A DNA stretch of 64,000 bases, taken from Tistrella mobilis KA081020-065 (GTDB lineage Bacteria > Pseudomonadota > Alphaproteobacteria > Tistrellales > Tistrellaceae). The position numbers were made by a program, and so were the translations under genes. Each line of letters opens with the position of its first letter. The stretch's first letter is position 1. This document shows positions 1 through 64,000 of this stretch, one piece after another. The notes beneath the pieces are model-generated. The model saw only the letters and a list, made by a program, of their open reading frames with translations. It was not told where the DNA came from and made no database searches. The DNA lies in the NCBI RefSeq assembly GCF_000264455.2, contig NC_017956.1, positions 3,144,001 through 3,208,000 of the forward strand. Reading direction: 5' to 3'.

Positions 1-76
1 CTTCCACCTTGTCGGCAAATCGCTCACGGATAACGCGATCGATCGCCTGCTATATTTCGTCCGTAAGCTGCAACAT
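1..76 (-). pseudogene. Interrupted 5' end of a possible MNT-type nucleotidyltransferase
   Basis: Reading leftward from ATG at 76 gives MLQLTDEI, then TAG, then an open frame QAIDRVIRERFADKVE that runs off the left edge. The start is preceded by a good ribosome binding site (GAGGGA, 9 bases upstream) and an A+T-rich leader. The residues after the stop resemble the helix that precedes the LFGS.ARG core of minimal nucleotidyltransferases, the antitoxin partners of HEPN proteins. I infer a nonsense mutation at codon 9, or a sequencing error. The core motif lies outside the window, so the family call is tentative. Confidence 0.35.
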
Positions 77-271
77 CAAACTAATTCCCTCGTATTTATC
101 TATTTATTTCAGGGACTTATCAGGATCACACCATGTCTTCCCGCTCATGCAACGCATCCGACGCGGCACCTTTACCCGCCTCGCCTTCTACATGAGGCCT
201 ATAGTCCGTGGTTAAACGGGACGGACTGCCCCAGGCTCCGGAGGAACCTTCAGACAACGCCGGAGCCACCG

Positions 272-619
272 ATGACCGACCAGCCTCCCACCGCGCCCTG
301 CCCCGTCGCCACCCTCGCCACCGATTGGGCAATCCTGGACGACCAGATCGCCGGCGGCTGGGTCGATGTGACCGCGGAGCCAGGGTTGGCGCTGGCGCTG
401 GATGCGCTGCGCAATGCCGTGATGGCGCGGGCAGTGGGGGTGACGGCGGGGTCGGTGTCAGGGGCCGCGTTTCAGGCCTGGCTGGTGGGGCTGCATGTCT
501 CGATCGCCGACGATCCGGAGCTGGATGAAGACGCCCGGACCCGGCATCTGCGGCTCGCGGCCGAGGGCGCGCGGCATCTGCTGCGGTATCTGACCACGCT
601 TCGGCTCCGGGAAGCGTAG
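272..619 (+). CDS. Small hypothetical protein, paralogue of the one at 20544
   Basis: A 115-residue, mostly helical, alanine-rich protein with no signal peptide, membrane segment or family I can name. GGAG lies 7 bases before the ATG. It shares a pattern with the protein at 20544-20843: an N-terminal (T/S)DWA(I/L)L, an ALDALRNAV-like helix, a GS.SGAA-like turn, and a C-terminal EGARHLLRYLT (here) against QGLRHLTDYLT (there). The two are clearly related, which supports this frame over the overlapping open frame at 208-528. Its left neighbour is the broken gene at the window edge and its right neighbour is convergent. Function unknown. Confidence 0.6.
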   Translation: MTDQPPTAPCPVATLATDWAILDDQIAGGWVDVTAEPGLALALDALRNAVMARAVGVTAGSVSGAAFQAWLVGLHVSIADDPELDEDARTRHLRLAAEGARHLLRYLTTLRLREA

Positions 620-655
620 CGCCAGCCCTGCCATAGCCCCCTGAAACCCCGAGGT

Positions 656-699
656 CCGGAGGCCCCCGCCTCCGGGCGGGTCCAGGGCGGCAGCCCTGG
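656..699. terminator. Double hairpin between convergent genes
   Basis: Two consecutive perfect inverted repeats lie between the convergent ends of the small gene (619) and the amidase gene (731). The first has 8-bp arms CCGGAGGC/GCCTCCGG around CCCC (656-675). The second has 7-bp arms CCAGGGC/GCCCTGG around GGCA (682-699). There is no T-tract on either strand, so this is not a classical intrinsic terminator. A bidirectional end or RNA-stabilising structure is the likely role. Confidence 0.45.
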
Positions 700-730
700 C
701 CCTGCGGAGCAGGAGGCACCGGCCTGTCCG

Positions 731-2122
731 TCAGCCGAGCGCCGTCTCCACCAGCCCGGCGACGTCCAGGATGTAGCGGTCGTCGTGCCAGCGGCCGATG
801 ATCTGGAGCGCGAGGGGCAGGCCGTCATCGGAGGTGGTGCCGCAGGGCATGGAGAGGGCCGGGTGGCCGGTGAGGTTGAGGGGGAAGGTATAGGGGTACC
901 AGGCGCCGCGGATGGTGCCGGCGGGCTCGCCGGCGATGGTGACGATGCCGTTGGGGTCCTGGTCGACCGGCAGCGGCGGCGCGGTCAGGGTGGGAGAGAC
1001 GATGACGTCGGCGCGGGCGAGTTCGGCCTGGAGGCGGCCGAAGAGCGCGGTGCGGGCGGCGGCGGCGGCGGAGAGGTCGACGGCCGAGTGGGTGAGGCCC
1101 TTCTCGATGGTCGTCACCAGCGAGGGGTCGAGCTGGTCGCGGAAGCGGGCGAGCTGGGGGCCGACGCGGGCGGCGAGGCCGGATTGCAGGATGACCAGGA
1201 AGTGGCGCTCTTCCGACGCGAAATCGATCTCGATCTCGTGGACGCGGGCGCCGGCCTCGATCATGCGGGCGACGGCGGCGTCGGTGGCGGTGAGCACGCG
1301 CGGGTCGACCCGGGTACCGCAGCTGCGCAGATAGGCGACCCGCAGGCCATCGAGCGTGGTGGCGCGGCGTTCGGCCGGCAGGGTGCCCTGGCCCCAGGGG
1401 TCGCGGGCGTCGAAGCCCTGGATGGCGTCGAACAGCAAAGCGGTGTCGGCCACGTCGCGGGCCATGGGGCCAACGAAGGAATTGGCGGCGATCAGATCGG
1501 GCAGTTGCAGATGCGGGATGCGACCGAGGGTGGCCTTCAGGCCGACGATGCCGCAGCAGGCGGCCGGGATGCGGATCGAGCCGCCGCCATCGGTGCCGAG
1601 CGCGATCGGCCCCATGCCGGCCGCGACCGCGACCGCAGCACCCGCGCTGGAGGCGCCGCAGGTGACCTTCGGGTCGATCGGGTTCAGGGTGCGGCCGAAG
1701 ATCGGCGCGTCGGCGGCCTGTTTGTGGCCGAATTCGGGGGTGGTGGTCTTGCCGACCAGCACCGCGCCGGCGGCGCGGGCGCGGGCGACGGCGACGGCAT
1801 CTTCGGCGGGCACGAAGTCGCGGAAGATGGCCGAGCCCATGGTGGTGCGCACCCCCCGGGTCAGCGTCAGATCCTTGACCGAATAGGGCACGCCGAGCAG
1901 CGGCGGCAGGGCGTCGGGATCCTCGGCCGCCCGCACGCGATCATCGGCGGCGCGGGCCTCGGCGCGGGCCTCGTCGGCACAGACGGTGATGAAGGCGTTG
2001 AGGTCCGCACGGTCCTCGATCCGGGCGAGCACCGCCTCGGTCGCCTCCGCCGCCGAGACCTCGCGGCGGCGGATCAGACGGGCAAGATCACGTGCGGAGA
2101 GGCCGGTGATGTCGGTGGTCAT
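731..2122 (-). CDS. Amidase signature family hydrolase
   Basis: A 463-residue amidase-signature enzyme, the family that hydrolyses C-N amide bonds with a Lys-cisSer-Ser triad. The Lys is seen in YSVKDLTLTRG, the cis-Ser in CGASSAGAAVAVAAG and the nucleophile Ser in GTDGGGSIRIPA. Length is normal. I chose the ATG at 2122 because GAGGACC lies 8 bases upstream; an in-frame ATG at 2149 has no comparable site. It is the last gene of a leftward run of SDR, SDR and deacetylase genes behind an ABC importer. Together with the deacetylase-type hydrolase it suggests stepwise opening of an amide or imide substrate. The exact substrate cannot be read from the sequence. Confidence 0.85.
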   Translation of the reverse strand: MTTDITGLSARDLARLIRRREVSAAEATEAVLARIEDRADLNAFITVCADEARAEARAADDRVRAAEDPDALPPLLGVPYSVKDLTLTRGVRTTMGSAIFRDFVPAEDAVAVARARAAGAVLVGKTTTPEFGHKQAADAPIFGRTLNPIDPKVTCGASSAGAAVAVAAGMGPIALGTDGGGSIRIPAACCGIVGLKATLGRIPHLQLPDLIAANSFVGPMARDVADTALLFDAIQGFDARDPWGQGTLPAERRATTLDGLRVAYLRSCGTRVDPRVLTATDAAVARMIEAGARVHEIEIDFASEERHFLVILQSGLAARVGPQLARFRDQLDPSLVTTIEKGLTHSAVDLSAAAAARTALFGRLQAELARADVIVSPTLTAPPLPVDQDPNGIVTIAGEPAGTIRGAWYPYTFPLNLTGHPALSMPCGTTSDDGLPLALQIIGRWHDDRYILDVAGLVETALG

Positions 2123-2173
2123 GGGGGCGGTCCTCGTGTTCGGAAGCAACGGCAGCCGGCATACCTCGCCGGG

Positions 2174-2920
2174 TCAGATCATCCAGCGGCCGCCATCGAT
2201 CAGCAGGGTCTGGCCGGTGACGTAGCGGGCATCGTCGCTGGCGAGGAAGGCGACCACGCCGGCGACGTCTTCGGGCTCGCCCACGAAGCCTGCCGGGGTC
2301 TGGGCCTTGATCCGGTCCACCACCTCGGGCGTCAGCCGGTCGTGAGCGCGGGTGGCGATGGCGCCGGGGGCAACGGCATTGACGGTGATGCCGAGGCCGG
2401 CATTCTCGCGCGCCAGGGCGCGGGTGAAGCCGATCACGCCCATCTTGGCGGCGGCATAGTCGACGATGCCGGCATCGCCGGCGAAGGCGCCGTCGCTCGA
2501 CATGTTGATGATCCGGCCGGTGCCGCGGCTGCGCATCTCCGGCAACACCAGCCGGGTCATGCGGAGCGTGGTCATCAGGCTCACCTCCATCACGAAGCGC
2601 CAGGTGCCCTCTTCCGAGGCATGGAAGGGGCCGGCGCGCTCGCGGGCGCTCTGGCCGACATTGTTGAACAGCACGTCGATCGGGCCGAAGCGGTCGACCG
2701 CCTGCATATAGGCGCGGCCGAGCACGGCAGGATCGGTACAGTCGCCCGCAACCGCCATCCCGTCAGTGCCGGCGCCATCGAAGACCGCGGCCAGCCCGAC
2801 ATCATCCAGATCGACCCCGACCACGCGCGCACCCTCACCCAGGAAGCGCCGGACCGTTGCGGCCCCGATGCCGTTCGCGGCACCGGTGACGATCACCACT
2901 CTGCCCGAAAACCGTGCCAT
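2174..2920 (-). CDS. Short-chain dehydrogenase/reductase (SDR)
   Basis: A 248-residue classical SDR. The Rossmann nucleotide motif TGAANGIG is near residue 12, NNVG follows strand 4, and catalytic Ser (NMSSD) and YAAAK are present. The acidic residue in VVGVDLDD after strand 2 points to NAD rather than NADP. The C-terminus DDARYVTGQTLLIDGG is typical of the FabG-like group. AGAGAGG lies 9 bases before the ATG. It sits 33 bases after a second SDR gene and 51 bases before the amidase gene, in one transcription direction. It probably oxidises a hydroxyl intermediate of the module's substrate. Confidence 0.85.
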   Translation of the reverse strand: MARFSGRVVIVTGAANGIGAATVRRFLGEGARVVGVDLDDVGLAAVFDGAGTDGMAVAGDCTDPAVLGRAYMQAVDRFGPIDVLFNNVGQSARERAGPFHASEEGTWRFVMEVSLMTTLRMTRLVLPEMRSRGTGRIINMSSDGAFAGDAGIVDYAAAKMGVIGFTRALARENAGLGITVNAVAPGAIATRAHDRLTPEVVDRIKAQTPAGFVGEPEDVAGVVAFLASDDARYVTGQTLLIDGGRWMI

Positions 2921-2953
2921 GGCCGGCCTCTCTCTGATTGCCCGCGGATCTTG

Positions 2954-3727
2954 TCAGTGGAAACTGCGCCCGCCATCGACGGCGAGTGCGACGCCGGTGA
3001 CGTAGCCGGCCTCGGGGCCGAGCAGCCAGAGCACGGCCGCGGCGATTTCGTCGGGCGTGCCGATCCGTTCCAACGCATAGCGGCGGCGGATCGCGGCCAG
3101 CGTCGCTTCCGGGTCTGGCGTCGGCTCCCACGAGGTGCGGAAAAGCGGCGTGTCGATGGCGCCGGGGCAGATCGCGTTCACCCGCACGCCCTGATCCGCC
3201 AGCTCCATGGCCAGCGATTTGGCGAGCATCACGACACCGGCCTTGGCGGCGCAATAGCTGGCCCGGCCCTTGAGCGGCACGAGGCCGGCGGCCGAGGAGA
3301 TGAACACCGCCGAGGCCGCACCCGCCCCCTCCATCGCTCCCGCCCCGGCCAGATGCGGCAGGGCCGCGCGCATCACCAGCATGGGCGATGTCAGGTTGAC
3401 GCCGATGCTGCGCGCCCAGGCGGCATCGGTGATCCGGGCCAGCGGTTCCTGATGGTCGATGCCGGCGGCACAGACCACGCCGTCGATGCCGCCCATCTCT
3501 GCCGCCGCCGCGGCCACGGCCGCCTCGACATCGGGGGTTTCGGCCACATCGGCCAGGTGGCCGGTGACGCCGGTGATGTCGAGCCGGTCGAGCGCCGCCC
3601 GGTCGCGATCGAGCACGGCGGCCCGGCCGCCGCGATCCGCGATCATCCGGGCGGTGGCGAGGCCGATGCCGCTGGCCCCGCCGGTGATCAGGATCCGCCG
3701 GCCTTCGAAATCCCGGTTGCGGTTCAT
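2954..3727 (-). CDS. Short-chain dehydrogenase/reductase (SDR)
   Basis: A 257-residue classical SDR with TGGASGIG, an AGID segment in place of NNAG, SSAAG and YCAAK, and a C-terminal GYVTGVALAVDGG. Its start overlaps the stop of the upstream deacetylase gene by ATGA (3724-3727), so translation is probably coupled; there is no strong ribosome site of its own. It is a different subgroup from the neighbour at 2174, so the pair is not a recent duplication. Role inferred as an NAD-linked oxidation step in the same pathway. Confidence 0.85.
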   Translation of the reverse strand: MNRNRDFEGRRILITGGASGIGLATARMIADRGGRAAVLDRDRAALDRLDITGVTGHLADVAETPDVEAAVAAAAAEMGGIDGVVCAAGIDHQEPLARITDAAWARSIGVNLTSPMLVMRAALPHLAGAGAMEGAGAASAVFISSAAGLVPLKGRASYCAAKAGVVMLAKSLAMELADQGVRVNAICPGAIDTPLFRTSWEPTPDPEATLAAIRRRYALERIGTPDEIAAAVLWLLGPEAGYVTGVALAVDGGRSFH

Positions 3728-4545
3728 GACGCCGCCGCTTCGAGGCAGGGACGCATGGCGTCGACCAGTTCGTCACAGCGGCCGATCACCACGCGCGGAT
3801 GCTTCAGCGCATGTTCGATGATGCCTTCGAGCAGCTTGAGCCGCGAGGGCTGGCCGATCAGCTGGGGGTGCATGCCCAGCATCATCATCCGGTCCTCGGC
3901 ATAGAGCGTGTCGAATTCGAGCGTCCAGGCCTCGAGCGCCGCCGAGGGCGCCTGGAGGGTGCGGCCGGGCAGGATGATCGAGTACTGGAAGAAGGGTGCA
4001 TCATCCAGCACCCAGCGGAAGGGCAGCTCGACCAGCTTCGTCTTCTGCCCCTTGTGGCTGTGGATATAGGGGCTGTCGTCGTCGAAGAAGTTCGAGGAAT
4101 AGTCGAAGCCGTTCTCGACCAGCAGATCCATGGTGATCGGGCTGAACTCGGCGGCGGGCGAGCGCCAGCCGCGCGGCGCCCGGCCGGTCATCCGCCTGAT
4201 GATCTCGATCCCCTTCTCCATCTCCTCGCGCTCCTGCTCGGGCGTGAGGTTGACGATCCAGGCATGGCTCCAGCTGTGATGGGCGATTTCGTGGCCGCGG
4301 GTCAGCAGGGCCTCGACCACCTGGGGGCGCTGCTCCATCACCAGCCCGGGCACGAAGAAGGTCGACTTGATGCCATAGCGGTCGAGCAGGTCGAGAATGC
4401 GCCAGATGCCGACCTTCCAGCCATAGGCGCCCTGCGACATCAGGATCGGCCGGTTGGCATTGTTGGGATCCCGCGCCGTCCACATGGTCTCGGCATCGAG
4501 GTCGAAGGTCAGGAAGAGGGGGAAGCCGTCGGGATGGAAGGACAT
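3724..4545 (-). CDS. Polysaccharide deacetylase family (NodB fold) hydrolase
   Basis: A 273-residue protein with the NodB/CE4 layout: the metal-binding Asp in FLTFDLDAE near residue 13, the HxxxH metal motif in HEIAHHSWSHAW near residue 100, and the GWRSPAAEFSP segment that forms the active-site groove. There is no signal peptide. The SQGAYGWKVGIWRILDLLD stretch resembles the cytoplasmic HpPgdA/PuuE-like subgroup, whose members include imide and allantoin hydrolases as well as sugar deacetylases. I set the start at 4545, where similarity begins; upstream sequence is low-complexity repeat. Its place next to an amidase and importer favours a small C-N substrate over peptidoglycan. Confidence 0.8.
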   Translation of the reverse strand: MSFHPDGFPLFLTFDLDAETMWTARDPNNANRPILMSQGAYGWKVGIWRILDLLDRYGIKSTFFVPGLVMEQRPQVVEALLTRGHEIAHHSWSHAWIVNLTPEQEREEMEKGIEIIRRMTGRAPRGWRSPAAEFSPITMDLLVENGFDYSSNFFDDDSPYIHSHKGQKTKLVELPFRWVLDDAPFFQYSIILPGRTLQAPSAALEAWTLEFDTLYAEDRMMMLGMHPQLIGQPSRLKLLEGIIEHALKHPRVVIGRCDELVDAMRPCLEAAAS

Positions 4546-4607
4546 GGGATGCAGCGTTCCGACTTTAGGATTTCGGCCAACATGGCGGCGAGCAGGGGCA
4601 CGGATGC

Positions 4608-4822
4608 ACCCGCCGGGTGGGGACTGACCAGCTCCCAGCCGCCATTGAGGCGGCGGCCAAGGGTGCGGGAGCACCCGCCCGGCGAGGGACTAAAAGACTC
4701 CCGCCATTGAGGCGGCAGCGCCCGCCCGGTGTGGGTTGACCAGGCTCCCAGCCGCCATTGCGGCGGCGGCCAAGGGCGCGGCAGCGCCCGCCCGGCGAGG
4801 GGCTAAAAAAGACTCCCTCCCG
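4608..4822. repeat. Imperfect tandem hairpin repeat, four units
   Basis: The gap between the permease gene (ends 4824) and the deacetylase gene (starts 4545) holds about four degenerate units of 50-70 bp. Each begins CCCGCCCGG(C/T)G and most carry a short hairpin of the form GCCGCCATTGAGGCGGC. Two longer units (with CTGACCAGCTCCCAG-type cores) alternate with shorter ones (GAGGGACTAAAAGACTCCC type). There is no uniform spacer, so it is not a CRISPR. It lies inside a probable operon and could stabilise or attenuate the mRNA. Confidence 0.6.
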
Positions 4823-4823
4823 C

Positions 4824-5609
4824 TCACACGAATTTGTGGAAACCGGTGCGGCGTTCGGCGACGAACAGGATCAGCCCGGTCAGCACGATCATGAGGGTGG
4901 AGACCGCGGCGACGCTGGGGTCGACGCCGTGTTCGACGGAAGAGAAGATCAGCACCGGCAGGGTCTGCTGGCCAGGGCCGAGCAGGAAGATCGTGACCGG
5001 CACGTTGTCGAGCGAGGTGACGAGCGCGAAGAGCGCGCCGGCGATCAGCCCGGGGCGGATCAGCGGCAGGGTGACCAGGCGGAAGGCTTCGAAGCCGGTA
5101 GCGCCCAGCACCCGCGCCGCCTCGTCGAGCGAGCGGTCGATACCGCCCAAGCTGGAAAGCGCCGCGCGAACGATATAGGGCACGGTGATCACCACATGGG
5201 CGGCGATCAGCACGCCGGTGCCGCCATAGAGCCGGAGCAGGCTGACATATTGCAGCAGGGCGACGCCGATCACGACCGAGGGGAAGACCAGCGGCGCCAT
5301 CAGGAAGGAGGCGATGGCCTCCGATCCCGGCAGGGCCTTCGCGTGCAACGCCCAGGCGGCGGCAACCCCCAGCACCAGCGAAATCGTGGTCGAGACCACG
5401 GCCAGCAGCAGGCTCAGCCAGATGGCGCTCAGATAGTCCGGGTCGCTCAACACCTTGGCGAACCAGCCGAGTGTGAGCCCCTGGGGCGGGATGGTGAGAT
5501 AGGAGGTGCTGCTGAAGGCGGCCAGCACCGTCACCACCACCGGCAATTGCAGGAAGATCACCACCAGCACGGCGGTGACCGCCACGGCGCGTCCGGGTGC
5601 GAGCGTCAT
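4824..5609 (-). CDS. ABC transporter permease, spermidine/iron type (PotC-like)
   Basis: A 261-residue integral membrane protein of the binding-protein-dependent permease family. It has about six hydrophobic segments and an EAA-loop (SLDEAARVLGATGFEAFRLVTLPLIRPG near residue 170) that docks on the ATPase. Start at 5609 gives a 4-bp overlap with the upstream permease stop. Order binding protein, ATPase, permease, permease matches the PotABCD/FbpABC class, where the substrate may be a polyamine, ferric ion or small organic acid. The neighbouring hydrolases make an organic substrate more likely. Confidence 0.85.
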   Translation of the reverse strand: MTLAPGRAVAVTAVLVVIFLQLPVVVTVLAAFSSTSYLTIPPQGLTLGWFAKVLSDPDYLSAIWLSLLLAVVSTTISLVLGVAAAWALHAKALPGSEAIASFLMAPLVFPSVVIGVALLQYVSLLRLYGGTGVLIAAHVVITVPYIVRAALSSLGGIDRSLDEAARVLGATGFEAFRLVTLPLIRPGLIAGALFALVTSLDNVPVTIFLLGPGQQTLPVLIFSSVEHGVDPSVAAVSTLMIVLTGLILFVAERRTGFHKFV

Positions 5610-6460
5610 GCGAGACCTCCCCAGCGCTTCGCGAGCCGGCCCGAGATCCACACCACCACCAGTGCCGTGACGGTGAGCGCGAAGGCGAGTGCCGACCCGC
5701 CCGGCCAGTTCAGAAGCTGCATGTATTCGTCGTAGATGACCGTGGCCAGCACCCGGTAGGTGGCACCGCCGAGCATGCGCGGCGTGACCAGGGCGCTGAT
5801 GGTGAGCACGAAGACCAGGATCGAGCCCGCCAGGATACCCGAGGCGGTCAGCGGCAGGGTGACCATGAAGAAGGTCCGGATCCGCCCGGCGCCGAGGGTG
5901 GCGGCCGCCGCCTCGACATCGCGCGGCACGGCCTGGATGGCGGCCACCAGCATCAGCACCATGAAGGGCAGGTAGATATGGACCAGGCCGATGACCACGC
6001 CGGTCATGTTGAACATCAGCTTGAACGGCGTGTCGATCAGGCCGAGATCGATCAGCAGGTTGTTGAGCAGGCCGCGGTTGGCGAGCAGCGCGATCCAGCC
6101 GAAGGAGCGCACCACCAGGTTCAGCATCATCGGGAAGATCACCGCCAGCGTCAGCGGCACCCGCCAGCGCGCCGGGCCGCGGGCGATCATCAGCGCCAGC
6201 GGATAGCCGATAACCAACGCGATGGCGGTGACCAGCAAGCCCAGGCCGAAGGTCCGCCAGACCACCTCGCGGTAATAGTCGTCGGTGACGATCTGGGCAT
6301 AGTTGTCGAGGGTCCAGCTGCCGGGGGTGATGCCCATGCCCGGCAGGTATTCGCGGAAACTGGTCGGCAGCATCAGGATGACCGGTGCCAGGAAGCACGC
6401 GATCAGCACCAGCATCAGCGGCGAGACCAGCCCCAGCCCGGTGCGGCGGCGCATGATCAT
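5606..6460 (-). CDS. ABC transporter permease, spermidine/iron type (PotB-like)
   Basis: A 284-residue permease with six predicted membrane spans and an EAA-loop (DVEAAAATLGAGRIRTFFMVTLPLTASG near residue 190). The first periplasmic loop contains TSFREYLPGMG, usual in PotB-like proteins. It overlaps the ATPase gene and the next permease gene by 4 bp each, so the three are translationally coupled. Met3 at 6454 is a possible alternative start. It forms the translocation channel with the permease encoded next. Confidence 0.85.
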   Translation of the reverse strand: MIMRRRTGLGLVSPLMLVLIACFLAPVILMLPTSFREYLPGMGITPGSWTLDNYAQIVTDDYYREVVWRTFGLGLLVTAIALVIGYPLALMIARGPARWRVPLTLAVIFPMMLNLVVRSFGWIALLANRGLLNNLLIDLGLIDTPFKLMFNMTGVVIGLVHIYLPFMVLMLVAAIQAVPRDVEAAAATLGAGRIRTFFMVTLPLTASGILAGSILVFVLTISALVTPRMLGGATYRVLATVIYDEYMQLLNWPGGSALAFALTVTALVVVWISGRLAKRWGGLA

Positions 6461-7536
6461 GCGGCACCTCCCGCCGGCATCGCAAACACCTGGCCGGGAT
6501 CGATGGCGAGCCGGACGGCGGCGCCCGGGGCCAGATCGGCGCCGGGACCGGCGGAAGACGTCTCGGCGATCATCTCCACCCCGCCCGCCAGCTTCACCAC
6601 ATACTGCACCCGGGCGCCGGTGAAGGAGCGGAAGGCGATTTCGCCCGCCACCGCATGCGGGGCATCGGCCTCGGGCGCCAGAAGCCGGATCGCTTCCTGC
6701 CGGATGATGATCTCGGCCGCACCGCCTGCCGCGACCTGGGGATCGGCGGCGGCGAGGGTGAGATCGGGGCCGATCCGCACCCGGCCCGCCGGCCCCGCCG
6801 TCTCCACCCGGCCCTGAAGCCGGTTGGGCCGGCCGATGAAGCTGGCGACGAAGCCGTTGACCGGCCGGGCATAGATCGCCTCGGGCGCATCGAACTGCTG
6901 GATCACGCCATGGGCCAGCACGCAGACCCGGTCCGACAGCGACAGGGCCTCGGACTGGTCATGGGTCACGAACAGGCTGGTGATGCCGAGCCGGCCCTGC
7001 AGGCGCTTCAGCTCGATCTGCATCTCGTCGCGCAGCTGGGCATCCAGGTTGGAGAGCGGTTCGTCGAACAGCATCATCCGCGGCCGCGGCGCCACCGCCC
7101 GCGCGATCGCCACCCGCTGCTGCTGCCCGCCCGACATCTGGCGGGGATAGCGGTCGGCCAGATGGTCGAGCCGGACCAGGGCGAGCGCCTCTTTGACCCG
7201 CGAGGACAGCTCGGCCCCGCGCACGCCCTGACGCTTCAGGCCGAAGGCCACGTTCTCGGCCACCGTCAGATGCGGGAACAGGGCATAGGACTGGAAGACC
7301 AGCCCGATCCGGCGCCGGTGCGGCGGCAGGCGGGTGATGTCTTCCTCGCCGGCCAGGATCCGCCCGGCGCTGGGCTCGATCAACCCGGCGACCATGCGCA
7401 GGATCGTGGTCTTGCCGCAGCCCGACGGCCCGAGCAGCGAGACGAATTCCCCGTCGGCGACGGTGATGGAAACGTCGCGCACCACCTCGGTGTCGCCATA
7501 GCGCTTGTGCAGTCGGTCGATCGTCAGCTTGGCCAT
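6457..7536 (-). CDS. ABC transporter ATP-binding protein (PotA/FbpC-like)
   Basis: A 359-residue ATPase. Walker A is GPSGCGKTT, the signature is MSGGQQQR, Walker B is MMLFDEPLSNLDA and the switch His lies in FVTHDQSEA. After residue 240 a TOBE-type regulatory domain follows, as in PotA, FbpC and MalK. The start at 7536 (MAKLTIDRL) is where family similarity begins; open sequence continues upstream but is low-complexity. It powers the importer whose other parts are encoded either side. Confidence 0.88.
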   Translation of the reverse strand: MAKLTIDRLHKRYGDTEVVRDVSITVADGEFVSLLGPSGCGKTTILRMVAGLIEPSAGRILAGEEDITRLPPHRRRIGLVFQSYALFPHLTVAENVAFGLKRQGVRGAELSSRVKEALALVRLDHLADRYPRQMSGGQQQRVAIARAVAPRPRMMLFDEPLSNLDAQLRDEMQIELKRLQGRLGITSLFVTHDQSEALSLSDRVCVLAHGVIQQFDAPEAIYARPVNGFVASFIGRPNRLQGRVETAGPAGRVRIGPDLTLAAADPQVAAGGAAEIIIRQEAIRLLAPEADAPHAVAGEIAFRSFTGARVQYVVKLAGGVEMIAETSSAGPGADLAPGAAVRLAIDPGQVFAMPAGGAA

Positions 7537-7729
7537 CGGCGGTGGTCCATCCAGGGCAGTCGGGTTGCGCCTCGATGCCAGAGCTTTCCCGTTCCGGCCG
7601 GTCGGCGCAGGCGCGCACCGGCCGGCGGGGCAGCCGGCGAAGAGAACGGTCTGAAGCGAAAAACCTGAAAACAGGAAAGAAACGGCGGCAGGGGGCGCCC
7701 GCAAGGGGGGAGACAGGCGTCCGGGGGGC

Positions 7730-7754
7730 CAGGGAGGGGAGAGCCCCGTCCCTG
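7730..7754 (-). promoter_or_regulatory. Hairpin in the binding-protein/ATPase intergenic gap
   Basis: The 287-base gap between the binding-protein gene (stop 7824) and the ATPase gene (start 7536) contains a strong stem, CAGGGAGGGG against CCCCGTCCCTG with one bulge and loop AGAG. No T-run follows, so partial termination or protection of the upstream message from 3' decay is more likely than full termination. Such a structure would raise the binding protein level over the membrane parts. The rest of the gap is G+C-rich with no gene. Confidence 0.4.
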
Positions 7755-7823
7755 CCGCCGTTCAGGACCGCCGCGCCGCCCCAGGGAGGGGGGAGGTGTC
7801 GGCGCAGCGGTGCATGGGGTGGA

Positions 7824-8885
7824 TCAGCGGGTGACTTCGCGCTGCCAGCGCCGGATCCAGTCGGGCATGTTGCTCGCGACCGTCTGCGGATCGGGGAACC
7901 AGAGATTGTCGCGCGCCTCGCCCGTCGGCACGATCTTCGCGACCTTGTCGCTGAGGTCGACCTTGGTGTTCACCGGCCCGGCATATTTCCGCTCGGCGAA
8001 GCAGGCCTGGCCTTCGGGCGAGAGCACCACATCGATGAACTTATGCGCAAGATCGGCATGGGGGGCGCCTTCGGGGATGCTGAGCGTCGGGCGGATGCCG
8101 ACGGCCCCTTCCTTCGGATAGGCGACCGCCACCTTCACGCCCTTGTCGGCCGCAGAGCCGACCCGGTCGGGGTACCAGGGCGCCATCGCGATCTCGCCAC
8201 GCTCGAACAGCGACACGATCTGGTCGGCCTGGGTGTAGAAGGTGACGGCAGAGGGCGCCAGCTCCTTCAGCGCCGCGATCCCCGGATCGATATTGTCGAT
8301 CGTGCCGCCATGCATCCGGTTCATCGCCAGCAGGAACTGCATGCCCGAGGTGCCGGTCACGTCGCCCAGCGCGATCTTGCCCTTCCACTTCGGATCGGCG
8401 AGATCGGTCCACGAGGTCGGCGGCTCGGGCATCATCTCGGGGTTGTAGGCAAGCGCAGTGGCGCCCAGCATGAACACCACGAAGCGCTTGTTGTCGGGGA
8501 TGGCGCCCGCGATCAGATCGGCTGCGTTGCCGAGCTCCGCGGTGTCGATCTCGGAGAGCAGCTTTTCATTGGCGAGCTGGGTGGCCAGCGAGTCGTCCAT
8601 ATAGGCGACGTCGAACTGGCTGCGCCCGCCCATGGCGCGGATCGCGGCCGCATGCTGCACGGACGAGCCGACCTTCATGGCGACGGTCGCGCCGGTCGCC
8701 TTCTCGAAAGCCGCGATGTGGCAGGTTTTGGTGTCCTCGGCGAAGGAGCCGCCGAAGGTCGCGATCACCAGCTCTTCCGCCGATGCCACGGCCGGTGCCG
8801 CAACCGCAACCGCTGCCGTGATGACCGCCGCAGCGGTGCCTGCCGTCATCCGCCGCCGCGCGCGGTCGGTGCGTTCGATCGCCAT
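7824..8885 (-). CDS. Periplasmic substrate-binding protein of the PotD-like importer
   Basis: A 353-residue exported binding protein. An Arg-rich start (RTDRARRRM) and a hydrophobic stretch end at AVASAEE, a good signal peptidase I site. The mature part begins LVIATFGGSFAEDTK, typical of extracellular binding protein family 1 (PotD/AfuA type), and has the YNPEMMPEPPTSWTDLADPKWKGK hinge segment. I chose ATG 8885 because GGGAGAA stands 8 bases upstream. It is the first gene of the leftward module and is divergent from a MarR gene. The ligand is unknown. Confidence 0.85.
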   Translation of the reverse strand: MAIERTDRARRRMTAGTAAAVITAAVAVAAPAVASAEELVIATFGGSFAEDTKTCHIAAFEKATGATVAMKVGSSVQHAAAIRAMGGRSQFDVAYMDDSLATQLANEKLLSEIDTAELGNAADLIAGAIPDNKRFVVFMLGATALAYNPEMMPEPPTSWTDLADPKWKGKIALGDVTGTSGMQFLLAMNRMHGGTIDNIDPGIAALKELAPSAVTFYTQADQIVSLFERGEIAMAPWYPDRVGSAADKGVKVAVAYPKEGAVGIRPTLSIPEGAPHADLAHKFIDVVLSPEGQACFAERKYAGPVNTKVDLSDKVAKIVPTGEARDNLWFPDPQTVASNMPDWIRRWQREVTR

Positions 8886-9021
8886 ATCCCGTGTTCTCCC
8901 AGCCTGTGACCCGGCCATCGGGCCGGTGCCCGCCCATGGGGGCGCTTTTGTTCGTGGTGCCGGTTCGTGGTGCCGGCGGGGCGTCTTCGCAGCCTCTCCC
9001 CGCCGCGATGCGTTCCCTGGA

Positions 9022-9074
9022 TTGCAAGCCTAGGTCTCTTCCGATTATCTTTCAAGAAAGAAACTTGTGAGATA
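9022..9074. promoter_or_regulatory. Divergent control region: promoter and MarR-like operator
   Basis: TTGCAA (9022-9027) and TATCTT (9046-9051) are spaced 18 bases apart and could drive the marR-type gene rightward. The -10 lies in the left arm of an 11-bp inverted repeat, TATCTTTCAAG and CTTGTGAGATA (9046-9056 and 9064-9074), with 9 of 11 pairs matched and a 7-base spacer. This is the size and position expected for a MarR operator controlling both directions. Assignment to the adjacent regulator is inference. Confidence 0.5.
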
Positions 9075-9127
9075 TCGCCGTCCGGGCCACGATGTGGCAA
9101 CGCCACTGTCAGGAGCAGCACCCGCCG

Positions 9128-9718
9128 ATGCAGACCGATCCGGCCCCAGCCCCCACCACCGACGAGACTGCCACTGACCAGCCCGCCACCGATGCGGGGC
9201 CGGGCGATCCGGCCGATTTCGACACCGTCGGCCGCGGCATGGCCCGCTGGCGACGCGAGCGGCCGGATATCGACAGCTCGGGCAAGGCCGTGGTCGGGCG
9301 GATCCTCCGGCTGGAAGGGGTGATCCTGAAGGCGGTGAATGCCACGCTGGCGGCCCATGGGCTGAAATACCCGGCCTATGCCATCCTGGCGACGCTTCGG
9401 GTGGAAGGCGCGCCCTACCGGCTGTCGCCGTCGCAGCTGCAACAGACCATGCTGTTCTCATCGGGCGGCATCTCCAACCTGCTGCTGCGGCTGGAAAAGG
9501 ACGGGCTGATCCGCCGCACCTCGGACCGCAACGACCGGCGCAGCGTGATCGTGGAATTGACGGAGAAGGGCGTGGCGCTGGCCGATGCGGCCATGGCGGA
9601 CCATGCCGCGACCGAGCGCCACCTGATCCGCATGTTCACCCAGGACGAACGCGGCCAGCTGGCCAGCATGCTTGCGCGTATGCTGGCGGTGAATGCGGAT
9701 GCGCCGGGCTATGTCTGA
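9128..9718 (+). CDS. MarR family transcriptional regulator
   Basis: A 196-residue regulator with a 50-residue Pro/Asp-rich N-terminal extension, then a MarR winged helix. Recognition region LSPSQLQQTMLFSSGGISNLLLRLEKDGLIRR is followed by the wing SDRNDRRSVIVELTEKG. The start at 9128 has AGGAG 12 bases upstream; GTG/ATG codons further up give only a short extra tail. It is divergent from the importer-amidase operon, so it most likely represses that operon and responds to the imported compound or a product. Confidence 0.88.
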   Translation: MQTDPAPAPTTDETATDQPATDAGPGDPADFDTVGRGMARWRRERPDIDSSGKAVVGRILRLEGVILKAVNATLAAHGLKYPAYAILATLRVEGAPYRLSPSQLQQTMLFSSGGISNLLLRLEKDGLIRRTSDRNDRRSVIVELTEKGVALADAAMADHAATERHLIRMFTQDERGQLASMLARMLAVNADAPGYV

Positions 9719-9753
9719 GAGCCCGGCCATACCTGCGGTCGGTTGCCTTGATC

Positions 9754-9807
9754 ATTTCATTGAATGAAATTCATTTTATAAATTGACATGCCTTCCGTTT
9801 AACGGAA
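9754..9807 (+). promoter_or_regulatory. Two perfect palindromes upstream of the dipeptide-type ABC operon
   Basis: ATTTCATT-G-AATGAAAT (9754-9770) and TTCCGTT-T-AACGGAA (9793-9807) are perfect dyads in an A+T-rich island between marR and the binding-protein gene. TATAAA (9777-9782) could be a -10, and a consensus TTGACA lies at 9783-9788. The second dyad has the length and symmetry of IclR-family operators, and an IclR gene closes this operon. The first dyad may bind a different factor. Assignments are inference from position and form. Confidence 0.55.
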
Positions 9808-9885
9808 TCCTGCCGGCAGATGTGAAGCTGGCGGGTGCCCCATGCCCGGGTACCGACAGGCCGGCCGACGGGAGGACGACCGAAG

Positions 9886-11484
9886 ATGCGGACATTGTGG
9901 AAGCGGGCGGCGCTTGGCGCCGCCGCAACGGCCCTGCTCACCCTCAGCCTGCCGGCGGGGGGTTCGGCCGAAGAGGCACGCAATGGCGGCGTGCTGCGCC
10001 TGATCGCGCACCCCGAGCCACCGACCCTGATGCTGGGCCTGAACCAGCAGGGCCCCACCCAGTTCGTGGCCGGCAAGATCTATGAAGGCCTGCTGACCTA
10101 TGGCCCCGATCTGCAGCCGCGGCCGCATCTGGCCGAAAGCTGGGAGATTTCCGAAGACGGGCTGGTCTACACCTTCCATCTGCGCAAGGACGTGCGCTGG
10201 CATGACGGCCAGCCCTTCACCGCGAAGGATGTGGTGTTCTCGGCGACCGACTTCCTGGCCAAGGTCCACCCGCGTGCCCGCGGCCATTTCGGCCGGGCGG
10301 AGAAGATCGAGGCGCTGGACGATCACACCGTCCGCATGACCCTGAAGGCGCCCTTCGCGCCCTTCATCATGGGCTTCGAGACCTCGTCGGCGCCGATGAT
10401 CCCGGCACATATCTATGAAGGCACCGACTACCAGACCAATCCGGCCAACCAGACCCCGATCGGCACCGGCCCGTTCAAGCTGGCCGAATGGAAGCGCGGC
10501 GCCTTCATCCGGCTGGAACGCAATGCGGATTACTGGCAGGCCGGCAAGCCCGATCTCGACGGGCTGAACTTCGTGATCGTGCCCGATGCGGCCAGCCGCG
10601 CGCTCGCCTTCGAAACCGGCGAGGTCGATGTGCTGCGCGGCGGCGATGTCGAGTATTTCGACGTCCAGCGGCTTGCGGCGTCCGACGGCGTCACCGAGAC
10701 CCGCGCCGGCTATGAGATGCTGTCGCCGACGATGTGGGTGCAGTTCAACCTGCGCAGCGCGCCGATGGACGACGCCCGCTTCCGCCGCGCGGTGATGCAT
10801 GCGATCGACCGCCAGTTCATCGTCGACAATCTCTGGTTCGGCTTCGCGAAGCCCTCGGCCGGCCCGATCGCCTCGACCACGCCGTTCTACGATGAAAAGG
10901 CGCTGGTCACCTATGATTACGACCTGAAGAAGGCCGAAGCCCTGCTCGACGAGATGGGGCTGAAGAAGGACGCGAACGGCGTGCGGACCACCGTCCGCTT
11001 CCTGCCGCTGCCCTATGGCGAGACCTATATCCGCCTCGGCGAATACATCCGCCAGCAGCTGGAGCAGATCGGCATCAGGACCCAGACGGTCGCGACCGAT
11101 CATGCCGGCTGGGCCAAGCGGCTCGGCGACTGGGATTACGATCTCAGCCTCAACCTGCTCTACCAGTATGGCGACCCGTCGCTAGGCGTGGAGCGGGCCT
11201 ATGTCTCGACCAATCTGGTCAAGGGCTCGCCCTCGGCCAATGTGTCGGGGCTGAACGATCCCGAGGTCGACCGGCTGTTCCGCGAGGCGGCGGTCGCGAC
11301 CGATCGCGAGACCCGCGCGGCGCTCTTCTCGGATCTTCAGCAGCGGATCTCGGACCAGGCCTATTTCGGCTATCTGATCGAGGTGCAGTTCCCGACGCTC
11401 TATCGCTCGGGCATCGAGAACCTGGTGACCGGGGCCACCGGGCTGAATGGCGAGATGGAAGACGTGCGCCTGCCGAAGCGCTGA
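9886..11484 (+). CDS. ABC transporter substrate-binding protein, family 5 (DppA-like)
   Basis: A 532-residue exported protein of the dipeptide/oligopeptide/nickel binding family. The leader MRTLWKRAALGAAATALL ends near GGSAEE. The family 5 signature AESWEISEDGLVYTFHLRKD is around residue 90, followed by the usual VRWHDGQPFTAKDVVFS. GGAGG lies 10 bases before ATG 9886, which decides the start over an ATG at 9835. It opens an operon of two permeases, a fused ATPase and three catabolic enzyme subunits, so the ligand is probably an organic acid or conjugate rather than a peptide. Confidence 0.88.
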   Translation: MRTLWKRAALGAAATALLTLSLPAGGSAEEARNGGVLRLIAHPEPPTLMLGLNQQGPTQFVAGKIYEGLLTYGPDLQPRPHLAESWEISEDGLVYTFHLRKDVRWHDGQPFTAKDVVFSATDFLAKVHPRARGHFGRAEKIEALDDHTVRMTLKAPFAPFIMGFETSSAPMIPAHIYEGTDYQTNPANQTPIGTGPFKLAEWKRGAFIRLERNADYWQAGKPDLDGLNFVIVPDAASRALAFETGEVDVLRGGDVEYFDVQRLAASDGVTETRAGYEMLSPTMWVQFNLRSAPMDDARFRRAVMHAIDRQFIVDNLWFGFAKPSAGPIASTTPFYDEKALVTYDYDLKKAEALLDEMGLKKDANGVRTTVRFLPLPYGETYIRLGEYIRQQLEQIGIRTQTVATDHAGWAKRLGDWDYDLSLNLLYQYGDPSLGVERAYVSTNLVKGSPSANVSGLNDPEVDRLFREAAVATDRETRAALFSDLQQRISDQAYFGYLIEVQFPTLYRSGIENLVTGATGLNGEMEDVRLPKR

Positions 11485-11524
11485 GCCCCCGTCCATCTTC
11501 CCGTCTTTTCACCTCCCTCCCCTC

Positions 11525-11544
11525 CCCGGCGTCCCCCCGCCGGG
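11525..11544 (+). promoter_or_regulatory. Hairpin after the binding-protein gene
   Basis: CCCGGCG and CGCCGGG pair perfectly around TCCCCC in the 186-base gap between the binding-protein gene and the first permease gene. No T-tract follows. As in the other importer of this window (7730-7754), it sits where it could protect the binding-protein message or reduce read-through. Confidence 0.4.
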
Positions 11545-11670
11545 CCGGGCGGTGGCGCCCTCCCTCTTCAGGCCGCCATCTGTCTCCCCTTGTGGCGATC
11601 ACTGCCACCGCCCGGATCTCTGTCTTCGCTCCCCCCTTCTCTCCGCCCCACCACAGGAAACCTGCCACCG

Positions 11671-12648
11671 ATGGTCAAGCTCGACCGCGCGGCATCGCGC
11701 CTCGTGAAGGCGGTCGCCGTCATCCTCGCCATCGCCTGCATGAATTTCGTGCTGATCCGCATGGCCCCGGGCGATCCGGTCGCGGTCATGGCCGGCGAGG
11801 CCGCGATGACCGACCAGGCCTATCTCGACGAGTTGCGCGAGCGATTCGGTCTCGACCGGCCGGTGCACGAACAGCTGATGGTCTATCTGGGCAATGTCGC
11901 CACCCTCGATTTCGGCACCTCCTACCGCCAGGGCCGGCCGGTTGCCGACATCATCCTGGAACGGCTGCCGGCAACCCTGGTGCTGACCATCACCGCCTTC
12001 GTGATCTCGCTGGCGCTGGGCATCACCGCCGGGGTGATCGCCGCACGCCGCCCCGGCGGCTGGGTCGACACGACCGTCTCCACCCTGGCGCTCGCCTTCT
12101 ATGCGACACCGCTGTTCTGGGTGGGGCTGATGGCGATCCTGCTGTTCTCACTGGAACTGGGCTGGCTGCCGGCCTTCGGCATGCATGGCGCAACCCCGCC
12201 CGAAGGCGGCTTCGCCTATCTGGCCGAGGTCGCGAAACATCTGGTGCTGCCGGCCATGACGCTGGGCCTGTTCTACACCGGCGTTTATGCCCGCCTGACC
12301 CGGGCCCAGATGCTGGAGGTGCAGTCGCAGGATTTCGTGCGCACCGCCCGCGCCAAGGGGCTGACGGAGCCCCGGGTGGAACGCGCCCATGTGCTGCGCA
12401 ACGCCCTGCTGCCGGTGGTCACCATGGCCGGCGTCCAGGCCGGGCATCTGGTCGGCGGCACCATTCTGGTCGAGACGGTCTTCGCCTGGCCCGGCATCGG
12501 CCGGCTGGCCTTCAACGCCCTGCTCCAGCGCGACTATTCGGTGCTGCTGGGCGTGTTCCTGGTCACCTCCACCATGGTCGTGGTCATCAATCTTCTGACC
12601 GATCTGGTCTACGGCCTGATCGATCCCCGCATCCGTTTCGAGCGTTGA
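11671..12648 (+). CDS. Dipeptide-type ABC transporter permease (DppB-like)
   Basis: A 325-residue permease. The N-terminal span carries the family hallmark LIRMAPGDPVAVMAG near residue 30, followed by the ELRERFGLDRPVHEQ segment, and the EAA-type docking loop (FVRTARAKGLTEPRVERAHVLRNALLP) lies near residue 230. About six membrane spans. The start at 11671 matches the family start, with AGGAAA about 12 bases upstream. It pairs with the DppC-like product encoded 4 bases downstream. Confidence 0.88.
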   Translation: MVKLDRAASRLVKAVAVILAIACMNFVLIRMAPGDPVAVMAGEAAMTDQAYLDELRERFGLDRPVHEQLMVYLGNVATLDFGTSYRQGRPVADIILERLPATLVLTITAFVISLALGITAGVIAARRPGGWVDTTVSTLALAFYATPLFWVGLMAILLFSLELGWLPAFGMHGATPPEGGFAYLAEVAKHLVLPAMTLGLFYTGVYARLTRAQMLEVQSQDFVRTARAKGLTEPRVERAHVLRNALLPVVTMAGVQAGHLVGGTILVETVFAWPGIGRLAFNALLQRDYSVLLGVFLVTSTMVVVINLLTDLVYGLIDPRIRFER

Positions 12649-12652
12649 GTCG

Positions 12653-13492
12653 ATGATCGCCTTCTGGACCCGTTTCGCCCGCCACAAGGGGGCCGTGATC
12701 GGCCTAGTGGTGCTGGTGGCCCTGGTGGCGCTGGCCCTGCTGGCACCGCTGCTCTTCCCCGGCAGCCCCTGGACCATGGCCGGGCGCCCCTTCGCCCCGC
12801 CGATGACCGGCGGCTTCCTGCTCGGCTCCGATACGCTCGGCCGCGACCTTGCCGCGGGCATCGCCCATGGCGCCCGCATCTCGATGCTGATCGGCCTGGT
12901 CTCCACCCTGGTGACGGTGGGGGTCGGGGTCGTGATCGGCGCCACCGCCGGCTATTTCGGCGGCCGGGTCGACGACGCGCTGATGCGGCTGACCGAGCTG
13001 TTCCAGACCGTCCCCAGCCTGATCTTCGCGGTGGTGCTGGTCGCCATCCTCACCCCCTCCATCGCCTCGACCGTGGCGGCGATCGCGGCCGTCAGCTGGC
13101 CGCCGGTGGCCCGCCTGGTCCGGGCCGAATTCCTCAGCCTGCGCGGCCGAGAATTCGTGCTCGCCTCACGCATGGGCGGGCAGAGCGATCTGGTGATCAT
13201 CTGCCGCCAGATCCTGCCCAACGCCATGGCGCCGATCATCGTTTCGGCCTCGCTGATGATCGCGACCGCGATCCTGATGGAAAGCGCAATCAGCTTCCTG
13301 GGCCTCGGCGATCCCGACCTCATGAGCTGGGGCTATCAGGTCGGCGCCGCCCGCACCGTAATCCGCCAGGCCTGGTGGATGAGCTTCTTCCCCGGAGTCG
13401 CCATCGTGCTGACCGTGCTTGCGCTCAACCTCGTCGGCGAAGGCCTGAACGACGCCCTCAACCCGCGCCTGGCGCGCCGGGGGCGGGTATGA
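12653..13492 (+). CDS. Dipeptide-type ABC transporter permease (DppC-like)
   Basis: A 279-residue permease with the DppC hallmark LGSDTLGRDLAAGIAHGARIS near residue 60 and the docking loop REFVLASRMGGQSDLVIICRQILPNAMAP near residue 165, ending SFLGLGDPDLMSWGYQVGAAR. About six membrane spans. Its stop overlaps the ATPase start as ATGA, indicating coupled translation. The usual N-terminal extension before span 1 is short. Confidence 0.88.
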   Translation: MIAFWTRFARHKGAVIGLVVLVALVALALLAPLLFPGSPWTMAGRPFAPPMTGGFLLGSDTLGRDLAAGIAHGARISMLIGLVSTLVTVGVGVVIGATAGYFGGRVDDALMRLTELFQTVPSLIFAVVLVAILTPSIASTVAAIAAVSWPPVARLVRAEFLSLRGREFVLASRMGGQSDLVIICRQILPNAMAPIIVSASLMIATAILMESAISFLGLGDPDLMSWGYQVGAARTVIRQAWWMSFFPGVAIVLTVLALNLVGEGLNDALNPRLARRGRV

Positions 13493-15156
13493 GCGGCGCG
13501 CTGCTCTCGATCGAGGGCCTGACCATCCCGCTGCCCGAAGGGGCTGACCGCCCGCATGCGATCGAGGACGTGTCCTTCGACATCGGCCGCGGCGAGATCG
13601 TCTGCATCGTGGGCGAAAGCGGTTCCGGCAAGTCGATGTCGGCCAGCGCCGTGATGGGTCTGCTGCCCGAAGGTCTGACGCCCTCGGCCGGCCGGGTGGT
13701 CTTCGGCGGGCGCGATCTGCTGGGCCTTCCCGCCGCCGAACGCCGGCGGCTGCGCGGTGGCAAGGCCGCGATGATCTTCCAGGAGCCGATGACCGCGCTC
13801 AACCCGGTGATGACGGTCGGCGACCAGATCGCCGAGGCGCTGGTCGCCCACGGCATGCGCGACCGCGCCGCGATCCGCCGCCGGGTGATCGAGTTGCTGA
13901 CCCGGGTCGATCTGCCGGACCCTGAGAAGATCGTGAAGAGCCACCCCTTCCGGCTCTCGGGCGGGCAGCGCCAGCGGGTGATGATCGCGATCGCACTTGC
14001 CAACGAACCCGACCTGCTGATCGCCGACGAACCGACCACGGCGCTCGACGTCACCACCCAGGCCCAGATCCTGGAGCTGATCCGCGAGATCCAGGCCCGC
14101 ACCGGCATGGGGGTCATGTTCATCACCCATGATTTCGGCGTGGTGGCCGAAATCGCCCATCGGGTGGTGGTGATGTGTGCGGGCCGCGTGGTCGAACAGG
14201 GCACGGCCGACGAGGTGCTGAACCGGCCGCGCCATCCTTATACCATCAAACTGATCGGCGCCGTGCCGCGGCTGGAAGCGGCGGCCCCGCCGATCCCCGC
14301 CGATGCGCCGGTGGTGCTGGATGTGGCGGGGCTTGAGAAGGTCTATCGCGGCGAGCGCAGCCTGTTCTCGCGCGGATCCGGCCGCGAGGTCCATGCGGCG
14401 GACGATGTGACGCTGACCCTCAGGCGCGGCGAGGTGCTGGGCATCGTCGGCGAAAGCGGCTCGGGCAAATCGACCGTCGGCCGATGCCTGGTCCGGCTGA
14501 TCGAGCCGGATGGCGGCCGGGTAATGCTGGATGGCACGGATATGATGGCGCAGGGCGCGCGCGGGCTGAAACAGGCGCGCGGCCGGATGCAGGTGGTCTT
14601 CCAGGACCCCTTCGCCTCGCTGAACCCGCGGCGCAAGGTCGGCGACATCATCTGCGAGGCGCCGCTTGCCCATGGCCGGCCGGCGGCCGAGGTGCGTCGG
14701 CGGATGTTCGAACTGCTGAAACTGGTCGGCCTGCCCGAGGCCGCGGCCGATCGCTGGCCGCATGAATTCTCGGGCGGCCAGCGCCAGAGAATCGGCATCG
14801 CCCGGGCCCTGGCGCTGGATCCCAAGGTGCTGATCGCCGACGAGGCGGTCTCGGCGCTGGATGTCTCGGTCCAGGCCCAGGTCCTGGCGCTGCTCGACGA
14901 TCTGCGCACGCGCCTCGATCTCGCGATCCTGTTCATCACCCATGATCTGCGCGTGGCGGCCCGCATCTGCCACCGGGTGGCGGTGATGCGCCGCGGCCGC
15001 ATCGTCGAAGAAGGGCCGACCGCCCGGGTCTTCGAGACCCCGTCCCACGACTATACCCGCGCGCTGCTGGCCGCGATCCCCGGACGGCACTGGACGGCAC
15101 CCGCCGCCCCGGGCCAGGGCGATATCGCCGGCGCCGCGCTCGCGCAAGGAGGCTGA
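13489..15156 (+). CDS. Fused dipeptide-type ABC ATPase (DppD-DppF)
   Basis: A 555-residue protein with two complete ATPase domains. Domain 1 (about residues 5-255) has GESGSGKS, LSGGQRQRV and LLIADEPTTALDV. Domain 2 (about 275-540) has GESGSGKST, FSGGQRQRIGIARAL and LIADEAVSALDV. Both contain the family 5 insertion with IFQEPMTALNP or VFQDPFASLNP. Each is followed by the HPYT-type C-terminal segment that normally carries cysteines in iron-cluster members; no such cysteine cluster is evident here. Fusion of DppD and DppF is common in proteobacteria. It energises the importer of this operon. Confidence 0.9.
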   Translation: MSGALLSIEGLTIPLPEGADRPHAIEDVSFDIGRGEIVCIVGESGSGKSMSASAVMGLLPEGLTPSAGRVVFGGRDLLGLPAAERRRLRGGKAAMIFQEPMTALNPVMTVGDQIAEALVAHGMRDRAAIRRRVIELLTRVDLPDPEKIVKSHPFRLSGGQRQRVMIAIALANEPDLLIADEPTTALDVTTQAQILELIREIQARTGMGVMFITHDFGVVAEIAHRVVVMCAGRVVEQGTADEVLNRPRHPYTIKLIGAVPRLEAAAPPIPADAPVVLDVAGLEKVYRGERSLFSRGSGREVHAADDVTLTLRRGEVLGIVGESGSGKSTVGRCLVRLIEPDGGRVMLDGTDMMAQGARGLKQARGRMQVVFQDPFASLNPRRKVGDIICEAPLAHGRPAAEVRRRMFELLKLVGLPEAAADRWPHEFSGGQRQRIGIARALALDPKVLIADEAVSALDVSVQAQVLALLDDLRTRLDLAILFITHDLRVAARICHRVAVMRRGRIVEEGPTARVFETPSHDYTRALLAAIPGRHWTAPAAPGQGDIAGAALAQGG

Positions 15157-15160
15157 CCCC

Positions 15161-16438
15161 ATGGGCTTCACCATGGCAGAGAAGATCCTCGCCCGCGCTT
15201 CAGGCCGCGAGACGGTCCGGGCGGGGGAAGAGGTGCAGGCCCGGCCGGATTTCGTCCTCGCCTACGAGTTCCCGGGCTACACCGACCAGTTCTTCAAGAT
15301 GATGGCCGAGGATTTCGGCCGCGACGCGCTCGATGCGCCCGAACGTTTCGCGATTTTCATCGACCATATGGTCCCCTCCTCGACCCCGGCCGAGGAACAG
15401 GTCCATCAGGCGACCCGCGACTGGTGCGCGAAAACCGGCGCCACGCTTTATGAACGCCGCGGCATCGGCCATCAGGTCTGCGTCGAGGAAGGCTATGCCG
15501 CCCCGGGCGCCTTCGTGGTGCATTACGACGGCCATGTCTCGCAGATCGGCGCCTATGGTGCGCTGGGCGTCAACCTGCCCCGGCGCACGCTGATCGAAGC
15601 CTTCGTGCGCTCGGGCGTCGACATCAAGGTGCCGGAGACGGTGCGGGTCGATATGACCGGGCAGTTGAAGCCGGGCGTGATGGGCCGCGACGTCATCCAC
15701 CATCTGATCCGCCGCCTGGGGGTGAAGACCTGCCGGTTCGCGGTGCTGGAACTGGGCGGCCCCGCGGTGGCGACGCTCTCCGACGACGCGCTGCAGTCGA
15801 TCGCCGGCCAGGTGATGTTCCTGGGGGCGCTCTCCTGCCTGGTCGACCTGCCCGACGACCGGCTGGCCGCCTCGGCCGCCCGCGGCCGGATCCGTCTGCC
15901 CGATCTGCGCAGCGATGCCGATGCGGTCTATCGCGAACGCATCGCCCTCGACCTCTCGGAACTGGGACCGATCGTGGTGGCGCCGCCCAGCCCCGCCGAT
16001 ACCCGGGATCTGGCGGAATTCGAGGGCCGGCCGGTCCAGGTGGGCTATCTCGGCTCCTGTGCCTCGGGCCGGATCGAGGATCTCAGGGTGGCGGCGAAGC
16101 TGCTCGAAGGCCGGCAGATCGCGCCGGGCTTTCAGCTCAACATCGTGCCGACCAGCAATGCGGTGATGGTCCAGGCCGCACGCGAGGGGCTGATCGCCAC
16201 ACTGGTCGAGGCCGGGGCCTTCATCAGCGCCGCCACCTGCGACTTCTGCTATGGCCGCATCGGCACCATGGCGCCGGGGCAGACGGCGGTTTCCACCGGT
16301 ACGCTCAACGTTCCCGGCCGGATGGGCAGCACCGAGGCCGACATCTTCATCTGCAGCGCCGCCACCGTCGCCGCCTCGGCGCTTGCCGGCCGCATCACCG
16401 ATCCACGCCGCCATCCGGAGTTCGCTCATGCCCTCTGA
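15161..16438 (+). CDS. Aconitase-family hydro-lyase, large subunit (LeuC/DmdA-like)
   Basis: A 425-residue protein related to 3-isopropylmalate dehydratase and dimethylmaleate hydratase large subunits. Three cysteines that would ligate a 4Fe-4S cluster are seen at 300 (GSCASGRIEDLR), 360 and 363 (ATCDFCYG); the 60-residue gap between the first two equals that in E. coli LeuC. DHMVPSS near residue 68 matches the DHxxPT active-site segment. AAGGAGG stands 8 bases before the ATG. The small subunit follows directly and the lyase next. It probably hydrates or isomerises a substituted maleate or malate. It is not likely to be LeuC itself: the leucine genes are absent and the TSCTNS and CSMC motifs differ. 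Confidence 0.75.
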   Translation: MGFTMAEKILARASGRETVRAGEEVQARPDFVLAYEFPGYTDQFFKMMAEDFGRDALDAPERFAIFIDHMVPSSTPAEEQVHQATRDWCAKTGATLYERRGIGHQVCVEEGYAAPGAFVVHYDGHVSQIGAYGALGVNLPRRTLIEAFVRSGVDIKVPETVRVDMTGQLKPGVMGRDVIHHLIRRLGVKTCRFAVLELGGPAVATLSDDALQSIAGQVMFLGALSCLVDLPDDRLAASAARGRIRLPDLRSDADAVYRERIALDLSELGPIVVAPPSPADTRDLAEFEGRPVQVGYLGSCASGRIEDLRVAAKLLEGRQIAPGFQLNIVPTSNAVMVQAAREGLIATLVEAGAFISAATCDFCYGRIGTMAPGQTAVSTGTLNVPGRMGSTEADIFICSAATVAASALAGRITDPRRHPEFAHAL

Positions 16439-16958
16439 TGCGCAGGACCTGAAGCTGCCGGCCATCCGCGGCCGGGTCGCCTGGGTGTTCGACCAGCCCG
16501 ATTACGATGTCGACCAGATCGTGGGTGTGAAGAACATCAAGATCCAGGATCTGGATCAGCTGGCGGCGATCGCCATGGCCGATCAGGACCCGGACTTCGC
16601 CGCCCGGACCGCGCCGGGCGACGTGCTGGTCGCCGCCGACAATTTCGGCTACGGCCACCCGCATGCGCCGCCGATGCGGGCCATGCGCCATCTGGGCATC
16701 GCCGCAGTCATCGCCGAGGGTTTCGCCCCCACCTATTACCGCGGCGAGATGAGCCTGGGCTTCCCGCAGATCGCCTGCCCGGGGGTTCTGGGGCTGGCGC
16801 AGCGCGGCGACGAGCTGGAGATCGACTGGGACCGCCATCTGGTCGTCAACCACAGCCGCGGCCTGAGCCTGCCCTTCGAGCCGCCGAGCCCGGCCGAGCG
16901 CCGCCTGCTGGCCCTCGGCGGCCATCTGCCGGCACTCAAGGCCGCCCTAGGCGTCTGA
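16428..16958 (+). CDS. Aconitase-family hydro-lyase, small (swivel) subunit, LeuD-like
   Basis: A 176-residue protein with the LeuD swivel fold. The segment VLVAADNFGYGHPHAPPM near residue 70 aligns with the LeuD GxNFGCGSSREHAP loop, followed by GIAAVIAEGFAPTYYR, which matches the A(S/A)FARIFYRN region. The SSRE part, whose Arg normally binds a substrate carboxylate, is replaced by HPH. The start at 16428 overlaps the large-subunit stop by 11 bases and has GGAG 7 bases upstream. The altered loop implies a substrate unlike isopropylmalate. Confidence 0.75.
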   Translation: MPSDAQDLKLPAIRGRVAWVFDQPDYDVDQIVGVKNIKIQDLDQLAAIAMADQDPDFAARTAPGDVLVAADNFGYGHPHAPPMRAMRHLGIAAVIAEGFAPTYYRGEMSLGFPQIACPGVLGLAQRGDELEIDWDRHLVVNHSRGLSLPFEPPSPAERRLLALGGHLPALKAALGV

Positions 16959-16992
16959 CCCACATAAAAAGCCTCAAGAGGAAACCCGCCCC

Positions 16993-17874
16993 ATGTCCCT
17001 GACCACCCGCAAACGCCTGCGCGAAATGCTCGCCTCCGGCAAGACCGCCTGGTCGGCTGGCGCCTTCGATGCGGTCAGCGCGAAGCTGATCGAGGAAGCC
17101 GGTTTCGACGTCATGCTCTCGTCGGGTTTCGCCATTTCGGCGAGCCATCTGGGCGAGCCCGATGTCGAGCTTTACACCATGACCGAGAACCTGGCCGTGG
17201 TGCGCAACATGGTCCGCGCGACCTCGATCCCGCTGATCGCCGATGTCGATACCGGCTATGGCAATGCCATCAACGTGATGCGCACCGTCCGCGAGTTCGA
17301 GCAGGCGGGTGTCGCCGCCGTGATCATCGAGGATCAGGCCGTGCCCAAGCGCTGCCCGGCGATCGCCGACGTGCTGGAACTGGTGACGGTCGAGGAAGGC
17401 GAGGCCAAGATCCGCGCCGCCGTCGCCGCGCGCACCGATCCGGATCTGGTGATCGTGGCCCGCACCGATGCCGGCACCGAAGAGGAGACCATCGCCCGGG
17501 CAAAGCGCTATGCCGCTGCCGGCGCCGACATGATCCAGCCGATCAGCCGCGGCTTCACCGATCTCGACAGTCTGAAGCGGCTGAGGGATGCCGCCGGCGT
17601 GCCGCTCTCGTTGCAGATCATGCGCTGGTTGGAGACCGACCTCACCCCCGACCAGATCGAGGAAGTGGCCGGCATCGCGCATTATCCGCTGGTGGCGCTG
17701 CTGACCGCGACCGATGCGATGCGCCGCAATCTGGCGGCGGTCAGGGCCGCGCGCAGCACCCGCATCAACCTGCCGGTCGGCCAGACGCCGCTCGGCGACT
17801 TCAAGACCTTCATCGGCTTCGACCGGGTGATGGACCTGCAGGCGCAGTTCCTGACCGGCACCGAGCCCCGCTGA
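16993..17874 (+). CDS. Isocitrate lyase / PEP mutase family lyase
   Basis: A 293-residue TIM-barrel enzyme. LIADVDTGYGN (Asp84, Asp86) and IIEDQ (Glu113, Asp114) are the Mg-binding segments, and PKRCPA holds the loop Cys121 used by the lyase branch as acid/base. The family loop is normally K(K/R)CGH, so GH replaced by PA is unusual. Members cleave 2-methylisocitrate, 2,3-dimethylmalate or isocitrate, or decarboxylate oxaloacetate. Placement directly after an aconitase-type hydro-lyase pair favours retro-aldol cleavage of its product into pyruvate or glyoxylate plus an acid. Confidence 0.8.
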   Translation: MSLTTRKRLREMLASGKTAWSAGAFDAVSAKLIEEAGFDVMLSSGFAISASHLGEPDVELYTMTENLAVVRNMVRATSIPLIADVDTGYGNAINVMRTVREFEQAGVAAVIIEDQAVPKRCPAIADVLELVTVEEGEAKIRAAVAARTDPDLVIVARTDAGTEEETIARAKRYAAAGADMIQPISRGFTDLDSLKRLRDAAGVPLSLQIMRWLETDLTPDQIEEVAGIAHYPLVALLTATDAMRRNLAAVRAARSTRINLPVGQTPLGDFKTFIGFDRVMDLQAQFLTGTEPR

Positions 17875-17877
17875 CCG

Positions 17878-17891
17878 GGAACCCTGGTTCC
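17878..17891. promoter_or_regulatory. Short dyad before the IclR gene
   Basis: GGAACC-CT-GGTTCC is a perfect inverted repeat in the 94-base gap between the lyase gene and the IclR gene. It could be an autoregulatory site or a weak processing hairpin. It does not match the two palindromes ahead of the operon. Confidence 0.3.
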
Positions 17892-17968
17892 GCCGATCAC
17901 CTGAAACGCGCGCCGGCCTTGCGGTCGGCGCGCATCGCGTATAAGCCCAGAGAGGATATCGAGACCAC

Positions 17969-18841
17969 ATGCCGAGGGGAAAGCCCGCCATGGTCCAGGC
18001 GTCCGGCGCCGAAGCCGGCCTCCACGCCGCGGAACACGAGACCGACGGCCGCGACGAGCCGTCGCGCGGCGGCGTGCGGGCCGTGGAACGGGCGGTGCGC
18101 ATCCTGCGCGCCTTCACCCCCGAACGTCCCTGGCTGACCCTGGCCGAAATCGCCGAGGCAGCCGTGGTCGACAAGGCCACCGCCCGGCGCATGCTGCTGA
18201 CCCTGATCGGTATGGATCTGGTGGAGCAGGAACCGATCGGCCAGCGCTATGCGCTGGGGCTGGGCGTCGTGGCACTCGGCGCCTCGGTGCCGGTGACGGT
18301 GGATCTGCGCAATGTGGCCGCCCCGCATCTGGCCGGGCTGGCGCGTGAAACCCGCGCCATGGCCTTCCTGTCGATCCTGCGCGAGGACGGCGCGATGTGC
18401 ATCGAGCGCAGCCACGGCAACCCGCCGGTCGATGTCCGGATCTGGAATGTGGGCGAAAGCCTGCCGGTGAACCGAGGTGCGGCGCCGCGGCTGCTGCTGG
18501 CGCATCTTGGCGCCGAAGAACGCGCCCGCCGCCTCGCCCGCCCGCTCGGCGCCGCGACCGCCCATACCCTGACGGCGCCGGCCGCGCTTGAAGCGGATGG
18601 CGCCCTGATCCGCGAGCGCGGCTGGGCGGTCGCGGTCGACGACATCGTCGAAGGCGTCTCCGCCCTGGCCGCCCCGGTCCGCGATGCCCGCGGCCGCGTC
18701 GCAGCCGCGGTCAGCGTCTCGGGCCTCACCCCCCAACTGATCGGCCAGGACGGCCAGCCGCTCACCGACGCCCTCACCCGGGTCCGCACGGCAGCGGCCG
18801 AGATCAGCCGTCAGTTGCAGGATATGCACTGGGCGCGGTGA
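17969..18841 (+). CDS. IclR family transcriptional regulator
   Basis: A 290-residue regulator. After a 35-residue variable tail comes the IclR winged helix (RAVERAVRILRAFTPERPWLTLAEIAEAAVVDKATARRMLLTL near residues 40-80), then the ligand-binding IclR domain with LAGLARETRAMAFL and the C-terminal RGWAVAVDDIVEGVSALAAPV motif. GAGAGGA lies 12 bases upstream; Met8 is an alternative start. As the last gene of the importer-lyase operon it probably senses the imported acid or an intermediate and acts on the palindromes at 9754-9807. Confidence 0.88.
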   Translation: MPRGKPAMVQASGAEAGLHAAEHETDGRDEPSRGGVRAVERAVRILRAFTPERPWLTLAEIAEAAVVDKATARRMLLTLIGMDLVEQEPIGQRYALGLGVVALGASVPVTVDLRNVAAPHLAGLARETRAMAFLSILREDGAMCIERSHGNPPVDVRIWNVGESLPVNRGAAPRLLLAHLGAEERARRLARPLGAATAHTLTAPAALEADGALIRERGWAVAVDDIVEGVSALAAPVRDARGRVAAAVSVSGLTPQLIGQDGQPLTDALTRVRTAAAEISRQLQDMHWAR

Positions 18842-18847
18842 AAATCA

Positions 18848-19342
18848 TTATACCCGCACTGCGTCCCCGCGCTCGGGCGCGCCATGATGTTCCAGCAGAT
18901 ATCGCACCGCCAGCCCGATATGACGCGGAACCGGCTTGTTCTTTCGGTAATCAGCGACCAGCCGTCGCGACACCTCGAGGGCAGCGGCCATGCCTTCCAG
19001 CGTCATTCCCAGGTGATCCATCGCCCGCCGGAAATCCTCATTGTCGAACACCACCGGCGGCAATCTCGACAGCCACACTGCAGACAGCTCAAGATCTCCT
19101 CCCCATTCGATGGCGTTCCCCCATTCCGCAACCCGCATCGAGCGAAACAGCGCGTCGTCCTCTCGCAGGGGAATATAGATCCGGCGACTCGCCAGCACGG
19201 GTGCCAGATCAACAATTGTCGGCTCACCCGATACCCAGGTCAGACGTACCTTACGCCCGTCGAGCGGTTCCGCGGCCGCAAGACGCGGAAGTGGGGCTCC
19301 CGCAACGATCAGGTCATCTTTGATTGAGCCGCTCCCATTCAT
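18848..19342 (-). CDS. DUF2442 protein with C-terminal helix-turn-helix
   Basis: A 164-residue protein. Residues 20-100 look like DUF2442 (VRLTWVSGEPTIVDLAPVL and RVAEWGNAIEWGGDLELSA). Residues 115-150 (MTLEGMAAALEVSRRLVADYRKNKPVPRHIGLAVRYLL) form a lambda-repressor-type HTH. I set the start at 19342, where GGGAG lies 10 bases upstream; a longer frame from 19405 would sit inside the DUF4160 gene. It overlaps that gene by 29 bases. DUF4160-DUF2442 pairs are widespread small operons with toxin-antitoxin-like distribution; the HTH suggests this partner is the repressor. Function not established. Confidence 0.72.
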   Translation of the reverse strand: MNGSGSIKDDLIVAGAPLPRLAAAEPLDGRKVRLTWVSGEPTIVDLAPVLASRRIYIPLREDDALFRSMRVAEWGNAIEWGGDLELSAVWLSRLPPVVFDNEDFRRAMDHLGMTLEGMAAALEVSRRLVADYRKNKPVPRHIGLAVRYLLEHHGAPERGDAVRV

Positions 19343-19544
19343 GCGCAAGAAGCTCCCGGTTATTCGCCGCCCATCTGGTGGCGATTTCATAGCTTCGCCC
19401 GTCAATCCGCCCCGCTATCACCGAAAAATCGGCAAGCTTGATCAGTGCCTCATAATCCGGTGTCAGAAGGTGAAAATGGGGCGGATTGTGATCATCAGCG
19501 AACATCTGGACCTTGAGATTCCCGAATCGCACGATAGTAGGCAT
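19314..19544 (-). CDS. DUF4160 domain protein
   Basis: A 76-residue protein with the DUF4160 hallmarks MPTIVRFGNLKVQMFADDHNPPHFH and a C-terminal RWAANNRELLAHEWERL. It is full length for the family. It is the first gene of a two-gene leftward operon with the DUF2442-HTH protein, and is preceded by a near-perfect palindrome at 19562-19592. Biochemical role unknown; pairing with DUF2442 is a known recurring context. Confidence 0.82.
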   Translation of the reverse strand: MPTIVRFGNLKVQMFADDHNPPHFHLLTPDYEALIKLADFSVIAGRIDGRSYEIATRWAANNRELLAHEWERLNQR

Positions 19545-19561
19545 TCATGGAATCTTCAGTC

Positions 19562-19592
19562 TTGAAATAGTGCACCCTGTGCATTATTTCAA
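19562..19592. promoter_or_regulatory. Near-perfect 14-bp-arm operator before the DUF4160/DUF2442 pair
   Basis: TTGAAATAGTGCAC and GTGCATTATTTCAA face each other around CCT, with 13 of 14 positions paired. It ends 17 bases upstream of the DUF4160 start, so it covers the expected transcription start on the minus strand. The downstream 19593-19806 stretch is A+T-rich and geneless. Autoregulation by the DUF2442-HTH protein is the simplest reading; this is inference. Confidence 0.6.
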
Positions 19593-19806
19593 TGCCCAGC
19601 GGACCAGTGGCATATCCGGACGCTACAGGCCCCTCGCGTCGAGCCATTCCCATACCGAATGGTGAGCGATCAACTTTTAATTAAGTATCTCAAAAAATCA
19701 CGCAATACATAAATAGAACTCGAACACATACGCGCGAATAATGATGCCATAAGTTTTATTTTCCCATGGGCCTACAACTTAACTTGCAAGCCCAAAAGAG
19801 GCGACT

Positions 19807-20238
19807 TCAGATCCGCACAATCACCTGAGACGTCTCGACGATACGCTGCAGGGTGTCCTGATCCAGGCCGCGGAACAGGCGGGCGTAATTGCTCAGGATC
19901 GAAGTTACCATATCGGCGCGCTGGTCGGGGCTGGCCGCAATGCCGCGATTGGCCAGCGTGCGTTCCACCGCCAGGATGACCATCCGCACCTCGGCCGGCG
20001 ATACCAGGTCTGCGGCCCGTGCGTCGTCGGCCGTTTCCGATCCGGCCAGCAGCTGCCAGGCCTCGCACCCCACCGCGGTCGCGATCCGCCGGAGCGTCGC
20101 CTCGGTCAGGCCGGTGCGGCCGGTCTCAAGGCGATGCACGGCCTGCCGCGTCTGGCCGATCGCATTGGCCAGGGCCTCCTGCGTCAGCCCGGCGCGGTCT
20201 CTCATCTCGCGGATGCGGTTCGGCGGAATGCTCGTCAT
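19807..20238 (-). CDS. XRE family helix-turn-helix protein
   Basis: A 143-residue protein. The N-terminal Cro/C1 HTH occupies residues 8-62 (IREMRDRAGLTQEALANAIG, then QTRQAVHRLETGRTGLTEATLRRIATAVG). The remaining 75 residues are helical and include a MVTSILSNYARLFRGLDQDT segment with no family I recognise. No clear ribosome site precedes the ATG. A 10-bp palindrome CTTCCGGAAG (20292-20301) lies in its A+T-rich upstream region and could be its own operator. It is separated from the DUF4160 pair by a 214-base geneless gap. Confidence 0.8.
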   Translation of the reverse strand: MTSIPPNRIREMRDRAGLTQEALANAIGQTRQAVHRLETGRTGLTEATLRRIATAVGCEAWQLLAGSETADDARAADLVSPAEVRMVILAVERTLANRGIAASPDQRADMVTSILSNYARLFRGLDQDTLQRIVETSQVIVRI

Positions 20239-20330
20239 AGCAGGACTATGCGTGCCGTCCGCAACGAACGCGAGTGGCTGTATAGGGCTAGCTTCCGGAA
20301 GAATTCAGGCTTAAAAAGTTACATACACGT

Positions 20331-20404
20331 CGAGGCGAAAGCCCGAGTGCCCGATGGCACCGCCGGTGGCATCATGGCAGAAAACCAGCGGCCACCATGC
20401 CGGC
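20331..20404. other. Hairpin-rich intergenic segment, possible structured RNA
   Basis: The 305-base gap between the XRE gene and the small gene at 20544 contains consecutive stems: GGC-GAAA-GCC (20334-20343, a GNRA-type loop), GTGCC-CGAT-GGCAC (20347-20360), and GCCGG (20363) against CCGGC (20400) enclosing about 30 bases. On the minus strand a 71-codon open frame (20311-20526) spans it but has no ribosome site. I cannot tell a regulatory RNA from a decayed element. Confidence 0.3.
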
Positions 20405-20543
20405 ATATCCAACCTTTCCGCGCGACACCGGGCGCGCAGGCGACAGGGGATGACGAAGCGCCATGCCCGCCAGACATCGGGAAACCGACACATCTCCAGC
20501 CGGGAATGACGCCTCAAAGGCGTCATCTAGAAAGGCCTGTCCC

Positions 20544-20843
20544 GTGACATCCCTTATCTCGGACTGGGCGCTTCTGTCCGGACACGCCATCCATGCTGCC
20601 ACATTGGTGGCCCCGGAGGATGCTCTGACCGCAGCAATCGACGTACTGGACGCGGCCGTGACCCGCCGCGCACTGCAACTTACGCCGCGGTCCGCGGGCG
20701 GTGCCGCCTTGCAGGCGGAGATGATCGGCCGCTGCATTCGGGCAGCGGCCGCACCGGACGGGGCGGCGGAAGACCGTCGGCGCGCGCTGGAGCAGGCGGC
20801 CCAGGGACTGCGACACCTGACGGACTACCTGACCGGCCGGTGA
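20544..20843 (+). CDS. Small hypothetical protein, paralogue of the one at 272
   Basis: A 99-residue helical protein starting at GTG 20544 with AAAGG 9 bases upstream; an ATG at 20463 would add 27 low-complexity residues. Similarity to the product at 272-619 covers most of the length: SDWALL against TDWAIL, LDAAVTRRALQLTPRSAGGAALQAE against LRNAVMARAVGVTAGSVSGAAFQAW, and GLRHLTDYLT against GARHLLRYLT. No family known to me. It is convergent with the BKACE gene. Confidence 0.6.
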   Translation: MTSLISDWALLSGHAIHAATLVAPEDALTAAIDVLDAAVTRRALQLTPRSAGGAALQAEMIGRCIRAAAAPDGAAEDRRRALEQAAQGLRHLTDYLTGR

Positions 20844-20853
20844 ACCGCCCGCT

Positions 20854-21825
20854 TCAGCTCCGGACCAGATTGACCCGATCCGCGCCCTTAAGGCCGAGCA
20901 TGGCGCGGACATCCGCCGGCGTCGCCACCTCCAGCGACAGGGCTTCGAGGATGGTGCGGATGCGGCGGACCTGGACGGCGTTGGACGGAGCCAGCCCCTG
21001 ACGGCCATCGTAGAGATTGTCTTCCAGCCCGACACGGACATGACCGCCCAGCGCCGCGCCGATGGTGATCAGCGGCATCTGGCGCCGGCCGGCCCCCAGC
21101 ACCGAGAAAATATAGTCGGTGCCGAACAGGCGGTCGGCGGTCTGCTTCATGTGGAAGAGATGTGAGGCATCCCCGCCGATGCCGCCGAGCACGCCCAGCA
21201 CGAATTGGATGAAAGGCGGATGCGGGATCAGGCCGCGGTCGCGGAAATGGGCGAGCGTGTAGAGATGGCCGACGTCGTAGCACTCGAATTCGAAGCGGGT
21301 GCCGCAGTCCTCGCCCAGACGGCGCAGGATGGCCTCGATATCGGCGAAGGTGTTCTGGAAGATCGAACTGCGCGTCGCCTCCAGCAGCTGCGGTTCCCAG
21401 GCGAACTGCCAATCCTGATAGCGGTCGGCCAGGGGGTGCAGGCCGAAATTCATCGAGCCCATGTTGAGCGAGCACATCTCGGGCGCGATCCGGAGCGCCG
21501 CTTCCAGGCGCTGCTCCAGCGTCATCAGCGAACTGCCGCCGGTCGAGATGTTGAGCACCGCATCGGTTGCGGCCGCGATCCGGGGCAGGAATTGCAGGAA
21601 GACCTCGGGATCGGGGCTGGGCCGGCCGTCCTTCGGGTCGCGGGCGTGAAGATGGAGGATGGCGGCCCCCGCCTCGGCCGCCTCGATCGCCTGGGCGGCG
21701 ATGTCTTCGGGCCGCCAGGGCAGATGCGGGCTCATCGTCGGCGTGTGGATCGACCCGGTGACCGCGCAGGTGATGACGACCTTGGGCGCGGATCTGGTCC
21801 CGGCATCCCTGATCTGGACAGACAT
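20854..21825 (-). CDS. Beta-keto acid cleavage enzyme (BKACE, DUF849)
   Basis: A 323-residue TIM-barrel protein of the Kce family, which condenses a beta-keto acid with acetyl-CoA and splits it into acetoacetate and a new acyl-CoA. VVITCAVTGSIHTP is the usual N-terminus; zinc ligands are in ILHLHARD near residue 59 and FECYDVGHL near residue 195, and LGAGRRQMPL and GGHVRVGLEDNLY are family signatures. It is the last gene of the leftward operon after an aminotransferase. A transaminase producing a beta-keto acid would supply its substrate. Confidence 0.85.
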   Translation of the reverse strand: MSVQIRDAGTRSAPKVVITCAVTGSIHTPTMSPHLPWRPEDIAAQAIEAAEAGAAILHLHARDPKDGRPSPDPEVFLQFLPRIAAATDAVLNISTGGSSLMTLEQRLEAALRIAPEMCSLNMGSMNFGLHPLADRYQDWQFAWEPQLLEATRSSIFQNTFADIEAILRRLGEDCGTRFEFECYDVGHLYTLAHFRDRGLIPHPPFIQFVLGVLGGIGGDASHLFHMKQTADRLFGTDYIFSVLGAGRRQMPLITIGAALGGHVRVGLEDNLYDGRQGLAPSNAVQVRRIRTILEALSLEVATPADVRAMLGLKGADRVNLVRS

Positions 21826-21859
21826 TGGGGGCTCCTCGATCGTCGGATAAACGGGGATA

Positions 21860-23236
21860 TCAGGCGGAATGGGGCAGGTTCAGCTCGCGGGCGAGCGCGA
21901 GCAGGGTGTCGTCGAGGATCGCCATGATCTCGTCGATCTCGCCGGCCGTAACGATCATCGGCGGGCAGACCAGGAAATGATCGCCGTCGATGCCGCCCCG
22001 GGTGCGGCGGGAATAGATGATCAGCCCCCGTTCGAAGGCGAGGTCGACGACGCGGGCATGGGCGTTCAGCTCGCGCGGCAGCGTCGCCATGGTCTCGGGG
22101 TCTGAGACGAATTCGACCGCGAGCAGCAGGCCCTTGCCGCGCACATCGCCGATGAAAGGGAAGCGGGGCTTCAGCGCTTCGAGCCGCGCCTTGAGCAGGG
22201 CGCCCATCCGCGCCGCATTGCCCATCAGGTCATGGGCGTCGATCTCGTCCAGCACCGCGAGGCCCGCGGCCGATGCCAGCGGATTGCCGGCATAGGTGAA
22301 GCCGTGCTGGAAACCGCCGGCATCGAGCACCGGCCTGACCAGTTTTTCAGAGGCGATCATGGCGCCGAGCGGCACATACCCCGCCCCCAGCCCCTTGGAG
22401 AGCGCCACCAGATCAGGCGTGATGCCCCAATGGTCGCCGCCCAGATAGCGGCCGGTACGGCCGGCGCCCGACATTACCTCGTCATGGATCAGCAGCACGC
22501 CATAGCGGTCGCAGATCTCGCGGATGCGCGGATAGTAGGTATCGGGCGCGACCAGCGCCCCGGTGGAGGCGCCGCCGATCGGCTCCATGATGAAGGCCAG
22601 CACGGTTTCGGGGCCCTGGCGGCGGATTTCGTCTTCCAGCATGTCGGCGTAGCGCCGGCCACGAGCGGCCATGTCGAGCCCGTCGCGGTCGAGATAGGCG
22701 GTGGGCGCGGGGATCTTCGGCATCTCGTGCATCATCGGCGCGAAGGGCGCCGAGAAGGCGGCATGTCCGGTCACCGACAGGGCGCCGAGGGTGCTGCCGT
22801 GATAGGAGGGGAAGCGCGAGATCACCTTGAAGCGGCTGCCCTGGCCGGTCGCCACCGCATATTGCCGGGCGAGCTTCAGGCAGGATTCCACCGCTTCCGA
22901 GCCGCCCGAGACGAAGAACACCCGGTCGAGCCCGGCCGGGCAGCGATCGGCGAGCGCCGCGGCCAGACGTTCGGCCGGCTCGTTCTCGAAATGCAGGCGA
23001 TAGATGAAGGTCGCGGCCTCCATCTGCCGCTTCATCGCCTCCAGCACCCGCGGATTGCCATGGCCGATATTGACCACCATGGCGCCGCTGGAACCGTCGA
23101 TCACCCGGCGACCGGTCTCGTCCCAGATGTAGATGCCCTCGGCACGGCTGGCGAGCGGCCGGCGCAGGCGGGCCTGATAGAACAGATGCGAAGGCGGCCG
23201 GTTGTCGCCGGCGGCGGGGGCTGCAGGGGTGGCCAT
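21860..23236 (-). CDS. Class III (omega-type) PLP aminotransferase
   Basis: A 458-residue fold-type I aminotransferase. SGGSEAVESCLKLARQY binds the PLP phosphate, LLIHDEVMSGAGRTGR holds the PLP Asp, and ALSKGLGAGYVPLGAM holds the Schiff-base Lys. Class III enzymes act on terminal or beta amines with pyruvate or 2-oxoglutarate. It sits 34 bases before the BKACE gene and 45 after the dimethylformamidase-like gene. In this context it likely turns a beta-amino acid into a beta-keto acid. Confidence 0.87.
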   Translation of the reverse strand: MATPAAPAAGDNRPPSHLFYQARLRRPLASRAEGIYIWDETGRRVIDGSSGAMVVNIGHGNPRVLEAMKRQMEAATFIYRLHFENEPAERLAAALADRCPAGLDRVFFVSGGSEAVESCLKLARQYAVATGQGSRFKVISRFPSYHGSTLGALSVTGHAAFSAPFAPMMHEMPKIPAPTAYLDRDGLDMAARGRRYADMLEDEIRRQGPETVLAFIMEPIGGASTGALVAPDTYYPRIREICDRYGVLLIHDEVMSGAGRTGRYLGGDHWGITPDLVALSKGLGAGYVPLGAMIASEKLVRPVLDAGGFQHGFTYAGNPLASAAGLAVLDEIDAHDLMGNAARMGALLKARLEALKPRFPFIGDVRGKGLLLAVEFVSDPETMATLPRELNAHARVVDLAFERGLIIYSRRTRGGIDGDHFLVCPPMIVTAGEIDEIMAILDDTLLALARELNLPHSA

Positions 23237-23281
23237 GGGGGCAGGCTCCGGGAAAGGACGGATTCCGGGGGGTGAAAAACG

Positions 23282-24955
23282 TCAGCGGGGGGTGAGATAA
23301 CGGTCGAGGATGTTGGCGGTGACCCGCTCGACCATCGGATCCTGGCGGAGCAGGCCCGCCACCCATTCGCAGCTGCCGGCATGGAAGACCTCGCCGGCCC
23401 CGCGTCGGAAGTTGACGATGGCGCCCGAGCCGCGCTTGACCCGCTCGACGGCGGCAGGGTCGTCGCCGCCCGCCAGGATGCCGGCCACGAACCGGGCATC
23501 GGCATCGGACAGGAACTGGTCGTCGGCGGGGATGTCGGCCGATTCCTCGATCAGTGACGACAGGCCCAGCGCCAGGATCTGCAGCCCATCGGGCACTTGT
23601 GCACCGGGGGCCGGTTCGGGCAGGCCGTTCTGGATGACGTAGTCGAGCCCGTCGACCTCGTAGCCGAAGACGTGGGAATCGGCCCCCAGCAGGTCGCCGT
23701 AATAGAGCCCTGTGCCGGCAAAGGCCCAGTGCTCCGGCCGGTAGACCGGAAAGCCCCGCACGCCGCGGGGCGCGCAGCCACCCCAGCCGACATAGAGGCC
23801 GCGGGTGGCATCCAGTCCGAAGGTCATCGCACCGGGGCGACCGATCTCTGCCGCTTCCCACGAGGTGGTGATCCGGGGGGTGCCGGCGAGCGGATCTTCA
23901 GCACGGGCCCGGTATTTGTAGCAGACCTGGGTGCGGCCTTCGTCTTCCAGCCGGGTCTGCCACATGAAATTGCCGGCAAAGCGCGCGACCCGGCCGCCGG
24001 CCTCGACATAGGCATCGACGGCATCGCGCATCTCTGCCGTCCAGTACTCGTCATGACCGACGAAGACCACGCAGTCGTAACGCGACAGGATTTCGGGCCG
24101 ATCATGCAGATCGTGCTGGCTGGCGAGGTCTACGGCATAGCCGGCGCGCTCCGCCCAGCGGAAGAAATGGCCATCGTAAGAGGCCCAGCCGGCCGAGGCA
24201 TACTTCTTCGAATGGCCGGTCGCATAGGCCCATTCCATATGCGGGTAGCGCGGCGGCATGGCCGGCGGCACCGGCACCTCCAGCGGCACCCGCGGCGCCT
24301 CGGGCGGCAGGACCACGAAGCCGCGGCAGAAGGGCCGCTGCAGGCTGACCCGCGGGGCATACTGATTGCGCTCGGGCCCCGTGATGCCCTGATAGTGGTT
24401 GGATCCGCCCCAGGTGTTATAGGCGGTCCAGGTTCCGGTGGCGGCGATCTGCAGCACCCGGCCCGGCAGGCGATGCTGGCCTGCGGCGGTGACGATGAAC
24501 AGATGGTGGCAGGTGATCGGCGCCCCGTCGGCCCCTTCGCCCGTGGCCGTCACCCGATAGGCGCCGGATCGCCAGCCCGCCGGTATGACCAGCCGATGGG
24601 CGACGGGCCAGCCGCAGCCGGTCACCGAGCACTGATCGGGGGCGTCGTGATGGCCGGCGGTCAGGCCCTCTTCGACATGCACCAGTTCGAGTGCCGCGCC
24701 GTCGCGGGCAATCTCCAGCCGCCAGTTGGCCGAGGTCGACGAGACGTGGAAAGCGACGGTGTCGCCGGGGGCATAGGAGAGCCGGTCGGTATAGCACCAG
24801 ATCTCCCCTCGGGCGCCATCCATGCCAGGGTATTCATAGGTATGACCGAGTACGGCGATGCGCCGCTGGGCGGCGGTCAGGCCGTAATCCGGCCAGCCGG
24901 CGACATCGGGGGCGGCGGCATCGGGGGCGGCGGCGGTACCGAGGGGGGCGTTCAT
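23282..24955 (-). CDS. N,N-dimethylformamidase large-subunit-like protein
   Basis: A 557-residue protein resembling the C-terminal catalytic part of the N,N-dimethylformamidase beta (large) subunit. Recognisable segments are GRVLQIAATGTWTAYNTWGGSN, EWAYATGHSKKYAS, DCVVFVGHDEYWTAEMRDAVDAYVEAGG and VARFAGNFMWQTRLE. The N-terminus lacks the longer extension of the 760-residue DMFase subunit, and no small-subunit gene is adjacent. I placed the start at 24955, 13 bases after the ATPase stop; upstream sequence belongs to that gene. It may hydrolyse an N-substituted amide, giving the amine used by the aminotransferase. Activity is not proven by sequence. Confidence 0.65.
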   Translation of the reverse strand: MNAPLGTAAAPDAAAPDVAGWPDYGLTAAQRRIAVLGHTYEYPGMDGARGEIWCYTDRLSYAPGDTVAFHVSSTSANWRLEIARDGAALELVHVEEGLTAGHHDAPDQCSVTGCGWPVAHRLVIPAGWRSGAYRVTATGEGADGAPITCHHLFIVTAAGQHRLPGRVLQIAATGTWTAYNTWGGSNHYQGITGPERNQYAPRVSLQRPFCRGFVVLPPEAPRVPLEVPVPPAMPPRYPHMEWAYATGHSKKYASAGWASYDGHFFRWAERAGYAVDLASQHDLHDRPEILSRYDCVVFVGHDEYWTAEMRDAVDAYVEAGGRVARFAGNFMWQTRLEDEGRTQVCYKYRARAEDPLAGTPRITTSWEAAEIGRPGAMTFGLDATRGLYVGWGGCAPRGVRGFPVYRPEHWAFAGTGLYYGDLLGADSHVFGYEVDGLDYVIQNGLPEPAPGAQVPDGLQILALGLSSLIEESADIPADDQFLSDADARFVAGILAGGDDPAAVERVKRGSGAIVNFRRGAGEVFHAGSCEWVAGLLRQDPMVERVTANILDRYLTPR

Positions 24956-24968
24956 GGCCGTGATCCCG

Positions 24969-25745
24969 TCATGCGAGGTATTTGCGCAGGAAGCCGCGGG
25001 TGCGCTCCTGCCGGGGGTTGCGGAAGATCTCGGCCGGCGGTCCCTGCTCCACCACCACGCCGCCATCCATGAACAGCACCTCGTCGGCGACCTCTTCGGC
25101 GAAACGCATTTCGTGGGTGACGATCAGCATGGTCATGTGCTCGGCCGCGAGCTGCTTCATCACCAGATTGACCTCGTCGACCAGTTCGGGATCGAGCGCC
25201 GAGGTCGCCTCGTCGAACAGCATCACTTTGGGCCCCATGGCGAGCGCGCGGGCGATGGCGACCCGCTGCTTCTGCCCGCCCGACAGCCGGGCTGGATGGG
25301 TGTCCATGCGGTCGGCGAGGCCCACCTTCGCCAGCTGGTCCCGCGCCACCTCGCGCGCCTCGGCCTCGCTCATGCCCTTGAGCAGGGTGAGCGCCAGGGT
25401 GACGTTGCGCCCGACCGTCAGATGCGGGAACAGATTGAAGTGCTGGAACACCATGCCCATCTGCTGGCGCACCGCATTGATGTGCCGTTCGAAGGCCGCC
25501 CCGGTGAGCGGCGCGTTCACCTGGACGCCGTCGAGGAAGATCTCGCCCTCGTTCAGCGTCTCCAGATGATTGATCGACCGCAACAAAGTGCTCTTCCCCG
25601 AGCCGCTCGGGCCGATGATCGCGATGATCCGGCCACGGTCGACGGTCAGGTCGATGCCCTTCAGCACCTCGAGCGCGCCATAGCGCTTGTGGGCATTGCG
25701 GACCTCGACCATGGGCCGGGGGGCGGAGGAGCTGGTCGTCGTCAT
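24969..25745 (-). CDS. Polar amino acid ABC transporter ATPase (GlnQ-like)
   Basis: A 258-residue ATPase with [25 protein letters not shown] and [16 protein letters not shown], plus [18 protein letters not shown] typical of the HisP/GlnQ group. The [18 protein letters not shown] segment after the switch His is also characteristic. It overlaps the upstream permease by ATGA (25742-25745). It powers the two permeases encoded upstream for a polar amino acid or small amino compound. Confidence 0.9.
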
Positions 25746-26401
25746 CGCGTCGCCTCCACGCGCTTCTCGATCAGGCGCAGGCCCGCTTCGAGCATCAGGT
25801 TCAGGACGTAATAGAGCGCGGCCGCGACGATGTAGAACTCGAAGGGCCGGAAGGTCTCGCTGATCGCAAGCTGGGCGGCATGGACCAATTCGGCGACGCC
25901 GATCACCGAGACCAGAGCCGATTCCTTCAGCAGCGCGATCAGGTTGTTGCCGATCGGTGGCACCACCGAGCGCACCGCCTGGGGCACGATCACATGGCGG
26001 AAGCTCTGATAGCGGCTGAGCCCCAGGCTGCGCGCGCCCTCGTTCTGGCCGGGGTCGACGGCGGTGATGCCGGCGCGGATGACATCGGCGTTGTAGACCG
26101 CGAAATGCAGGCCGAGGCCGATGATGCCGGCGACCAGAGCCGGCACGTCGATGCCGATCTGCACCAGGCCGAAATAGATCAGAAACAGCTGCAACAGCAG
26201 CGGCGTGCCCATGAACAGCCAGGCGAAACCGCGCACCGGCAGGCGGATGAACCAGGGCGCGTACATGGTGGCGACGGCGAAGCCGATGCCGCCTGCAAAA
26301 CTGACCGCAGCCGCCGCAACCGTCAGCACCGCCGTCCAGAGGGCGCCTGTCAGGATCAGGTCGGCATAGGGCGGCACGACCGAGAAATCGAGGCCCTCCA
26401 T
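25742..26401 (-). CDS. Polar amino acid ABC transporter permease
   Basis: A 219-residue HisM/GlnP-type permease with about five membrane spans. The docking loop [29 protein letters not shown] is near residue 130, and [11 protein letters not shown] is represented by [16 protein letters not shown]. It lies 1 base after the second permease gene (26403) and overlaps the ATPase gene by 4 bases. The two permeases probably form a heterodimer. Confidence 0.88.
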
Positions 26402-26402
26402 C

Positions 26403-27059
26403 TCAGCGCCCCCCGTCGATGGCGAAGCGCCGGTCGAGCCAGCCGATGGCCTGAAGCGCCACCCAGATCATCACCATGTAGAACAGCGCCGCGATCGCGA
26501 ACATCTCGAACGGCTTGTATGTGGAGCCGATATAGCGCTGGGCGGTGTAGGTCAGTTCGACCAGAGAAATGGCCGATACCAGCGCCGAGCCCTTGATCAG
26601 GGCGATGGTGTTGACGCCGAGCGGCCGGATCATCAGCCGGGCGGCCTGGGGCAGGATCACCCGGGTCATGGTCTGGCCGCGGCCGATGCCCAGGCTGCGC
26701 GCGGCCTCGGTCTGGCCGCGATCGACGGCGAGGATCGCGCCCCGGATCGATTCGGTCATATAGGCCCCGATATTGATGCCGAGCCCGATGACACCGGCCG
26801 CGAACGGGTCCAGCTCGATCCCGATCTGCGGCCCGCCGAAATAGAGCACGAACAGCTGAATGAGGCAGGGCGTGCCGCGGAACAGGCTGACATAGGCCCC
26901 GCCGGCATACCGGATGACGGCGACACGCGACAGCCGCGCCGCAGCACCGCATGCCCCCATGGCGAGGCCCAGGACCAGCGCCAGAACCGAAATCTGCACC
27001 GTGATCCAGGCGGCTTCCGCAAAGAAGGGGAAGACCCGGATCATCAGGTCGACATCCAT
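26403..27059 (-). CDS. Polar amino acid ABC transporter permease
   Basis: A 218-residue HisQ/GlnP-type permease. SLFRGTPCLIQLFVLYFG is the family motif near residue 60, and the docking loop QTEAARSLGIGRGQTMTRVILPQAARLM lies near residue 130. About five spans. Met6 is an alternative start. It is the first membrane gene after the binding-protein gene, with an 84-base gap that contains no gene. Confidence 0.88.
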   Translation of the reverse strand: MDVDLMIRVFPFFAEAAWITVQISVLALVLGLAMGACGAAARLSRVAVIRYAGGAYVSLFRGTPCLIQLFVLYFGGPQIGIELDPFAAGVIGLGINIGAYMTESIRGAILAVDRGQTEAARSLGIGRGQTMTRVILPQAARLMIRPLGVNTIALIKGSALVSAISLVELTYTAQRYIGSTYKPFEMFAIAALFYMVMIWVALQAIGWLDRRFAIDGGR

Positions 27060-27143
27060 GGGTTCCGTCTCCCGATGGCATAGGCTCCGCCCCCGGAAGG
27101 GGCGCGCAGGATGCGCGGGAGGGGGCGCCTCCCGCGCGACGGA

Positions 27144-27920
27144 TCAGCGGATGTCGGCGCCGACCCACTCCATCGAGATCTTCTCGTAGGTGCCGTCGGC
27201 CATCATCCCGTCCAGCGCCGTCTGCATGGCGGCGTGGAGATCGGGGTTGTTCTTGCGGATGGCGATGCCGATCGCGACTGCACCGCCCTCGATGTCCGGC
27301 GTGTCGAGCTGACGCAGCTTCTCGCCGTTTTCCTTGATCGCGACCCGGACGGGGATGTTGTCGTTCACGATCGCCTGCACCCGGCCGGCCTTCAGCTCCA
27401 GCAGCAGTTCGGGCAGGCCCTTATAGGTGCGCACCGACCAGCCGTTCTGGGTGCGGGCCCATTTCTCGTGGGTTTCGCCCAGGGTGACGCCGACGGTCTT
27501 GCCCTTGAGATCGGCCAGGGTCTTCACGTCGGAGGCCTCGGTCACGAAGACCGCACGGCCGGCGTGATAATAGGGGCCGACGAAATCCACCACCTTCTCG
27601 CGCTCGGGCGTGATGGTCATGCTGCCGACGATGGTGTCGTATTTCTTCGCCAGCAGACCGGCCAGGATGCCGTCCCAGGCGGTGGTGACAATCTCACCCT
27701 CGACGCCGATGCGCTTCGCGATCTCGCGGCCGATCGCCGCATCGAAGCCGACCACCTCGTTGCGGTCGTTGACGAAGTTGAAGGGCGGGTAGGCGCCGCT
27801 CATGGCGATCTTCATCACGCCGTCGTCCTTGATCTTCGCCAGATCATCGGCCGCGGCGACACCGGCGCCCATCACCAGCGCGACGCCGGCGGCAAGCACG
27901 CCCGTCCAGAAACGCTTCAT
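27144..27920 (-). CDS. Polar amino acid ABC transporter substrate-binding protein
   Basis: A 258-residue family 3 binding protein. The signal peptide MKRFWTGVLAAGVALVMGAGVAAADD is clear, then the motif GAYPPFNFVNDRNEVVGFDAAIG and the GSMTITPEREKVVDFVGPYYHAG segment used in ligand binding. GAGGGAGA sits 8 bases before ATG 27920, so this start is preferred to the long upstream frame. It opens the leftward operon that ends with the BKACE gene and is divergent from a LysR gene. Confidence 0.9.
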   Translation of the reverse strand: MKRFWTGVLAAGVALVMGAGVAAADDLAKIKDDGVMKIAMSGAYPPFNFVNDRNEVVGFDAAIGREIAKRIGVEGEIVTTAWDGILAGLLAKKYDTIVGSMTITPEREKVVDFVGPYYHAGRAVFVTEASDVKTLADLKGKTVGVTLGETHEKWARTQNGWSVRTYKGLPELLLELKAGRVQAIVNDNIPVRVAIKENGEKLRQLDTPDIEGGAVAIGIAIRKNNPDLHAAMQTALDGMMADGTYEKISMEWVGADIR

Positions 27921-28020
27921 TGTCGTGGTCTCCCTCGAGATCTGCGGCCGGGTCCCTGTTCCCCCGCGCGGGCCCCGGTTCCGCCCAGGTCCTCGCCGCC
28001 GCGTCACCTCATGCTCGCGG

Positions 28021-28092
28021 ATGCCGAGACCATTGATCAAATAGATAATGAAAATGTAAAACATAGTTCTGAAGAATGATCTGCGGGGTCCG
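28021..28092. promoter_or_regulatory. A+T-rich divergent promoter region of the LysR-controlled module
   Basis: The half of the 172-base intergenic gap next to lysR is strikingly A+T-rich. It holds TTGATC (28033-28038) and TGTAAA (28055-28060), 16 bases apart, as a possible lysR promoter. A dyad ATGT-AAA-ACAT (28054-28064) lies between. LysR proteins typically bind such divergent gaps and activate the opposite operon. Exact sites are inference. Confidence 0.4.
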
Positions 28093-29055
28093 ATGAAAAA
28101 GCACGAAGCCCAGCGCCTGGCCTGGGACCTGGACTGGAACCTGCTGCGCACCTTCATGGTGGTGGTGGAGGAACGCGGCATCACGGCGGCGGCCGAGCGG
28201 CTGGGGCTGAAGCAGCCCACGATCAGCAACGCGCTGGCGCGGCTGGAACGGCGGCTCGACCGCCGGCTGATCGAGCGCAAGCCCAATGTCTTCGAGGTCA
28301 CCCGCGCCGGCCAGCTGCTCTACGCCGATTGCGTTGAGATCTTCGGTACGGTCTCACGCCTGCCGATCCGGTTGCGCGATGTGAAGGAAGATGTGACCGG
28401 CCATGTCCTGATCGCGGTGGCGAGCCACATCGCCTCGCCGCTGTTCGACGAGGCGCTGTCGGATTTCCATGCCCGCCATCCCAGGGCGACCTTCGGCATC
28501 CAGGTGATGACCAGCCTGGACGTGGCGACAGCGGTCGCCCAGAAACGCGCCGCCTTCGGCCTGTGCCTGGTGCACACCCAGGACCCCAGGCTGGACTACC
28601 GGGTGTTCTATCGGGAATTCTTCGGCTTCTTCTGCGGCCCGACCCACCGGCTCTATGGCCGCACCGGGCTGGCGCTGGAAGATCTGCGCGGCGAGACCTC
28701 GGTGTCGTTCCAGACCGATCATACCTCCGACGCGCTGCGCCCGGTGGCGCTGCTGCGCGCCCGGGCCGGCGTCGACGAAGAAGTGGTCGGCGTGTCGTCG
28801 AGCCTGGAAGAGGTGCGCCGGATGATCACCGCCGGGCTCGGCATCGGCCCCTTGCCCCTGCATGTGGTCCGCCGCGACGTCCGCGACGGCCTGCTCTGGC
28901 GGCTGCCGCCCTATCAGGACCCGCCGGCGATCGACATCCACCTGGTCTTCAACCCGCAGGCCAGCCTGAACCGCGCCGAGGCCGGGCTGCTGGCCCTGCT
29001 GTGCGAACGGGTCGAGGCCCTGCCACTGCCGGCACGGACCTATGGGCCGGAGTGA
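28093..29055 (+). CDS. LysR family transcriptional regulator
   Basis: A 320-residue LTTR. The winged helix is WNLLRTFMVVVEERGITAAAERLGLKQPTISNALARLERRLDRRLIERK (residues 17-65), followed by an effector domain of normal size ending in HLVFNPQASLNRAEAGLLALL. It is divergent from the amino-acid-type importer, amide hydrolase, aminotransferase and BKACE operon and is its likely activator, with the imported compound or an intermediate as effector. Confidence 0.9.
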   Translation: MKKHEAQRLAWDLDWNLLRTFMVVVEERGITAAAERLGLKQPTISNALARLERRLDRRLIERKPNVFEVTRAGQLLYADCVEIFGTVSRLPIRLRDVKEDVTGHVLIAVASHIASPLFDEALSDFHARHPRATFGIQVMTSLDVATAVAQKRAAFGLCLVHTQDPRLDYRVFYREFFGFFCGPTHRLYGRTGLALEDLRGETSVSFQTDHTSDALRPVALLRARAGVDEEVVGVSSSLEEVRRMITAGLGIGPLPLHVVRRDVRDGLLWRLPPYQDPPAIDIHLVFNPQASLNRAEAGLLALLCERVEALPLPARTYGPE

Positions 29056-29172
29056 GGGGTGTCTTGAGACTGAACAAGATGGGGCGATGGCCCGAAGCGG
29101 CTCTCTCAAGGAACGCCCGGTTGGCCGTATTGCACGATCTTCTGTCCGCATCTCGCGCGCACGAGCCGGACG

Positions 29173-29205
29173 GCCGTGAAAGAATATTCATCAGATCTTC
29201 ACGGC
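29173..29205. promoter_or_regulatory. Nested palindromes before the efflux genes
   Basis: GCCGTGAA and TTCACGGC form a perfect dyad with a 17-base spacer that itself contains GAATATTC and overlaps AGATCT. It ends 18 bases before the HlyD-type gene start. Operator or leader hairpin are both possible; the AraC regulator of this module is a candidate binder. Confidence 0.45.
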
Positions 29206-29223
29206 ATTCGAGTTCATCACCCC

Positions 29224-30396
29224 ATGTCAAGCTCGGCAGGAACCACATCAACGGCGCCGGGGCCCGACACGGCTATGCCGTCACAGCCTCGGGCATGGCC
29301 TCTCAGACTGGCGCCATGGCTGGCCTGTGCCCTTGCCATCGCCGCGGTCGTTTACGTGACCTGGAACTGGAATGCCTGGACAGGCAGCCGTCCGATCCAG
29401 TCGACGCAAAACGCCTTCGTGAAGTCAGATCCCGTCATCCTGAGCGCGCGCGTGAGCGGCTATGTTCGACAGCTCCCCGTCACGGACTACCAGACCGTCA
29501 GAGCCGGAGACGTGATCGCCGAGATCGAGAGCGATGCCTATGCGATCGGCGTAAGAAGCGCTGGAGCGGCGCTGGCGAAGGCGCGGGCGGTGCTCGCCAA
29601 TCTGGACAATGAAGAAGCGCAGCAACGTGCTGTAATAGCGCAGGCGAGGGCGTCGCTTCGTGGTCGCGAGGCCAACCTTGTCGAAGCCCGGCGCGACTAT
29701 GTCCGGCAGTCCCGGCTTGTGGAAAAAGGGGCCGTCTCCCGTAAATCGTTCGGCGACGCCGAAGCGGCGCTGGCGTCCGCAACGGCGTCCCGCGACACCG
29801 AAGCGGCAGCCCTCGGCCTTGCGCAACGGGGGCTGGACACGCTGTCGGGACAGCGCGCTCAGCTTGTGGCGGATCGGGATGCGGCGGCCGCGTCTCTCGC
29901 CCTGGCAAAGCTGGATCTGCACCACACCCGAATTGTGGCTCCCTTTGATGGCGTCCTCGGGCGGCGTGACATTCAGGTCGGCAGCCTGGTGGGATCCGGA
30001 ACAGAGATCATCACGATCGTGCCGCGCGTCCCTGCCTATGTCATCGCGAACTACAAGGAGACCCAGCTCAGGAACGTTCAGCCCGGACAACCCGTCGAAG
30101 TCATCGTCGATGCCCTTCCTGATCATCGTTTCCGTGGGCGCGTCGAGCAGAGTTCTCCGATGAGCGGCAACGAGTCGTCGATCGTTCCGACGGACAACGC
30201 AACGGGCAACTTCACAAAGGTGGTGCAGCGTATCCCGGTGCGCATAGAGCTTGCCCCCGGACAATCCGGTCTTGATCGTCTGCGCGCCGGCATGTCGGTC
30301 GAGACGCGGATCGATACCCAGGACGCTCGGGTGGCCGCCTATTCCCGTCAGCGGCCTGAGGGGGCGGATCGGGCCCATGCCGATGCCCGGCAATAG
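29224..30396 (+). CDS. HlyD/EmrA-type membrane fusion protein
   Basis: A 390-residue periplasmic adaptor. One membrane anchor (LAPWLACALAIAAVVYVTW) is near residue 30, the biotinyl-lipoyl half-motif SARVSGYVRQLPVTDYQTVRAGDVIAEI near residue 75, a coiled coil at 100-230 and the closing half THRIVAPFDGVLGRRDIQVGSLV-like segment near 260. The start is uncertain: ATG 29224 is chosen because a GTG at 29176 lies inside the dyad; ATG 29275 is also possible. It pairs with the EmrB-type transporter that overlaps its 3' end. Together they would export drugs or metabolites across both membranes; no outer membrane gene is adjacent. Confidence 0.85.
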   Translation: MSSSAGTTSTAPGPDTAMPSQPRAWPLRLAPWLACALAIAAVVYVTWNWNAWTGSRPIQSTQNAFVKSDPVILSARVSGYVRQLPVTDYQTVRAGDVIAEIESDAYAIGVRSAGAALAKARAVLANLDNEEAQQRAVIAQARASLRGREANLVEARRDYVRQSRLVEKGAVSRKSFGDAEAALASATASRDTEAAALGLAQRGLDTLSGQRAQLVADRDAAAASLALAKLDLHHTRIVAPFDGVLGRRDIQVGSLVGSGTEIITIVPRVPAYVIANYKETQLRNVQPGQPVEVIVDALPDHRFRGRVEQSSPMSGNESSIVPTDNATGNFTKVVQRIPVRIELAPGQSGLDRLRAGMSVETRIDTQDARVAAYSRQRPEGADRAHADARQ

Positions 30397-31924
30397 ATCA
30401 CTCTCCGTCGGCCGGTTTTTCCTCCCGGCTCGTCTCCCGAACCCGGCTCTGACGGTAACGGCCGTTTTCCTCGGGGCCTTTCTCACGACCTTCCAGGGAC
30501 GCCTGTTCTCCATGTCGCTCGCGGATTTGAGAGGGCAGTTCGGCCTTGATGTCATCGAGAGTGCCTGGCTGAGCACGACGGCGAATGCGGCCCAGCTGCT
30601 GACGATGCCCGTCACCGTCTGGCTGTCCCTGATCTTCGGACCGGCGCGGGTCATCATCGTCCCGAGCCTGTGTCTCGCCCTGGCGACGTTGGTGATACCC
30701 TTCGTGCAGGGCTACGAATTGCTCCTTGTCCTGCATCTCGTCATGGGCCTGTGCCTGGGCGTGTATCTGCCGCTGACGATTTCGTTGGCACTGCGGAGCC
30801 TGAAGCCGCAATTCTGGCTGCTGGCGATGGCGGTCTACAGCCTGCGGGTTTCCTTCGGGACCGATATCGGGGTGAAGATCTCCGGGATCTATGTCGATGT
30901 GATCGACTGGCGGTGGGTCTACTGGACCGCATCGATCGTCGGCCCGCTGATCGCGTTCACAGCCTGGAAGGCGCTGCCGATCCCCCCTGTGGACCGCGGA
31001 AAACTGCGGGAAACCGATTGGGGAGGCATGGCCATGTTCTGCCTGAGCCTGGCGATGTTGTTTGCCGGCTGCTCGCTCGGTGAAACCCTGGGATGGTTCA
31101 GCTCGGGGATCGTGACAGCCTGCCTGGGGGCGGGCGCCATCCTGCTCGCCATCTCCGTCGCCAACATCCTCCTCAACAGGGAGGCTTTCGTCGATGTCAC
31201 GCCGCTCGCCAATCACAATGTTCGCACGGCACTGCTGATCGCCTGTCTCTATGCGGTGCTGATGGCACCGACCTCTCTTCTCGTTCCGAATTTCCTTGCC
31301 GCAATCGGCAAGCTGAAACCTCTCCAGACCGGGACCGCCTCCCTGATGGTATTTGCGACCTATCTGGTCCTGACACCGACGGCAGTCTGGCTTGCCAGGC
31401 GTGTGGATGCCCGCCTTCTTCTGATCGCCGGCCTGACTATCATCACCTTCACTTCGGCCTGCTGCGGGGCGCATATCAGCAACGAGTGGCGAACGGATCA
31501 GTATCTGCCGGCTCTGATCCTGTTCGCCGCCGGTGAATGCCTGACGCTGATGGGGCTCATTCCGATCATCGTCGTCAACATGAACCCACTGCACGCAGTC
31601 GCCATCGGATTTTATGCCCCCCTGGCACGGCTTTTTGCACCGGGCATCGCGAGTGGTCTGATGTCTGCGGCCTTGCGGATTTCCGCAGATACCCACGGGG
31701 CCATGTTGAAAGCGGGTGTGGAAACCGGAGACCCCGCCGTGCTCCAGCGCGCGGCCCTGGGGAGCATCTCCAACATCGCCCTGATCATAAACCGGGAAGC
31801 GACCGTGCTATCCTATATCGATGGCTTTTATCTCGTCTTCTGGGTCGGAATTCTTGCCTTGCTGTTGTCTGCGACCTTGAAGACTGCACCGGTCAACCCA
31901 CTGACGCCACCGAGATCCAATTGA
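30377..31924 (+). CDS. MFS transporter, DHA2/EmrB type
   Basis: A 515-residue transporter with about 14 hydrophobic segments. It has the WLSTTANAAQLLTMPVTVWLS N-terminal half typical of EmrB. The usual GxLaDrxGrkr loop after span 2 is degenerate (SLIFGPARVIIVPSL), so it is an atypical member. The start at 30377 overlaps the HlyD-type gene by 20 bases, and GAGGGGG lies upstream. Codon use is less G+C-biased than in the flanking catabolic modules. Likely drug:proton antiport through EmrA. Confidence 0.85.
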   Translation: MPMPGNRSLSVGRFFLPARLPNPALTVTAVFLGAFLTTFQGRLFSMSLADLRGQFGLDVIESAWLSTTANAAQLLTMPVTVWLSLIFGPARVIIVPSLCLALATLVIPFVQGYELLLVLHLVMGLCLGVYLPLTISLALRSLKPQFWLLAMAVYSLRVSFGTDIGVKISGIYVDVIDWRWVYWTASIVGPLIAFTAWKALPIPPVDRGKLRETDWGGMAMFCLSLAMLFAGCSLGETLGWFSSGIVTACLGAGAILLAISVANILLNREAFVDVTPLANHNVRTALLIACLYAVLMAPTSLLVPNFLAAIGKLKPLQTGTASLMVFATYLVLTPTAVWLARRVDARLLLIAGLTIITFTSACCGAHISNEWRTDQYLPALILFAAGECLTLMGLIPIIVVNMNPLHAVAIGFYAPLARLFAPGIASGLMSAALRISADTHGAMLKAGVETGDPAVLQRAALGSISNIALIINREATVLSYIDGFYLVFWVGILALLLSATLKTAPVNPLTPPRSN

Positions 31925-31933
31925 GGTGTGTTT

Positions 31934-32839
31934 ATGAGTATGCCGGCCCCTCCCTCTCATGACTATCCGGATACGATTGCGCGCCCCGTCCTCGGCCTGA
32001 AAATCGAACTCGCCTTTGCCGGCGAAACGGAGCCCCACAAGCACCGCAAGGACCAGTTGCTGTATGTCATTGAAGGCCTCATCACGGTTGAGGCTGCCGA
32101 TGGTGTGTGGACCGTCCCGCCGCAATGCGCCATCTGGATTCCAAGCGGCGTCCCCCATTTCGCCCGGGCGACCGGTCAGGTATCGATCGGCAATCTGTAT
32201 GTCGAGCCCGACCAGAGCCGCAGTCAGCGGTCGGATTGCGGGATCCTGTTCGTTCAGCCCCTCCTGCGCGAATTGATCCTGCGTTTCGTCAATGAACCGT
32301 ACAGAGGCCCGGAGGGAGATATCCGGGAGATGCGGCTGGCATCGGTCCTTATGGATGAACTCGAAAGAGCGCCGGTGGAGCCGCTGCGCCTTCCCATACC
32401 TACAGACCGGAGATTGAAGCGGCTGGTGGAGACGCTGATCGGCGATCCGTCACTCAGGCTCAATCTGGAAGAATGGGGTGCGCGCGTCGGCGCGAGCAAT
32501 CGCACGCTGACGAGGCTGTTCCAGCGTGAGACCGGCATGTCATTCGGCCGGTGGCGGCAGCAGCTGCATGTCGGTCTGGCCCTCCAGAGGCTGGCGGATG
32601 GCGACTCGGTGACGACGATCGCCATCGACCTCGGCTATGAGAGTCCAAGCGCGTTCATCGCCATGTTCCGACGGATGCTCGGCACGACCCCGGCCCGCTA
32701 TCTGACGGTGACGGCGACGGACACGAGCGGCGGTCGCAAAGAGGATGTCATCCACATCTGCGGCGACCGATGCCCTCACAACAAGAAGCGACCTGCGAGC
32801 AATGTCGTGCCGCTTTCACGCACCCGAAGCACCGGTTGA
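31934..32839 (+). CDS. AraC family regulator with cupin sensor domain
   Basis: A 301-residue regulator. The N-terminal cupin has HKHRKDQLLYVIEG and PPQCAIWIPSGVPH. The C-terminal double HTH has LRLNLEEWGARVGASNRTLTRLFQRETGMSFGRWRQQLHVGLALQRLADG, then TTIAIDLGYESPSAFIAMFRRMLGTTPARY. GAGG lies 7 bases before ATG 31934. It follows the efflux genes by 9 bases and probably regulates them. The last 40 residues are a poorly conserved, Cys/Arg-rich tail. Confidence 0.88.
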   Translation: MSMPAPPSHDYPDTIARPVLGLKIELAFAGETEPHKHRKDQLLYVIEGLITVEAADGVWTVPPQCAIWIPSGVPHFARATGQVSIGNLYVEPDQSRSQRSDCGILFVQPLLRELILRFVNEPYRGPEGDIREMRLASVLMDELERAPVEPLRLPIPTDRRLKRLVETLIGDPSLRLNLEEWGARVGASNRTLTRLFQRETGMSFGRWRQQLHVGLALQRLADGDSVTTIAIDLGYESPSAFIAMFRRMLGTTPARYLTVTATDTSGGRKEDVIHICGDRCPHNKKRPASNVVPLSRTRSTG

Positions 32840-32908
32840 AGCTGGTATGCTGTCCCGCCCGGTGCCGGTTTCCAGAGCCTTGCCGCCGCCGCAGCGGGTC
32901 TCAGGCCA

Positions 32909-33721
32909 TCAGGCGAGCTTGGTCAGATGCGCATCCATCAGCTTCCACAGCGGGTCCGCCGCCTCGATCGGGCCCATATGGCCGCAGGGGTCGAGCAGTT
33001 CGAAGCGGGCGCCGGGGATGGCGGCGGCGATGGCGCGGCCGGCTTCGGGGGGTGATCCGACATCCTGGGCGCCCGAGGCGACCAGCGTCGGCACCTTCAC
33101 ACCCGGCAGTTTCGCCCCCATCGCCAGCCCCTTGATGGCATGGGCGGCCGCGATAAAACCCTCGGGCGGGGTGGTGCGGATGATGGCGGCCACCTGATCC
33201 AGCGCCGAGGGGGCGAGATCGCGGAAAGCCGGGGTGAACCAGCGCTCCAGCGTGGCATCGACCTGGCCGTCCATGCCCTGGTCGCGCACGGCCGCGATGC
33301 GGGCGTCCCACATCGCCTGTGCCTCGTCCGGCACGTCGGACACGGTGCAGACCAGGGTCAGGCTGCGCAGCCAGGCCGGGTTGCGCACACCCAGCACCTG
33401 CCCGATCATGCCGCCGATCGACACCCCGGCGAAATCGGCCCGGGTGATGCCCAGCGCCGCGACCACCTGCTCGACATCATCGGCCAGCCGATCGAGGGTC
33501 TGGGGGGTTTCGGTGGTGGATGCGCGCACGCCGCTCATGCCATGACCGGCGATGTCGATGGCGACGATCCGCCGGCTGGCGCGCATCGGTGCGGCCACCA
33601 GATCCCAGACCGTATGGTCGACTGCCAATGCATGGACCAGCACCAGGGCCGGGCCTTCGGGGTTCCCCGACTGCTCGACGGCGATCTCCACGCCATCATC
33701 CATGGCGATGTTCTGCATCAT
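32909..33721 (-). CDS. Alpha/beta hydrolase (3-oxoadipate enol-lactonase-like)
   Basis: A 270-residue hydrolase. The oxyanion segment VLVHALAVDHTVWD, the nucleophile elbow GVSIGGMIGQ, an Asp in SGAQDVGSPPEAG and the His in DPCGHMGPIEAAD complete the triad. Similarity is closest to the PcaD-type lactonase group, but no other protocatechuate gene is nearby, so the substrate is uncertain. Met2 is an equal start. It is divergent from terC and convergent with the AraC gene. Confidence 0.8.
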   Translation of the reverse strand: MMQNIAMDDGVEIAVEQSGNPEGPALVLVHALAVDHTVWDLVAAPMRASRRIVAIDIAGHGMSGVRASTTETPQTLDRLADDVEQVVAALGITRADFAGVSIGGMIGQVLGVRNPAWLRSLTLVCTVSDVPDEAQAMWDARIAAVRDQGMDGQVDATLERWFTPAFRDLAPSALDQVAAIIRTTPPEGFIAAAHAIKGLAMGAKLPGVKVPTLVASGAQDVGSPPEAGRAIAAAIPGARFELLDPCGHMGPIEAADPLWKLMDAHLTKLA

Positions 33722-33744
33722 GGGGGCCGTTCTCCGACGGTTCA

Positions 33745-33767
33745 GATCATCTCATGATTGCATGATC
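33745..33767. promoter_or_regulatory. Dyad near the hydrolase start
   Basis: TCATG-ATTG-CATGA (33752-33765) is nested within GATCAT and ATGATC (33745-33750 and 33762-33767). It lies 24 bases upstream of the hydrolase ATG. The rest of the 246-base gap to terC holds no gene and no riboswitch I can recognise. Confidence 0.35.
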
Positions 33768-33967
33768 CGGCGCCGGGCGTCGAGCCCGCCCTGCATCACC
33801 GCATGCAGCACGAAGATCCCCTGCCTTGACGCCCGTCACCGGCTGCGCCACATAAGCGGAATTGCCGGATCCGGGCCCCTCTGGCGATCGAGGCGTCGGT
33901 CGTGATGTCGGATCCCTCACCCATTTCGCGCTAGGACGCAGCGCAACCGCGATCGAGGGGTGATCGC

Positions 33968-34993
33968 GTGTTCCCCGAAACATCATCAATCCTGCCGGCG
34001 GAGATCGTCTCCGCGGCAAGCCTCAGCATGGCGGGACATCCGCTGTGGCAGTGGGGCCTGTTCGTCGCCCTGGTCGCAGGTCTGCTCGCCTTCGACCTGG
34101 GCGTCCTCAACAAGCGCGACCGCGAGATCGGCGTGCGCCAGAGCCTGGTGCTCTCAACCTTCTACATCGCCGCCGGTCTGGGCTTCGGCGGCTTCGTCTG
34201 GTGGTCGTCGGGCGGCACGGCCGCCATGGAATACGCCACGGGCTTCATGCTCGAAAAGACGCTCGCGATGGACAATGTCTTCGTCATCGCGACCATCTTC
34301 GCGGCGCTTGCCATCCCCCGGCATCTGCAACACCGGGTGCTGTTCTGGGGCATCCTGGGCGCGATCGTGCTCAGGGCCTTCATGATCGGCATCGGCGCGG
34401 CGCTGGTGCATGAATTCCACTGGATCCTGCTCTTCTTCGGCGCCTTCCTGATCTGGGGCGGCATCAAGATGCTCAAGGATGGCGGCGACCCGCCGGACTT
34501 CACCCAGGGCATCTTCATGCGGCTGCTGAAAAAGGCGATGCCGGTGACGCCCCAGCTGCACGGCCACGACTTCACCGCGCGACTGCCCGACGACAAGGGC
34601 CGTCTCCGGCGTCATGCGACGCCGCTGCTGGTGGCCCTGCTGCTGATCGAGACGGCGGATGTCGTCTTCGCGGTGGACAGCGTGCCGGCGATCTTCGCCG
34701 TCACCACCGATCCGTTCATCGTCTATACCAGCAACATCTTCGCGATCCTGGGCCTGCGCGCGCTCTATTTCGCGCTCGCCGCCATGATCCACCGCTTCCA
34801 CGATCTCAAATACGCGCTGTCGATCATCCTGGTGTTCATCGGCGCTAAGATCTTCTGGACCCAGTTCATCGGCAAGCCGCCGGCGGAGCTGTCGCTGATC
34901 GTCACCTTCGCCCTGATCGTCGGCGGCATCGCGGTCTCGATGGTCCGCAGTCGCGGCGCAGGGCGGGCACAGAAGCCCAGCCCGCAACGCTAG
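33968..34993 (+). CDS. TerC/Alx family membrane protein
   Basis: A 341-residue integral membrane protein of the TerC family; relatives such as Alx and MeeF-type proteins handle manganese. Conserved acidic residues within spans are seen in LAFDLGVLN, KTLAMDNVFVIA and IETADVVFAVDSVPAIFAV. It begins at GTG 33968 with GAGGGG 7 bases upstream. About nine spans; a charged cytoplasmic loop (HGHDFTARLPDDKGRLRRHA) sits in the middle, as in Alx. Monocistronic here. Metal export is the likely role. Confidence 0.85.
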   Translation: MFPETSSILPAEIVSAASLSMAGHPLWQWGLFVALVAGLLAFDLGVLNKRDREIGVRQSLVLSTFYIAAGLGFGGFVWWSSGGTAAMEYATGFMLEKTLAMDNVFVIATIFAALAIPRHLQHRVLFWGILGAIVLRAFMIGIGAALVHEFHWILLFFGAFLIWGGIKMLKDGGDPPDFTQGIFMRLLKKAMPVTPQLHGHDFTARLPDDKGRLRRHATPLLVALLLIETADVVFAVDSVPAIFAVTTDPFIVYTSNIFAILGLRALYFALAAMIHRFHDLKYALSIILVFIGAKIFWTQFIGKPPAELSLIVTFALIVGGIAVSMVRSRGAGRAQKPSPQR

Positions 34994-34999
34994 CCGTCT

Positions 35000-36013
35000 T
35001 CAACCCTGATCCGTCTGCGGCCTCGCCGCCGCAGACGGCTGGGGCTTCGGCTCTGGCCGCGGCTTCATCGGATCGATCCGGCCCTGCAGGGCCGGCACCA
35101 GCGGCGCCGGATCGACCGCGACCTCTTTCCAGAACACGCCCCAATGCAGATGCGGGCCCGTGGCCCGGCCGGTCATCCCGACCCGGCCGATGGCATCGCC
35201 CGCCTTGACCAGCTGGCCGGGCGCGATCAGCGTCTCGGACAGATGCGCGAAGATCGAGGTCACGCCCTGGCCGTGATCGATCATGATCGTGCCGCCGGTG
35301 TACCAGAGATCCGGCATCACCAGCACCACCCTGCCACCCGCCGGCGCCAGCACCGGCGTGCCCTCGGGCGCCGCCAGGTCGAGCCCGCGATGGGGGCTGC
35401 GCGGCGTGCCGTTCAACACCCTCTGGCTGCCGAACACGCCCGAAATCCGCCCCTCGACCGGCAGGCGGAAGCCCTTGGTCGCGATCTCGAAGCCGATGAT
35501 GCCGTCATCCGATGCGGCACGGGCATTCAGGATCAGCTCGCGCTCGTGACGCAACCGGTCCTGAAGCTCGGGATCCGGCGTCACCTTGGGCGGCGGCAGG
35601 CCGTCGATCCGCTCGATCGCCCAGTCCCGCGCGGCCACCGTCACCCGCCGCTCCAGCGTGGCGCCATGGGGCGCGCGGGCGACCAGATCGGCCGTGGCGG
35701 CATCCCGCCCGATGCCGAAGACGAAGCGGCCGGCATCGTCGACCCGGGCCGGCACGCCGTCGACCGTCACCTGCCAGCCCTTGGGCACCCGCCCGAGATT
35801 GAGACTGCCCTGGCTTGCCGGCCCCTCGATCCGGATCGCCGGTGCTTCGGCCGTGGGGGGATCCTGGAGCGGTGCCGGCATTGCGGGCGGCTGGCCAGCA
35901 TTGGTCTGGCCAGGATCCGAGGCCCGGGTCTGGGCCGGTGCGATGCCCCCCAGCATCAGCAGTACCGGCAGCGCACAGGCCGTGCCACGCAGAAGAAGGG
36001 AGTTCAGGGGCAT
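35000..36013 (-). CDS. M23 family metallopeptidase (LytM-type), exported
   Basis: A 337-residue protein. A signal peptide (LLRGTACALPVLLMLGGIAPAQ) is followed by a Pro-rich linker, a 60-residue beta domain (GSLNLGRVPKGWQVTVDGVPARVDD) and the peptidase with HRGLDLAAPEGTPV near residue 215 and HLHWGVFW near 290. The expected Zn ligands H, D and HxH are all present, so it should cleave peptidoglycan peptides. ATG 36013 has AAGGG 9 bases upstream; a longer frame reaches 36073. The last 30 residues are Pro/Lys/Gln-rich. It follows xseA in the same direction. Confidence 0.87.
   Translation of the reverse strand: MPLNSLLLRGTACALPVLLMLGGIAPAQTRASDPGQTNAGQPPAMPAPLQDPPTAEAPAIRIEGPASQGSLNLGRVPKGWQVTVDGVPARVDDAGRFVFGIGRDAATADLVARAPHGATLERRVTVAARDWAIERIDGLPPPKVTPDPELQDRLRHERELILNARAASDDGIIGFEIATKGFRLPVEGRISGVFGSQRVLNGTPRSPHRGLDLAAPEGTPVLAPAGGRVVLVMPDLWYTGGTIMIDHGQGVTSIFAHLSETLIAPGQLVKAGDAIGRVGMTGRATGPHLHWGVFWKEVAVDPAPLVPALQGRIDPMKPRPEPKPQPSAAARPQTDQG
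35011..35038. repeat. Perfect 11-bp-arm hairpin at the terC/M23 junction
   Basis: CCGTCTGCGGC and GCCGCAGACGG flank CTCGCC, inside the last codons of the M23 gene and 18 bases beyond the terC stop. It could end terC transcription, but there is no T-tract. The pairing may also come from the protein code. Confidence 0.4.
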
Positions 36014-36073
36014 GAGGGAGAACCCTTTCCGTCGACGATCCTGCCCAAAGGCTTGCGGGCTGCGGGTGCGCAT

Positions 36074-37753
36074 TCAGAAGAGGTCGGGCTGGGCTGCCGG
36101 GCCGCGGCTGCGGCCGCGCCGGCGCGGGGCTGCGGGGCCCGCCTCGGGCGGCGGCGGCACGCCGCCCTCTCCCGATGCCTGCACATCCACCCGTCCGTCG
36201 GCGAAGACCAGGGCCAGGGCCTGGCCGGGGCTGACCGCCGCCGCCCGGGTGACCGGCTGACCGGTACCGCCGGTCGCGTCCACCGTCTCGACCAGCGCGA
36301 AACCGCGCGCGAGTGCCCGGCGGTAGGAATAGCTTTCCAGCAGCGCGCCCTGCGCCTCCAGCCGCTCTGCCAGCCGCTGCAGCTTCAGCCGGGGGCCGGT
36401 ATCCAGGCGGGCGCCCAGCCCGTCCAGCCGCTCGCGGCCGAGCCGGCCGACCCGGATGGCCGCCCCGGGCGAAAGCCCCGCCGCCACCCGGTCCAGCCGG
36501 GCCCGGGCGCGGTCCTGAACCCGGCCCATCACGGCCTCCAGCCGCTGCCCTGTCAGGTCCAGCCGGCCGGCCGCCTCGGCGAAACGCTCGCCCGGGCTCT
36601 TCAGCCGGGCCGACAACTCGCGCACGCGGGCCGCGCGGCGCTCCAGAACCCGGTCGATGCCGGCATCCAGCCGCTCGGCCCGATCATCCAGGCGCTGGGT
36701 GGCGGCATCGATCAGGCTCTGCGGCCTGGGCAGGCCGCGGGCAAGGCCGGCGGTGCGTTCGCTGCCGCGCTCGATCAGCCGGAAGGCGGCAGCGGGCAGG
36801 CGGGCACCCAGATCGCCCAGTTCCAGCAGCAGTTCGCCCAGCACCGGCACCGCCTTCTCGGCGGCGGCGGTCGGCGTGGGCGCGCGCAGATCGGCTACGA
36901 AATCGATCAGCGTGGTGTCGGTCTCGTGCCCCACCGCCGAAATCAGCGGGATCGTGCAATCGGCTGCGGCACGGACCACGCTCTCCTCGTTGAAGGCCAT
37001 CAGATCCTCAATGCTGCCGCCACCGCGGGCGACGATCAGCAGATCGGGGCGCGGCACCCGGTCGCCCGGGCCCAGGGCATCGAAACCGCGGATGGCCGCG
37101 GCCACCTGCTCGGCGGCGCCCAGCCCCTGAACCATCACCGGCCAGAGGATCACCCGACGCGGGAAGCGATCGGCCAGGCGGTGAAGAATGTCGCGGATCA
37201 CGGCACCGGTCGGCGAGGTGATCACGCCGATCACCTCGGGCAGGAAGGGCAGCGGCTGTTTGCGGCCGGCATCGAACAGGCCTTCGGCGGCAAGCCGGCG
37301 GCGGCGCTCTTCGATCAGCGCCATCAGCGCGCCGGCGCCGGCGGGCTCCATCTGCTCCACCACCAGCTGGTATTTGGACCGGCCCGGATAGGTGGTCAGC
37401 CGCCCGGTCGCCACCACCTCCAGCCCGTCTTCGGGCTTGAAGCCCAGCCGCATGGCGGCCCCCCGCCAGACCACCGCGTCGATCAGCGCGTCCTCGTCCT
37501 TCAGGGCCAGATAGCAATGGCCGGACGCGGCCCGCTTGAAACCGCTGATCTCGCCCCTGACCCGGACGGCGGCGAAGCGGCTTTCGACCGTGCGCTTCAG
37601 TTCGCCCGAAATCTCGCTCACGGTATAGACCGGCAGGTTGTGGCCGCCCGTGGCCGTCTCTGCGCCCGGATCACGCTGGCGGAAGGGGCGGTCGGTATCG
37701 AAGGGCAGGCGGCTCAAGGCATCGGCTCCGGATCGGACTGCGGGACGGGGCAT
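36074..37753 (-). CDS. xseA: Exodeoxyribonuclease VII large subunit
   Basis: A 559-residue XseA. The N-terminal OB domain has [38 protein letters not shown]; the catalytic region has [42 protein letters not shown] and [30 protein letters not shown] helical tail follows, then a Gly/Pro-rich, basic C-terminal extension that makes it about 100 residues longer than E. coli XseA. It degrades single-stranded DNA with XseB, not found in the window. The start at 37753 leaves about 40 low-complexity residues before the OB fold. It is divergent from purD. Confidence 0.92.
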
Positions 37754-37908
37754 GGCAGGCGCGGTCGCGGGTGGGGTTTCTCCCGGACGGGTGCCATGAT
37801 AGAAGCATGGTGCCCGAAGACGGGCAACCCGGGGCGGTTGTGCACCGTCGGCGGTATGACCGCGCCGGGGGACCAGAATCGATTGAATCAGGCCGACGGG
37901 AGCGTGCG

Positions 37909-39180
37909 ATGAAGGTTCTGCTGATCGGATCGGGCGGTCGGGAGCATGCACTGGCGCGTGCGCTCGAAGCCAGTGCCTCCGTGTCTTATCTGTGTGCCGC
38001 CCCCGGTAATGCCGGTATTGCCGAGCATGCCGAGCTTCTGGACCTCGATCCCGCCGACATGGACGGCATTGCCGCCTTCGCGAAGGCAGAAGGCATCGGC
38101 CTGGTGGTGATCGGTCCCGAGGCCCCGCTGGTCGCGGGCCTGGCCGATGTGCTGGAAGCGGCCGGCGTGCCGGCCTTCGGCCCCTCGGCCGCCGCCGCGC
38201 GTCTGGAAGGCTCCAAGGGCTTCACCAAGGACATCTGCGCCCGCTACGGCATTCCCACCGCCGCCTATGCCCGTTTCACCGATGCCGGGGCGGCCAAGGC
38301 CTATATCCGCGCACAGGGCGCGCCGATCGTGGTCAAGGCCGACGGTCTGGCGGCCGGCAAGGGCGTGGTGGTGGCGATGACCGAGGCCGAGGCACTGGAG
38401 GCCGTGGACGAGATGCTGGGCGGCCGCTTCGGCAGCGCCGGCGCTTCGCTGGTGATCGAAGAATTCATGGAGGGCGAGGAGGCGAGCCTGTTCGCACTCT
38501 CGGACGGCACCACCGCCATCCTGCTCGGCACCGCCCAGGACCACAAGCGCGTGGGCGACGGCGATACCGGCCCCAATACCGGCGGCATGGGCGCCTATTC
38601 CCCGGCCCCCTGCATGACGCCCGAGATCACCGGCCGCGCGATGACCGAGATCGTTCAGCGCACCGTCGACGCCATGGCGGCCGAGGGAACGCCCTTCGTC
38701 GGCGTGCTCTATGCCGGGCTGATGCTGACCAAAGACGGGCCGAAGCTGGTCGAATACAATGTCCGCTTCGGTGACCCCGAAACCCAGGTTCTGCTGCCGC
38801 GGCTCTGGGGGGATCTTGCCCAGATCCTGCTGGCCGCCCGCGACGGCCGGCTCGACCCGTCGATGATCGAGCTTGATCCGCGCACCGCCCTGACCGTGGT
38901 GCTGGCCGCAAAGGGCTATCCCGGCGACTATGCCAAGGGCGATGAGATTCGCGGCCTCGACGCTGCCCGTGCGGCCGCCCCGGAGGTGATCGTGTTCCAC
39001 GCCGGCACGAAGACCGACGATGCGGGCCGCCTGCTTTCCAATGGCGGGCGCGTGCTCGCGGTCACGGCCCTGGGCGACGGCCCGGCGGAGGCACAGAGCC
39101 GCGCCTATACTGCGGTCGATGCGATCGACTGGCCGGGCGGGTTCTGCCGCCGCGATATCGGCTGGCGGGCGGTCGGCTGA
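37909..39180 (+). CDS. purD: Phosphoribosylamine-glycine ligase (GAR synthetase)
   Basis: A 423-residue purine biosynthesis enzyme that joins glycine to phosphoribosylamine. The N-terminus [19 protein letters not shown], the ATP-grasp lysine and glycine loop [16 protein letters not shown] and the metal-binding [19 protein letters not shown] are diagnostic. Length is standard. GGGAG stands 6 bases before the ATG, deciding it over an open frame from 37771. It is divergent from xseA, an arrangement common in related alphaproteobacteria. Confidence 0.96.
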
Positions 39181-39220
39181 ACCGATCCCCGACGCGAGAC
39201 GACGACAAAGAACAGGACGG

Positions 39221-40270
39221 CTATGAAGAAACCGGCACGGCCCGCCGCAGCACCACGGTGATCCGGTTGTTGCGCGGGTCTGCCCGCTGATCGGGCACCA
39301 GCATGGTCGACTGACCACGTCCCGACACTTCTTCGACGCGCGCCACCGGCACACCCGCATCGGTCAGCACCTTCTGGGCCGCGATCGCCCGCTCGGCGGT
39401 CAATGCCCAGGCATCGGGCCGGGTGCCGGGCTCGCCACCCAGATAGGCGCGCACGGCGATCTGGTTGGGTGAGGCCCGGACCGTGGTCGCCGCCAGCGCC
39501 AGCAGGCGCCGCGCCGCCGGATAGGGCTCGGCGCCGCCGGAGGGGAAGACCGGCTCGTCTTCCCGATCCATGATGTTGATCTCCAGCCCCTCGTCGGTCA
39601 CGCGCAGGGTGAGGTTGCCCGACAGTTCGCGGGTGGAGGGGTCGGAGGAAATCGCCTTGAGCAGCCGGTCGGCGGTATCCTCGAACGACCGGCGCTCGGC
39701 CGCGCCACGGGCGGCGATGTCGCGCTCCCTGGCCCGGTCGCGGGCCTCGACCATGCGCTGGGCGGCATCCTGCACCGCCTGTTCGAAGGTCTGCATGGTC
39801 TTGGGCGCCTCGAGCCGCTCGCCCGAGAGCACCCGGCGCATGGCCTCGGCCGGGTCGTTCACCGGCAGCTCTTCGGGTGGCGCCTCGTCGGCCGGATTGG
39901 CGGCCGGGCGCTTGGCCATATCGGGCTGCAGATCCATCGGCGAGGGCGGCGGGGTCAGGTCGGATCGTTCGAAGGACGGCATGCTGACACCGCCCTGGCC
40001 GACATTGATGTCGGGCGTGCCCGACTGCATGGGCATGGTGTGCGAGGCGCCGGCATCGCGGAACACGGTCCAGGTCGGCGTGAAATAGTCGGCGATGCCC
40101 TTGAGCTTCTTTTCGTCCAGCGCGTTCAGCAGCCAGAGCAGCAGGAAGAAGGCCATCATCGCGGTCACGAAGTCGGCATAGGCCACCTTCCAGGCACCGC
40201 CGTGATGGCCGCCGCCCTTGCCCTTCTTGACCTTCTTGATGATCGTCGCGTGGCCGCCGTCCTCCGCCAT
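39221..40270 (-). CDS. motB: Flagellar motor stator protein MotB
   Basis: A 349-residue stator subunit. The single membrane span contains WKVAYADFVTAMMAFFLLLWLLNA, with the proton-carrying Asp in ADFVT. A long linker follows, then the OmpA-like peptidoglycan-binding domain from about residue 215 (ALTAERAIAAQKVLTDAGVPVARVEEVSGRGQS). It lies 3 bases after motA and is convergent with purD. Together they drive flagellar rotation; no other flagellar gene is in the window. Confidence 0.93.
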   Translation of the reverse strand: MAEDGGHATIIKKVKKGKGGGHHGGAWKVAYADFVTAMMAFFLLLWLLNALDEKKLKGIADYFTPTWTVFRDAGASHTMPMQSGTPDINVGQGGVSMPSFERSDLTPPPSPMDLQPDMAKRPAANPADEAPPEELPVNDPAEAMRRVLSGERLEAPKTMQTFEQAVQDAAQRMVEARDRARERDIAARGAAERRSFEDTADRLLKAISSDPSTRELSGNLTLRVTDEGLEINIMDREDEPVFPSGGAEPYPAARRLLALAATTVRASPNQIAVRAYLGGEPGTRPDAWALTAERAIAAQKVLTDAGVPVARVEEVSGRGQSTMLVPDQRADPRNNRITVVLRRAVPVSS

Positions 40271-40273
40271 CGA

Positions 40274-41134
40274 TCAGCTTCCCTTGGCCTTGTTGATCGC
40301 CGCCTCCGCCTCGGCGAAGGTCGGCTGCATGCTGGAGGGAATGTTGGCGCGGCCGACCTCGATCGCCACCTGCAGCGCATTCTTCGACAGCGTCGAGACG
40401 AAGACGTCGCGGATCAGCTTGTAGAACCGGGCATCGGCCTCGTTGATCTGCTTGATGCGCCCGGCCAGCGGGCCGACCATGCCATAGCCCAGGAAGATGC
40501 CGAGGAAGGTACCGACCAGCGCGCTCGCGATCAGCCCGCCCAGCACCGCCGGCGGCTTGTCGATCGAGGACATGGTCTTCACCACGCCCAGCACTGCCGC
40601 CACGATACCATAGGCCGGCAGACCGTCGGCCACACCCTGGAGCGCATGGGACGGCTCCATGTGTTCCTCTTCGACCTTCTCGAGCAGATTTTCGAGATAG
40701 GCCTCCACCTGATGCGGATCTTCATGGCGCATGCTCATGTTGCGGAGCGTGTCGCAGATCATGTTGATCGCAAGATGGTCGTTCAGGATTTTCGGATACT
40801 TCTTGAACAGCGCGCTGTTTTTCGGGTCCTCAAAATCGTTGAACTTGGTCCCTTCGCGCTGACGCTTGTAGAGCGCGATGTACATCAGGCTGATCAGGTC
40901 AATATAGTCCTGCTTCTTCCACTTGGCGCCCTTGAACGCCTTACCGAGCCCGCCCAGCGTGTGCTTGATCACCTCGCCACTGTTGCCGGTGACGAAGGCA
41001 CCGAGCGCGATGCCGCCGATGATCATGCCCTCGATCGGCAGGGCCTCCAGAATCACCTCGATATGGCCGCCGGCGATGATGAACCCGCCGAAAACCAGGA
41101 CGAGGGTGAGGATGATGCCGATAATCGGACCCAT
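40274..41134 (-). CDS. motA: Flagellar motor stator protein MotA
   Basis: A 286-residue stator subunit with four membrane spans. The N-terminal GFIIAGGHIEVILEALPIEGMIIGGIALGAF and the conserved proline region PAYGIVAAVLGVVKTM and LGTFLGIFLGYGMVGPLAGRI-type segments are clear. The long cytoplasmic loop has the charged YKRQREGTKFNDFEDPKNSALF stretch. It is the first gene of motAB. Confidence 0.94.
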   Translation of the reverse strand: MGPIIGIILTLVLVFGGFIIAGGHIEVILEALPIEGMIIGGIALGAFVTGNSGEVIKHTLGGLGKAFKGAKWKKQDYIDLISLMYIALYKRQREGTKFNDFEDPKNSALFKKYPKILNDHLAINMICDTLRNMSMRHEDPHQVEAYLENLLEKVEEEHMEPSHALQGVADGLPAYGIVAAVLGVVKTMSSIDKPPAVLGGLIASALVGTFLGIFLGYGMVGPLAGRIKQINEADARFYKLIRDVFVSTLSKNALQVAIEVGRANIPSSMQPTFAEAEAAINKAKGS

Positions 41135-41182
41135 GGGGCGAAGGCTCCTGCTGCAACGCGGTAGGCTCTGGCTGGAGAGAGG

Positions 41183-41680
41183 TTATCTCAGGCTTTTGAA
41201 GAAAACCTTAAGCAAGTCGGCCGCCGCGGTTTCCCCGATCCCGGCGAAGATTTCGGGCCGGTGATGGCAGGTCGGATGGGCGAAGACGCGGGCGCCGTGG
41301 TCCACGCCGCCGCCCTTGGGATCCGCTGCCCCATAATATAGGCGGCGGATCCGGGCGAAGGAGATCGCCTGCGCACACATGGCGCAAGGCTCCAGCGTTA
41401 CCCAGAGATCCAGCCCGGTCAGGCGCGGGTTGCCGATCAGGGACGCGGCCTGGCGGATCGCCAGAATTTCGGCATGGGCGGTGGGATCGTGGTCGGCTTC
41501 GGTGCGGTTGCCGGCCGCGGCCAGGATGACCCGCCGGACCGGATCGACCACCACCGCGCCCACCGGAACCTCCCCCCGTGCCGCCGCGGCGCGTGCCTGT
41601 TCAAGCGCCGCCTCCATGGGACGAAGCGGCTGGGACGGATACGGAACGGGCATCGGGACGTGGTTCGGCATGGCAGCCAA
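41183..41680 (-). CDS. tadA: tRNA-specific adenosine deaminase
   Basis: A 165-residue zinc deaminase. HAEILAIRQA gives the Zn His and proton-shuttle Glu, and LEPCAMCAQAIS gives the Zn Cys pair, spaced as in TadA. The enzyme makes inosine at tRNA-Arg position 34. The N-terminus is uncertain: Met4 (41671), Met10 (41653) or Met22 (41617) could all be the start. It lies divergent to the gene run with the pseudouridine synthase and rsmD, as in many alphaproteobacteria. Confidence 0.9.
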   Translation of the reverse strand: MAAMPNHVPMPVPYPSQPLRPMEAALEQARAAAARGEVPVGAVVVDPVRRVILAAAGNRTEADHDPTAHAEILAIRQAASLIGNPRLTGLDLWVTLEPCAMCAQAISFARIRRLYYGAADPKGGGVDHGARVFAHPTCHHRPEIFAGIGETAAADLLKVFFKSLR

Positions 41681-41752
41681 GCGAAGCCTGCATGGGGTTT
41701 CACGTCAAGCGGCCCTTGCATCCTGACGCGGGAAGCCCCATGAATTGCGCCC

Positions 41753-42490
41753 ATGGGTACATCCGCTTCCGCATACCGCCCGCTCGTCGGCGTCACCCTC
41801 GACGTCGAACAGCCCGGCGGCTATTCGAGGTTCCCGTGGTACGCGCTTCGTGTGAATTACATGGATGCGATCGTCACCGCGGGCGGCCTGCCGGTGGCGT
41901 TGCCCCATGAACCGGAGCTGGCGGCCGAACTGGTCGGCCGGCTGGACGCGCTGGTGGTGACCGGCGGTGCGTTCGACGTGGACCCGGCCCTGTTCGGTGC
42001 CGGGATGCGGCATGCCACGGTCACGACCAAGGACCGGCGCACGGCTTTCGAGCTGGGCGTGGTTCGTGCCGCGCTGGACCGGGATATGCCGGTGCTGGGC
42101 ATCTGCGGGGGCGAGCAATTGCTCAACGTCGCGCTCGGCGGTACCCTGGTGCAGCACATCCCCGACGCCTTTCCCGAGGCGCTGGCCCACGAGCAGCCGA
42201 ACCCGCGCAACGAGCCGGGGCACGAGGTCCTGATCGACCCCGATACCCTGCTCTCGCGTCTGGTCGGCACGGCCCGGATGACTGTGAACAGCGCCCATCA
42301 CCAGGCGGTGGACCGGATCGCGCCCGGCGCGGTGCGCAATGCCGCGGCCCCCGACGGGGTGATCGAGGGGCTGGAACATCCCGGCTTCCGCTTCTGTCTG
42401 GGTGTGCAGTGGCACCCCGAATTCCTGATCGATGCCGGCGATCGCCTGATTTTTGACGGCCTTGTCGCCGCCGCCCTGGAGACCAGATGA
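41753..42490 (+). CDS. Class I glutamine amidotransferase-like hydrolase (PuuD-like)
   Basis: A 245-residue peptidase C26-type protein. The nucleophile Cys is in LGICGGEQLLNVALGG, and the catalytic His-Glu in GVQWHPEF. LVVTGGAFDVDPALFG is characteristic of gamma-glutamyl-GABA hydrolases. The stop overlaps the pseudouridine synthase start by ATGA, so it is coupled to an RNA-modification gene without an obvious functional link. Gamma-glutamyl bond hydrolysis is likely; polyamine catabolism is not supported locally. Confidence 0.85.
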   Translation: MGTSASAYRPLVGVTLDVEQPGGYSRFPWYALRVNYMDAIVTAGGLPVALPHEPELAAELVGRLDALVVTGGAFDVDPALFGAGMRHATVTTKDRRTAFELGVVRAALDRDMPVLGICGGEQLLNVALGGTLVQHIPDAFPEALAHEQPNPRNEPGHEVLIDPDTLLSRLVGTARMTVNSAHHQAVDRIAPGAVRNAAAPDGVIEGLEHPGFRFCLGVQWHPEFLIDAGDRLIFDGLVAAALETR

Positions 42491-44253
42491 CCCGCAGCCT
42501 TCCGACCGAGCCGGACCGCGCGCGTGAGCGCGTCGCCCGGGCCATCGCCCGTGCGGGCCTGTGTTCCCGCCGCGACGCCGAGCGTCTGATCCTCGACGGC
42601 CGGGTGGCGGTCAATGGCCGCCGCATCGACAGCCCCGCACTGGACGTGACGCCCGCCGACCGGGTGACCGTCGACGGCCGGCCCCTGCCAGCGCGCGAGC
42701 CGGTGCGGCTGTTCCTCTATCACAAGCCGCGCGGGCTGATCACGACCAACCATGATCCCGAAGGCCGGGAAACCGTCTTCGACCGCCTGCCGGCAGATCT
42801 TCCCCGCGTGGTGAGCGTGGGGCGCCTCGACTACAACTCTGAAGGGCTCCTGCTCCTCACCAACGACGGCGAACTCGCCCGTCGTCTCGAGAGCCCCGAA
42901 ACCGCCTGGCGCCGCCGTTATCGGGTGCGTGTCTACGGCACGCCCGACGCCGATGCGATCGGACGGCTGGCCCAGGGTATGACCGTCGAAGGTGTCCGTT
43001 ACGGCCCGATCGAAGTGGAGATCGAGCACGAGGGCACGAATGCGTGGCTTTCGGTGGTGTTGACCGAAGGCAAGAATCGCGAAATCAGACGGGTCCTCGA
43101 AAGCCTCGGACACCCGGTCAGCCGGCTGATCCGTGTTGCCTATGGACCGTTCCAGATCGGCCGCATGCACCCTGGAGAGGTGCGCGAGGTGACCGCCCGC
43201 ATGCTGAAAGACCAATTGGGCTCACTCGCCGAAGGCCTTCATCTGCCCGAGACCGGGCGTGACGCCCCGCTCCGGCGCCAGGCCGCCAAGACCGGCGCGC
43301 CTGCACCAGAAATGATCGACAAGATGACCGACGAGACCAAGAAGGTCGAGAAGACCGGGCCTGCCGCGGACGAGACCGCCGCCGCCGCCCCTGCCGCCGC
43401 CCAGGCCACGCGCCCCGCGGCCGACGAGATTCCGGACGCCCGCTTCATCGAGGACGAGGACCTTGAGGGCGAGGACGATTTCGACGGTGAGGAAGAGTTC
43501 GAGGACGACGCGTTCGAAGAGGAACTCGACGAGATCGAGGTCGAGACGCTTGAGGATCTCGAAGCCCTGATCGCCCGGGCCGAAGAGCTGACCGAAGGCG
43601 ACGACGAGGCCGAAGATTTCGACGACGACGAAGACGAGGATGAGGACGGCGACGACGAGGATGACGACGAGCTGCTGACGCTCGCGCGCCCTGTCGATGC
43701 CCCCCAGGCCCCGTCGTCGCGTGCCATCCAGGACAAGCGCCGTCAGCGCGAGTTCCACAACACCGATCGCCCGACCCGTGGCCTGCATGTCGCCGGCGAC
43801 CGGCGTGACGATCGTCGCGACGACCGCCGTGACGATCGCCGCGAAGGCTGGAGCCCGCTGAACGACGAGCAGGACGAAGAGGTCGATGCCGCCATCGCCG
43901 AGCAGCGCGCCCGCGAGGCCGGCCGTGGCGACCGCCGCGGCTTCGGCGGCGGCCGGCGCGAATTCGGTGACCGCGACGACCGCGGCGGTGATCGCGGCGG
44001 CTTCCGTGGCCGCGACGACCGTGGCGGCGATCGTGGCGGCTTCGGTGGCGGCGAGCGGCGCTTCGGCGGCAATCGCGACGATCGTGGCGGCCGCGGCGGT
44101 GACCGCGGCGGCTTCGGCAGTGGCGAGCGGCGCTTCGGCGGCAATCGTGACGACCGTGGCGGCGATCGTGGCGGTCGCAGCTTCGGCGGCGACCGGCCCT
44201 TCGGCGCGCCCCGCGGGCGTCGTCCCGAGGGCGAGAGCGGCGGCGAGGACTGA
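42487..44253 (+). CDS. RluB-type 23S rRNA pseudouridine synthase with long acidic/RGG tail
   Basis: A 588-residue protein. An S4 RNA-binding domain (ERVARAIARAGLCSRRDAERLILDGRVAVNG, residues 14-45) is followed by the RsuA/RluB catalytic domain with the Asp in SVGRLDYNSEGLLLLTNDG (near residue 114) up to about residue 250. The rest is an Ala/Asp/Glu-rich acidic segment (about 275-410), then Arg/Asp-Gly repeats such as DRGGDRGGFGGGERRFGGN to the end. Standard RluB is about 290 residues, so more than half is disordered tail. It overlaps the upstream gene by 4 bases and precedes rsmD by 6. Confidence 0.87.
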   Translation: MTRSLPTEPDRARERVARAIARAGLCSRRDAERLILDGRVAVNGRRIDSPALDVTPADRVTVDGRPLPAREPVRLFLYHKPRGLITTNHDPEGRETVFDRLPADLPRVVSVGRLDYNSEGLLLLTNDGELARRLESPETAWRRRYRVRVYGTPDADAIGRLAQGMTVEGVRYGPIEVEIEHEGTNAWLSVVLTEGKNREIRRVLESLGHPVSRLIRVAYGPFQIGRMHPGEVREVTARMLKDQLGSLAEGLHLPETGRDAPLRRQAAKTGAPAPEMIDKMTDETKKVEKTGPAADETAAAAPAAAQATRPAADEIPDARFIEDEDLEGEDDFDGEEEFEDDAFEEELDEIEVETLEDLEALIARAEELTEGDDEAEDFDDDEDEDEDGDDEDDDELLTLARPVDAPQAPSSRAIQDKRRQREFHNTDRPTRGLHVAGDRRDDRRDDRRDDRREGWSPLNDEQDEEVDAAIAEQRAREAGRGDRRGFGGGRREFGDRDDRGGDRGGFRGRDDRGGDRGGFGGGERRFGGNRDDRGGRGGDRGGFGSGERRFGGNRDDRGGDRGGRSFGGDRPFGAPRGRRPEGESGGED

Positions 44254-44259
44254 TCGGCC

Positions 44260-44895
44260 ATGCCGCGGATCGTCGGCGGCCGCCATCGCGGCCGCACGCT
44301 TCAGGCTCCCGAAGGTCGGGCGGTCATCCGCCCGACCTCCGAGCGTGCCCGTGAAGCCCTGTTCGACATCCTCGGCCATCGCGACCTGAGAGGGGATGGC
44401 GAGGCGGCGGTCCGTGACCGCCACGTCGCCGATCTCTGCTGCGGCATCGGCGCGCTGGGGCTGGAAGCCCTGTCGCGCGGTGCCGCCTCGGCCGTGTTCA
44501 TCGACCGCGACCGCGCCTCCCTCGCCATCGCCCGGGCCAATGCCGCGAAGCTCGGCGAGGAGCGCAACTGTCGCTTCGCCGCGGCCGATCTCGGCCGCCC
44601 AGAGACCGTGGCGGCGGCGCTGCGCAGCGACCGGCCCTTCGATCTGATCCTGCTCGACCCGCCCTACGACGCCCCCGCAGTGGCCGAGGCCATCCTTGCC
44701 GGGCTCGTCCGTTCAGGCCGACTCGCCAGCCCGGCACTCGTCACCGTGGAGCTGGCCCGCGGCACGGACATCGTGCTGCCCGAGGCGCTTCGTGTTCTCG
44801 ACCGGCGCCGTTACGGCAAGGCCGACCTTCTGATCCTTGGCCACGCGGTCGCGGACGAGGGTGACGATGCCGACCATATCGGCACCGCAGATTGA
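44260..44895 (+). CDS. rsmD: 16S rRNA (guanine-N2)-methyltransferase RsmD
   Basis: A 211-residue methyltransferase. MPRIVGGRHRGRTLQAPEG and RPTSERAREALFDIL are the RsmD N-terminal signature. DLCCGIGALGLEALSRGA is the SAM motif and ILLDPPYDAP the catalytic DPPY. It methylates G966 of 16S rRNA. The ~15-residue insert between the N-terminal signature and the SAM motif is slightly longer than in E. coli. It directly follows the pseudouridine synthase gene. Confidence 0.92.
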   Translation: MPRIVGGRHRGRTLQAPEGRAVIRPTSERAREALFDILGHRDLRGDGEAAVRDRHVADLCCGIGALGLEALSRGAASAVFIDRDRASLAIARANAAKLGEERNCRFAAADLGRPETVAAALRSDRPFDLILLDPPYDAPAVAEAILAGLVRSGRLASPALVTVELARGTDIVLPEALRVLDRRRYGKADLLILGHAVADEGDDADHIGTAD

Positions 44896-44987
44896 TCGCC
44901 CCAGAAAAGCCCCTCGCCTGACGGGACTGCATCATGAAGAGTGGACGGGCCGGCCCTGACCGGTGCCCCCGCCCCCTCTCTTCCCGG

Positions 44988-45890
44988 ATGCCGCCGATGA
45001 TGCTTCGTGCCCTTGCCGTTGCCCTTCTGCTAGCCCTGCCCCTTGCCGCCTGTAATGAAGACGGCAGCAGCACCGGCAGCGATGACAGCGCCCAGACCGG
45101 CATGGGCCGCATGGTCGCCACGGCACCGATGTCGACCGAGATCCAGTCGGCAGGCGCCGCGCCGGAGCCGATGGCGGTTGGCCAGATGGCGGCCCCCCCC
45201 ATGGCGGAGGCTCTTCAGCCGGACGCCGCCGGCTTCCTGGCCTATACCCATGACCGCAACCTGATAACCGAGGCCCCGGACAGCCGCGTCGCCGCGCTGG
45301 AAAAGCTCTGCCGCGAGATGGCAGGCTGCAGCGTGCTGACGGTGCGTGTCGACGGCAGCAGATCCGGCTATTTCGAGGCCCGTCTGCCCAAGCCGGGCGT
45401 CGCCCGGCTGGACGACTATCTCTCGAGCATTGCCGAAAACGGCGAGATCGACCGCCAGACCAGCGCCGAAGACCTGTCGGATCAGATGGTCGACGTGAAG
45501 CAGCGCATCGCCCTGCTGACCACCCATCGCGACCGGCTGCAGGCACTCTATCAGCGCAGTGATGCCCGGCTGGAAGACCTGATCACCATCAGCCGCGAAC
45601 TGGCCGACACCCAGACCAGGCTCGAGCGCGCCGAGGGGGAGTTCGGCCGCCTGGAGAGCCGGATCGATCGCGACATCTATCGCGCCCAACTGCGGGCACC
45701 GGTGACGGAACCGGGCCTCCTCGCCCCCTTCGGCAATCTGGGCGAAGACCTGCTCTACTCGCTGCTCTACACGCTTCGCGATGCGCTGGATGTGCTGGTC
45801 TGGATCATCGGCATGCTGCCTGCCCTGATCCCGCTGGTCCTGCTGCTGACCCTGGCCGTGCGCGCCATCCGCCGCCGCCGGAAGGGTTGA
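44988..45890 (+). CDS. DUF4349-type lipoprotein with coiled coil and C-terminal span
   Basis: About 300 residues. A lipobox LPLAACNED follows a short signal segment; a Ser/Asp/Ala-rich linker leads to a globular part (LTVRVDGSRSGYFEARLPKPGVARLDDYLSSI), a coiled coil (QRIALLTTHRDRLQALYQRS and ISRELADTQTRLERAEGEFGRLESRI) and a membrane span near the C-terminus (LVWIIGMLPALIPLVLLLTLAV) ending in Arg/Lys. This order is that of DUF4349 proteins, of unknown function. The start may be ATG 44988, 44997 or 45000; the frame is open from 44934. Lipid and span would anchor both ends. Confidence 0.75.
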   Translation: MPPMMLRALAVALLLALPLAACNEDGSSTGSDDSAQTGMGRMVATAPMSTEIQSAGAAPEPMAVGQMAAPPMAEALQPDAAGFLAYTHDRNLITEAPDSRVAALEKLCREMAGCSVLTVRVDGSRSGYFEARLPKPGVARLDDYLSSIAENGEIDRQTSAEDLSDQMVDVKQRIALLTTHRDRLQALYQRSDARLEDLITISRELADTQTRLERAEGEFGRLESRIDRDIYRAQLRAPVTEPGLLAPFGNLGEDLLYSLLYTLRDALDVLVWIIGMLPALIPLVLLLTLAVRAIRRRRKG

Positions 45891-45934
45891 CACCGCCCGA
45901 GGGGGTGACACCGCCGGAAGGGGCCGGGACCGGG

Positions 45935-47152
45935 TCAGGCGCCGGCCCGGCCCGCCCGGCAGATCGCAGCGCAAAGATCCTCGACCAGATCTTCGGCATC
46001 CTCCAGCCCTGCATAAAGCCGGAGGCCGGCTCCCTCGGCCGGTGGCCGCGATACCGTCCGCCCCTCGCCGGCGGTGAAGGGCGAGACCAGCGAGACCGCG
46101 CCGCCCCAGCCGTAACCCGGCCGGAACAGGGTCAGCCCCCGGCCGATGGCCGCGGCGTCGGCCGGGCCGCCCCCGTCGACCACCAGCGAGAACAGCGTCC
46201 CGGCACCGGTGAAGTCGCGGGCCCAGACATCATGGCCGGGATGGTCGGGCATGGCTGGATGCAGCAGGCAGAGACCGCGCACGTTCAGCGCCGCCACCGC
46301 CGCCAGCAGGCGGCGGGTGGTGCGGTCCTGGGCAGCCAGGCGCACGGCCAGCGTCTGCATGGCCACCGCCGCCTTCTGGGTGGCATCGGCTGAGACGGCC
46401 ATGCCCTGCAGGGCTGTCTCTTCCAGCACGTCCTCGTAGAGCGCCCGATCCCCGGTCGAGATCGCGCCGAGCGACACGCCGGCCACCCCGGCATGCAGCT
46501 TGGCCAGAGACTGCAGCACCAGATCGGCACCGTGATCGGCCGGCCGGTAATGCAGCCCGGCGCTCCAGGTGTCGTCGACCAGCAGGCGGGCGCCGGCCGC
46601 ATGGGTGGCCTCGGCCACAGCCGCCAGGTCCTCGACCTCGAAGGTGAAGGCCCCCGGCGTTTCGACGCAGACCAGCCGGGTGTCGGGGCGGAGCACATCG
46701 CGGATACCGGCGCCGATCCCCGGCGGGAAGTAGTCGATGCCGATGCCCGCCGCAGCCGCCCGCCGGTCCAGATGCCAGCGCAGCGAATAGGTGACGGCAT
46801 CCGTGACCGCCACCCGCTCCCCCGGTTTCACCGACGCCCAGAGCGCCGCGATGAAGGCCGAAAGCCCGGCCGGCGCGATCACCGCATGGGCCAGACCATT
46901 GGCCGCCGCCACCATCCGCGCCAGCGCCCCTGACGAGGGCGTGCCGACCGCGCCGTAATAGAAGCCGGCGAAGGGATCATGGCCCTGGCGCGCCAGGCTC
47001 TCCCGGTCGACCGGCGCCATGGCATCCAGGTCGCGGAACAGCACCGTGGTCGCCTCGGTCACCGGCGGCACCGGCGTTTCCACGGGTCCCAGCGGAAAGC
47101 GCGCGCCCTGCGCCAGCGTCGTCGCCGGGCGGGTCGGTCGCTGCCCGCTCAC
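45935..47152 (-). CDS. MetC-like PLP-dependent Cys/Met metabolism enzyme
   Basis: A 405-residue fold-type I enzyme of the cystathionine lyase/synthase family. LLVDDTWSAG holds the PLP Asp (residue 193) and LQSLAKLHAG the Schiff-base Lys (218); the 25-residue spacing equals that of E. coli MetC (185 and 210). YYGAVGTPSSGALARMVAAANG matches the phosphate-binding YxRxGTPT region of the partner subunit, but the Arg is replaced by Gly-Ala, so it is divergent. Stop of the radical SAM gene overlaps its start by 4 bases (47149-47152). It may form or split a C-S bond in the radical SAM product or substrate. No Met pathway genes are adjacent. Confidence 0.75.
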   Translation of the reverse strand: MSGQRPTRPATTLAQGARFPLGPVETPVPPVTEATTVLFRDLDAMAPVDRESLARQGHDPFAGFYYGAVGTPSSGALARMVAAANGLAHAVIAPAGLSAFIAALWASVKPGERVAVTDAVTYSLRWHLDRRAAAAGIGIDYFPPGIGAGIRDVLRPDTRLVCVETPGAFTFEVEDLAAVAEATHAAGARLLVDDTWSAGLHYRPADHGADLVLQSLAKLHAGVAGVSLGAISTGDRALYEDVLEETALQGMAVSADATQKAAVAMQTLAVRLAAQDRTTRRLLAAVAALNVRGLCLLHPAMPDHPGHDVWARDFTGAGTLFSLVVDGGGPADAAAIGRGLTLFRPGYGWGGAVSLVSPFTAGEGRTVSRPPAEGAGLRLYAGLEDAEDLVEDLCAAICRAGRAGA

Positions 47153-48750
47153 GAGGCCAGCCTGCCGCCGAGGGGCCGGCCGCGCACGGCATCGGCAGCG
47201 GCGACGACCTCCGCCACCTCGGCCAGACGCGGCGCCCCCACCTGCGGCAGCGGATAGCGCAGCGAGGCCTCGCCGAAATTGTGGAACAGGTCCAGATAGG
47301 GGCCTTCAGGCGTCCCCCAGTCGACATAGTCGTAGCCGGCCCCGCCATCCTCGCCACACAGCGGATGCTGGACCGCCCAGTTCAGGCTGATCGGGTCGGG
47401 CGCGCCATGGCTCAGGCGGAAACGGTCGAGGGTGTCGAGCAGGGCCAGGCGGCTTTCATGGCGCTCGCCCAGGCCGAACAGCACGGCACAGCCGCAATCG
47501 ATGCCGGCCTCTCCCAGCACGTCGAAGGCGCGGTGCATGCGATCGGTCCACGAGGCCCGCTTGCGGCCGACATCCTTGCTCATGCCCCCGATCTCCTCTG
47601 GCGACAGGGTCTCGACCCCGATGAACACATAGGATAGGCCGGCACGGGCCAGGCGCGCCACCTCGGCGGGCCGGGTCAGGATCTGGTCGATGGTCAGTTG
47701 CCCGCCGAAGCGGATGTCGAGCGGCTGGCGGTCCATCAGGTCGCAGAACCGGTCGATCAGCCGGGTGGCACCGCCCAGCAGCACCGAATCCTCGCAGAAT
47801 GCGCTGGCCCGGCGGCCCGGCCAGTCCTCGGCAATCGTCCGGCAGGCAGCGGCGAGCTGGCCGTGCAGCCGGTCGGCGCTGTTGGCAAGGTCGCGCACCC
47901 CGCCGGTCGCCGACACCCGCTCCGAGCAGAAATTGCAGTCGTAGACGCAGCCGCGGCCGATATCGCTGAAGACATGTGCGGTCATGCGCCCGCCGAACAC
48001 GCCGAAACTGGCCGAGACCCCGAAGGTCCGGGCCGGGCTGGGCAGGGCCATCTGGTTCATCGCCACCCCCCGCGAGACCAGATAGCCGGGGCGGCCGCGA
48101 TCATCCAGGCCGAGGATCCAGTCGCCCGGGGTTGCCGGGTCGATCTCGTGGAACAGCGCCGCCGGATGCAGGCTCCGGCGGACCGCCGCCTCCACCGCCC
48201 GCCCCAGAGCGGCGATCAGATATTCGCCATCGCCCATCGCCACGGCATCGAATACCGCCGGCAGCCGGCCGGCATGGATCAGCTCCAGCGGTGCGCCGGC
48301 ATGCCGCCCGAGCGTGGCCGCCCGCCGGTCGCTGCGGTCGGGCAGCCAGACCGTCTCGCTGGCATGGCGCCCGCCGAGGACGATCGCCACCCGATCCCCC
48401 AGAATCTCCCGGGCCTCCCGCGCGCAGGCCACGGCGCCCGGCAGACAGAGCGACATGGCGCCGATCAGCAGCAGGTTCGGGCGCTGCCGCTCGATCAATG
48501 CCCGGAAGGCGGGCATGTCGTCCATGGAATACATCAGCAGGGTCGAGGCCCGGGCGGCAGCACGGGCCGCGCGGGGATCGGCCGCCGCCCAGTTGGAAGC
48601 GCCCCAGGCGCCACGGCCCGCCGCTGCTTCGGCCGCGGCGACCCGGCAGGCATTGTAGAGGCTCGCCGCATCGCGGCTATTGAGCGCACGATCATCCTTC
48701 GCACCCGCCACCCAATCGGGAGCGGAGACGGCAACAGCCCTCAGCGTCAT
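47149..48750 (-). CDS. Radical SAM enzyme with cobalamin-binding-type N-terminus
   Basis: A 533-residue protein. The first 190 residues look like a B12-binding fold: RPNLLLIGAMSLCLPGAVACA, IVLGGRHASETVW, then GDGEYLIAALG (the GEGE-like motif). The radical SAM core has C268-V-Y-D-C272-N-F-C275, then FGGQLTIDQI and YVFIGVETLSPEEI strands. DxHxxG, used for B12 lower-axial replacement, is absent, so cobalamin use is not certain. Start at 48750 has GGGAA 8 bases upstream. Its coupling to a MetC-like enzyme is the reason for interest; substrate unknown. Such enzymes typically methylate or rearrange inert carbons. Confidence 0.72.
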   Translation of the reverse strand: MTLRAVAVSAPDWVAGAKDDRALNSRDAASLYNACRVAAAEAAAGRGAWGASNWAAADPRAARAAARASTLLMYSMDDMPAFRALIERQRPNLLLIGAMSLCLPGAVACAREAREILGDRVAIVLGGRHASETVWLPDRSDRRAATLGRHAGAPLELIHAGRLPAVFDAVAMGDGEYLIAALGRAVEAAVRRSLHPAALFHEIDPATPGDWILGLDDRGRPGYLVSRGVAMNQMALPSPARTFGVSASFGVFGGRMTAHVFSDIGRGCVYDCNFCSERVSATGGVRDLANSADRLHGQLAAACRTIAEDWPGRRASAFCEDSVLLGGATRLIDRFCDLMDRQPLDIRFGGQLTIDQILTRPAEVARLARAGLSYVFIGVETLSPEEIGGMSKDVGRKRASWTDRMHRAFDVLGEAGIDCGCAVLFGLGERHESRLALLDTLDRFRLSHGAPDPISLNWAVQHPLCGEDGGAGYDYVDWGTPEGPYLDLFHNFGEASLRYPLPQVGAPRLAEVAEVVAAADAVRGRPLGGRLAS

Positions 48751-49032
48751 GGTCGATTCCCGGTTCGATGAATGATGGCGCACCCCCTGTACCGGCTCCG
48801 GGCGCGGCCACGGATTTTTCCGTATCCCGCGACCCGTACCCGACAGCCCCATGGCAGGGGAAAGCCATGAAGCCCTTCAGGTAGAACCAGTCAAGAGACA
48901 TGCAACCCAAGGAGATTATGCCTGAAAGACACACGCTCTGGTCAAGGTGTTTGCCATTACAAAACGCGAAGGTTGCGATCTTGTGCGGACTTTTCTTAAT
49001 CCAATATATCAACCAATAATTGATGATGTGCC
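48751..49032. other. A+T-rich intergenic region upstream of the radical SAM gene
   Basis: The 282-base gap holds no gene I can support. The part nearest 48900-49025 is much more A+T-rich than its surroundings and should carry the promoter of the radical SAM/PLP pair on the minus strand. A 106-codon open frame (48692-49012) crosses the radical SAM start and has no ribosome site. I see no cobalamin box or SAM riboswitch core. Confidence 0.4.
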
Positions 49033-50220
49033 TTAAGGAGCTTTCGCCCGGTGCGCTTCGGGATCAAGAGGCGGCAGGGCGATCCAGGCGATGATGGTGG
49101 ACTGAAAGATCTGGTTGAAATTGTCGTCGCTGACGAGGATCAGCGTCTTGCGTCCGTCGCGCAGGTCGGGACCGAAGGCCATGCCCTCCCAGTTATCTGC
49201 CGGCAGGCCGGCCCCGATCAGATCGGAAACAAGCCATTTTTGTGCGGTCACCACATCGGCATCCAGCGGAGCTTCCCGCGCCAACAGGTCTTCCGCCTCC
49301 GCCGGATCTGCGAGATACAGACGCACGCGCAACCGATAGCCGAACCAGAATCCGCGTTCCAGAACCAGATATCGTCCGTCGCCCAGCATCAGAATGGAGA
49401 CGGCACCATTGATCTCGGTTCCACCGCTCATTCCCGGCTGCTGCGGGTCCGGCTGCAGCTCAAGGCGATAGCCATGTTCAGCAACCTCGCGACCGGTGCG
49501 GCGATCATATGTGGCGACCCTCAGGATCGGCCGATGAACGGCACGGCCCGGATACTGGTCCTGTGCAAGTGCAAACTCACTCAGAAAGGTGATCTGCCGC
49601 CCGTCGGGCGACAGGTCCAGCCCTTCGATGCCCTTGTTCGGCCGGATGCCACGCCGCTGAGGCTTGCCCGCATCCGGCAAAAAATGTGCCGGCAAGGGCA
49701 GCTGTCGGACCAGTTCTCCGTCGAGCGTGCTCTCGTACAGACCGGGCGGAACCCGGGATTGCGGCCAGCCTTCCGAAGACCAGATCATGCGTTCCGTGGA
49801 CGGGTCGTAACGCAGGGCCTCTCCGTCCACGACATCGGGTTTCGTGACCTCATCGGCGGCTGTCGCCACCAGCCACTGCCAGTCCCGATCGAAAACCCGG
49901 AACCGATTGCTCTTCAGATCGAAGCGGATGTCCAGGCGCAGCGCGCGCGGCGGGCCCCATTCGCCTCGATCGTCACTGATGGCAAGGAAGCGGCCGAGAC
50001 CGGTATCGTCAACCGGCGCCATGACGGCGATCTCCGACAGGCCACCCACCGGAATCCCAAGCGGCCCATCCTCTCGACGGAGCACGCGCTGATCGAGCAG
50101 CTCCACGCCCCCGGCCGCCGCCGGGTCGGCCGCAGCCGGGATGGCACAACCGGCGAGGAATGGCAGCGCCATCAAAGCGATCGACAGACGGAACAACTGC
50201 CGCAGATGCTCCGCCATCAC
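49033..50220 (-). CDS. Phytase-type esterase-like lipoprotein
   Basis: A 395-residue exported protein of the esterase-like phytase family (a beta-propeller fold, PF13449). A lipobox [11 protein letters not shown] gives an outer- or inner-membrane lipoprotein. Family motifs are [47 protein letters not shown], and [26 protein letters not shown]. Function of the family is poorly known despite its name. It overlaps mutL by 4 bases downstream in the operon. Confidence 0.8.
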
Positions 50221-52145
50221 CGCCGCCCGAACAGCCGCTCTATGGCAGTTCGGTCAAGCGACACCCAGGTCGGCCGGCCATGATTGCACTGGCCGGAATG
50301 TGGCGTGATCTCCATCTCGCGCAGCAGGGCGTTCATCTCAGGGATGGTCAGCCGGCGGCCGGCACGCACGCTGCCATGGCAGGCCATGGTCGCACAGACC
50401 GCCTCCAGCCGGTCCGCCAGCGCCAGGGCCTCGTCATATTCGGCGATCTCGTCGCCGAGGTCGCGGACAAGCCCCTGCGCATCCACGCGCCCCAGCAGGG
50501 CCGGCACGCCACGAACCAGCACCGCCCCGGGCCCGAAGGCCTCGATCTCGAGCCCCAGCCGGCCGAGTTCGGCCGCCCGTCGGAGCAGGCCGTCGGCCAC
50601 CGCTTCGTCCAGCTCCACCACTTCGGGCAGCAGCAGCCCCTGCGAGGGCACGCCGGCCTCGGCCATATGCCGCTTCATCCGCTCATAGACCAGACGTTCA
50701 TGGGCGGCATGCTGGTCGACCACGACCAGGCCGTCGCGGGTCTCGGCCAGGATATAGGTGTCGTGCAGCTGCGCCAGGGCCGCCCCCAAAGGATGGGCGC
50801 GGGTCGCCTCGTCGGCGACATGATCTGCCGGGGCCGCCCCGCGGGCAGCGGGTGGTGCGGGAGGGGCTACGCCCCGATCGGCAAGTTCATGCGGCAGCGC
50901 GCCTTCTCCGGCCGGCGGTGCCCAAAAGGCCGTCGCCCGCGCGGCGGCCTGGGGGTCGGGACGGTCCGGCAGGACGCCGGCCGCCGCGGCCCGGGCCGCC
51001 GACCAGAGCGAGTCCTGTCCCGCCCCGACAGCGCCCGGCATCGGCCGGGGTGCCGCGGCCGGCAGGACCGCCTGATTGACGGTGCCGAGCGGCCCCACCC
51101 CACCCAGGGCCCCGACCCCACCCAGAGCCGTCGCCGCGCGGTGGCCGGCCTCGGCCAGGGCGTGGCGCAGAGCCCCTATGATCAGGCCACGGACAAGCTG
51201 CGGGTCGCGGAACCGCACCTCGGCCTTGGCGGGATGGACGTTCACGTCCACCAGCCGGGCCGGCACGGTCAGGAACAGGGCGACCATCGGATGCCGGTCG
51301 CGGGCCAGGAAATCCTGATACGCGGCCCGCACCACCCCCTGCATCAGCCGGTCGCGCACCGGCCGGCCGTTGACGAACAGATACTGGTGCTGCGCCGTGC
51401 CGCGGTTCAGCGTCGGCAGGCCGGCATGGCCCTCCAGGCGCAGCAGGTCGCGCTCGGCCTCGATCTCCAGCGCATTGGCGGCAAAATCCCGCCCCATGAT
51501 CCGGCCGAGCCGGGCGAGGCGCGCCTCGGCACCGGTTCCCGTCTCGGGCCGGAAGGCGAAGATCCGGCGCTCGCCGTCGGCCAGCGAAAAGCCGATCTCG
51601 GGATAGGCCATGGCCAGGCGGCGGAGCGCATCGGCCACAGCCTGGGTCTCGGTGCGTTCCGCCTTCAGGAATTTGAGCCGGGCCGGCGTGGCATAGAACA
51701 GGTCGCGGACCTCGACCCGGGTGCCTGGCGGGCCGGATGCCGGCTTCACCGGTGCCCTTATGCCGCCCTCGACCACAATTTCAAGCGCCGTATCCGCCCC
51801 GCGCCGACGGCTGGTGATGCGCAGCCGCGCCACCGCGCCGATCGAGGGCAAGGCCTCGCCACGGAAACCCAGCGTGTCGATCTCGACCAGATCGTCATCG
51901 GCGAGCTTCGAGGTTGCATGGCGCTCGATGGCGAGTTCCAGATCATCGGCATCCATGCCGATGCCGTCATCGGTGACGGCGATCAGGCTGCGCCCGCCGG
52001 CCCCCAGCACCACATCGACCTGCCGGGCACCGGCATCGATCGCATTCTCGACCAGTTCCTTCACCGCCGCCGCCGGCCGCTCCACCACCTCGCCGGCGGC
52101 GATGCGGTTGACCAGGGTTTCGGGCAGGCGGCGGATCCGGGACAT
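50217..52145 (-). CDS. mutL: DNA mismatch repair protein MutL
   Basis: A 642-residue MutL. The N-terminal GHKL ATPase has [18 protein letters not shown] and [23 protein letters not shown]. The C-terminal dimerisation domain has [14 protein letters not shown], the DQHA(X)2E(X)4E endonuclease motif, with [12 protein letters not shown] and QCNHGRPTW as the associated zinc site. So it nicks DNA itself, as expected without MutH. The linker (about residues 350-430) is Pro/Ala/Gly-rich. It follows pgi by 14 bases. Confidence 0.95.
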
Positions 52146-52159
52146 CGGGCGACGATACC

Positions 52160-53443
52160 TCAGCCGGCGGCGGCCAGGTATTCGCGGGTCAGGATCTTGC
52201 CCTTCTCAACCGCAGGCTGATCAAAGGGATCCACCGCCAGCAGATCGGCCAGAAGGATGGTTTCGATCATCGCCGTCATCATCAGCGCGCCGATCGTCCG
52301 TCCGTCGACCGCATCCAGCTTCATCCGGATGGTCGGGCGGCCTTCGGCGATCAGGCTCTCGGCCGTGGCCCGGGCCTCGGCCGCGATCAGATCGCCCAGG
52401 CTGCGGCCGGCGAGATAGGGAACGCCATAGCGCGTCGCCGCCTCGGGCGTGATCCGCCAGGCCGGCTGCTGCTCCGCCGGCGGCTCGATCACCGTCACCA
52501 GCTTGTCGCGCGGACCGTCGAGATAGAGCTGCAGCTGGCTGTGCTGGTCGGTCGCCCCGCGCGCGAAGACCGGCGCCAGACCAATGCCCTGCTTGCCGAG
52601 GCTTTCCCCCACCAGCTGCCGCCACCACTCGCCGAAGCGGGCCAGCCGGTCGACATAGCCGAACTGCACCGCCTGCGAGACGCCCTTGTGCTGCATCAGC
52701 GCCGCCGTCGCCGCAGCCCCCATCGCCGCCGGGATCTCCGCCGGATCACTCCCGGCAAAGGCCTGGTCGAGAACCGCCGCAGCGCCCTCGCGGATGGCCA
52801 CCGCATCCACGCCGCCCAGCATGGCCGGCAGCAGGCCGACCAGCGACAGCACCGAGAACCGGCCGCCGACATTCGGGTCGTGATCGAAGGTCTCGACGCC
52901 GTAGTCGTTGGCGATCCGGCGCAGCGGCGAGTTGCCGGGCTCCGCCACCACCACCAGCCGCGCGGCCGTCGCATCCCGGCCGAGCGAGGCTTCCATGCGG
53001 TCCAGGACCAGAAGCAGCTGCGCCACCGTCTCGACCGTCCCGCCGGATTTCGACACGGCCAGCACCCGCGTCCCGGCCCAATCCAGGCCGTCCACCAGCC
53101 GGCGGAAGCTCACCGGATCGACATTGTCGGGGGTGTGAATGCGCGGTCCGCGATCCTCGGGATCGCGCAGCTCCAGCAGCGCCTGTGCGCCCAGGCTGGA
53201 GCCGCCGATGCCCAGCACCAGCACATCCGACGCCTCGTCGCGCCAGCGCAGCACCAGCGGCTCCAGAGCCGCCAGATCGTCGCGGGCGGCCGGCAGGCGC
53301 AGCAGGGGCAGGGTTCCGTCGGCCTGACAGCCACGCAGACGCGCCAGTGCCGACCGGGTCTGGTCGAGCAGCGCCCCACATTCCGCCCCGGTATCGGCGA
53401 GGCATCCGGAGAAATCGATCGAGAACGGCAGAGTCTTGGCCAT
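52160..53443 (-). CDS. pgi: Glucose-6-phosphate isomerase, short type
   Basis: A 427-residue isomerase. [19 protein letters not shown] binds the phosphosugar, [18 protein letters not shown] is the second signature, and [19 protein letters not shown] holds the family glutamine-rich segment with the catalytic region. It is the short bacterial form (about 430 residues) rather than the 550-residue E. coli form. ATG 53443 is preferred to ATG 53476, which would overlap the upstream peptidase gene. It interconverts glucose-6-P and fructose-6-P. Confidence 0.92.
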
Positions 53444-53472
53444 GATGCTGATGCTTTGTCCTTGTTGGGACG

Positions 53473-54930
53473 TCACTGGGTGCTGTCGGGCGCGGTGCTT
53501 CGGGCACCATTTTCCGAAATCCGGGCGGCGGCGGGAGCGGCGGATCCGGCCCCGTCTGCCGGCTGCCCGACCATCACCACCGACAGCTTGTCGGTATCGA
53601 GCAGCCGCTTCGCCACCCGTTTGACGTCGTCGGCCGTTACCGCCTCAATCAGGCTGCTCCGATCGTCGAGATAGCCGGGCGGCAGATTGTGGATCTGCAT
53701 CGTGACCAGCAGCCCGGCCACAGCACCACTGCCGTCGAGCGACAGCGGGAAGGATCCGGTGAGGTACTTCTTGGCGCCGGCGAGTTCTGCCTCGGTCGGC
53801 CCCCCTTCGGCGAAACGGGCGATCTGATCGCGGATGACCTGAACCGTCTCCCGCGCCCGGTCGTTGCGGGTGGCGGCATAGCCATAGAGCAGGCCGGCCC
53901 GGTCGAGCGGATAGAGCGTGGTGCCGACACTGTAGGCAAGCCCGCGCGTCTCGCGGACTTCCCGGAACAGCCGCGCCGTGAAGGTACCGCCGCCCAGAAT
54001 GTGGTTCATCACGAAGGCCGGGAACCAGTCGGGATCGCTGCGCAGAATGCCCGGCAGGGCGAAGGTGATGACGGTCTGCGGGATCGGCCGGTCGACCACC
54101 GTCTCGCCGAAGAAGCTGGGCGAAACCGGATCGGTCTTCGGCCGGCTGTCGCCCGCAGGCAGGCCTGCGAAGGCCAGATCCACCACCCGCCCGGCCGCCT
54201 CGGGCGTGATGTCGCCCACCACCCCCAGAGTCAGCCGGTTGCGGGTGAACTGACGGGAGACGTAGGCCACCAGATCCTCGTGGGTGAGGGCTGCCACGGT
54301 CTCGCGGGTGCCGTCGGTGTCACGGCCGTATGAATCGGTCGGAAACAGCCCGGCGAGCAGGCTGCGCGAGGCGATCGCCTGCGGGTTTTCGGCCGAGCGT
54401 GCCAGCGAGACCAGCAGCTGCCTGCGGTCGCGCTCGATATCGTCGGCATCGAACCGCGGCGCGGTGAGGGCCAGCCCGACCAGCTTCGCGGCCTCCTCCG
54501 CTTCGGTCGCAAGGCTGCGGAAGCTGCCCGAGAAGGCATCACGATCGACACCGGTCGAGAATTCCACCGCACGTGCGGCCAGCGCATCCTGGAAGGCCGG
54601 ACCATCCATGTCGCCCGCCCCTTCGACCAGAAGGCCCGACGCGAGCGTCGCGGCGCCGGCCTTGGCCGCCGGTTCGATCCGGGTACCACCCGCAAAGGCG
54701 AAATCGACGGTGACCACCGGAAGCTCCGACACCTGTACCAGCCAGAAGGGGATACCCTGCGGGCTGGTGAGCGTGCGGATGTCGAGCGCGCGTGCCGCCG
54801 GCACCGGCCCGATCACCACCAGCAGCACCAGCGCGGTCAGGATGGTGCCGATCATACGCAGGCCGAGGCGCCGCACCTCGTGACCAATCGGCGACATGTG
54901 ACGACGGAAAGACGACAGGGTGGTGATCAA
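53473..54930 (-). CDS. M16 peptidase-like protein, non-catalytic subunit
   Basis: A 485-residue exported protein of the M16 fold with signal sequence (MIGTILTALVLLVVIGPVPAARA). The HxxEH zinc motif is absent: the aligned region is GGTRIEPAAKAGAATLASGLL. FRSLATEAEEAAKLVGLALTAPRFD and ETRGLAYSVGTTLYPLDRAG are retained. It is the partner of the active M16 protein encoded directly upstream (54927-54930 overlap), a heterodimer arrangement seen in many alphaproteobacteria. The start could be 54930 or Met26. Confidence 0.87.
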   Translation of the reverse strand: MITTLSSFRRHMSPIGHEVRRLGLRMIGTILTALVLLVVIGPVPAARALDIRTLTSPQGIPFWLVQVSELPVVTVDFAFAGGTRIEPAAKAGAATLASGLLVEGAGDMDGPAFQDALAARAVEFSTGVDRDAFSGSFRSLATEAEEAAKLVGLALTAPRFDADDIERDRRQLLVSLARSAENPQAIASRSLLAGLFPTDSYGRDTDGTRETVAALTHEDLVAYVSRQFTRNRLTLGVVGDITPEAAGRVVDLAFAGLPAGDSRPKTDPVSPSFFGETVVDRPIPQTVITFALPGILRSDPDWFPAFVMNHILGGGTFTARLFREVRETRGLAYSVGTTLYPLDRAGLLYGYAATRNDRARETVQVIRDQIARFAEGGPTEAELAGAKKYLTGSFPLSLDGSGAVAGLLVTMQIHNLPPGYLDDRSSLIEAVTADDVKRVAKRLLDTDKLSVVMVGQPADGAGSAAPAAARISENGARSTAPDSTQ

Positions 54931-56507
54931 TGGACGGTCCCCTCGCTGGAGGGCGGGGTCACGGCCGTGGCCGCAACGGCGGGTGCGGGATCGTCGACAC
55001 CCAGCCCTTCAGGCAGCAGCACGCCGGTCGCCGTGCCCTGATCGGGCCCCATCACCGCCCGCAGGGCTTCCATGCCCTGATCGCCGGTGATCGCCGCCAC
55101 ACGCTGCGGCCAGGTCTCGATCCGTTCCAGCGTCTCGCCGGTGGCAAGGGCCGCCCCCACCATATTGGCGGTGGACGACACGCTGTCGCGGGCATAGACG
55201 GCATCGGCCAGCATCCGGGTGCGGGCACGTTCCAGCACGTCGGGGGCGACGCCCTGTTTCAGGATGTCGGCCAGCGCGCGGCCGACCGCCGCTTCAAGTC
55301 TGGTGATCGACACACCCGGCGCCGGGGCTGCATAGACCATCAGCTGGCCTTCGTCGCGCGCGCCGGCGTAATAGGCCCCGGCCTGGACGGCGACGCCTTC
55401 ATCCACCACCAGCCGGCGGTAGAGCGGCGAGGTCGAGCTGCCGCCCATGGCGAAGGTCATGAGGTCCAGCGCCTCTTCGCGGTCGCGGCCGAAGACATCG
55501 GCACGGGGCACCAGCCAGGAGCGGCGCCACGAGGGCGAGGCCACGCCGGCGGCGTCCTGCACCAGCCGGCGGTCGCCCACCAGCGGCGCCGGCGCCGGAC
55601 GCACGCGCTTCGCCTCGTCGAAGCCGGCGGTATCCGGGATCCGGCCATAGGTCTCGGCGGCCAGGCGGAAGACGTCTTCTGCCCGGACGTCGCCTGCGAC
55701 CACGACGATGGCGGCGGAAGGGTGGTAATGCGCCTTGTAGAAGGCCACCGCATCATCGCGGTCCAGCGTCTTCAGCTCGTCCGGCCAACCGATCACCGGC
55801 CGGCCATAGGGGTGGCCGGCATAGACCATGGCCCGATAGGCCTCGCCGAACCGGGTCTGGGGATCGTTGTCGGTGCGGCTGCGACGCTCCTCGATCACCA
55901 CCTGCAGTTCGGTTTTGGTGTCTTCGGGCCGAAGCCTCAGCCCGGTCATCCGGTCGGCTTCGAGCCGCATGACCAGATCGAGCCGGTCGGCCGCGATGTT
56001 CTGGTAATAGGCGGTGTAGTCGTAAGAGGTGAAGGCGTTGTCGCGGCCGCCATTCTCGGCGATCAGCCGCGAGAATTCATCGCCCGAGGTCTGCTCGGTG
56101 CCCTTGAACATCAGATGTTCCAGGAAATGGGCGATACCCGAGCGGCGGGCCGGCTCGTCCGCCGCACCCACCCGGTACCAGACCATGTGCGAAACCACCG
56201 GCATCCGATGGTCTTCGACCACCACGACGGTGAGCCCGTTCTCCAGCACCCGGCTCTTCGCGCCGAGCAGAGGCGTCGCCGCCTCGGCGGCGGCAGTGGC
56301 GGTCGCTGCGGCGATCGACGGCGAGGTTGCGGCAAGGGCTGGCGCCGCTGCCAGCAGGACCGGGGCGGCCATCAGGGCCGACGTCACCAGCAGCGATGCG
56401 ACCAGCCGCCCGGGACGCAATCCACGCCGGGCGGGTGATGGGGACGCAGACAAGCGTCGTCTCCTCTTCGGTTGACCGGCCGCGCGGGGCACATGCGGCC
56501 GCATCAC
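54927..56507 (-). CDS. M16 zinc peptidase, catalytic subunit
   Basis: A 526-residue exported peptidase. A long N-terminus leads to a signal sequence (VASLLVTSALMAAPVLLAAAPALAA), then the inverted zinc motif SGIAHFLEHLMFKGTE with HxxEH and the downstream Glu in LVMRLEADRM. It degrades peptides in the periplasm. Operon position between the DUF3035 and pgi genes is conserved in related bacteria. The start may be downstream, since the first 35 residues are low-complexity. Confidence 0.9.
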   Translation of the reverse strand: MMRPHVPRAAGQPKRRRRLSASPSPARRGLRPGRLVASLLVTSALMAAPVLLAAAPALAATSPSIAAATATAAAEAATPLLGAKSRVLENGLTVVVVEDHRMPVVSHMVWYRVGAADEPARRSGIAHFLEHLMFKGTEQTSGDEFSRLIAENGGRDNAFTSYDYTAYYQNIAADRLDLVMRLEADRMTGLRLRPEDTKTELQVVIEERRSRTDNDPQTRFGEAYRAMVYAGHPYGRPVIGWPDELKTLDRDDAVAFYKAHYHPSAAIVVVAGDVRAEDVFRLAAETYGRIPDTAGFDEAKRVRPAPAPLVGDRRLVQDAAGVASPSWRRSWLVPRADVFGRDREEALDLMTFAMGGSSTSPLYRRLVVDEGVAVQAGAYYAGARDEGQLMVYAAPAPGVSITRLEAAVGRALADILKQGVAPDVLERARTRMLADAVYARDSVSSTANMVGAALATGETLERIETWPQRVAAITGDQGMEALRAVMGPDQGTATGVLLPEGLGVDDPAPAVAATAVTPPSSEGTVH

Positions 56508-56569
56508 AGGATGGGCCTCGACGGCGGCCGGTGCAACCCCGCCCGGATGACGACAGCGGCTCGTGTCGC

Positions 56570-57124
56570 TCAGAAGATGCCTTCAAGCAGGCCGCGGCGC
56601 TTGCGCTCGATGATCGGCGTCTCGCCGGTGTCGATCGGCCGGCCGACCGCCTGATTGGTCTGCAGGCGGCGCTGCTCGGCACCGGCATCGATCACGGTGC
56701 CCGGCTGCTCGCGCTCCTGCCAGAACAGCAGATCGTCGACGAAGCTCTCGCTCGCCTCGGCCAGCTGGGTGTTCTCCTGCGCGATGGTCGCGCGGATCGA
56801 CGGATCCGCCCGGTCACCACCGGTCCGGGCCAGCACCGCCTGGTCGAGCGGATCGATGCCGTTGGCCACCGGTGCCGCAGCCGGCGCCGTGCCGGTCAGC
56901 GCCTGGCGCGCCGTCTGGGCGGGCGTCGCCTCCTGCGGGCGCGGCGCACCGGGCTCTGGCGGGCGCAGATCGTAATTCGGCGGCAGAACGAGCGGTGCGC
57001 GCGGCACGACGGCAAATTCGTCGGGCGCCCGCTTGTTGAGGCCCAGGGTCTCGCGCGCCGAATCACAGGCGGCCAGGCCGACGCTCAGAATGGCGATCAC
57101 CGACAACGCGGTCAGGCGGCTCAT
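56570..57124 (-). CDS. DUF3035 lipoprotein
   Basis: A 184-residue protein. The signal peptide MSRLTALSVIAILSVGLAACDS carries a lipobox LAAC. The mature part has the DUF3035 core ARETLGLNKRAPDEFAVVPRAPLVLPPNYDLRPP, a Pro/Ala-rich middle and a basic end KRRGLLEGIF. GGGAG stands 9 bases before ATG 57124. Located between lspA and an M16 peptidase, as in related alphaproteobacteria. Probably an envelope lipoprotein; precise role unknown. Confidence 0.85.
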   Translation of the reverse strand: MSRLTALSVIAILSVGLAACDSARETLGLNKRAPDEFAVVPRAPLVLPPNYDLRPPEPGAPRPQEATPAQTARQALTGTAPAAAPVANGIDPLDQAVLARTGGDRADPSIRATIAQENTQLAEASESFVDDLLFWQEREQPGTVIDAGAEQRRLQTNQAVGRPIDTGETPIIERKRRGLLEGIF

Positions 57125-57213
57125 GCGGTCTGCTCCCTCATCCCGTCCAAGGGCCCGAAGCCCGGGGACAGCGTCCATGATAGGCGACAGGAGGCGGATC
57201 TTCGCCCCCCTGG

Positions 57214-57750
57214 TCAGGTCTTTTCCGGGCCGGCCGGATCGCGGCCGAACAGGCCGTCCACCAACAGCAGGATCACGCCGAGCGTGATGCCGGCATCGGC
57301 GATGTTGAAGGCGGGCCAGTGCCAGCCGGCATAGTGGACATCCAGGAAGTCCACCACCGCACCGATCCGGACCCGGTCGAGCGCATTGCCGATGGCGCCG
57401 CCGGCCACGAAACCCAGCCCCAGCGCCGTCAGCGGCCGCTCGCCCTTCCAGGCCCAGCGGCCGAGGAGAACGGCCACCACCGTCGCCATCACCGCCAGCC
57501 CCCAGCGGGCAAGCTCGCCATGCTGGGCCAACATACCGAAACTGACCCCGCGATTGAACACGAGTGTCAGGTTGAAGAAGAAGGTGACGACGACGCCGTC
57601 ACCCGGCATGTCGAAGGCGGCGAGCGCCAGCTGCTTGGTGATCTGGTCGGCCAGGAACACCAGCAGGAAGCCCACGACCAGCATGCGCCGGCTGCGGGCC
57701 CTCGCCGCCTGGTGCCAGGCCGCCTCGGCCACCGATCCCCGTTCAGCCAT
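57214..57750 (-). CDS. lspA: Prolipoprotein signal peptidase
   Basis: A 178-residue, four-span aspartic peptidase. FFNLTLVFNRGVSFGML, GNALDRVRIGAVVDFLDV (first catalytic Asp) and FNIADAGITLGVILLL (second) are the family motifs. It matures lipoproteins such as its neighbour DUF3035. The N-terminus overlaps the ileS stop by 8 bases; a frame reaching 57987 lies within ileS. Confidence 0.94.
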   Translation of the reverse strand: MAERGSVAEAAWHQAARARSRRMLVVGFLLVFLADQITKQLALAAFDMPGDGVVVTFFFNLTLVFNRGVSFGMLAQHGELARWGLAVMATVVAVLLGRWAWKGERPLTALGLGFVAGGAIGNALDRVRIGAVVDFLDVHYAGWHWPAFNIADAGITLGVILLLVDGLFGRDPAGPEKT

Positions 57751-60559
57751 GGGCCACGGCATCCGCACAGCGGTCGCACAGCTCCGGATGATCGGCATGG
57801 GTGCCGACCTCGGGCAGGACCTTCCAGCACCGGGCGCATTTCTCGCCATCTGCCCGGCCGACCACCACGGCCACGCCCGGCACGTCGTCCAGCCGGAAGG
57901 CATCGGCCGGGGCATCGCCGCCGGTGAGCGTGGCGTCAGAGGTGATCGACAGCTCGGCCGGATCCAGCCCGTCGAAGACATGGGCATGTTCCGGCGCCAG
58001 CCAGACGGTCGGATGCGCCTCGAGGCTCGCCCGGATACGCTTCTCGCGGCGCTCCACCTCGATCGCGCCGGTGATCACCCGGCGGATCTGACGGACCCGC
58101 CGCCAGCGATCGGCCAGCGCGTCGTTGCGCCAGGCGTCGTCGGTGTCGGGGAAGATCCGGCGATGCACGCTCTCGCCCTCGGGCACCTGGCCCTCGGGGA
58201 AGCGGGCGAGCCAGGCTTCCTCGGCCGTGAACACCAGGATCGGCGCCGACCAGACGGTCAGACGATCGAACAGCAGGTCCATCACGGTGCGGGTCGCCCG
58301 GCGGCGGATGCTGTCGGGCGCGTCGCAATAGAGCACGTCCTTGCGGACGTCGAAATAGAAGGCCGACAGGTCGACGGCGCAGAAATTGTGCAGCAGCGTC
58401 GCCATGGTGTGGAAGTCATAGGCCGCGATCGCCTTGCGGATCTGGCCGTCCAGCTCCCACAGCCGGTGCAGGATGAAGCGCTCCAGCTCGGGCATCTCGG
58501 CCAGGGGCAGGCGCTCGGCCTCGGTGAAGCCGTCGAGCGCGCCCAGCAGATAGCGGAAGGTGTTGCGCAGCCGGCGATAGGCATCGGCCTGCGAGGACAG
58601 GATCTCCTTGGAGATGCGCACATCCTGCGAATAGTCGGCCGACACCACCCAGAGCCTGAGGATGTCGGCGCCGTACTGTTCGATCACCTGCTGGGGGGCG
58701 ATGACGTTGCCGACCGATTTCGACATCTTGCGGCCTTCGCCGTCGAGCACGAAACCATGGGTCAGCACCGCTTCATAGGGCGCCGTGCCGCGGGTGCCGC
58801 AGGATTCGAGCAGCGACGACTGGAACCAGCCGCGATGCTGATCCGAGCCTTCGAGATAGAGCGAGGCCGGCCACTTCAGGTCGTTGCGGCCTTCAAGCGT
58901 GAAGGAATGGGTCGAGCCACTGTCGAACCAGACATCCAGGATGTCGGTGACCTGCTCGTAATCCTCGGGGTTGCGGCCCTTGCCGAGGAATTCGGCCGGA
59001 TCGCGGGTATACCAGGCCTCTGCGCCCTCTTCGGCCACCGCGATCGCCACCCGGTCGATGACCTCGGGATCGCGCAGCGGTTCACCGGTCTTCCGGTCCA
59101 CGAACACGGTGATCGGCACACCCCAGGCGCGCTGACGCGAGACCAGCCAGTCGGGACGGGTTTCCACCATCGAGCGGATGCGGTTGCGCCCGGTCTCGGG
59201 CACCCAGCGCACCTGATCGATCGCGGCCAGCGCCTTCTCGCGCAGCCGGGCATGCTCCATCGAGATGAACCACTGGCGAGTGGCGCGGAAGATGACCGGC
59301 GCCTTGGACCGCCAGGAATGCGGATAGCTGTGGCGCAGCCTGCCACGGGCAAGCAGCGCGCCCGCCCCGGTCAGCTCGTCGCACATCCGGTCGTCGACCT
59401 TGAAGACATGGTCGCCGGCGAAGATCGGCACCTGATCGGTATAGGTGCCGTCCTCGGCCACCGTGTCCGGCACCTCCAGCCCGAAGGCACGGCCCAGCAG
59501 GAAGTCTTCCTCGCCATGGCCGGGGGCGGTGTGGACAAGGCCGGTGCCCTGCTCGGTGGTGACATGGTCGCCCGGCAGCAGCGGCACTTCGAAATCATAG
59601 CCGCGGCCATGGAAGGGATGGGCGCAGACGGCGCCTTCGAAGGCGCTGCCCTTGAAGGTGGCGACCACCTCATGGCCGGTGATGCCGGCCTCGGCCAGCA
59701 CCTGAGCGGCCAGCGCCTCAGCCAGCACCAGCACCTCGCCCATGCGGGCGAGCGAGCCGTCGGCGATGCCGGTCACGCGGATCGCGACATAGTCGAGATC
59801 CGGGCCATAGGCGACTGCGCGGTTGCCGGGGATGGTCCAGGGGGTGGTGGTCCAGATCAGGACCGCGGCCCCGTCCAGCGCCGGATGGGTGGCCTTCACC
59901 ACCGGGAAGCGCACGGTGATCGTGGTCGAGGTCTTGTCGTGATATTCGATCTCGGCCTCGGCCAGCGCGGTCTTTTCGACCGGCGACCACATCACGGCCT
60001 GGGGGCCGCGATAGAGCTGACCGGAGGTGAGGAACTTGCCCAGCTCCCGCACGATCTGCGCCTCGGCGCTGAAGGTCATCGTGAGATAGGGCCGTTCCCA
60101 GTCGCCGAGGACGCCCAGGCGCTTGAACTCTTCGCGCTGCACATCGATCCAGTGGCTCGCGAATTCACGGCATTCGCGGCGGAACTCGACCAGCGGCACT
60201 TCGTCCTTGTTCCGGCCCTTCTCGCGATAGCGCTTCTCGATCTCCCACTCGATCGGCAGACCGTGGCAATCCCAGCCGGGGACGTAGGGTGCATCGCGGC
60301 CCTGCATCTGCTGGCAGCGGCTGATCACGTCCTTCAGGATCTTGTTCAGCGCATGGCCGATATGGAGATGGCCGTTCGCATAGGGCGGCCCGTCATGGAG
60401 CACGAAGCGCTCGCGGTCCCGGCCGTCTTCGCGCAGGCGTGCATAAAGGTCCTGGCCGGACCAGCGGTCGAGCAGACCGGGTTCGTTGGCCGGCAGGTTG
60501 CCGCGCATGGGGAAACGGGTCTGGGGCAGGAAAACCGAGGCTTTGTAGTCCACGCTCAT
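57743..60559 (-). CDS. ileS: Isoleucyl-tRNA synthetase
   Basis: A 938-residue class I synthetase. PYANGHLHIGHALNK carries HIGH near residue 65, and KMSKSVGN lies near residue 610. The editing domain contains WTTTPWTIPGN. The C-terminal zinc finger has CARCWKVLPEVG and CDRC. Length and domain order match the bacterial IleS. ATG 60559 (MSVDYKASVFLPQT) is preferred to 60604. It starts the ileS-lspA run. Confidence 0.96.
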   Translation of the reverse strand: MSVDYKASVFLPQTRFPMRGNLPANEPGLLDRWSGQDLYARLREDGRDRERFVLHDGPPYANGHLHIGHALNKILKDVISRCQQMQGRDAPYVPGWDCHGLPIEWEIEKRYREKGRNKDEVPLVEFRRECREFASHWIDVQREEFKRLGVLGDWERPYLTMTFSAEAQIVRELGKFLTSGQLYRGPQAVMWSPVEKTALAEAEIEYHDKTSTTITVRFPVVKATHPALDGAAVLIWTTTPWTIPGNRAVAYGPDLDYVAIRVTGIADGSLARMGEVLVLAEALAAQVLAEAGITGHEVVATFKGSAFEGAVCAHPFHGRGYDFEVPLLPGDHVTTEQGTGLVHTAPGHGEEDFLLGRAFGLEVPDTVAEDGTYTDQVPIFAGDHVFKVDDRMCDELTGAGALLARGRLRHSYPHSWRSKAPVIFRATRQWFISMEHARLREKALAAIDQVRWVPETGRNRIRSMVETRPDWLVSRQRAWGVPITVFVDRKTGEPLRDPEVIDRVAIAVAEEGAEAWYTRDPAEFLGKGRNPEDYEQVTDILDVWFDSGSTHSFTLEGRNDLKWPASLYLEGSDQHRGWFQSSLLESCGTRGTAPYEAVLTHGFVLDGEGRKMSKSVGNVIAPQQVIEQYGADILRLWVVSADYSQDVRISKEILSSQADAYRRLRNTFRYLLGALDGFTEAERLPLAEMPELERFILHRLWELDGQIRKAIAAYDFHTMATLLHNFCAVDLSAFYFDVRKDVLYCDAPDSIRRRATRTVMDLLFDRLTVWSAPILVFTAEEAWLARFPEGQVPEGESVHRRIFPDTDDAWRNDALADRWRRVRQIRRVITGAIEVERREKRIRASLEAHPTVWLAPEHAHVFDGLDPAELSITSDATLTGGDAPADAFRLDDVPGVAVVVGRADGEKCARCWKVLPEVGTHADHPELCDRCADAVAHG

Positions 60560-60686
60560 CGAGGTCCGGCCCTTCCGGGCTTCAGGTTGGTGACGGGGAG
60601 ACACCGGCCGGCGGAATGCACGGCCGATGGCATAAGGGCAGGCACGCCCGAACCCGGGCGGGCCGCATCATGCCATGGGGCGAGGC

Positions 60687-61664
60687 TCATGGATAGCGCC
60701 GGTCGGCTGCCCTGGCGAGAAGCGATCGCGCCTGTTCGGCATCGGCGGCGATCTGGGCCTTCAGGGCCTCGATCCCGTCGAAGCGGCGCTCGGGACGAAT
60801 GCGCTCGATGAAGGCGATCTCCACCCGCCGGCCGTAAAGATCGCCGGCAAAATCGAAGAGATGCGCCTCGAGCAGCAGGTCGCGCTTGTCGAAGGTGGGG
60901 CGGCGGCCGAAATTGGCAACACCGCCGAAATGGCCGCCGGGCAGCACCTCGCCACCGGGACCGCGGCCGGGTGCGACATTCACCCGGATCGCATAGACAC
61001 CGGTCGCCGGCTCGACATAGCGGCCGATCGCGACATTGGCGGTGGGAAAACCGATGGTCCGCCCGCGCCGGTCGCCGCCGCGCACCCGGCCCGACACCGA
61101 CCAGGGCCGGCCGAGCAGGCGGGCGGCACGCACCATGTCGCCCCCGGTGATCGCGGCGCGGATGGCGGTGGACGAAAAGATCGTGTCGCCATCGGCGCGC
61201 GGCTCCACCACCGACAGGCTGAAGCCATGGGCCTGGGCGGCGGCTTCCAGCATCTTGGCATCGCCGCCCCGGCCCTTGCCGAAGACGAAATCATGGCCGA
61301 TGGAGAGATGGGCGACGCGCAGCCCGCGCCACAGCACCCGCTCCACGAAGTCTTCGGCCGGCATGGCGGCCAGCAGGCGGTCGAAGCGCAGCATGAACAC
61401 CGCGGCGATGCCGGCATCGTCCAGCACACGCAGTTTGTCGGCCGGGGTCTGCAGCCGGCCGGGCGCCCGATCGGGCTGCAGCACGCTGCGGGGGTGGGGC
61501 TCGAAGGTGAGCACCGCCGGCCGGGTGTTGAGGCGGCGTGCGGCCGATTCCGCGGCGCCGATCACCGCCTGATGGCCGCGATGCACACCGTCGAAATTCC
61601 CGAGCGCCACGGCAAGACCGCGTGCCTCGGGGCCCAAACCTTCGAAACGTCTGTAGAGCCGCAT
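60687..61664 (-). CDS. ribF: Bifunctional riboflavin kinase / FAD synthetase
   Basis: A 325-residue enzyme. The adenylyltransferase domain has ALGNFDGVHRGHQAVI near residue 22 and IGHDFVFGKGRGGDAKML near 128. The kinase domain has GDRRGRTIGFPTANVAIG near 205 and ends with the ERRFDGIEALKAQIAADAEQARSLL helix. It makes FMN and FAD. The 127-base gap to ileS has no gene. Confidence 0.93.
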   Translation of the reverse strand: MRLYRRFEGLGPEARGLAVALGNFDGVHRGHQAVIGAAESAARRLNTRPAVLTFEPHPRSVLQPDRAPGRLQTPADKLRVLDDAGIAAVFMLRFDRLLAAMPAEDFVERVLWRGLRVAHLSIGHDFVFGKGRGGDAKMLEAAAQAHGFSLSVVEPRADGDTIFSSTAIRAAITGGDMVRAARLLGRPWSVSGRVRGGDRRGRTIGFPTANVAIGRYVEPATGVYAIRVNVAPGRGPGGEVLPGGHFGGVANFGRRPTFDKRDLLLEAHLFDFAGDLYGRRVEIAFIERIRPERRFDGIEALKAQIAADAEQARSLLARAADRRYP

Positions 61665-61743
61665 TCCCCGTCCATGTGTCCGGCCCCGGGCAGGCGGGGC
61701 GATGGGTCGCGCGGACCGCCGCCGCCCCGCCCGGGCCGGCGGA

Positions 61744-62193
61744 TCAGCCGGCGGCAGCGAGTGCGGCCGCGCGGGCCGGCACCATGACCTTGGTGATGCC
61801 GTCGACGACGACCGTGCCGCCCACCAGGCATTCGGTGGCGAGCGTCACGCGCCGGCGCGCCGGATCGATCTCGTTCACCCGGACCAGTGCCGTCACCGTG
61901 TCGCCGATGCGCACGGGCGCGCGGTACCGGAAGCTCTGGTCGACCAGGATGGCGCCGGGCCCGGGCAGTCTGGTTCCGAGAACCGCGGAAATCAAGCTCG
62001 TGGTGAAGGCGCCGTGGGCGATACGGCCCTTGAACGGCGTCGTCTGTGCGAAGTCCTCGTCCAGATGGACCGGGTTGTGATCGCCCGAAATGTCGGCAAA
62101 GGCCCGCACATCGGCGTCGGTCACGGTATGGGAGATCGTCGACTCCATGCCGACGGTCATGTCTTCGAGGCTCAGGCCGCTGATCGCGGTCAT
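61744..62193 (-). CDS. MaoC-like (R)-specific enoyl-CoA hydratase
   Basis: A 149-residue hotdog-fold hydratase. DADVRAFADISGDHNPVHLDEDFAQTTPFKGRIAHG includes the Asp and His of the hydratase 2 motif. It resembles PhaJ, which feeds (R)-3-hydroxyacyl-CoA to polyester synthesis or acts in other CoA routes. AAAGGT precedes ATG 62193. A promoter and dyad lie upstream at 62333-62370. No pha gene is in the window. Confidence 0.85.
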   Translation of the reverse strand: MTAISGLSLEDMTVGMESTISHTVTDADVRAFADISGDHNPVHLDEDFAQTTPFKGRIAHGAFTTSLISAVLGTRLPGPGAILVDQSFRYRAPVRIGDTVTALVRVNEIDPARRRVTLATECLVGGTVVVDGITKVMVPARAAALAAAG

Positions 62194-62332
62194 GGGAACC
62201 AGACCTTTCGATACTGCGCCCGGTCGCGCGCGGCCGGACCCGTCATGCTCTCCACGAGCCCGCGGGCGGGCCGCGGGCGACTGCATTCTCGTCCGGTGGC
62301 AGGGCGATGCCGGCCCCGGTCCCTTGTTTTAT

Positions 62333-62370
62333 GTGCAGTGCACTATAAACCGGGCCGGCAGGTGGAGCAA
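62333..62370 (-). promoter_or_regulatory. Promoter with GTGCA dyad for the MaoC gene
   Basis: On the minus strand TTGCTC (62365-62370) and TATAGT (62342-62347) are spaced 17 bases, a good sigma-70-type match at the -10. The dyad GTGCA-G-TGCAC (62333-62343), with TTTAT and ATAAA flanks, covers the expected transcription start. A repressor binding there is likely; no regulator gene is adjacent. Confidence 0.5.
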
Positions 62371-62481
62371 GTGGCACATGGCGGGCAGAAATGGGCACTC
62401 GATACGGATACAACCGCCGAATGCCCATTCAGAGTATCATGATGTCCATAAATCGTGCCTGACGGTAATATCCGTACAAAC

Positions 62482-63378
62482 CTATCCGCGCTTGCTGAGG
62501 AAATCGCGGATATGGGCCTCCACCTCGTCCGGCGCCTCATGGGCGATCCAGTGGGTGGCATGCTGCACACGCTCAATTCTGAGATCCGGCACCCAGGCCT
62601 CCAGCCCCTCGATCAGCCCGGGCACGAGCGCCGTATCGCCCAGCCCCCAGATCACCAGGGTCGGCACCCTGACCGAATAGACCGCGGGATCGAGCAGCGG
62701 CTGCTCGGGCGGGGTCGTGCCCGCCGGCACCACGTCGATGGGCGAGGCCCGGTACCAGTTCAGCCCGCCGGTCAGCCGGCCGGGCCGGCCCCAGGCCTCC
62801 AGATAGGCGGCACGGTCTTCGTCGGTCATCAGCCCCTTGTCGTAGACCGGGCGCATCGAGAACCGCCACAGCCAGTCGAAATCATTGGCCGACAGCTTCT
62901 CTTCGGCTTCGGGCGTGCGGAACAGGCGGAAATACTGGCTGGCCCGGATCTGCTCGGGATTGCGCATCAGCTCGCGCTGGAAGGTCGCGGGATGGGGCGA
63001 GTTCAGGATGATCAGCCGGTGGATGCGGCCCGGATGGGCCATGGCGAAGGACCAGGCCGCCGCCCCGCCCCAGTCATGGGCGACCAGGATCACCTTTTCC
63101 ACCCCCAGCGCATCGATCAGCCCCAGGATGTCGCCCACCACCCGCTTCGTCCGGTAGGCTTCCACCTCGGCCGGGGCGTCGCTCTCGCCGAAGCCGCGCA
63201 GATCGGGGGCCACGCAGCGATACTCGCCTGCGAAGCGGGACATCATGCCCTTCCAGGCGTACCAGAATTCCGGAAAGCCGTGCAGGAACAGCATGACCGG
63301 GGCGTCGGCCCGGCCGGCTTCGGCGACATGCAGCGTGACCTCGCCGACCGGAACGCGGCGATGGGTGATTTCGACCAT
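62482..63378 (-). CDS. Alpha/beta hydrolase, epoxide hydrolase-like
   Basis: A 298-residue hydrolase. MLFLHGFPEFWYAWKGM is the oxyanion region, VILVAHDWGGAAAW holds the nucleophilic Asp, and HATHWIAHEAPDEV the catalytic His; the acid is probably the Asp in WGLGDTALV. The Asp nucleophile fits epoxide hydrolase or haloacetate dehalogenase rather than an esterase. GGGAGG directly precedes ATG 63387 and so serves ATG 63378, nine bases further on, which decides the start. Confidence 0.85.
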   Translation of the reverse strand: MVEITHRRVPVGEVTLHVAEAGRADAPVMLFLHGFPEFWYAWKGMMSRFAGEYRCVAPDLRGFGESDAPAEVEAYRTKRVVGDILGLIDALGVEKVILVAHDWGGAAAWSFAMAHPGRIHRLIILNSPHPATFQRELMRNPEQIRASQYFRLFRTPEAEEKLSANDFDWLWRFSMRPVYDKGLMTDEDRAAYLEAWGRPGRLTGGLNWYRASPIDVVPAGTTPPEQPLLDPAVYSVRVPTLVIWGLGDTALVPGLIEGLEAWVPDLRIERVQHATHWIAHEAPDEVEAHIRDFLSKRG

Positions 63379-63568
63379 GCGGGTCATCCTCCCTGGCGCG
63401 GCCGGGCCTTGCCGGTCCGCATTCATACGTTTGTTTTTATGCATGCTAGCGACATCCGCCCGGCACCGCCACCACTCAGGCGGTGGACATGGGATGGACA
63501 GCCGCCACCGGTCGCCGTAAAGCTCTGGCTGATCGCCGTTCCACCCCTGCGCACAAGGCCCCCGCCCC

Positions 63569-63859
63569 ATGCTCGCCCTTGCCCTCGCCTTTCTGGCCGG
63601 CCTCGTGCTCGGCCGCCTGCTCCGCGGCCATCGGACACGCATCGCCCGGCCGGTGGACCGGCTGACGACCGTGTCGATCGTCGTGCTGCTGGTGCTGATG
63701 GGCATCGGCACCGGCGCCATGCCCGATCTTGGCGCCACCCTCGCCGCCTCGGGGCTGAAGGCGGTCACGATCTCGGCCGCCGCAGTGGCGGGGTCGATCC
63801 TGGTGGCGCTGCTGCTGCTGGGGCTGATCGGCCGCACCCGGCGGAGGCCGCTGCCGTGA
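63569..63859 (+). CDS. LysO-type exporter, N-terminal small subunit (DUF340-like)
   Basis: A 96-residue membrane protein with about three hydrophobic segments and an Arg-rich loop (LRGHRTRIARPVDRL). It resembles the N-terminal part of LysO, a lysine exporter that in some bacteria is split into two genes. Its stop overlaps the next start as GTGA. The family call rests on pattern and context. Confidence 0.55.
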   Translation: MLALALAFLAGLVLGRLLRGHRTRIARPVDRLTTVSIVVLLVLMGIGTGAMPDLGATLAASGLKAVTISAAAVAGSILVALLLLGLIGRTRRRPLP

Positions 63860-64000
63860 TCATGACCCTGATCATCCTCGGCGCCTATGTCGCCGGCATC
63901 GCCCTCGGTGCCCTCGCACCAGCTCTTGCAGACCAGACATCCGCGGCGACCCAGCCGGCCCTTATGCTGCTGGTCTTCCTGGTCGGGATCGGCACGGCAC
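63856..64000 (+). CDS. LysO-type exporter, second subunit, cut by the right edge
   Basis: Begins at GTG 63856 (overlapping the preceding stop) or ATG 63862 and encodes a hydrophobic N-terminus TLIILGAYVAGIALGALAP, followed by a second span before the window ends. Coupled overlap with the small membrane gene supports one transporter made from two chains. Partial; only 48 codons visible. Confidence 0.5.
   Translation, partial: MIMTLIILGAYVAGIALGALAPALADQTSAATQPALMLLVFLVGIGTA

What the first reader, a model, noticed from the sequence alone, without database searches (positions are those of the whole stretch)
45935..48750. Coupled radical SAM and MetC-like enzyme: possible undescribed sulfur or amino acid chemistry
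The two genes overlap by 4 bases behind one A+T-rich promoter. The PLP enzyme keeps the MetC Asp-to-Lys spacing of 25 but has lost the phosphate-binding Arg region. The radical SAM protein has CxxxCxxC and a GDGE motif but no DxHxxG. A two-step conversion, C-H activation then C-S lyase or replacement, would fit and is not known to me.
Basis: inference. Interest (0 to 1): 0.7.

Follow-up and report, generated by a model that had tools for sequence, protein, structure and literature searches.

The report
Paired radical-SAM and PLP amino-acid enzymes
Two overlapping genes encode a radical enzyme of a named but untested vitamin-B12-type family and a repurposed cystathionine-lyase relative; the same pair recurs in an apparently undescribed Pseudomonas gene cluster, so together they probably make an unusual amino acid.

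Summary
A radical SAM gene (48750-47149, -) and a Cys/Met-type PLP gene (47152-45935, -) overlap by GTGA behind a 282-bp A+T-rich gap. The radical SAM protein is a strong member of NCBIfam TIGR04434 (991.6 bits, cut-off 550), a hypothetical-equivalog family. The PLP protein belongs to PF01053 but fails the curated cystathionine beta-lyase model (234.2 bits, cut-off 365.9); two other loci of the genome pass it, one narrowly. The pair is present in the three genomes of the genus that I read and in three Pseudomonas genomes. There it sits among D-Ala-D-Ala-ligase-like, cysteine-desulfurase-like and unknown genes. Elsewhere TIGR04434 lies near an S-adenosylmethionine decarboxylase homolog or a methyltransferase-like gene. 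Best reading: the radical enzyme C-methylates (or otherwise modifies) SAM or a methionine-like amino acid, and the PLP enzyme eliminates or cyclises the product into a non-protein amino acid. Substrate, methylation and cobalamin use are inferred. New variant of a known kind.

The parts
47149..48750 (-). B12-binding-type radical SAM protein, 533 aa, family TIGR04434 (rSAM_Pput_1520)
   Evidence: NCBIfam TIGR04434 991.6 bits, cut-off 550; PF04055 34.9 bits, cut-off 29.5; CxxxCxxC at C268, GDGE at G173; model resembles cobalamin-type radical SAM structures and AprD4
45935..47152 (-). PLP enzyme of the Cys/Met metabolism family, 405 aa, divergent MetC-like subfamily with D193, K218, W349 and R378 kept
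   Evidence: PF01053 165.5 bits, cut-off 27; below the cut-off of each of the 25 NCBIfam models shown, of 48 matched; clade with the Pseudomonas partner enzymes, support 1.000
47149..47152 (-). 4-base overlap GTGA: stop of the radical SAM gene and start of the PLP gene
48751..49032 (-). A+T-rich leader/promoter region of the pair (53% GC), with islands conserved in three genomes of the genus
   Evidence: no sigma-70 site; no Rfam family near its gathering score

Best explanation
A two-gene unit for making a non-protein amino acid. Step 1: the TIGR04434 enzyme, a class-B (cobalamin-binding type) radical SAM protein, abstracts hydrogen from an unactivated carbon of a free amino acid and most likely methylates it; the likeliest substrate is the methionine part of SAM or a close relative. 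Step 2: the Cys/Met-family PLP enzyme binds this product as an aldimine through K218, with the substrate carboxylate on R378, and expels the sulfur leaving group, giving a cyclopropane, vinylglycine-type or gamma-substituted amino acid. In Pseudomonas, D-Ala-D-Ala-ligase-like enzymes and a cysteine-desulfurase-like enzyme probably elaborate the product into a small peptide or thio-compound. Shown: gene anatomy, family membership, recurrence of the pair, divergence of the PLP enzyme, retained catalytic residues. Inferred: cobalamin use, methylation, the substrate, the PLP reaction and the product.
For: TIGR04434 membership at 991.6 bits. The structure model's ten best VIA rows are all AprD4, OxsB, CysS, TsrM or TokK, and Foldseek's best hit is TsrM (E 6.7e-9), which methylates free tryptophan (recalled; the entry title names tryptophan as substrate). 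The genome has a CobN gene (1547.2 bits, cut-off 822.05). The PLP partner forms a clade with the Pseudomonas partner enzymes, support 1.000, matching a radical SAM clade with support 0.952. Two other loci in the genome pass TIGR01324 (429.1 and, narrowly, 369.0 bits; cut-off 365.9), so a housekeeping lyase is likely covered elsewhere. Neighbours of TIGR04434 elsewhere fit SAM chemistry: an AdoMet decarboxylase homolog in 10 of 18 loci read (the two that were scored pass the equivalog cut-off) and a related methyltransferase-like gene in 2 of 18 (below Pfam's cut-offs). A published parallel runs from SAM: Orf29 makes methyl-SAM and PLP-dependent Orf30 makes 2-methyl-ACC.
Against: No substrate, product or cobalamin binding is shown. 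AprD4, the best-aligned structure (Z 16.7), is as far as I recall not cobalamin-dependent and is a dehydratase, so the fold alone proves neither cobalamin nor methylation. The model is moderate (mean pLDDT 68.4). By plain identity the PLP protein is no closer to its Pseudomonas counterparts (33-36%) than to the MetC-like paralogs (31-36%); the grouping rests on score (211-222 against 142-207 bits), tree and fixed positions. The decarboxylase-linked and PLP-linked radical SAM proteins are only 39-46% identical and may use different substrates. No MTA-handling gene was recognised among the neighbours scored, but none was searched for specifically.
Confidence: 0.42

Rival explanations
1. The radical SAM enzyme does non-methylating chemistry (dehydration, ring contraction, epimerisation or C-C/C-S bond formation) on an amino acid or nucleotide-linked substrate, and the PLP enzyme processes that product.
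For: The best-aligned structures are AprD4 (diol dehydratase, Z 16.7) and OxsB (Z 13.8), with CysS, TsrM and TokK (methylases) at 12.9-13.6.
Against: The Foldseek top four hits are TsrM, a methylase. Most characterised class-B enzymes methylate (recalled; PMC11659888's abstract start says methylation is the most common reaction of cobalamin radical SAM enzymes). The closest other NCBIfam model is HpnR, a C-methylase, though weakly (24 bits, cut-off 650).
Confidence: 0.25
2. Order reversed or C-S bond formation: the PLP enzyme builds a new sulfur amino acid (beta- or gamma-replacement, with sulfur from the cysteine-desulfurase-like enzyme in Pseudomonas), and the radical SAM enzyme then modifies it.
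For: The Pseudomonas cluster holds a cysteine-desulfurase-like gene (best model DndA 316.9 bits, below its cut-off 480), and the PLP enzyme is from a family that does replacements.
Against: The genes flanking the window pair are a phytase-like and a DUF4349 gene, so no sulfur-supply gene lies next to it; and TIGR04434 occurs elsewhere without this PLP partner, so it does not need a PLP-made substrate in general.
Confidence: 0.17
3. The PLP enzyme does not break or make C-S bonds: it is a racemase, deaminase or decarboxylase on the radical enzyme's product.
For: PF01053-type enzymes include a bifunctional L-alanine/L-glutamate racemase, whose model matches (107.2 bits for the window protein, 148.7 for a Pseudomonas partner, cut-off 629). 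The Tyr-loop and GHSD segments of MetC are replaced.
Against: MetC-type models score far higher (276.4 and 234.2 bits), and W349 and R378 of the MetC pocket are kept.
Confidence: 0.11
4. Ordinary: a spare cystathionine beta-lyase that happens to sit behind an unrelated radical SAM gene.
For: PF01053 membership and 31-36% identity to MetC-like paralogs, no lower than to the Pseudomonas partners.
Against: Fails the equivalog cut-off while two other loci of the genome pass, one narrowly. Paired in two unrelated genera, with congruent clades.
Confidence: 0.05

Closest known systems
TIGR04434 (rSAM_Pput_1520), NCBIfam hypothetical equivalog
   Same: The radical SAM protein is a member over the cut-off.
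   Different: The model carries no assigned function; the papers searched hold neither the family name nor the gene Pput_1520 or its neighbours' tags.
Orf29/Orf30 (Swb7/Swb6) of 2-methyl-ACC (norcoronamic acid) biosynthesis
   Same: Adjacent B12-type radical SAM and PLP genes; first C-methylation of an amino acid (SAM), then a PLP step that loses sulfur (PMC7277169; PMC10491745).
   Different: The PLP enzyme there is of the aspartate-aminotransferase superfamily (GnmY type), here Cys/Met type (PF01053). Homology of Orf29 to TIGR04434 was not tested (sequence not on hand). No NRPS gene was seen beside the window pair.
Cystathionine beta-lyase MetC
   Same: Sequence family, Asp-Lys spacing, PLP lysine, W349, R378.
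   Different: 234.2 bits against cut-off 365.9; replaced Arg loop, Tyr loop and GHSD segment; 15 positions fixed in six paired enzymes and absent from 21 other sequences, two of these in an insertion.
TsrM, CysS, TokK, OxsB (cobalamin radical SAM enzymes) and AprD4
   Same: Two-domain fold of the model; CxxxCxxC.
   Different: 12-15% identity in the ten best rows; substrate and cobalamin binding unknown here; AprD4 is as recalled not cobalamin-dependent.

Membership tests
TIGR04434 (rSAM_Pput_1520) | Score over the curated cut-off of 550 bits over the full model | tested here: met
   991.6 bits, model positions 1-515 of 515
Radical SAM superfamily | CxxxCxxC cluster motif in the Radical_SAM domain | tested here: met
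   PF04055 34.9 bits, cut-off 29.5; C268, C272, C275
Class-B (cobalamin-dependent) radical SAM methylase | N-terminal Rossmann-type cobalamin-binding domain before the barrel | tested here: inconclusive
   Predicted N-terminal alpha/beta domain; aligned over most of its length to OxsB, TsrM, CysS and TokK, but best to AprD4; no Pfam B12-binding hit up to E = 1
Class-B (cobalamin-dependent) radical SAM methylase | Cobalamin binding and methyl transfer | not testable with these tools
   Needs reconstituted protein; a CobN gene in the genome suggests that it makes cobalamin
Cys/Met metabolism PLP enzymes (PF01053) | Score over the gathering cut-off | tested here: met
   165.5 bits, cut-off 27
Cystathionine beta-lyase (TIGR01324) | Score over the equivalog cut-off of 365.9 bits | tested here: not met
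   234.2 bits; two other loci of the genome score 429.1 and 369.0
Cystathionine beta-lyase (TIGR01324) | Lyase activity on cystathionine | not testable with these tools
   Needs an assay or metC complementation
Orf29/Orf30 MeACC system | B12-type radical SAM gene directly beside a PLP gene | tested here: met
   (the B12 part rests on the TIGR04434 name)
Orf29/Orf30 MeACC system | PLP enzyme of the aspartate-aminotransferase superfamily (GnmY/Orf30 type) | tested here: not met
   PF01053 165.5 bits; Aminotran_1_2 17.2 bits, below its cut-off 19.7
Orf29/Orf30 MeACC system | Radical SAM enzyme homologous to Orf29/Swb7 | not tested

The most novel reading that the evidence does not exclude
TIGR04434 enzymes are SAM-remodelling radical enzymes that stand at the head of at least three pathways: they make a carbon-modified SAM that is then processed by whichever SAM-using partner lies near them (a Cys/Met-type PLP enzyme here and in Pseudomonas, an AdoMet decarboxylase homolog in Rhizobium and Actinophytocola, a methyltransferase-like protein in another Pseudomonas and a Parcubacterium). 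The window pair then gives a new SAM-derived amino acid by a Cys/Met-family PLP enzyme. In Pseudomonas the amino acid enters a new alanine-like antimetabolite, guarded by a spare D-Ala-D-Ala ligase.
Probability: 0.25. Interest if true: 0.8.

Novelty: new variant of a known kind. Interest (0 to 1): 0.5.

Why it matters
It gives an uncharacterised radical SAM family a recurring partner and hence a testable two-enzyme reaction. It also points to an apparently undescribed Pseudomonas cluster with small-peptide ligase homologs and a possible built-in D-Ala-D-Ala-ligase resistance gene. If the substrate is SAM, it would be a second route to modified-SAM amino acids, built with a PLP enzyme of a different superfamily, and TIGR04434 could be a general source of remodelled SAM.

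Tried and rejected
Considered and dropped. (1) Ordinary MetC: fails the curated model, and two other loci of the genome pass it. (2) The lost Arg as a sign of novelty: other PF01053 paralogs vary at the same two columns. (3) Missing DxHxxG as a sign of novelty: absent from all 15 family members tested and not expected in CysS/TokK-like enzymes. (4) Riboswitch in the A+T-rich leader: four Rfam matches up to E = 10 in 45000-50500, none in the leader and none near a gathering score; a consensus fold on three sequences is not informative (covariation term +1.03). (5) Missing pathway parts elsewhere in the genome: the unknown Pseudomonas cluster protein has no match in G000, G162 or G1056, and the search with the first cluster ligase gives one match in G000, taken as the housekeeping gene. 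(6) Structure of the PLP protein: two-sequence alignment, mean pLDDT 38.3, not used. (7) viral contigs: none of 3 pattern matches encodes a relative. (8) Papers: none holds TIGR04434, rSAM_Pput_1520 or Pput_1518-1523; none holds all the terms tried for the Pseudomonas cluster. Other word combinations gave PMC7277169, PMC10367076 (not read), 106 papers of which I saw a list of 15, and PMC10491745 and PMC8300815 (the latter not read). The library holds open-licence papers only.

Sampling limits. The one genome-contig scan used only two peptide patterns and gave 10 loci, so many relatives were surely missed. Held-genome samples: 3 over the cut-off of 289 in the class (26 more had weak radical SAM matches under it); 2 at E<=1e-50 of 398 in the phylum, one of them just under the cut-off; 4 at E<=1e-30 of 398 in Pseudomonas, 3 over the cut-off and one being the genome searched from; 1 of 369 and 1 of 394, each the genome searched from; relatives 2 of 58, own genome included. 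Of 11 plasmid records matched, 9 Rhizobium and 2 distant Streptomyces (27.7 and 24.6% identity), I read 2, both Rhizobium. Identical sequences were dropped before the PLP tree. An earlier radical SAM tree had picked a wrong ORF for L062 and is superseded.
Full report
What is there. On the minus strand, a radical SAM ORF (48750-47149, 533 aa) is followed by a PLP ORF (47152-45935, 405 aa, GTG start), overlapping by GTGA. The pair lies between a phytase-like gene (49033-50220, PF13449) and a DUF4349 gene (44934-45890, PF14257). I recognised mutL and pgi further upstream and rsmD- and rluB-like genes downstream by eye in the ORF list, without a search. Two other genomes of the genus show the pair in the same neighbourhood. 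A 282-bp gap of 53% GC precedes the pair, in a window of 68% GC. Against the two relatives, dN/dS is 0.03-0.04 for the radical SAM gene and 0.08-0.09 for the PLP gene. The 3,919,492-bp contig within a 6.5-Mb, 5-contig genome fits Tistrella mobilis as I recall it; 'Tistrella' in my scripts rests on that recall.

The radical SAM protein. It scores 991.6 bits against NCBIfam TIGR04434 (cut-off 550), named 'B12-binding domain/radical SAM domain-containing protein' and typed as a hypothetical equivalog. It has no sequence match among solved structures up to E = 1. An AlphaFold2 model from six sequences (mean pLDDT 68.4, pTM 0.73) has an N-terminal alpha/beta domain and a radical SAM barrel. The ten best VIA rows are AprD4 (Z 16.7, rmsd 4.9, 382 aligned), OxsB (13.8, 6.1, 391), CysS (13.6, 5.8, 393), TsrM (13.4, 5.6, 384) and TokK (12.9, 6.1, 389) or further entries of them. 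Foldseek ranks TsrM first (E 6.7e-9). The genome has CobN. A cobalamin enzyme is therefore likely, but AprD4, as recalled not cobalamin-dependent, shows that the fold alone does not settle it.

The PLP protein. PF01053 at 165.5 bits. It falls under the cut-off of each of the 25 NCBIfam models shown, of 48 matched (best: PRK07050 276.4/500; TIGR01324 234.2/365.9). It keeps D193, K218 (PLP lysine), W349 and R378, aligned with MetC D185, K210, W340 and R372 (numbering from the chain alignment; residue roles recalled). It departs in the Arg loop, the Tyr loop (VTYSLRW) and the segment after the lysine (KLHAGVAG instead of the K-Y...GHSD pattern). Fifteen positions are invariant in six paired enzymes and absent in 21 other PF01053 sequences from the genomes searched; two of the fifteen lie in an insertion. 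In a FastTree tree the three genus members and the three Pseudomonas partners form one clade (support 1.000) apart from MetC-like paralogs. Against this: by plain identity the window protein is no closer to the Pseudomonas partners (33-36%) than to MetC-like paralogs (31-36%); only score, tree and fixed positions separate them.

Recurrence of the pair. I read 18 TIGR04434-type loci for neighbours. Six have the paired PLP gene directly behind: the window, two relatives (L044, L045), and Pseudomonas L034, L061 and L062. Ten (nine Rhizobium loci, L032, L033, L035-L040 and L043, and Actinophytocola L041) have an AdoMet decarboxylase homolog within 5 kb downstream instead: directly behind in L035, L036, L037 and L041, further off, with transposase-like ORFs between where I looked (L032, L040), in the other six. 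Two (Pseudomonas L063, Parcubacteria L042) share a methyltransferase-like gene (33% identical to each other; below Pfam's cut-offs). By these three markers the sets do not overlap, although L041 also has a methyltransferase of another type. Rhizobium L038 and L039 look like the same stretch, three Rhizobium contigs are short (3.9-7.0 kb), and the Rhizobium copies are close relatives, so the ten are far from independent. In the radical SAM tree the PLP-linked members group together (support 0.952), next to L042 (0.946) and then L063, with the decarboxylase-linked ones on the other side of a split with support 0.999. Identity between the two PLP-linked genera is 46-49% for the radical SAM protein and 33-36% for the PLP protein. 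Of four Pseudomonas genomes with the family among 398 sampled, three have the PLP partner.

The Pseudomonas cluster. In L034 and L062 the order is: GntR regulator, a D-Ala-D-Ala-ligase-like gene on the other strand, radical SAM, PLP, an unknown protein of about 295 aa, a cysteine-desulfurase-like gene, and a second, shorter D-Ala-D-Ala-ligase-like gene (families scored on L062, the regulator on L034). L061 is a 5.5-kb contig that holds the first part; there the unknown gene's frame is interrupted near the contig end. Each of the three genomes has three ligase matches: the first cluster copy, one distant from the cluster, and a third that in G974 and G655 is the second cluster copy and in G935, on another contig, is presumably the same. 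The unknown protein has no Pfam or NCBIfam match at the limits used and no convincing solved relative (best E 0.052). The first ligase scores over a D-Ala-D-Ala ligase subfamily cut-off (361.1/262); the second stays under the cut-offs of the models shown (220.7/243 at best). A self-resistance role for the first is my inference. One caution: in L034 the radical SAM gene carries an in-frame TGA, so that copy may be dead.

How it most likely works. The neighbours of the family belong to SAM or sulfur-amino-acid chemistry: Cys/Met PLP enzyme, AdoMet decarboxylase homolog (the two scored pass the equivalog cut-off, 93.6 and 92.8 against 75.65, though the IHTW histidine is Asn) and methyltransferase-like protein. 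The simplest common idea is that the radical enzyme works on SAM or a methionine-like amino acid. There is a functional parallel: Orf29 methylates the methionine moiety of SAM and the PLP enzyme Orf30 turns methyl-SAM into 2-methyl-ACC (PMC7277169: first part of the text, discussion section and other passages read; PMC10491745: passages). PLP enzyme Mur24 also works by eliminating MTA from SAM (PMC10491745, passages). I therefore favour C-methylation of SAM or a relative, then PLP-driven loss of the sulfur leaving group, at 0.42. The weak points are that no substrate is shown, that the decarboxylase-linked and PLP-linked enzymes may differ in substrate, and that non-methylating chemistry is not excluded.

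Verdict. The radical SAM half belongs to a named family, the PLP half is a divergent subfamily of a known one, and the two-step logic has a precedent. Hence a new variant of a known kind, interest 0.5.

Noticed in passing
L032, L033, L035-L040, L043 (Rhizobium); L041 11597-13170: A TIGR04434-like gene near an AdoMet decarboxylase homolog with the IHTW histidine changed to Asn, in L041 followed by an alanine-dehydrogenase-like gene. In 6 of 9 Rhizobium loci only a 49-aa stretch of that dehydrogenase is matched and insertion-sequence genes crowd the site where I looked; in L033 and L043 the radical SAM gene matches in two pieces as if frameshifted.
   Followed up: partly
L062 7023-14007; L034 8058-15731: Pseudomonas cluster with two extra D-Ala-D-Ala-ligase-like genes, a cysteine-desulfurase-like gene, an unknown protein of about 295 aa and a GntR regulator around the radical SAM/PLP pair.
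   Followed up: partly
L034 about 11063-11065: In-frame TGA in an otherwise intact radical SAM gene of Pseudomonas sp. S31, while the PLP and downstream genes are open.
   Followed up: partly
window about 48800-48835: A conserved G+C-rich hairpin in the leader of the pair, with two pairs changed on both sides but also some broken pairs among three sequences; possibly an attenuator. Inverted GCAACC/GGTTGC islands lie further upstream.
   Followed up: partly
L042 8314-9090 and 12252-12962: In a Parcubacteria genome the TIGR04434 gene has a methyltransferase-like gene downstream and, across one opposite ORF, a marginal SAM hydroxide adenosyltransferase C-terminal domain (25.8 bits, cut-off 25.5).
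   Followed up: no
window about 19421-19860: The lowest-GC stretch of the window (down to 41% GC in 180-base steps against 68% overall), not examined.
   Followed up: no
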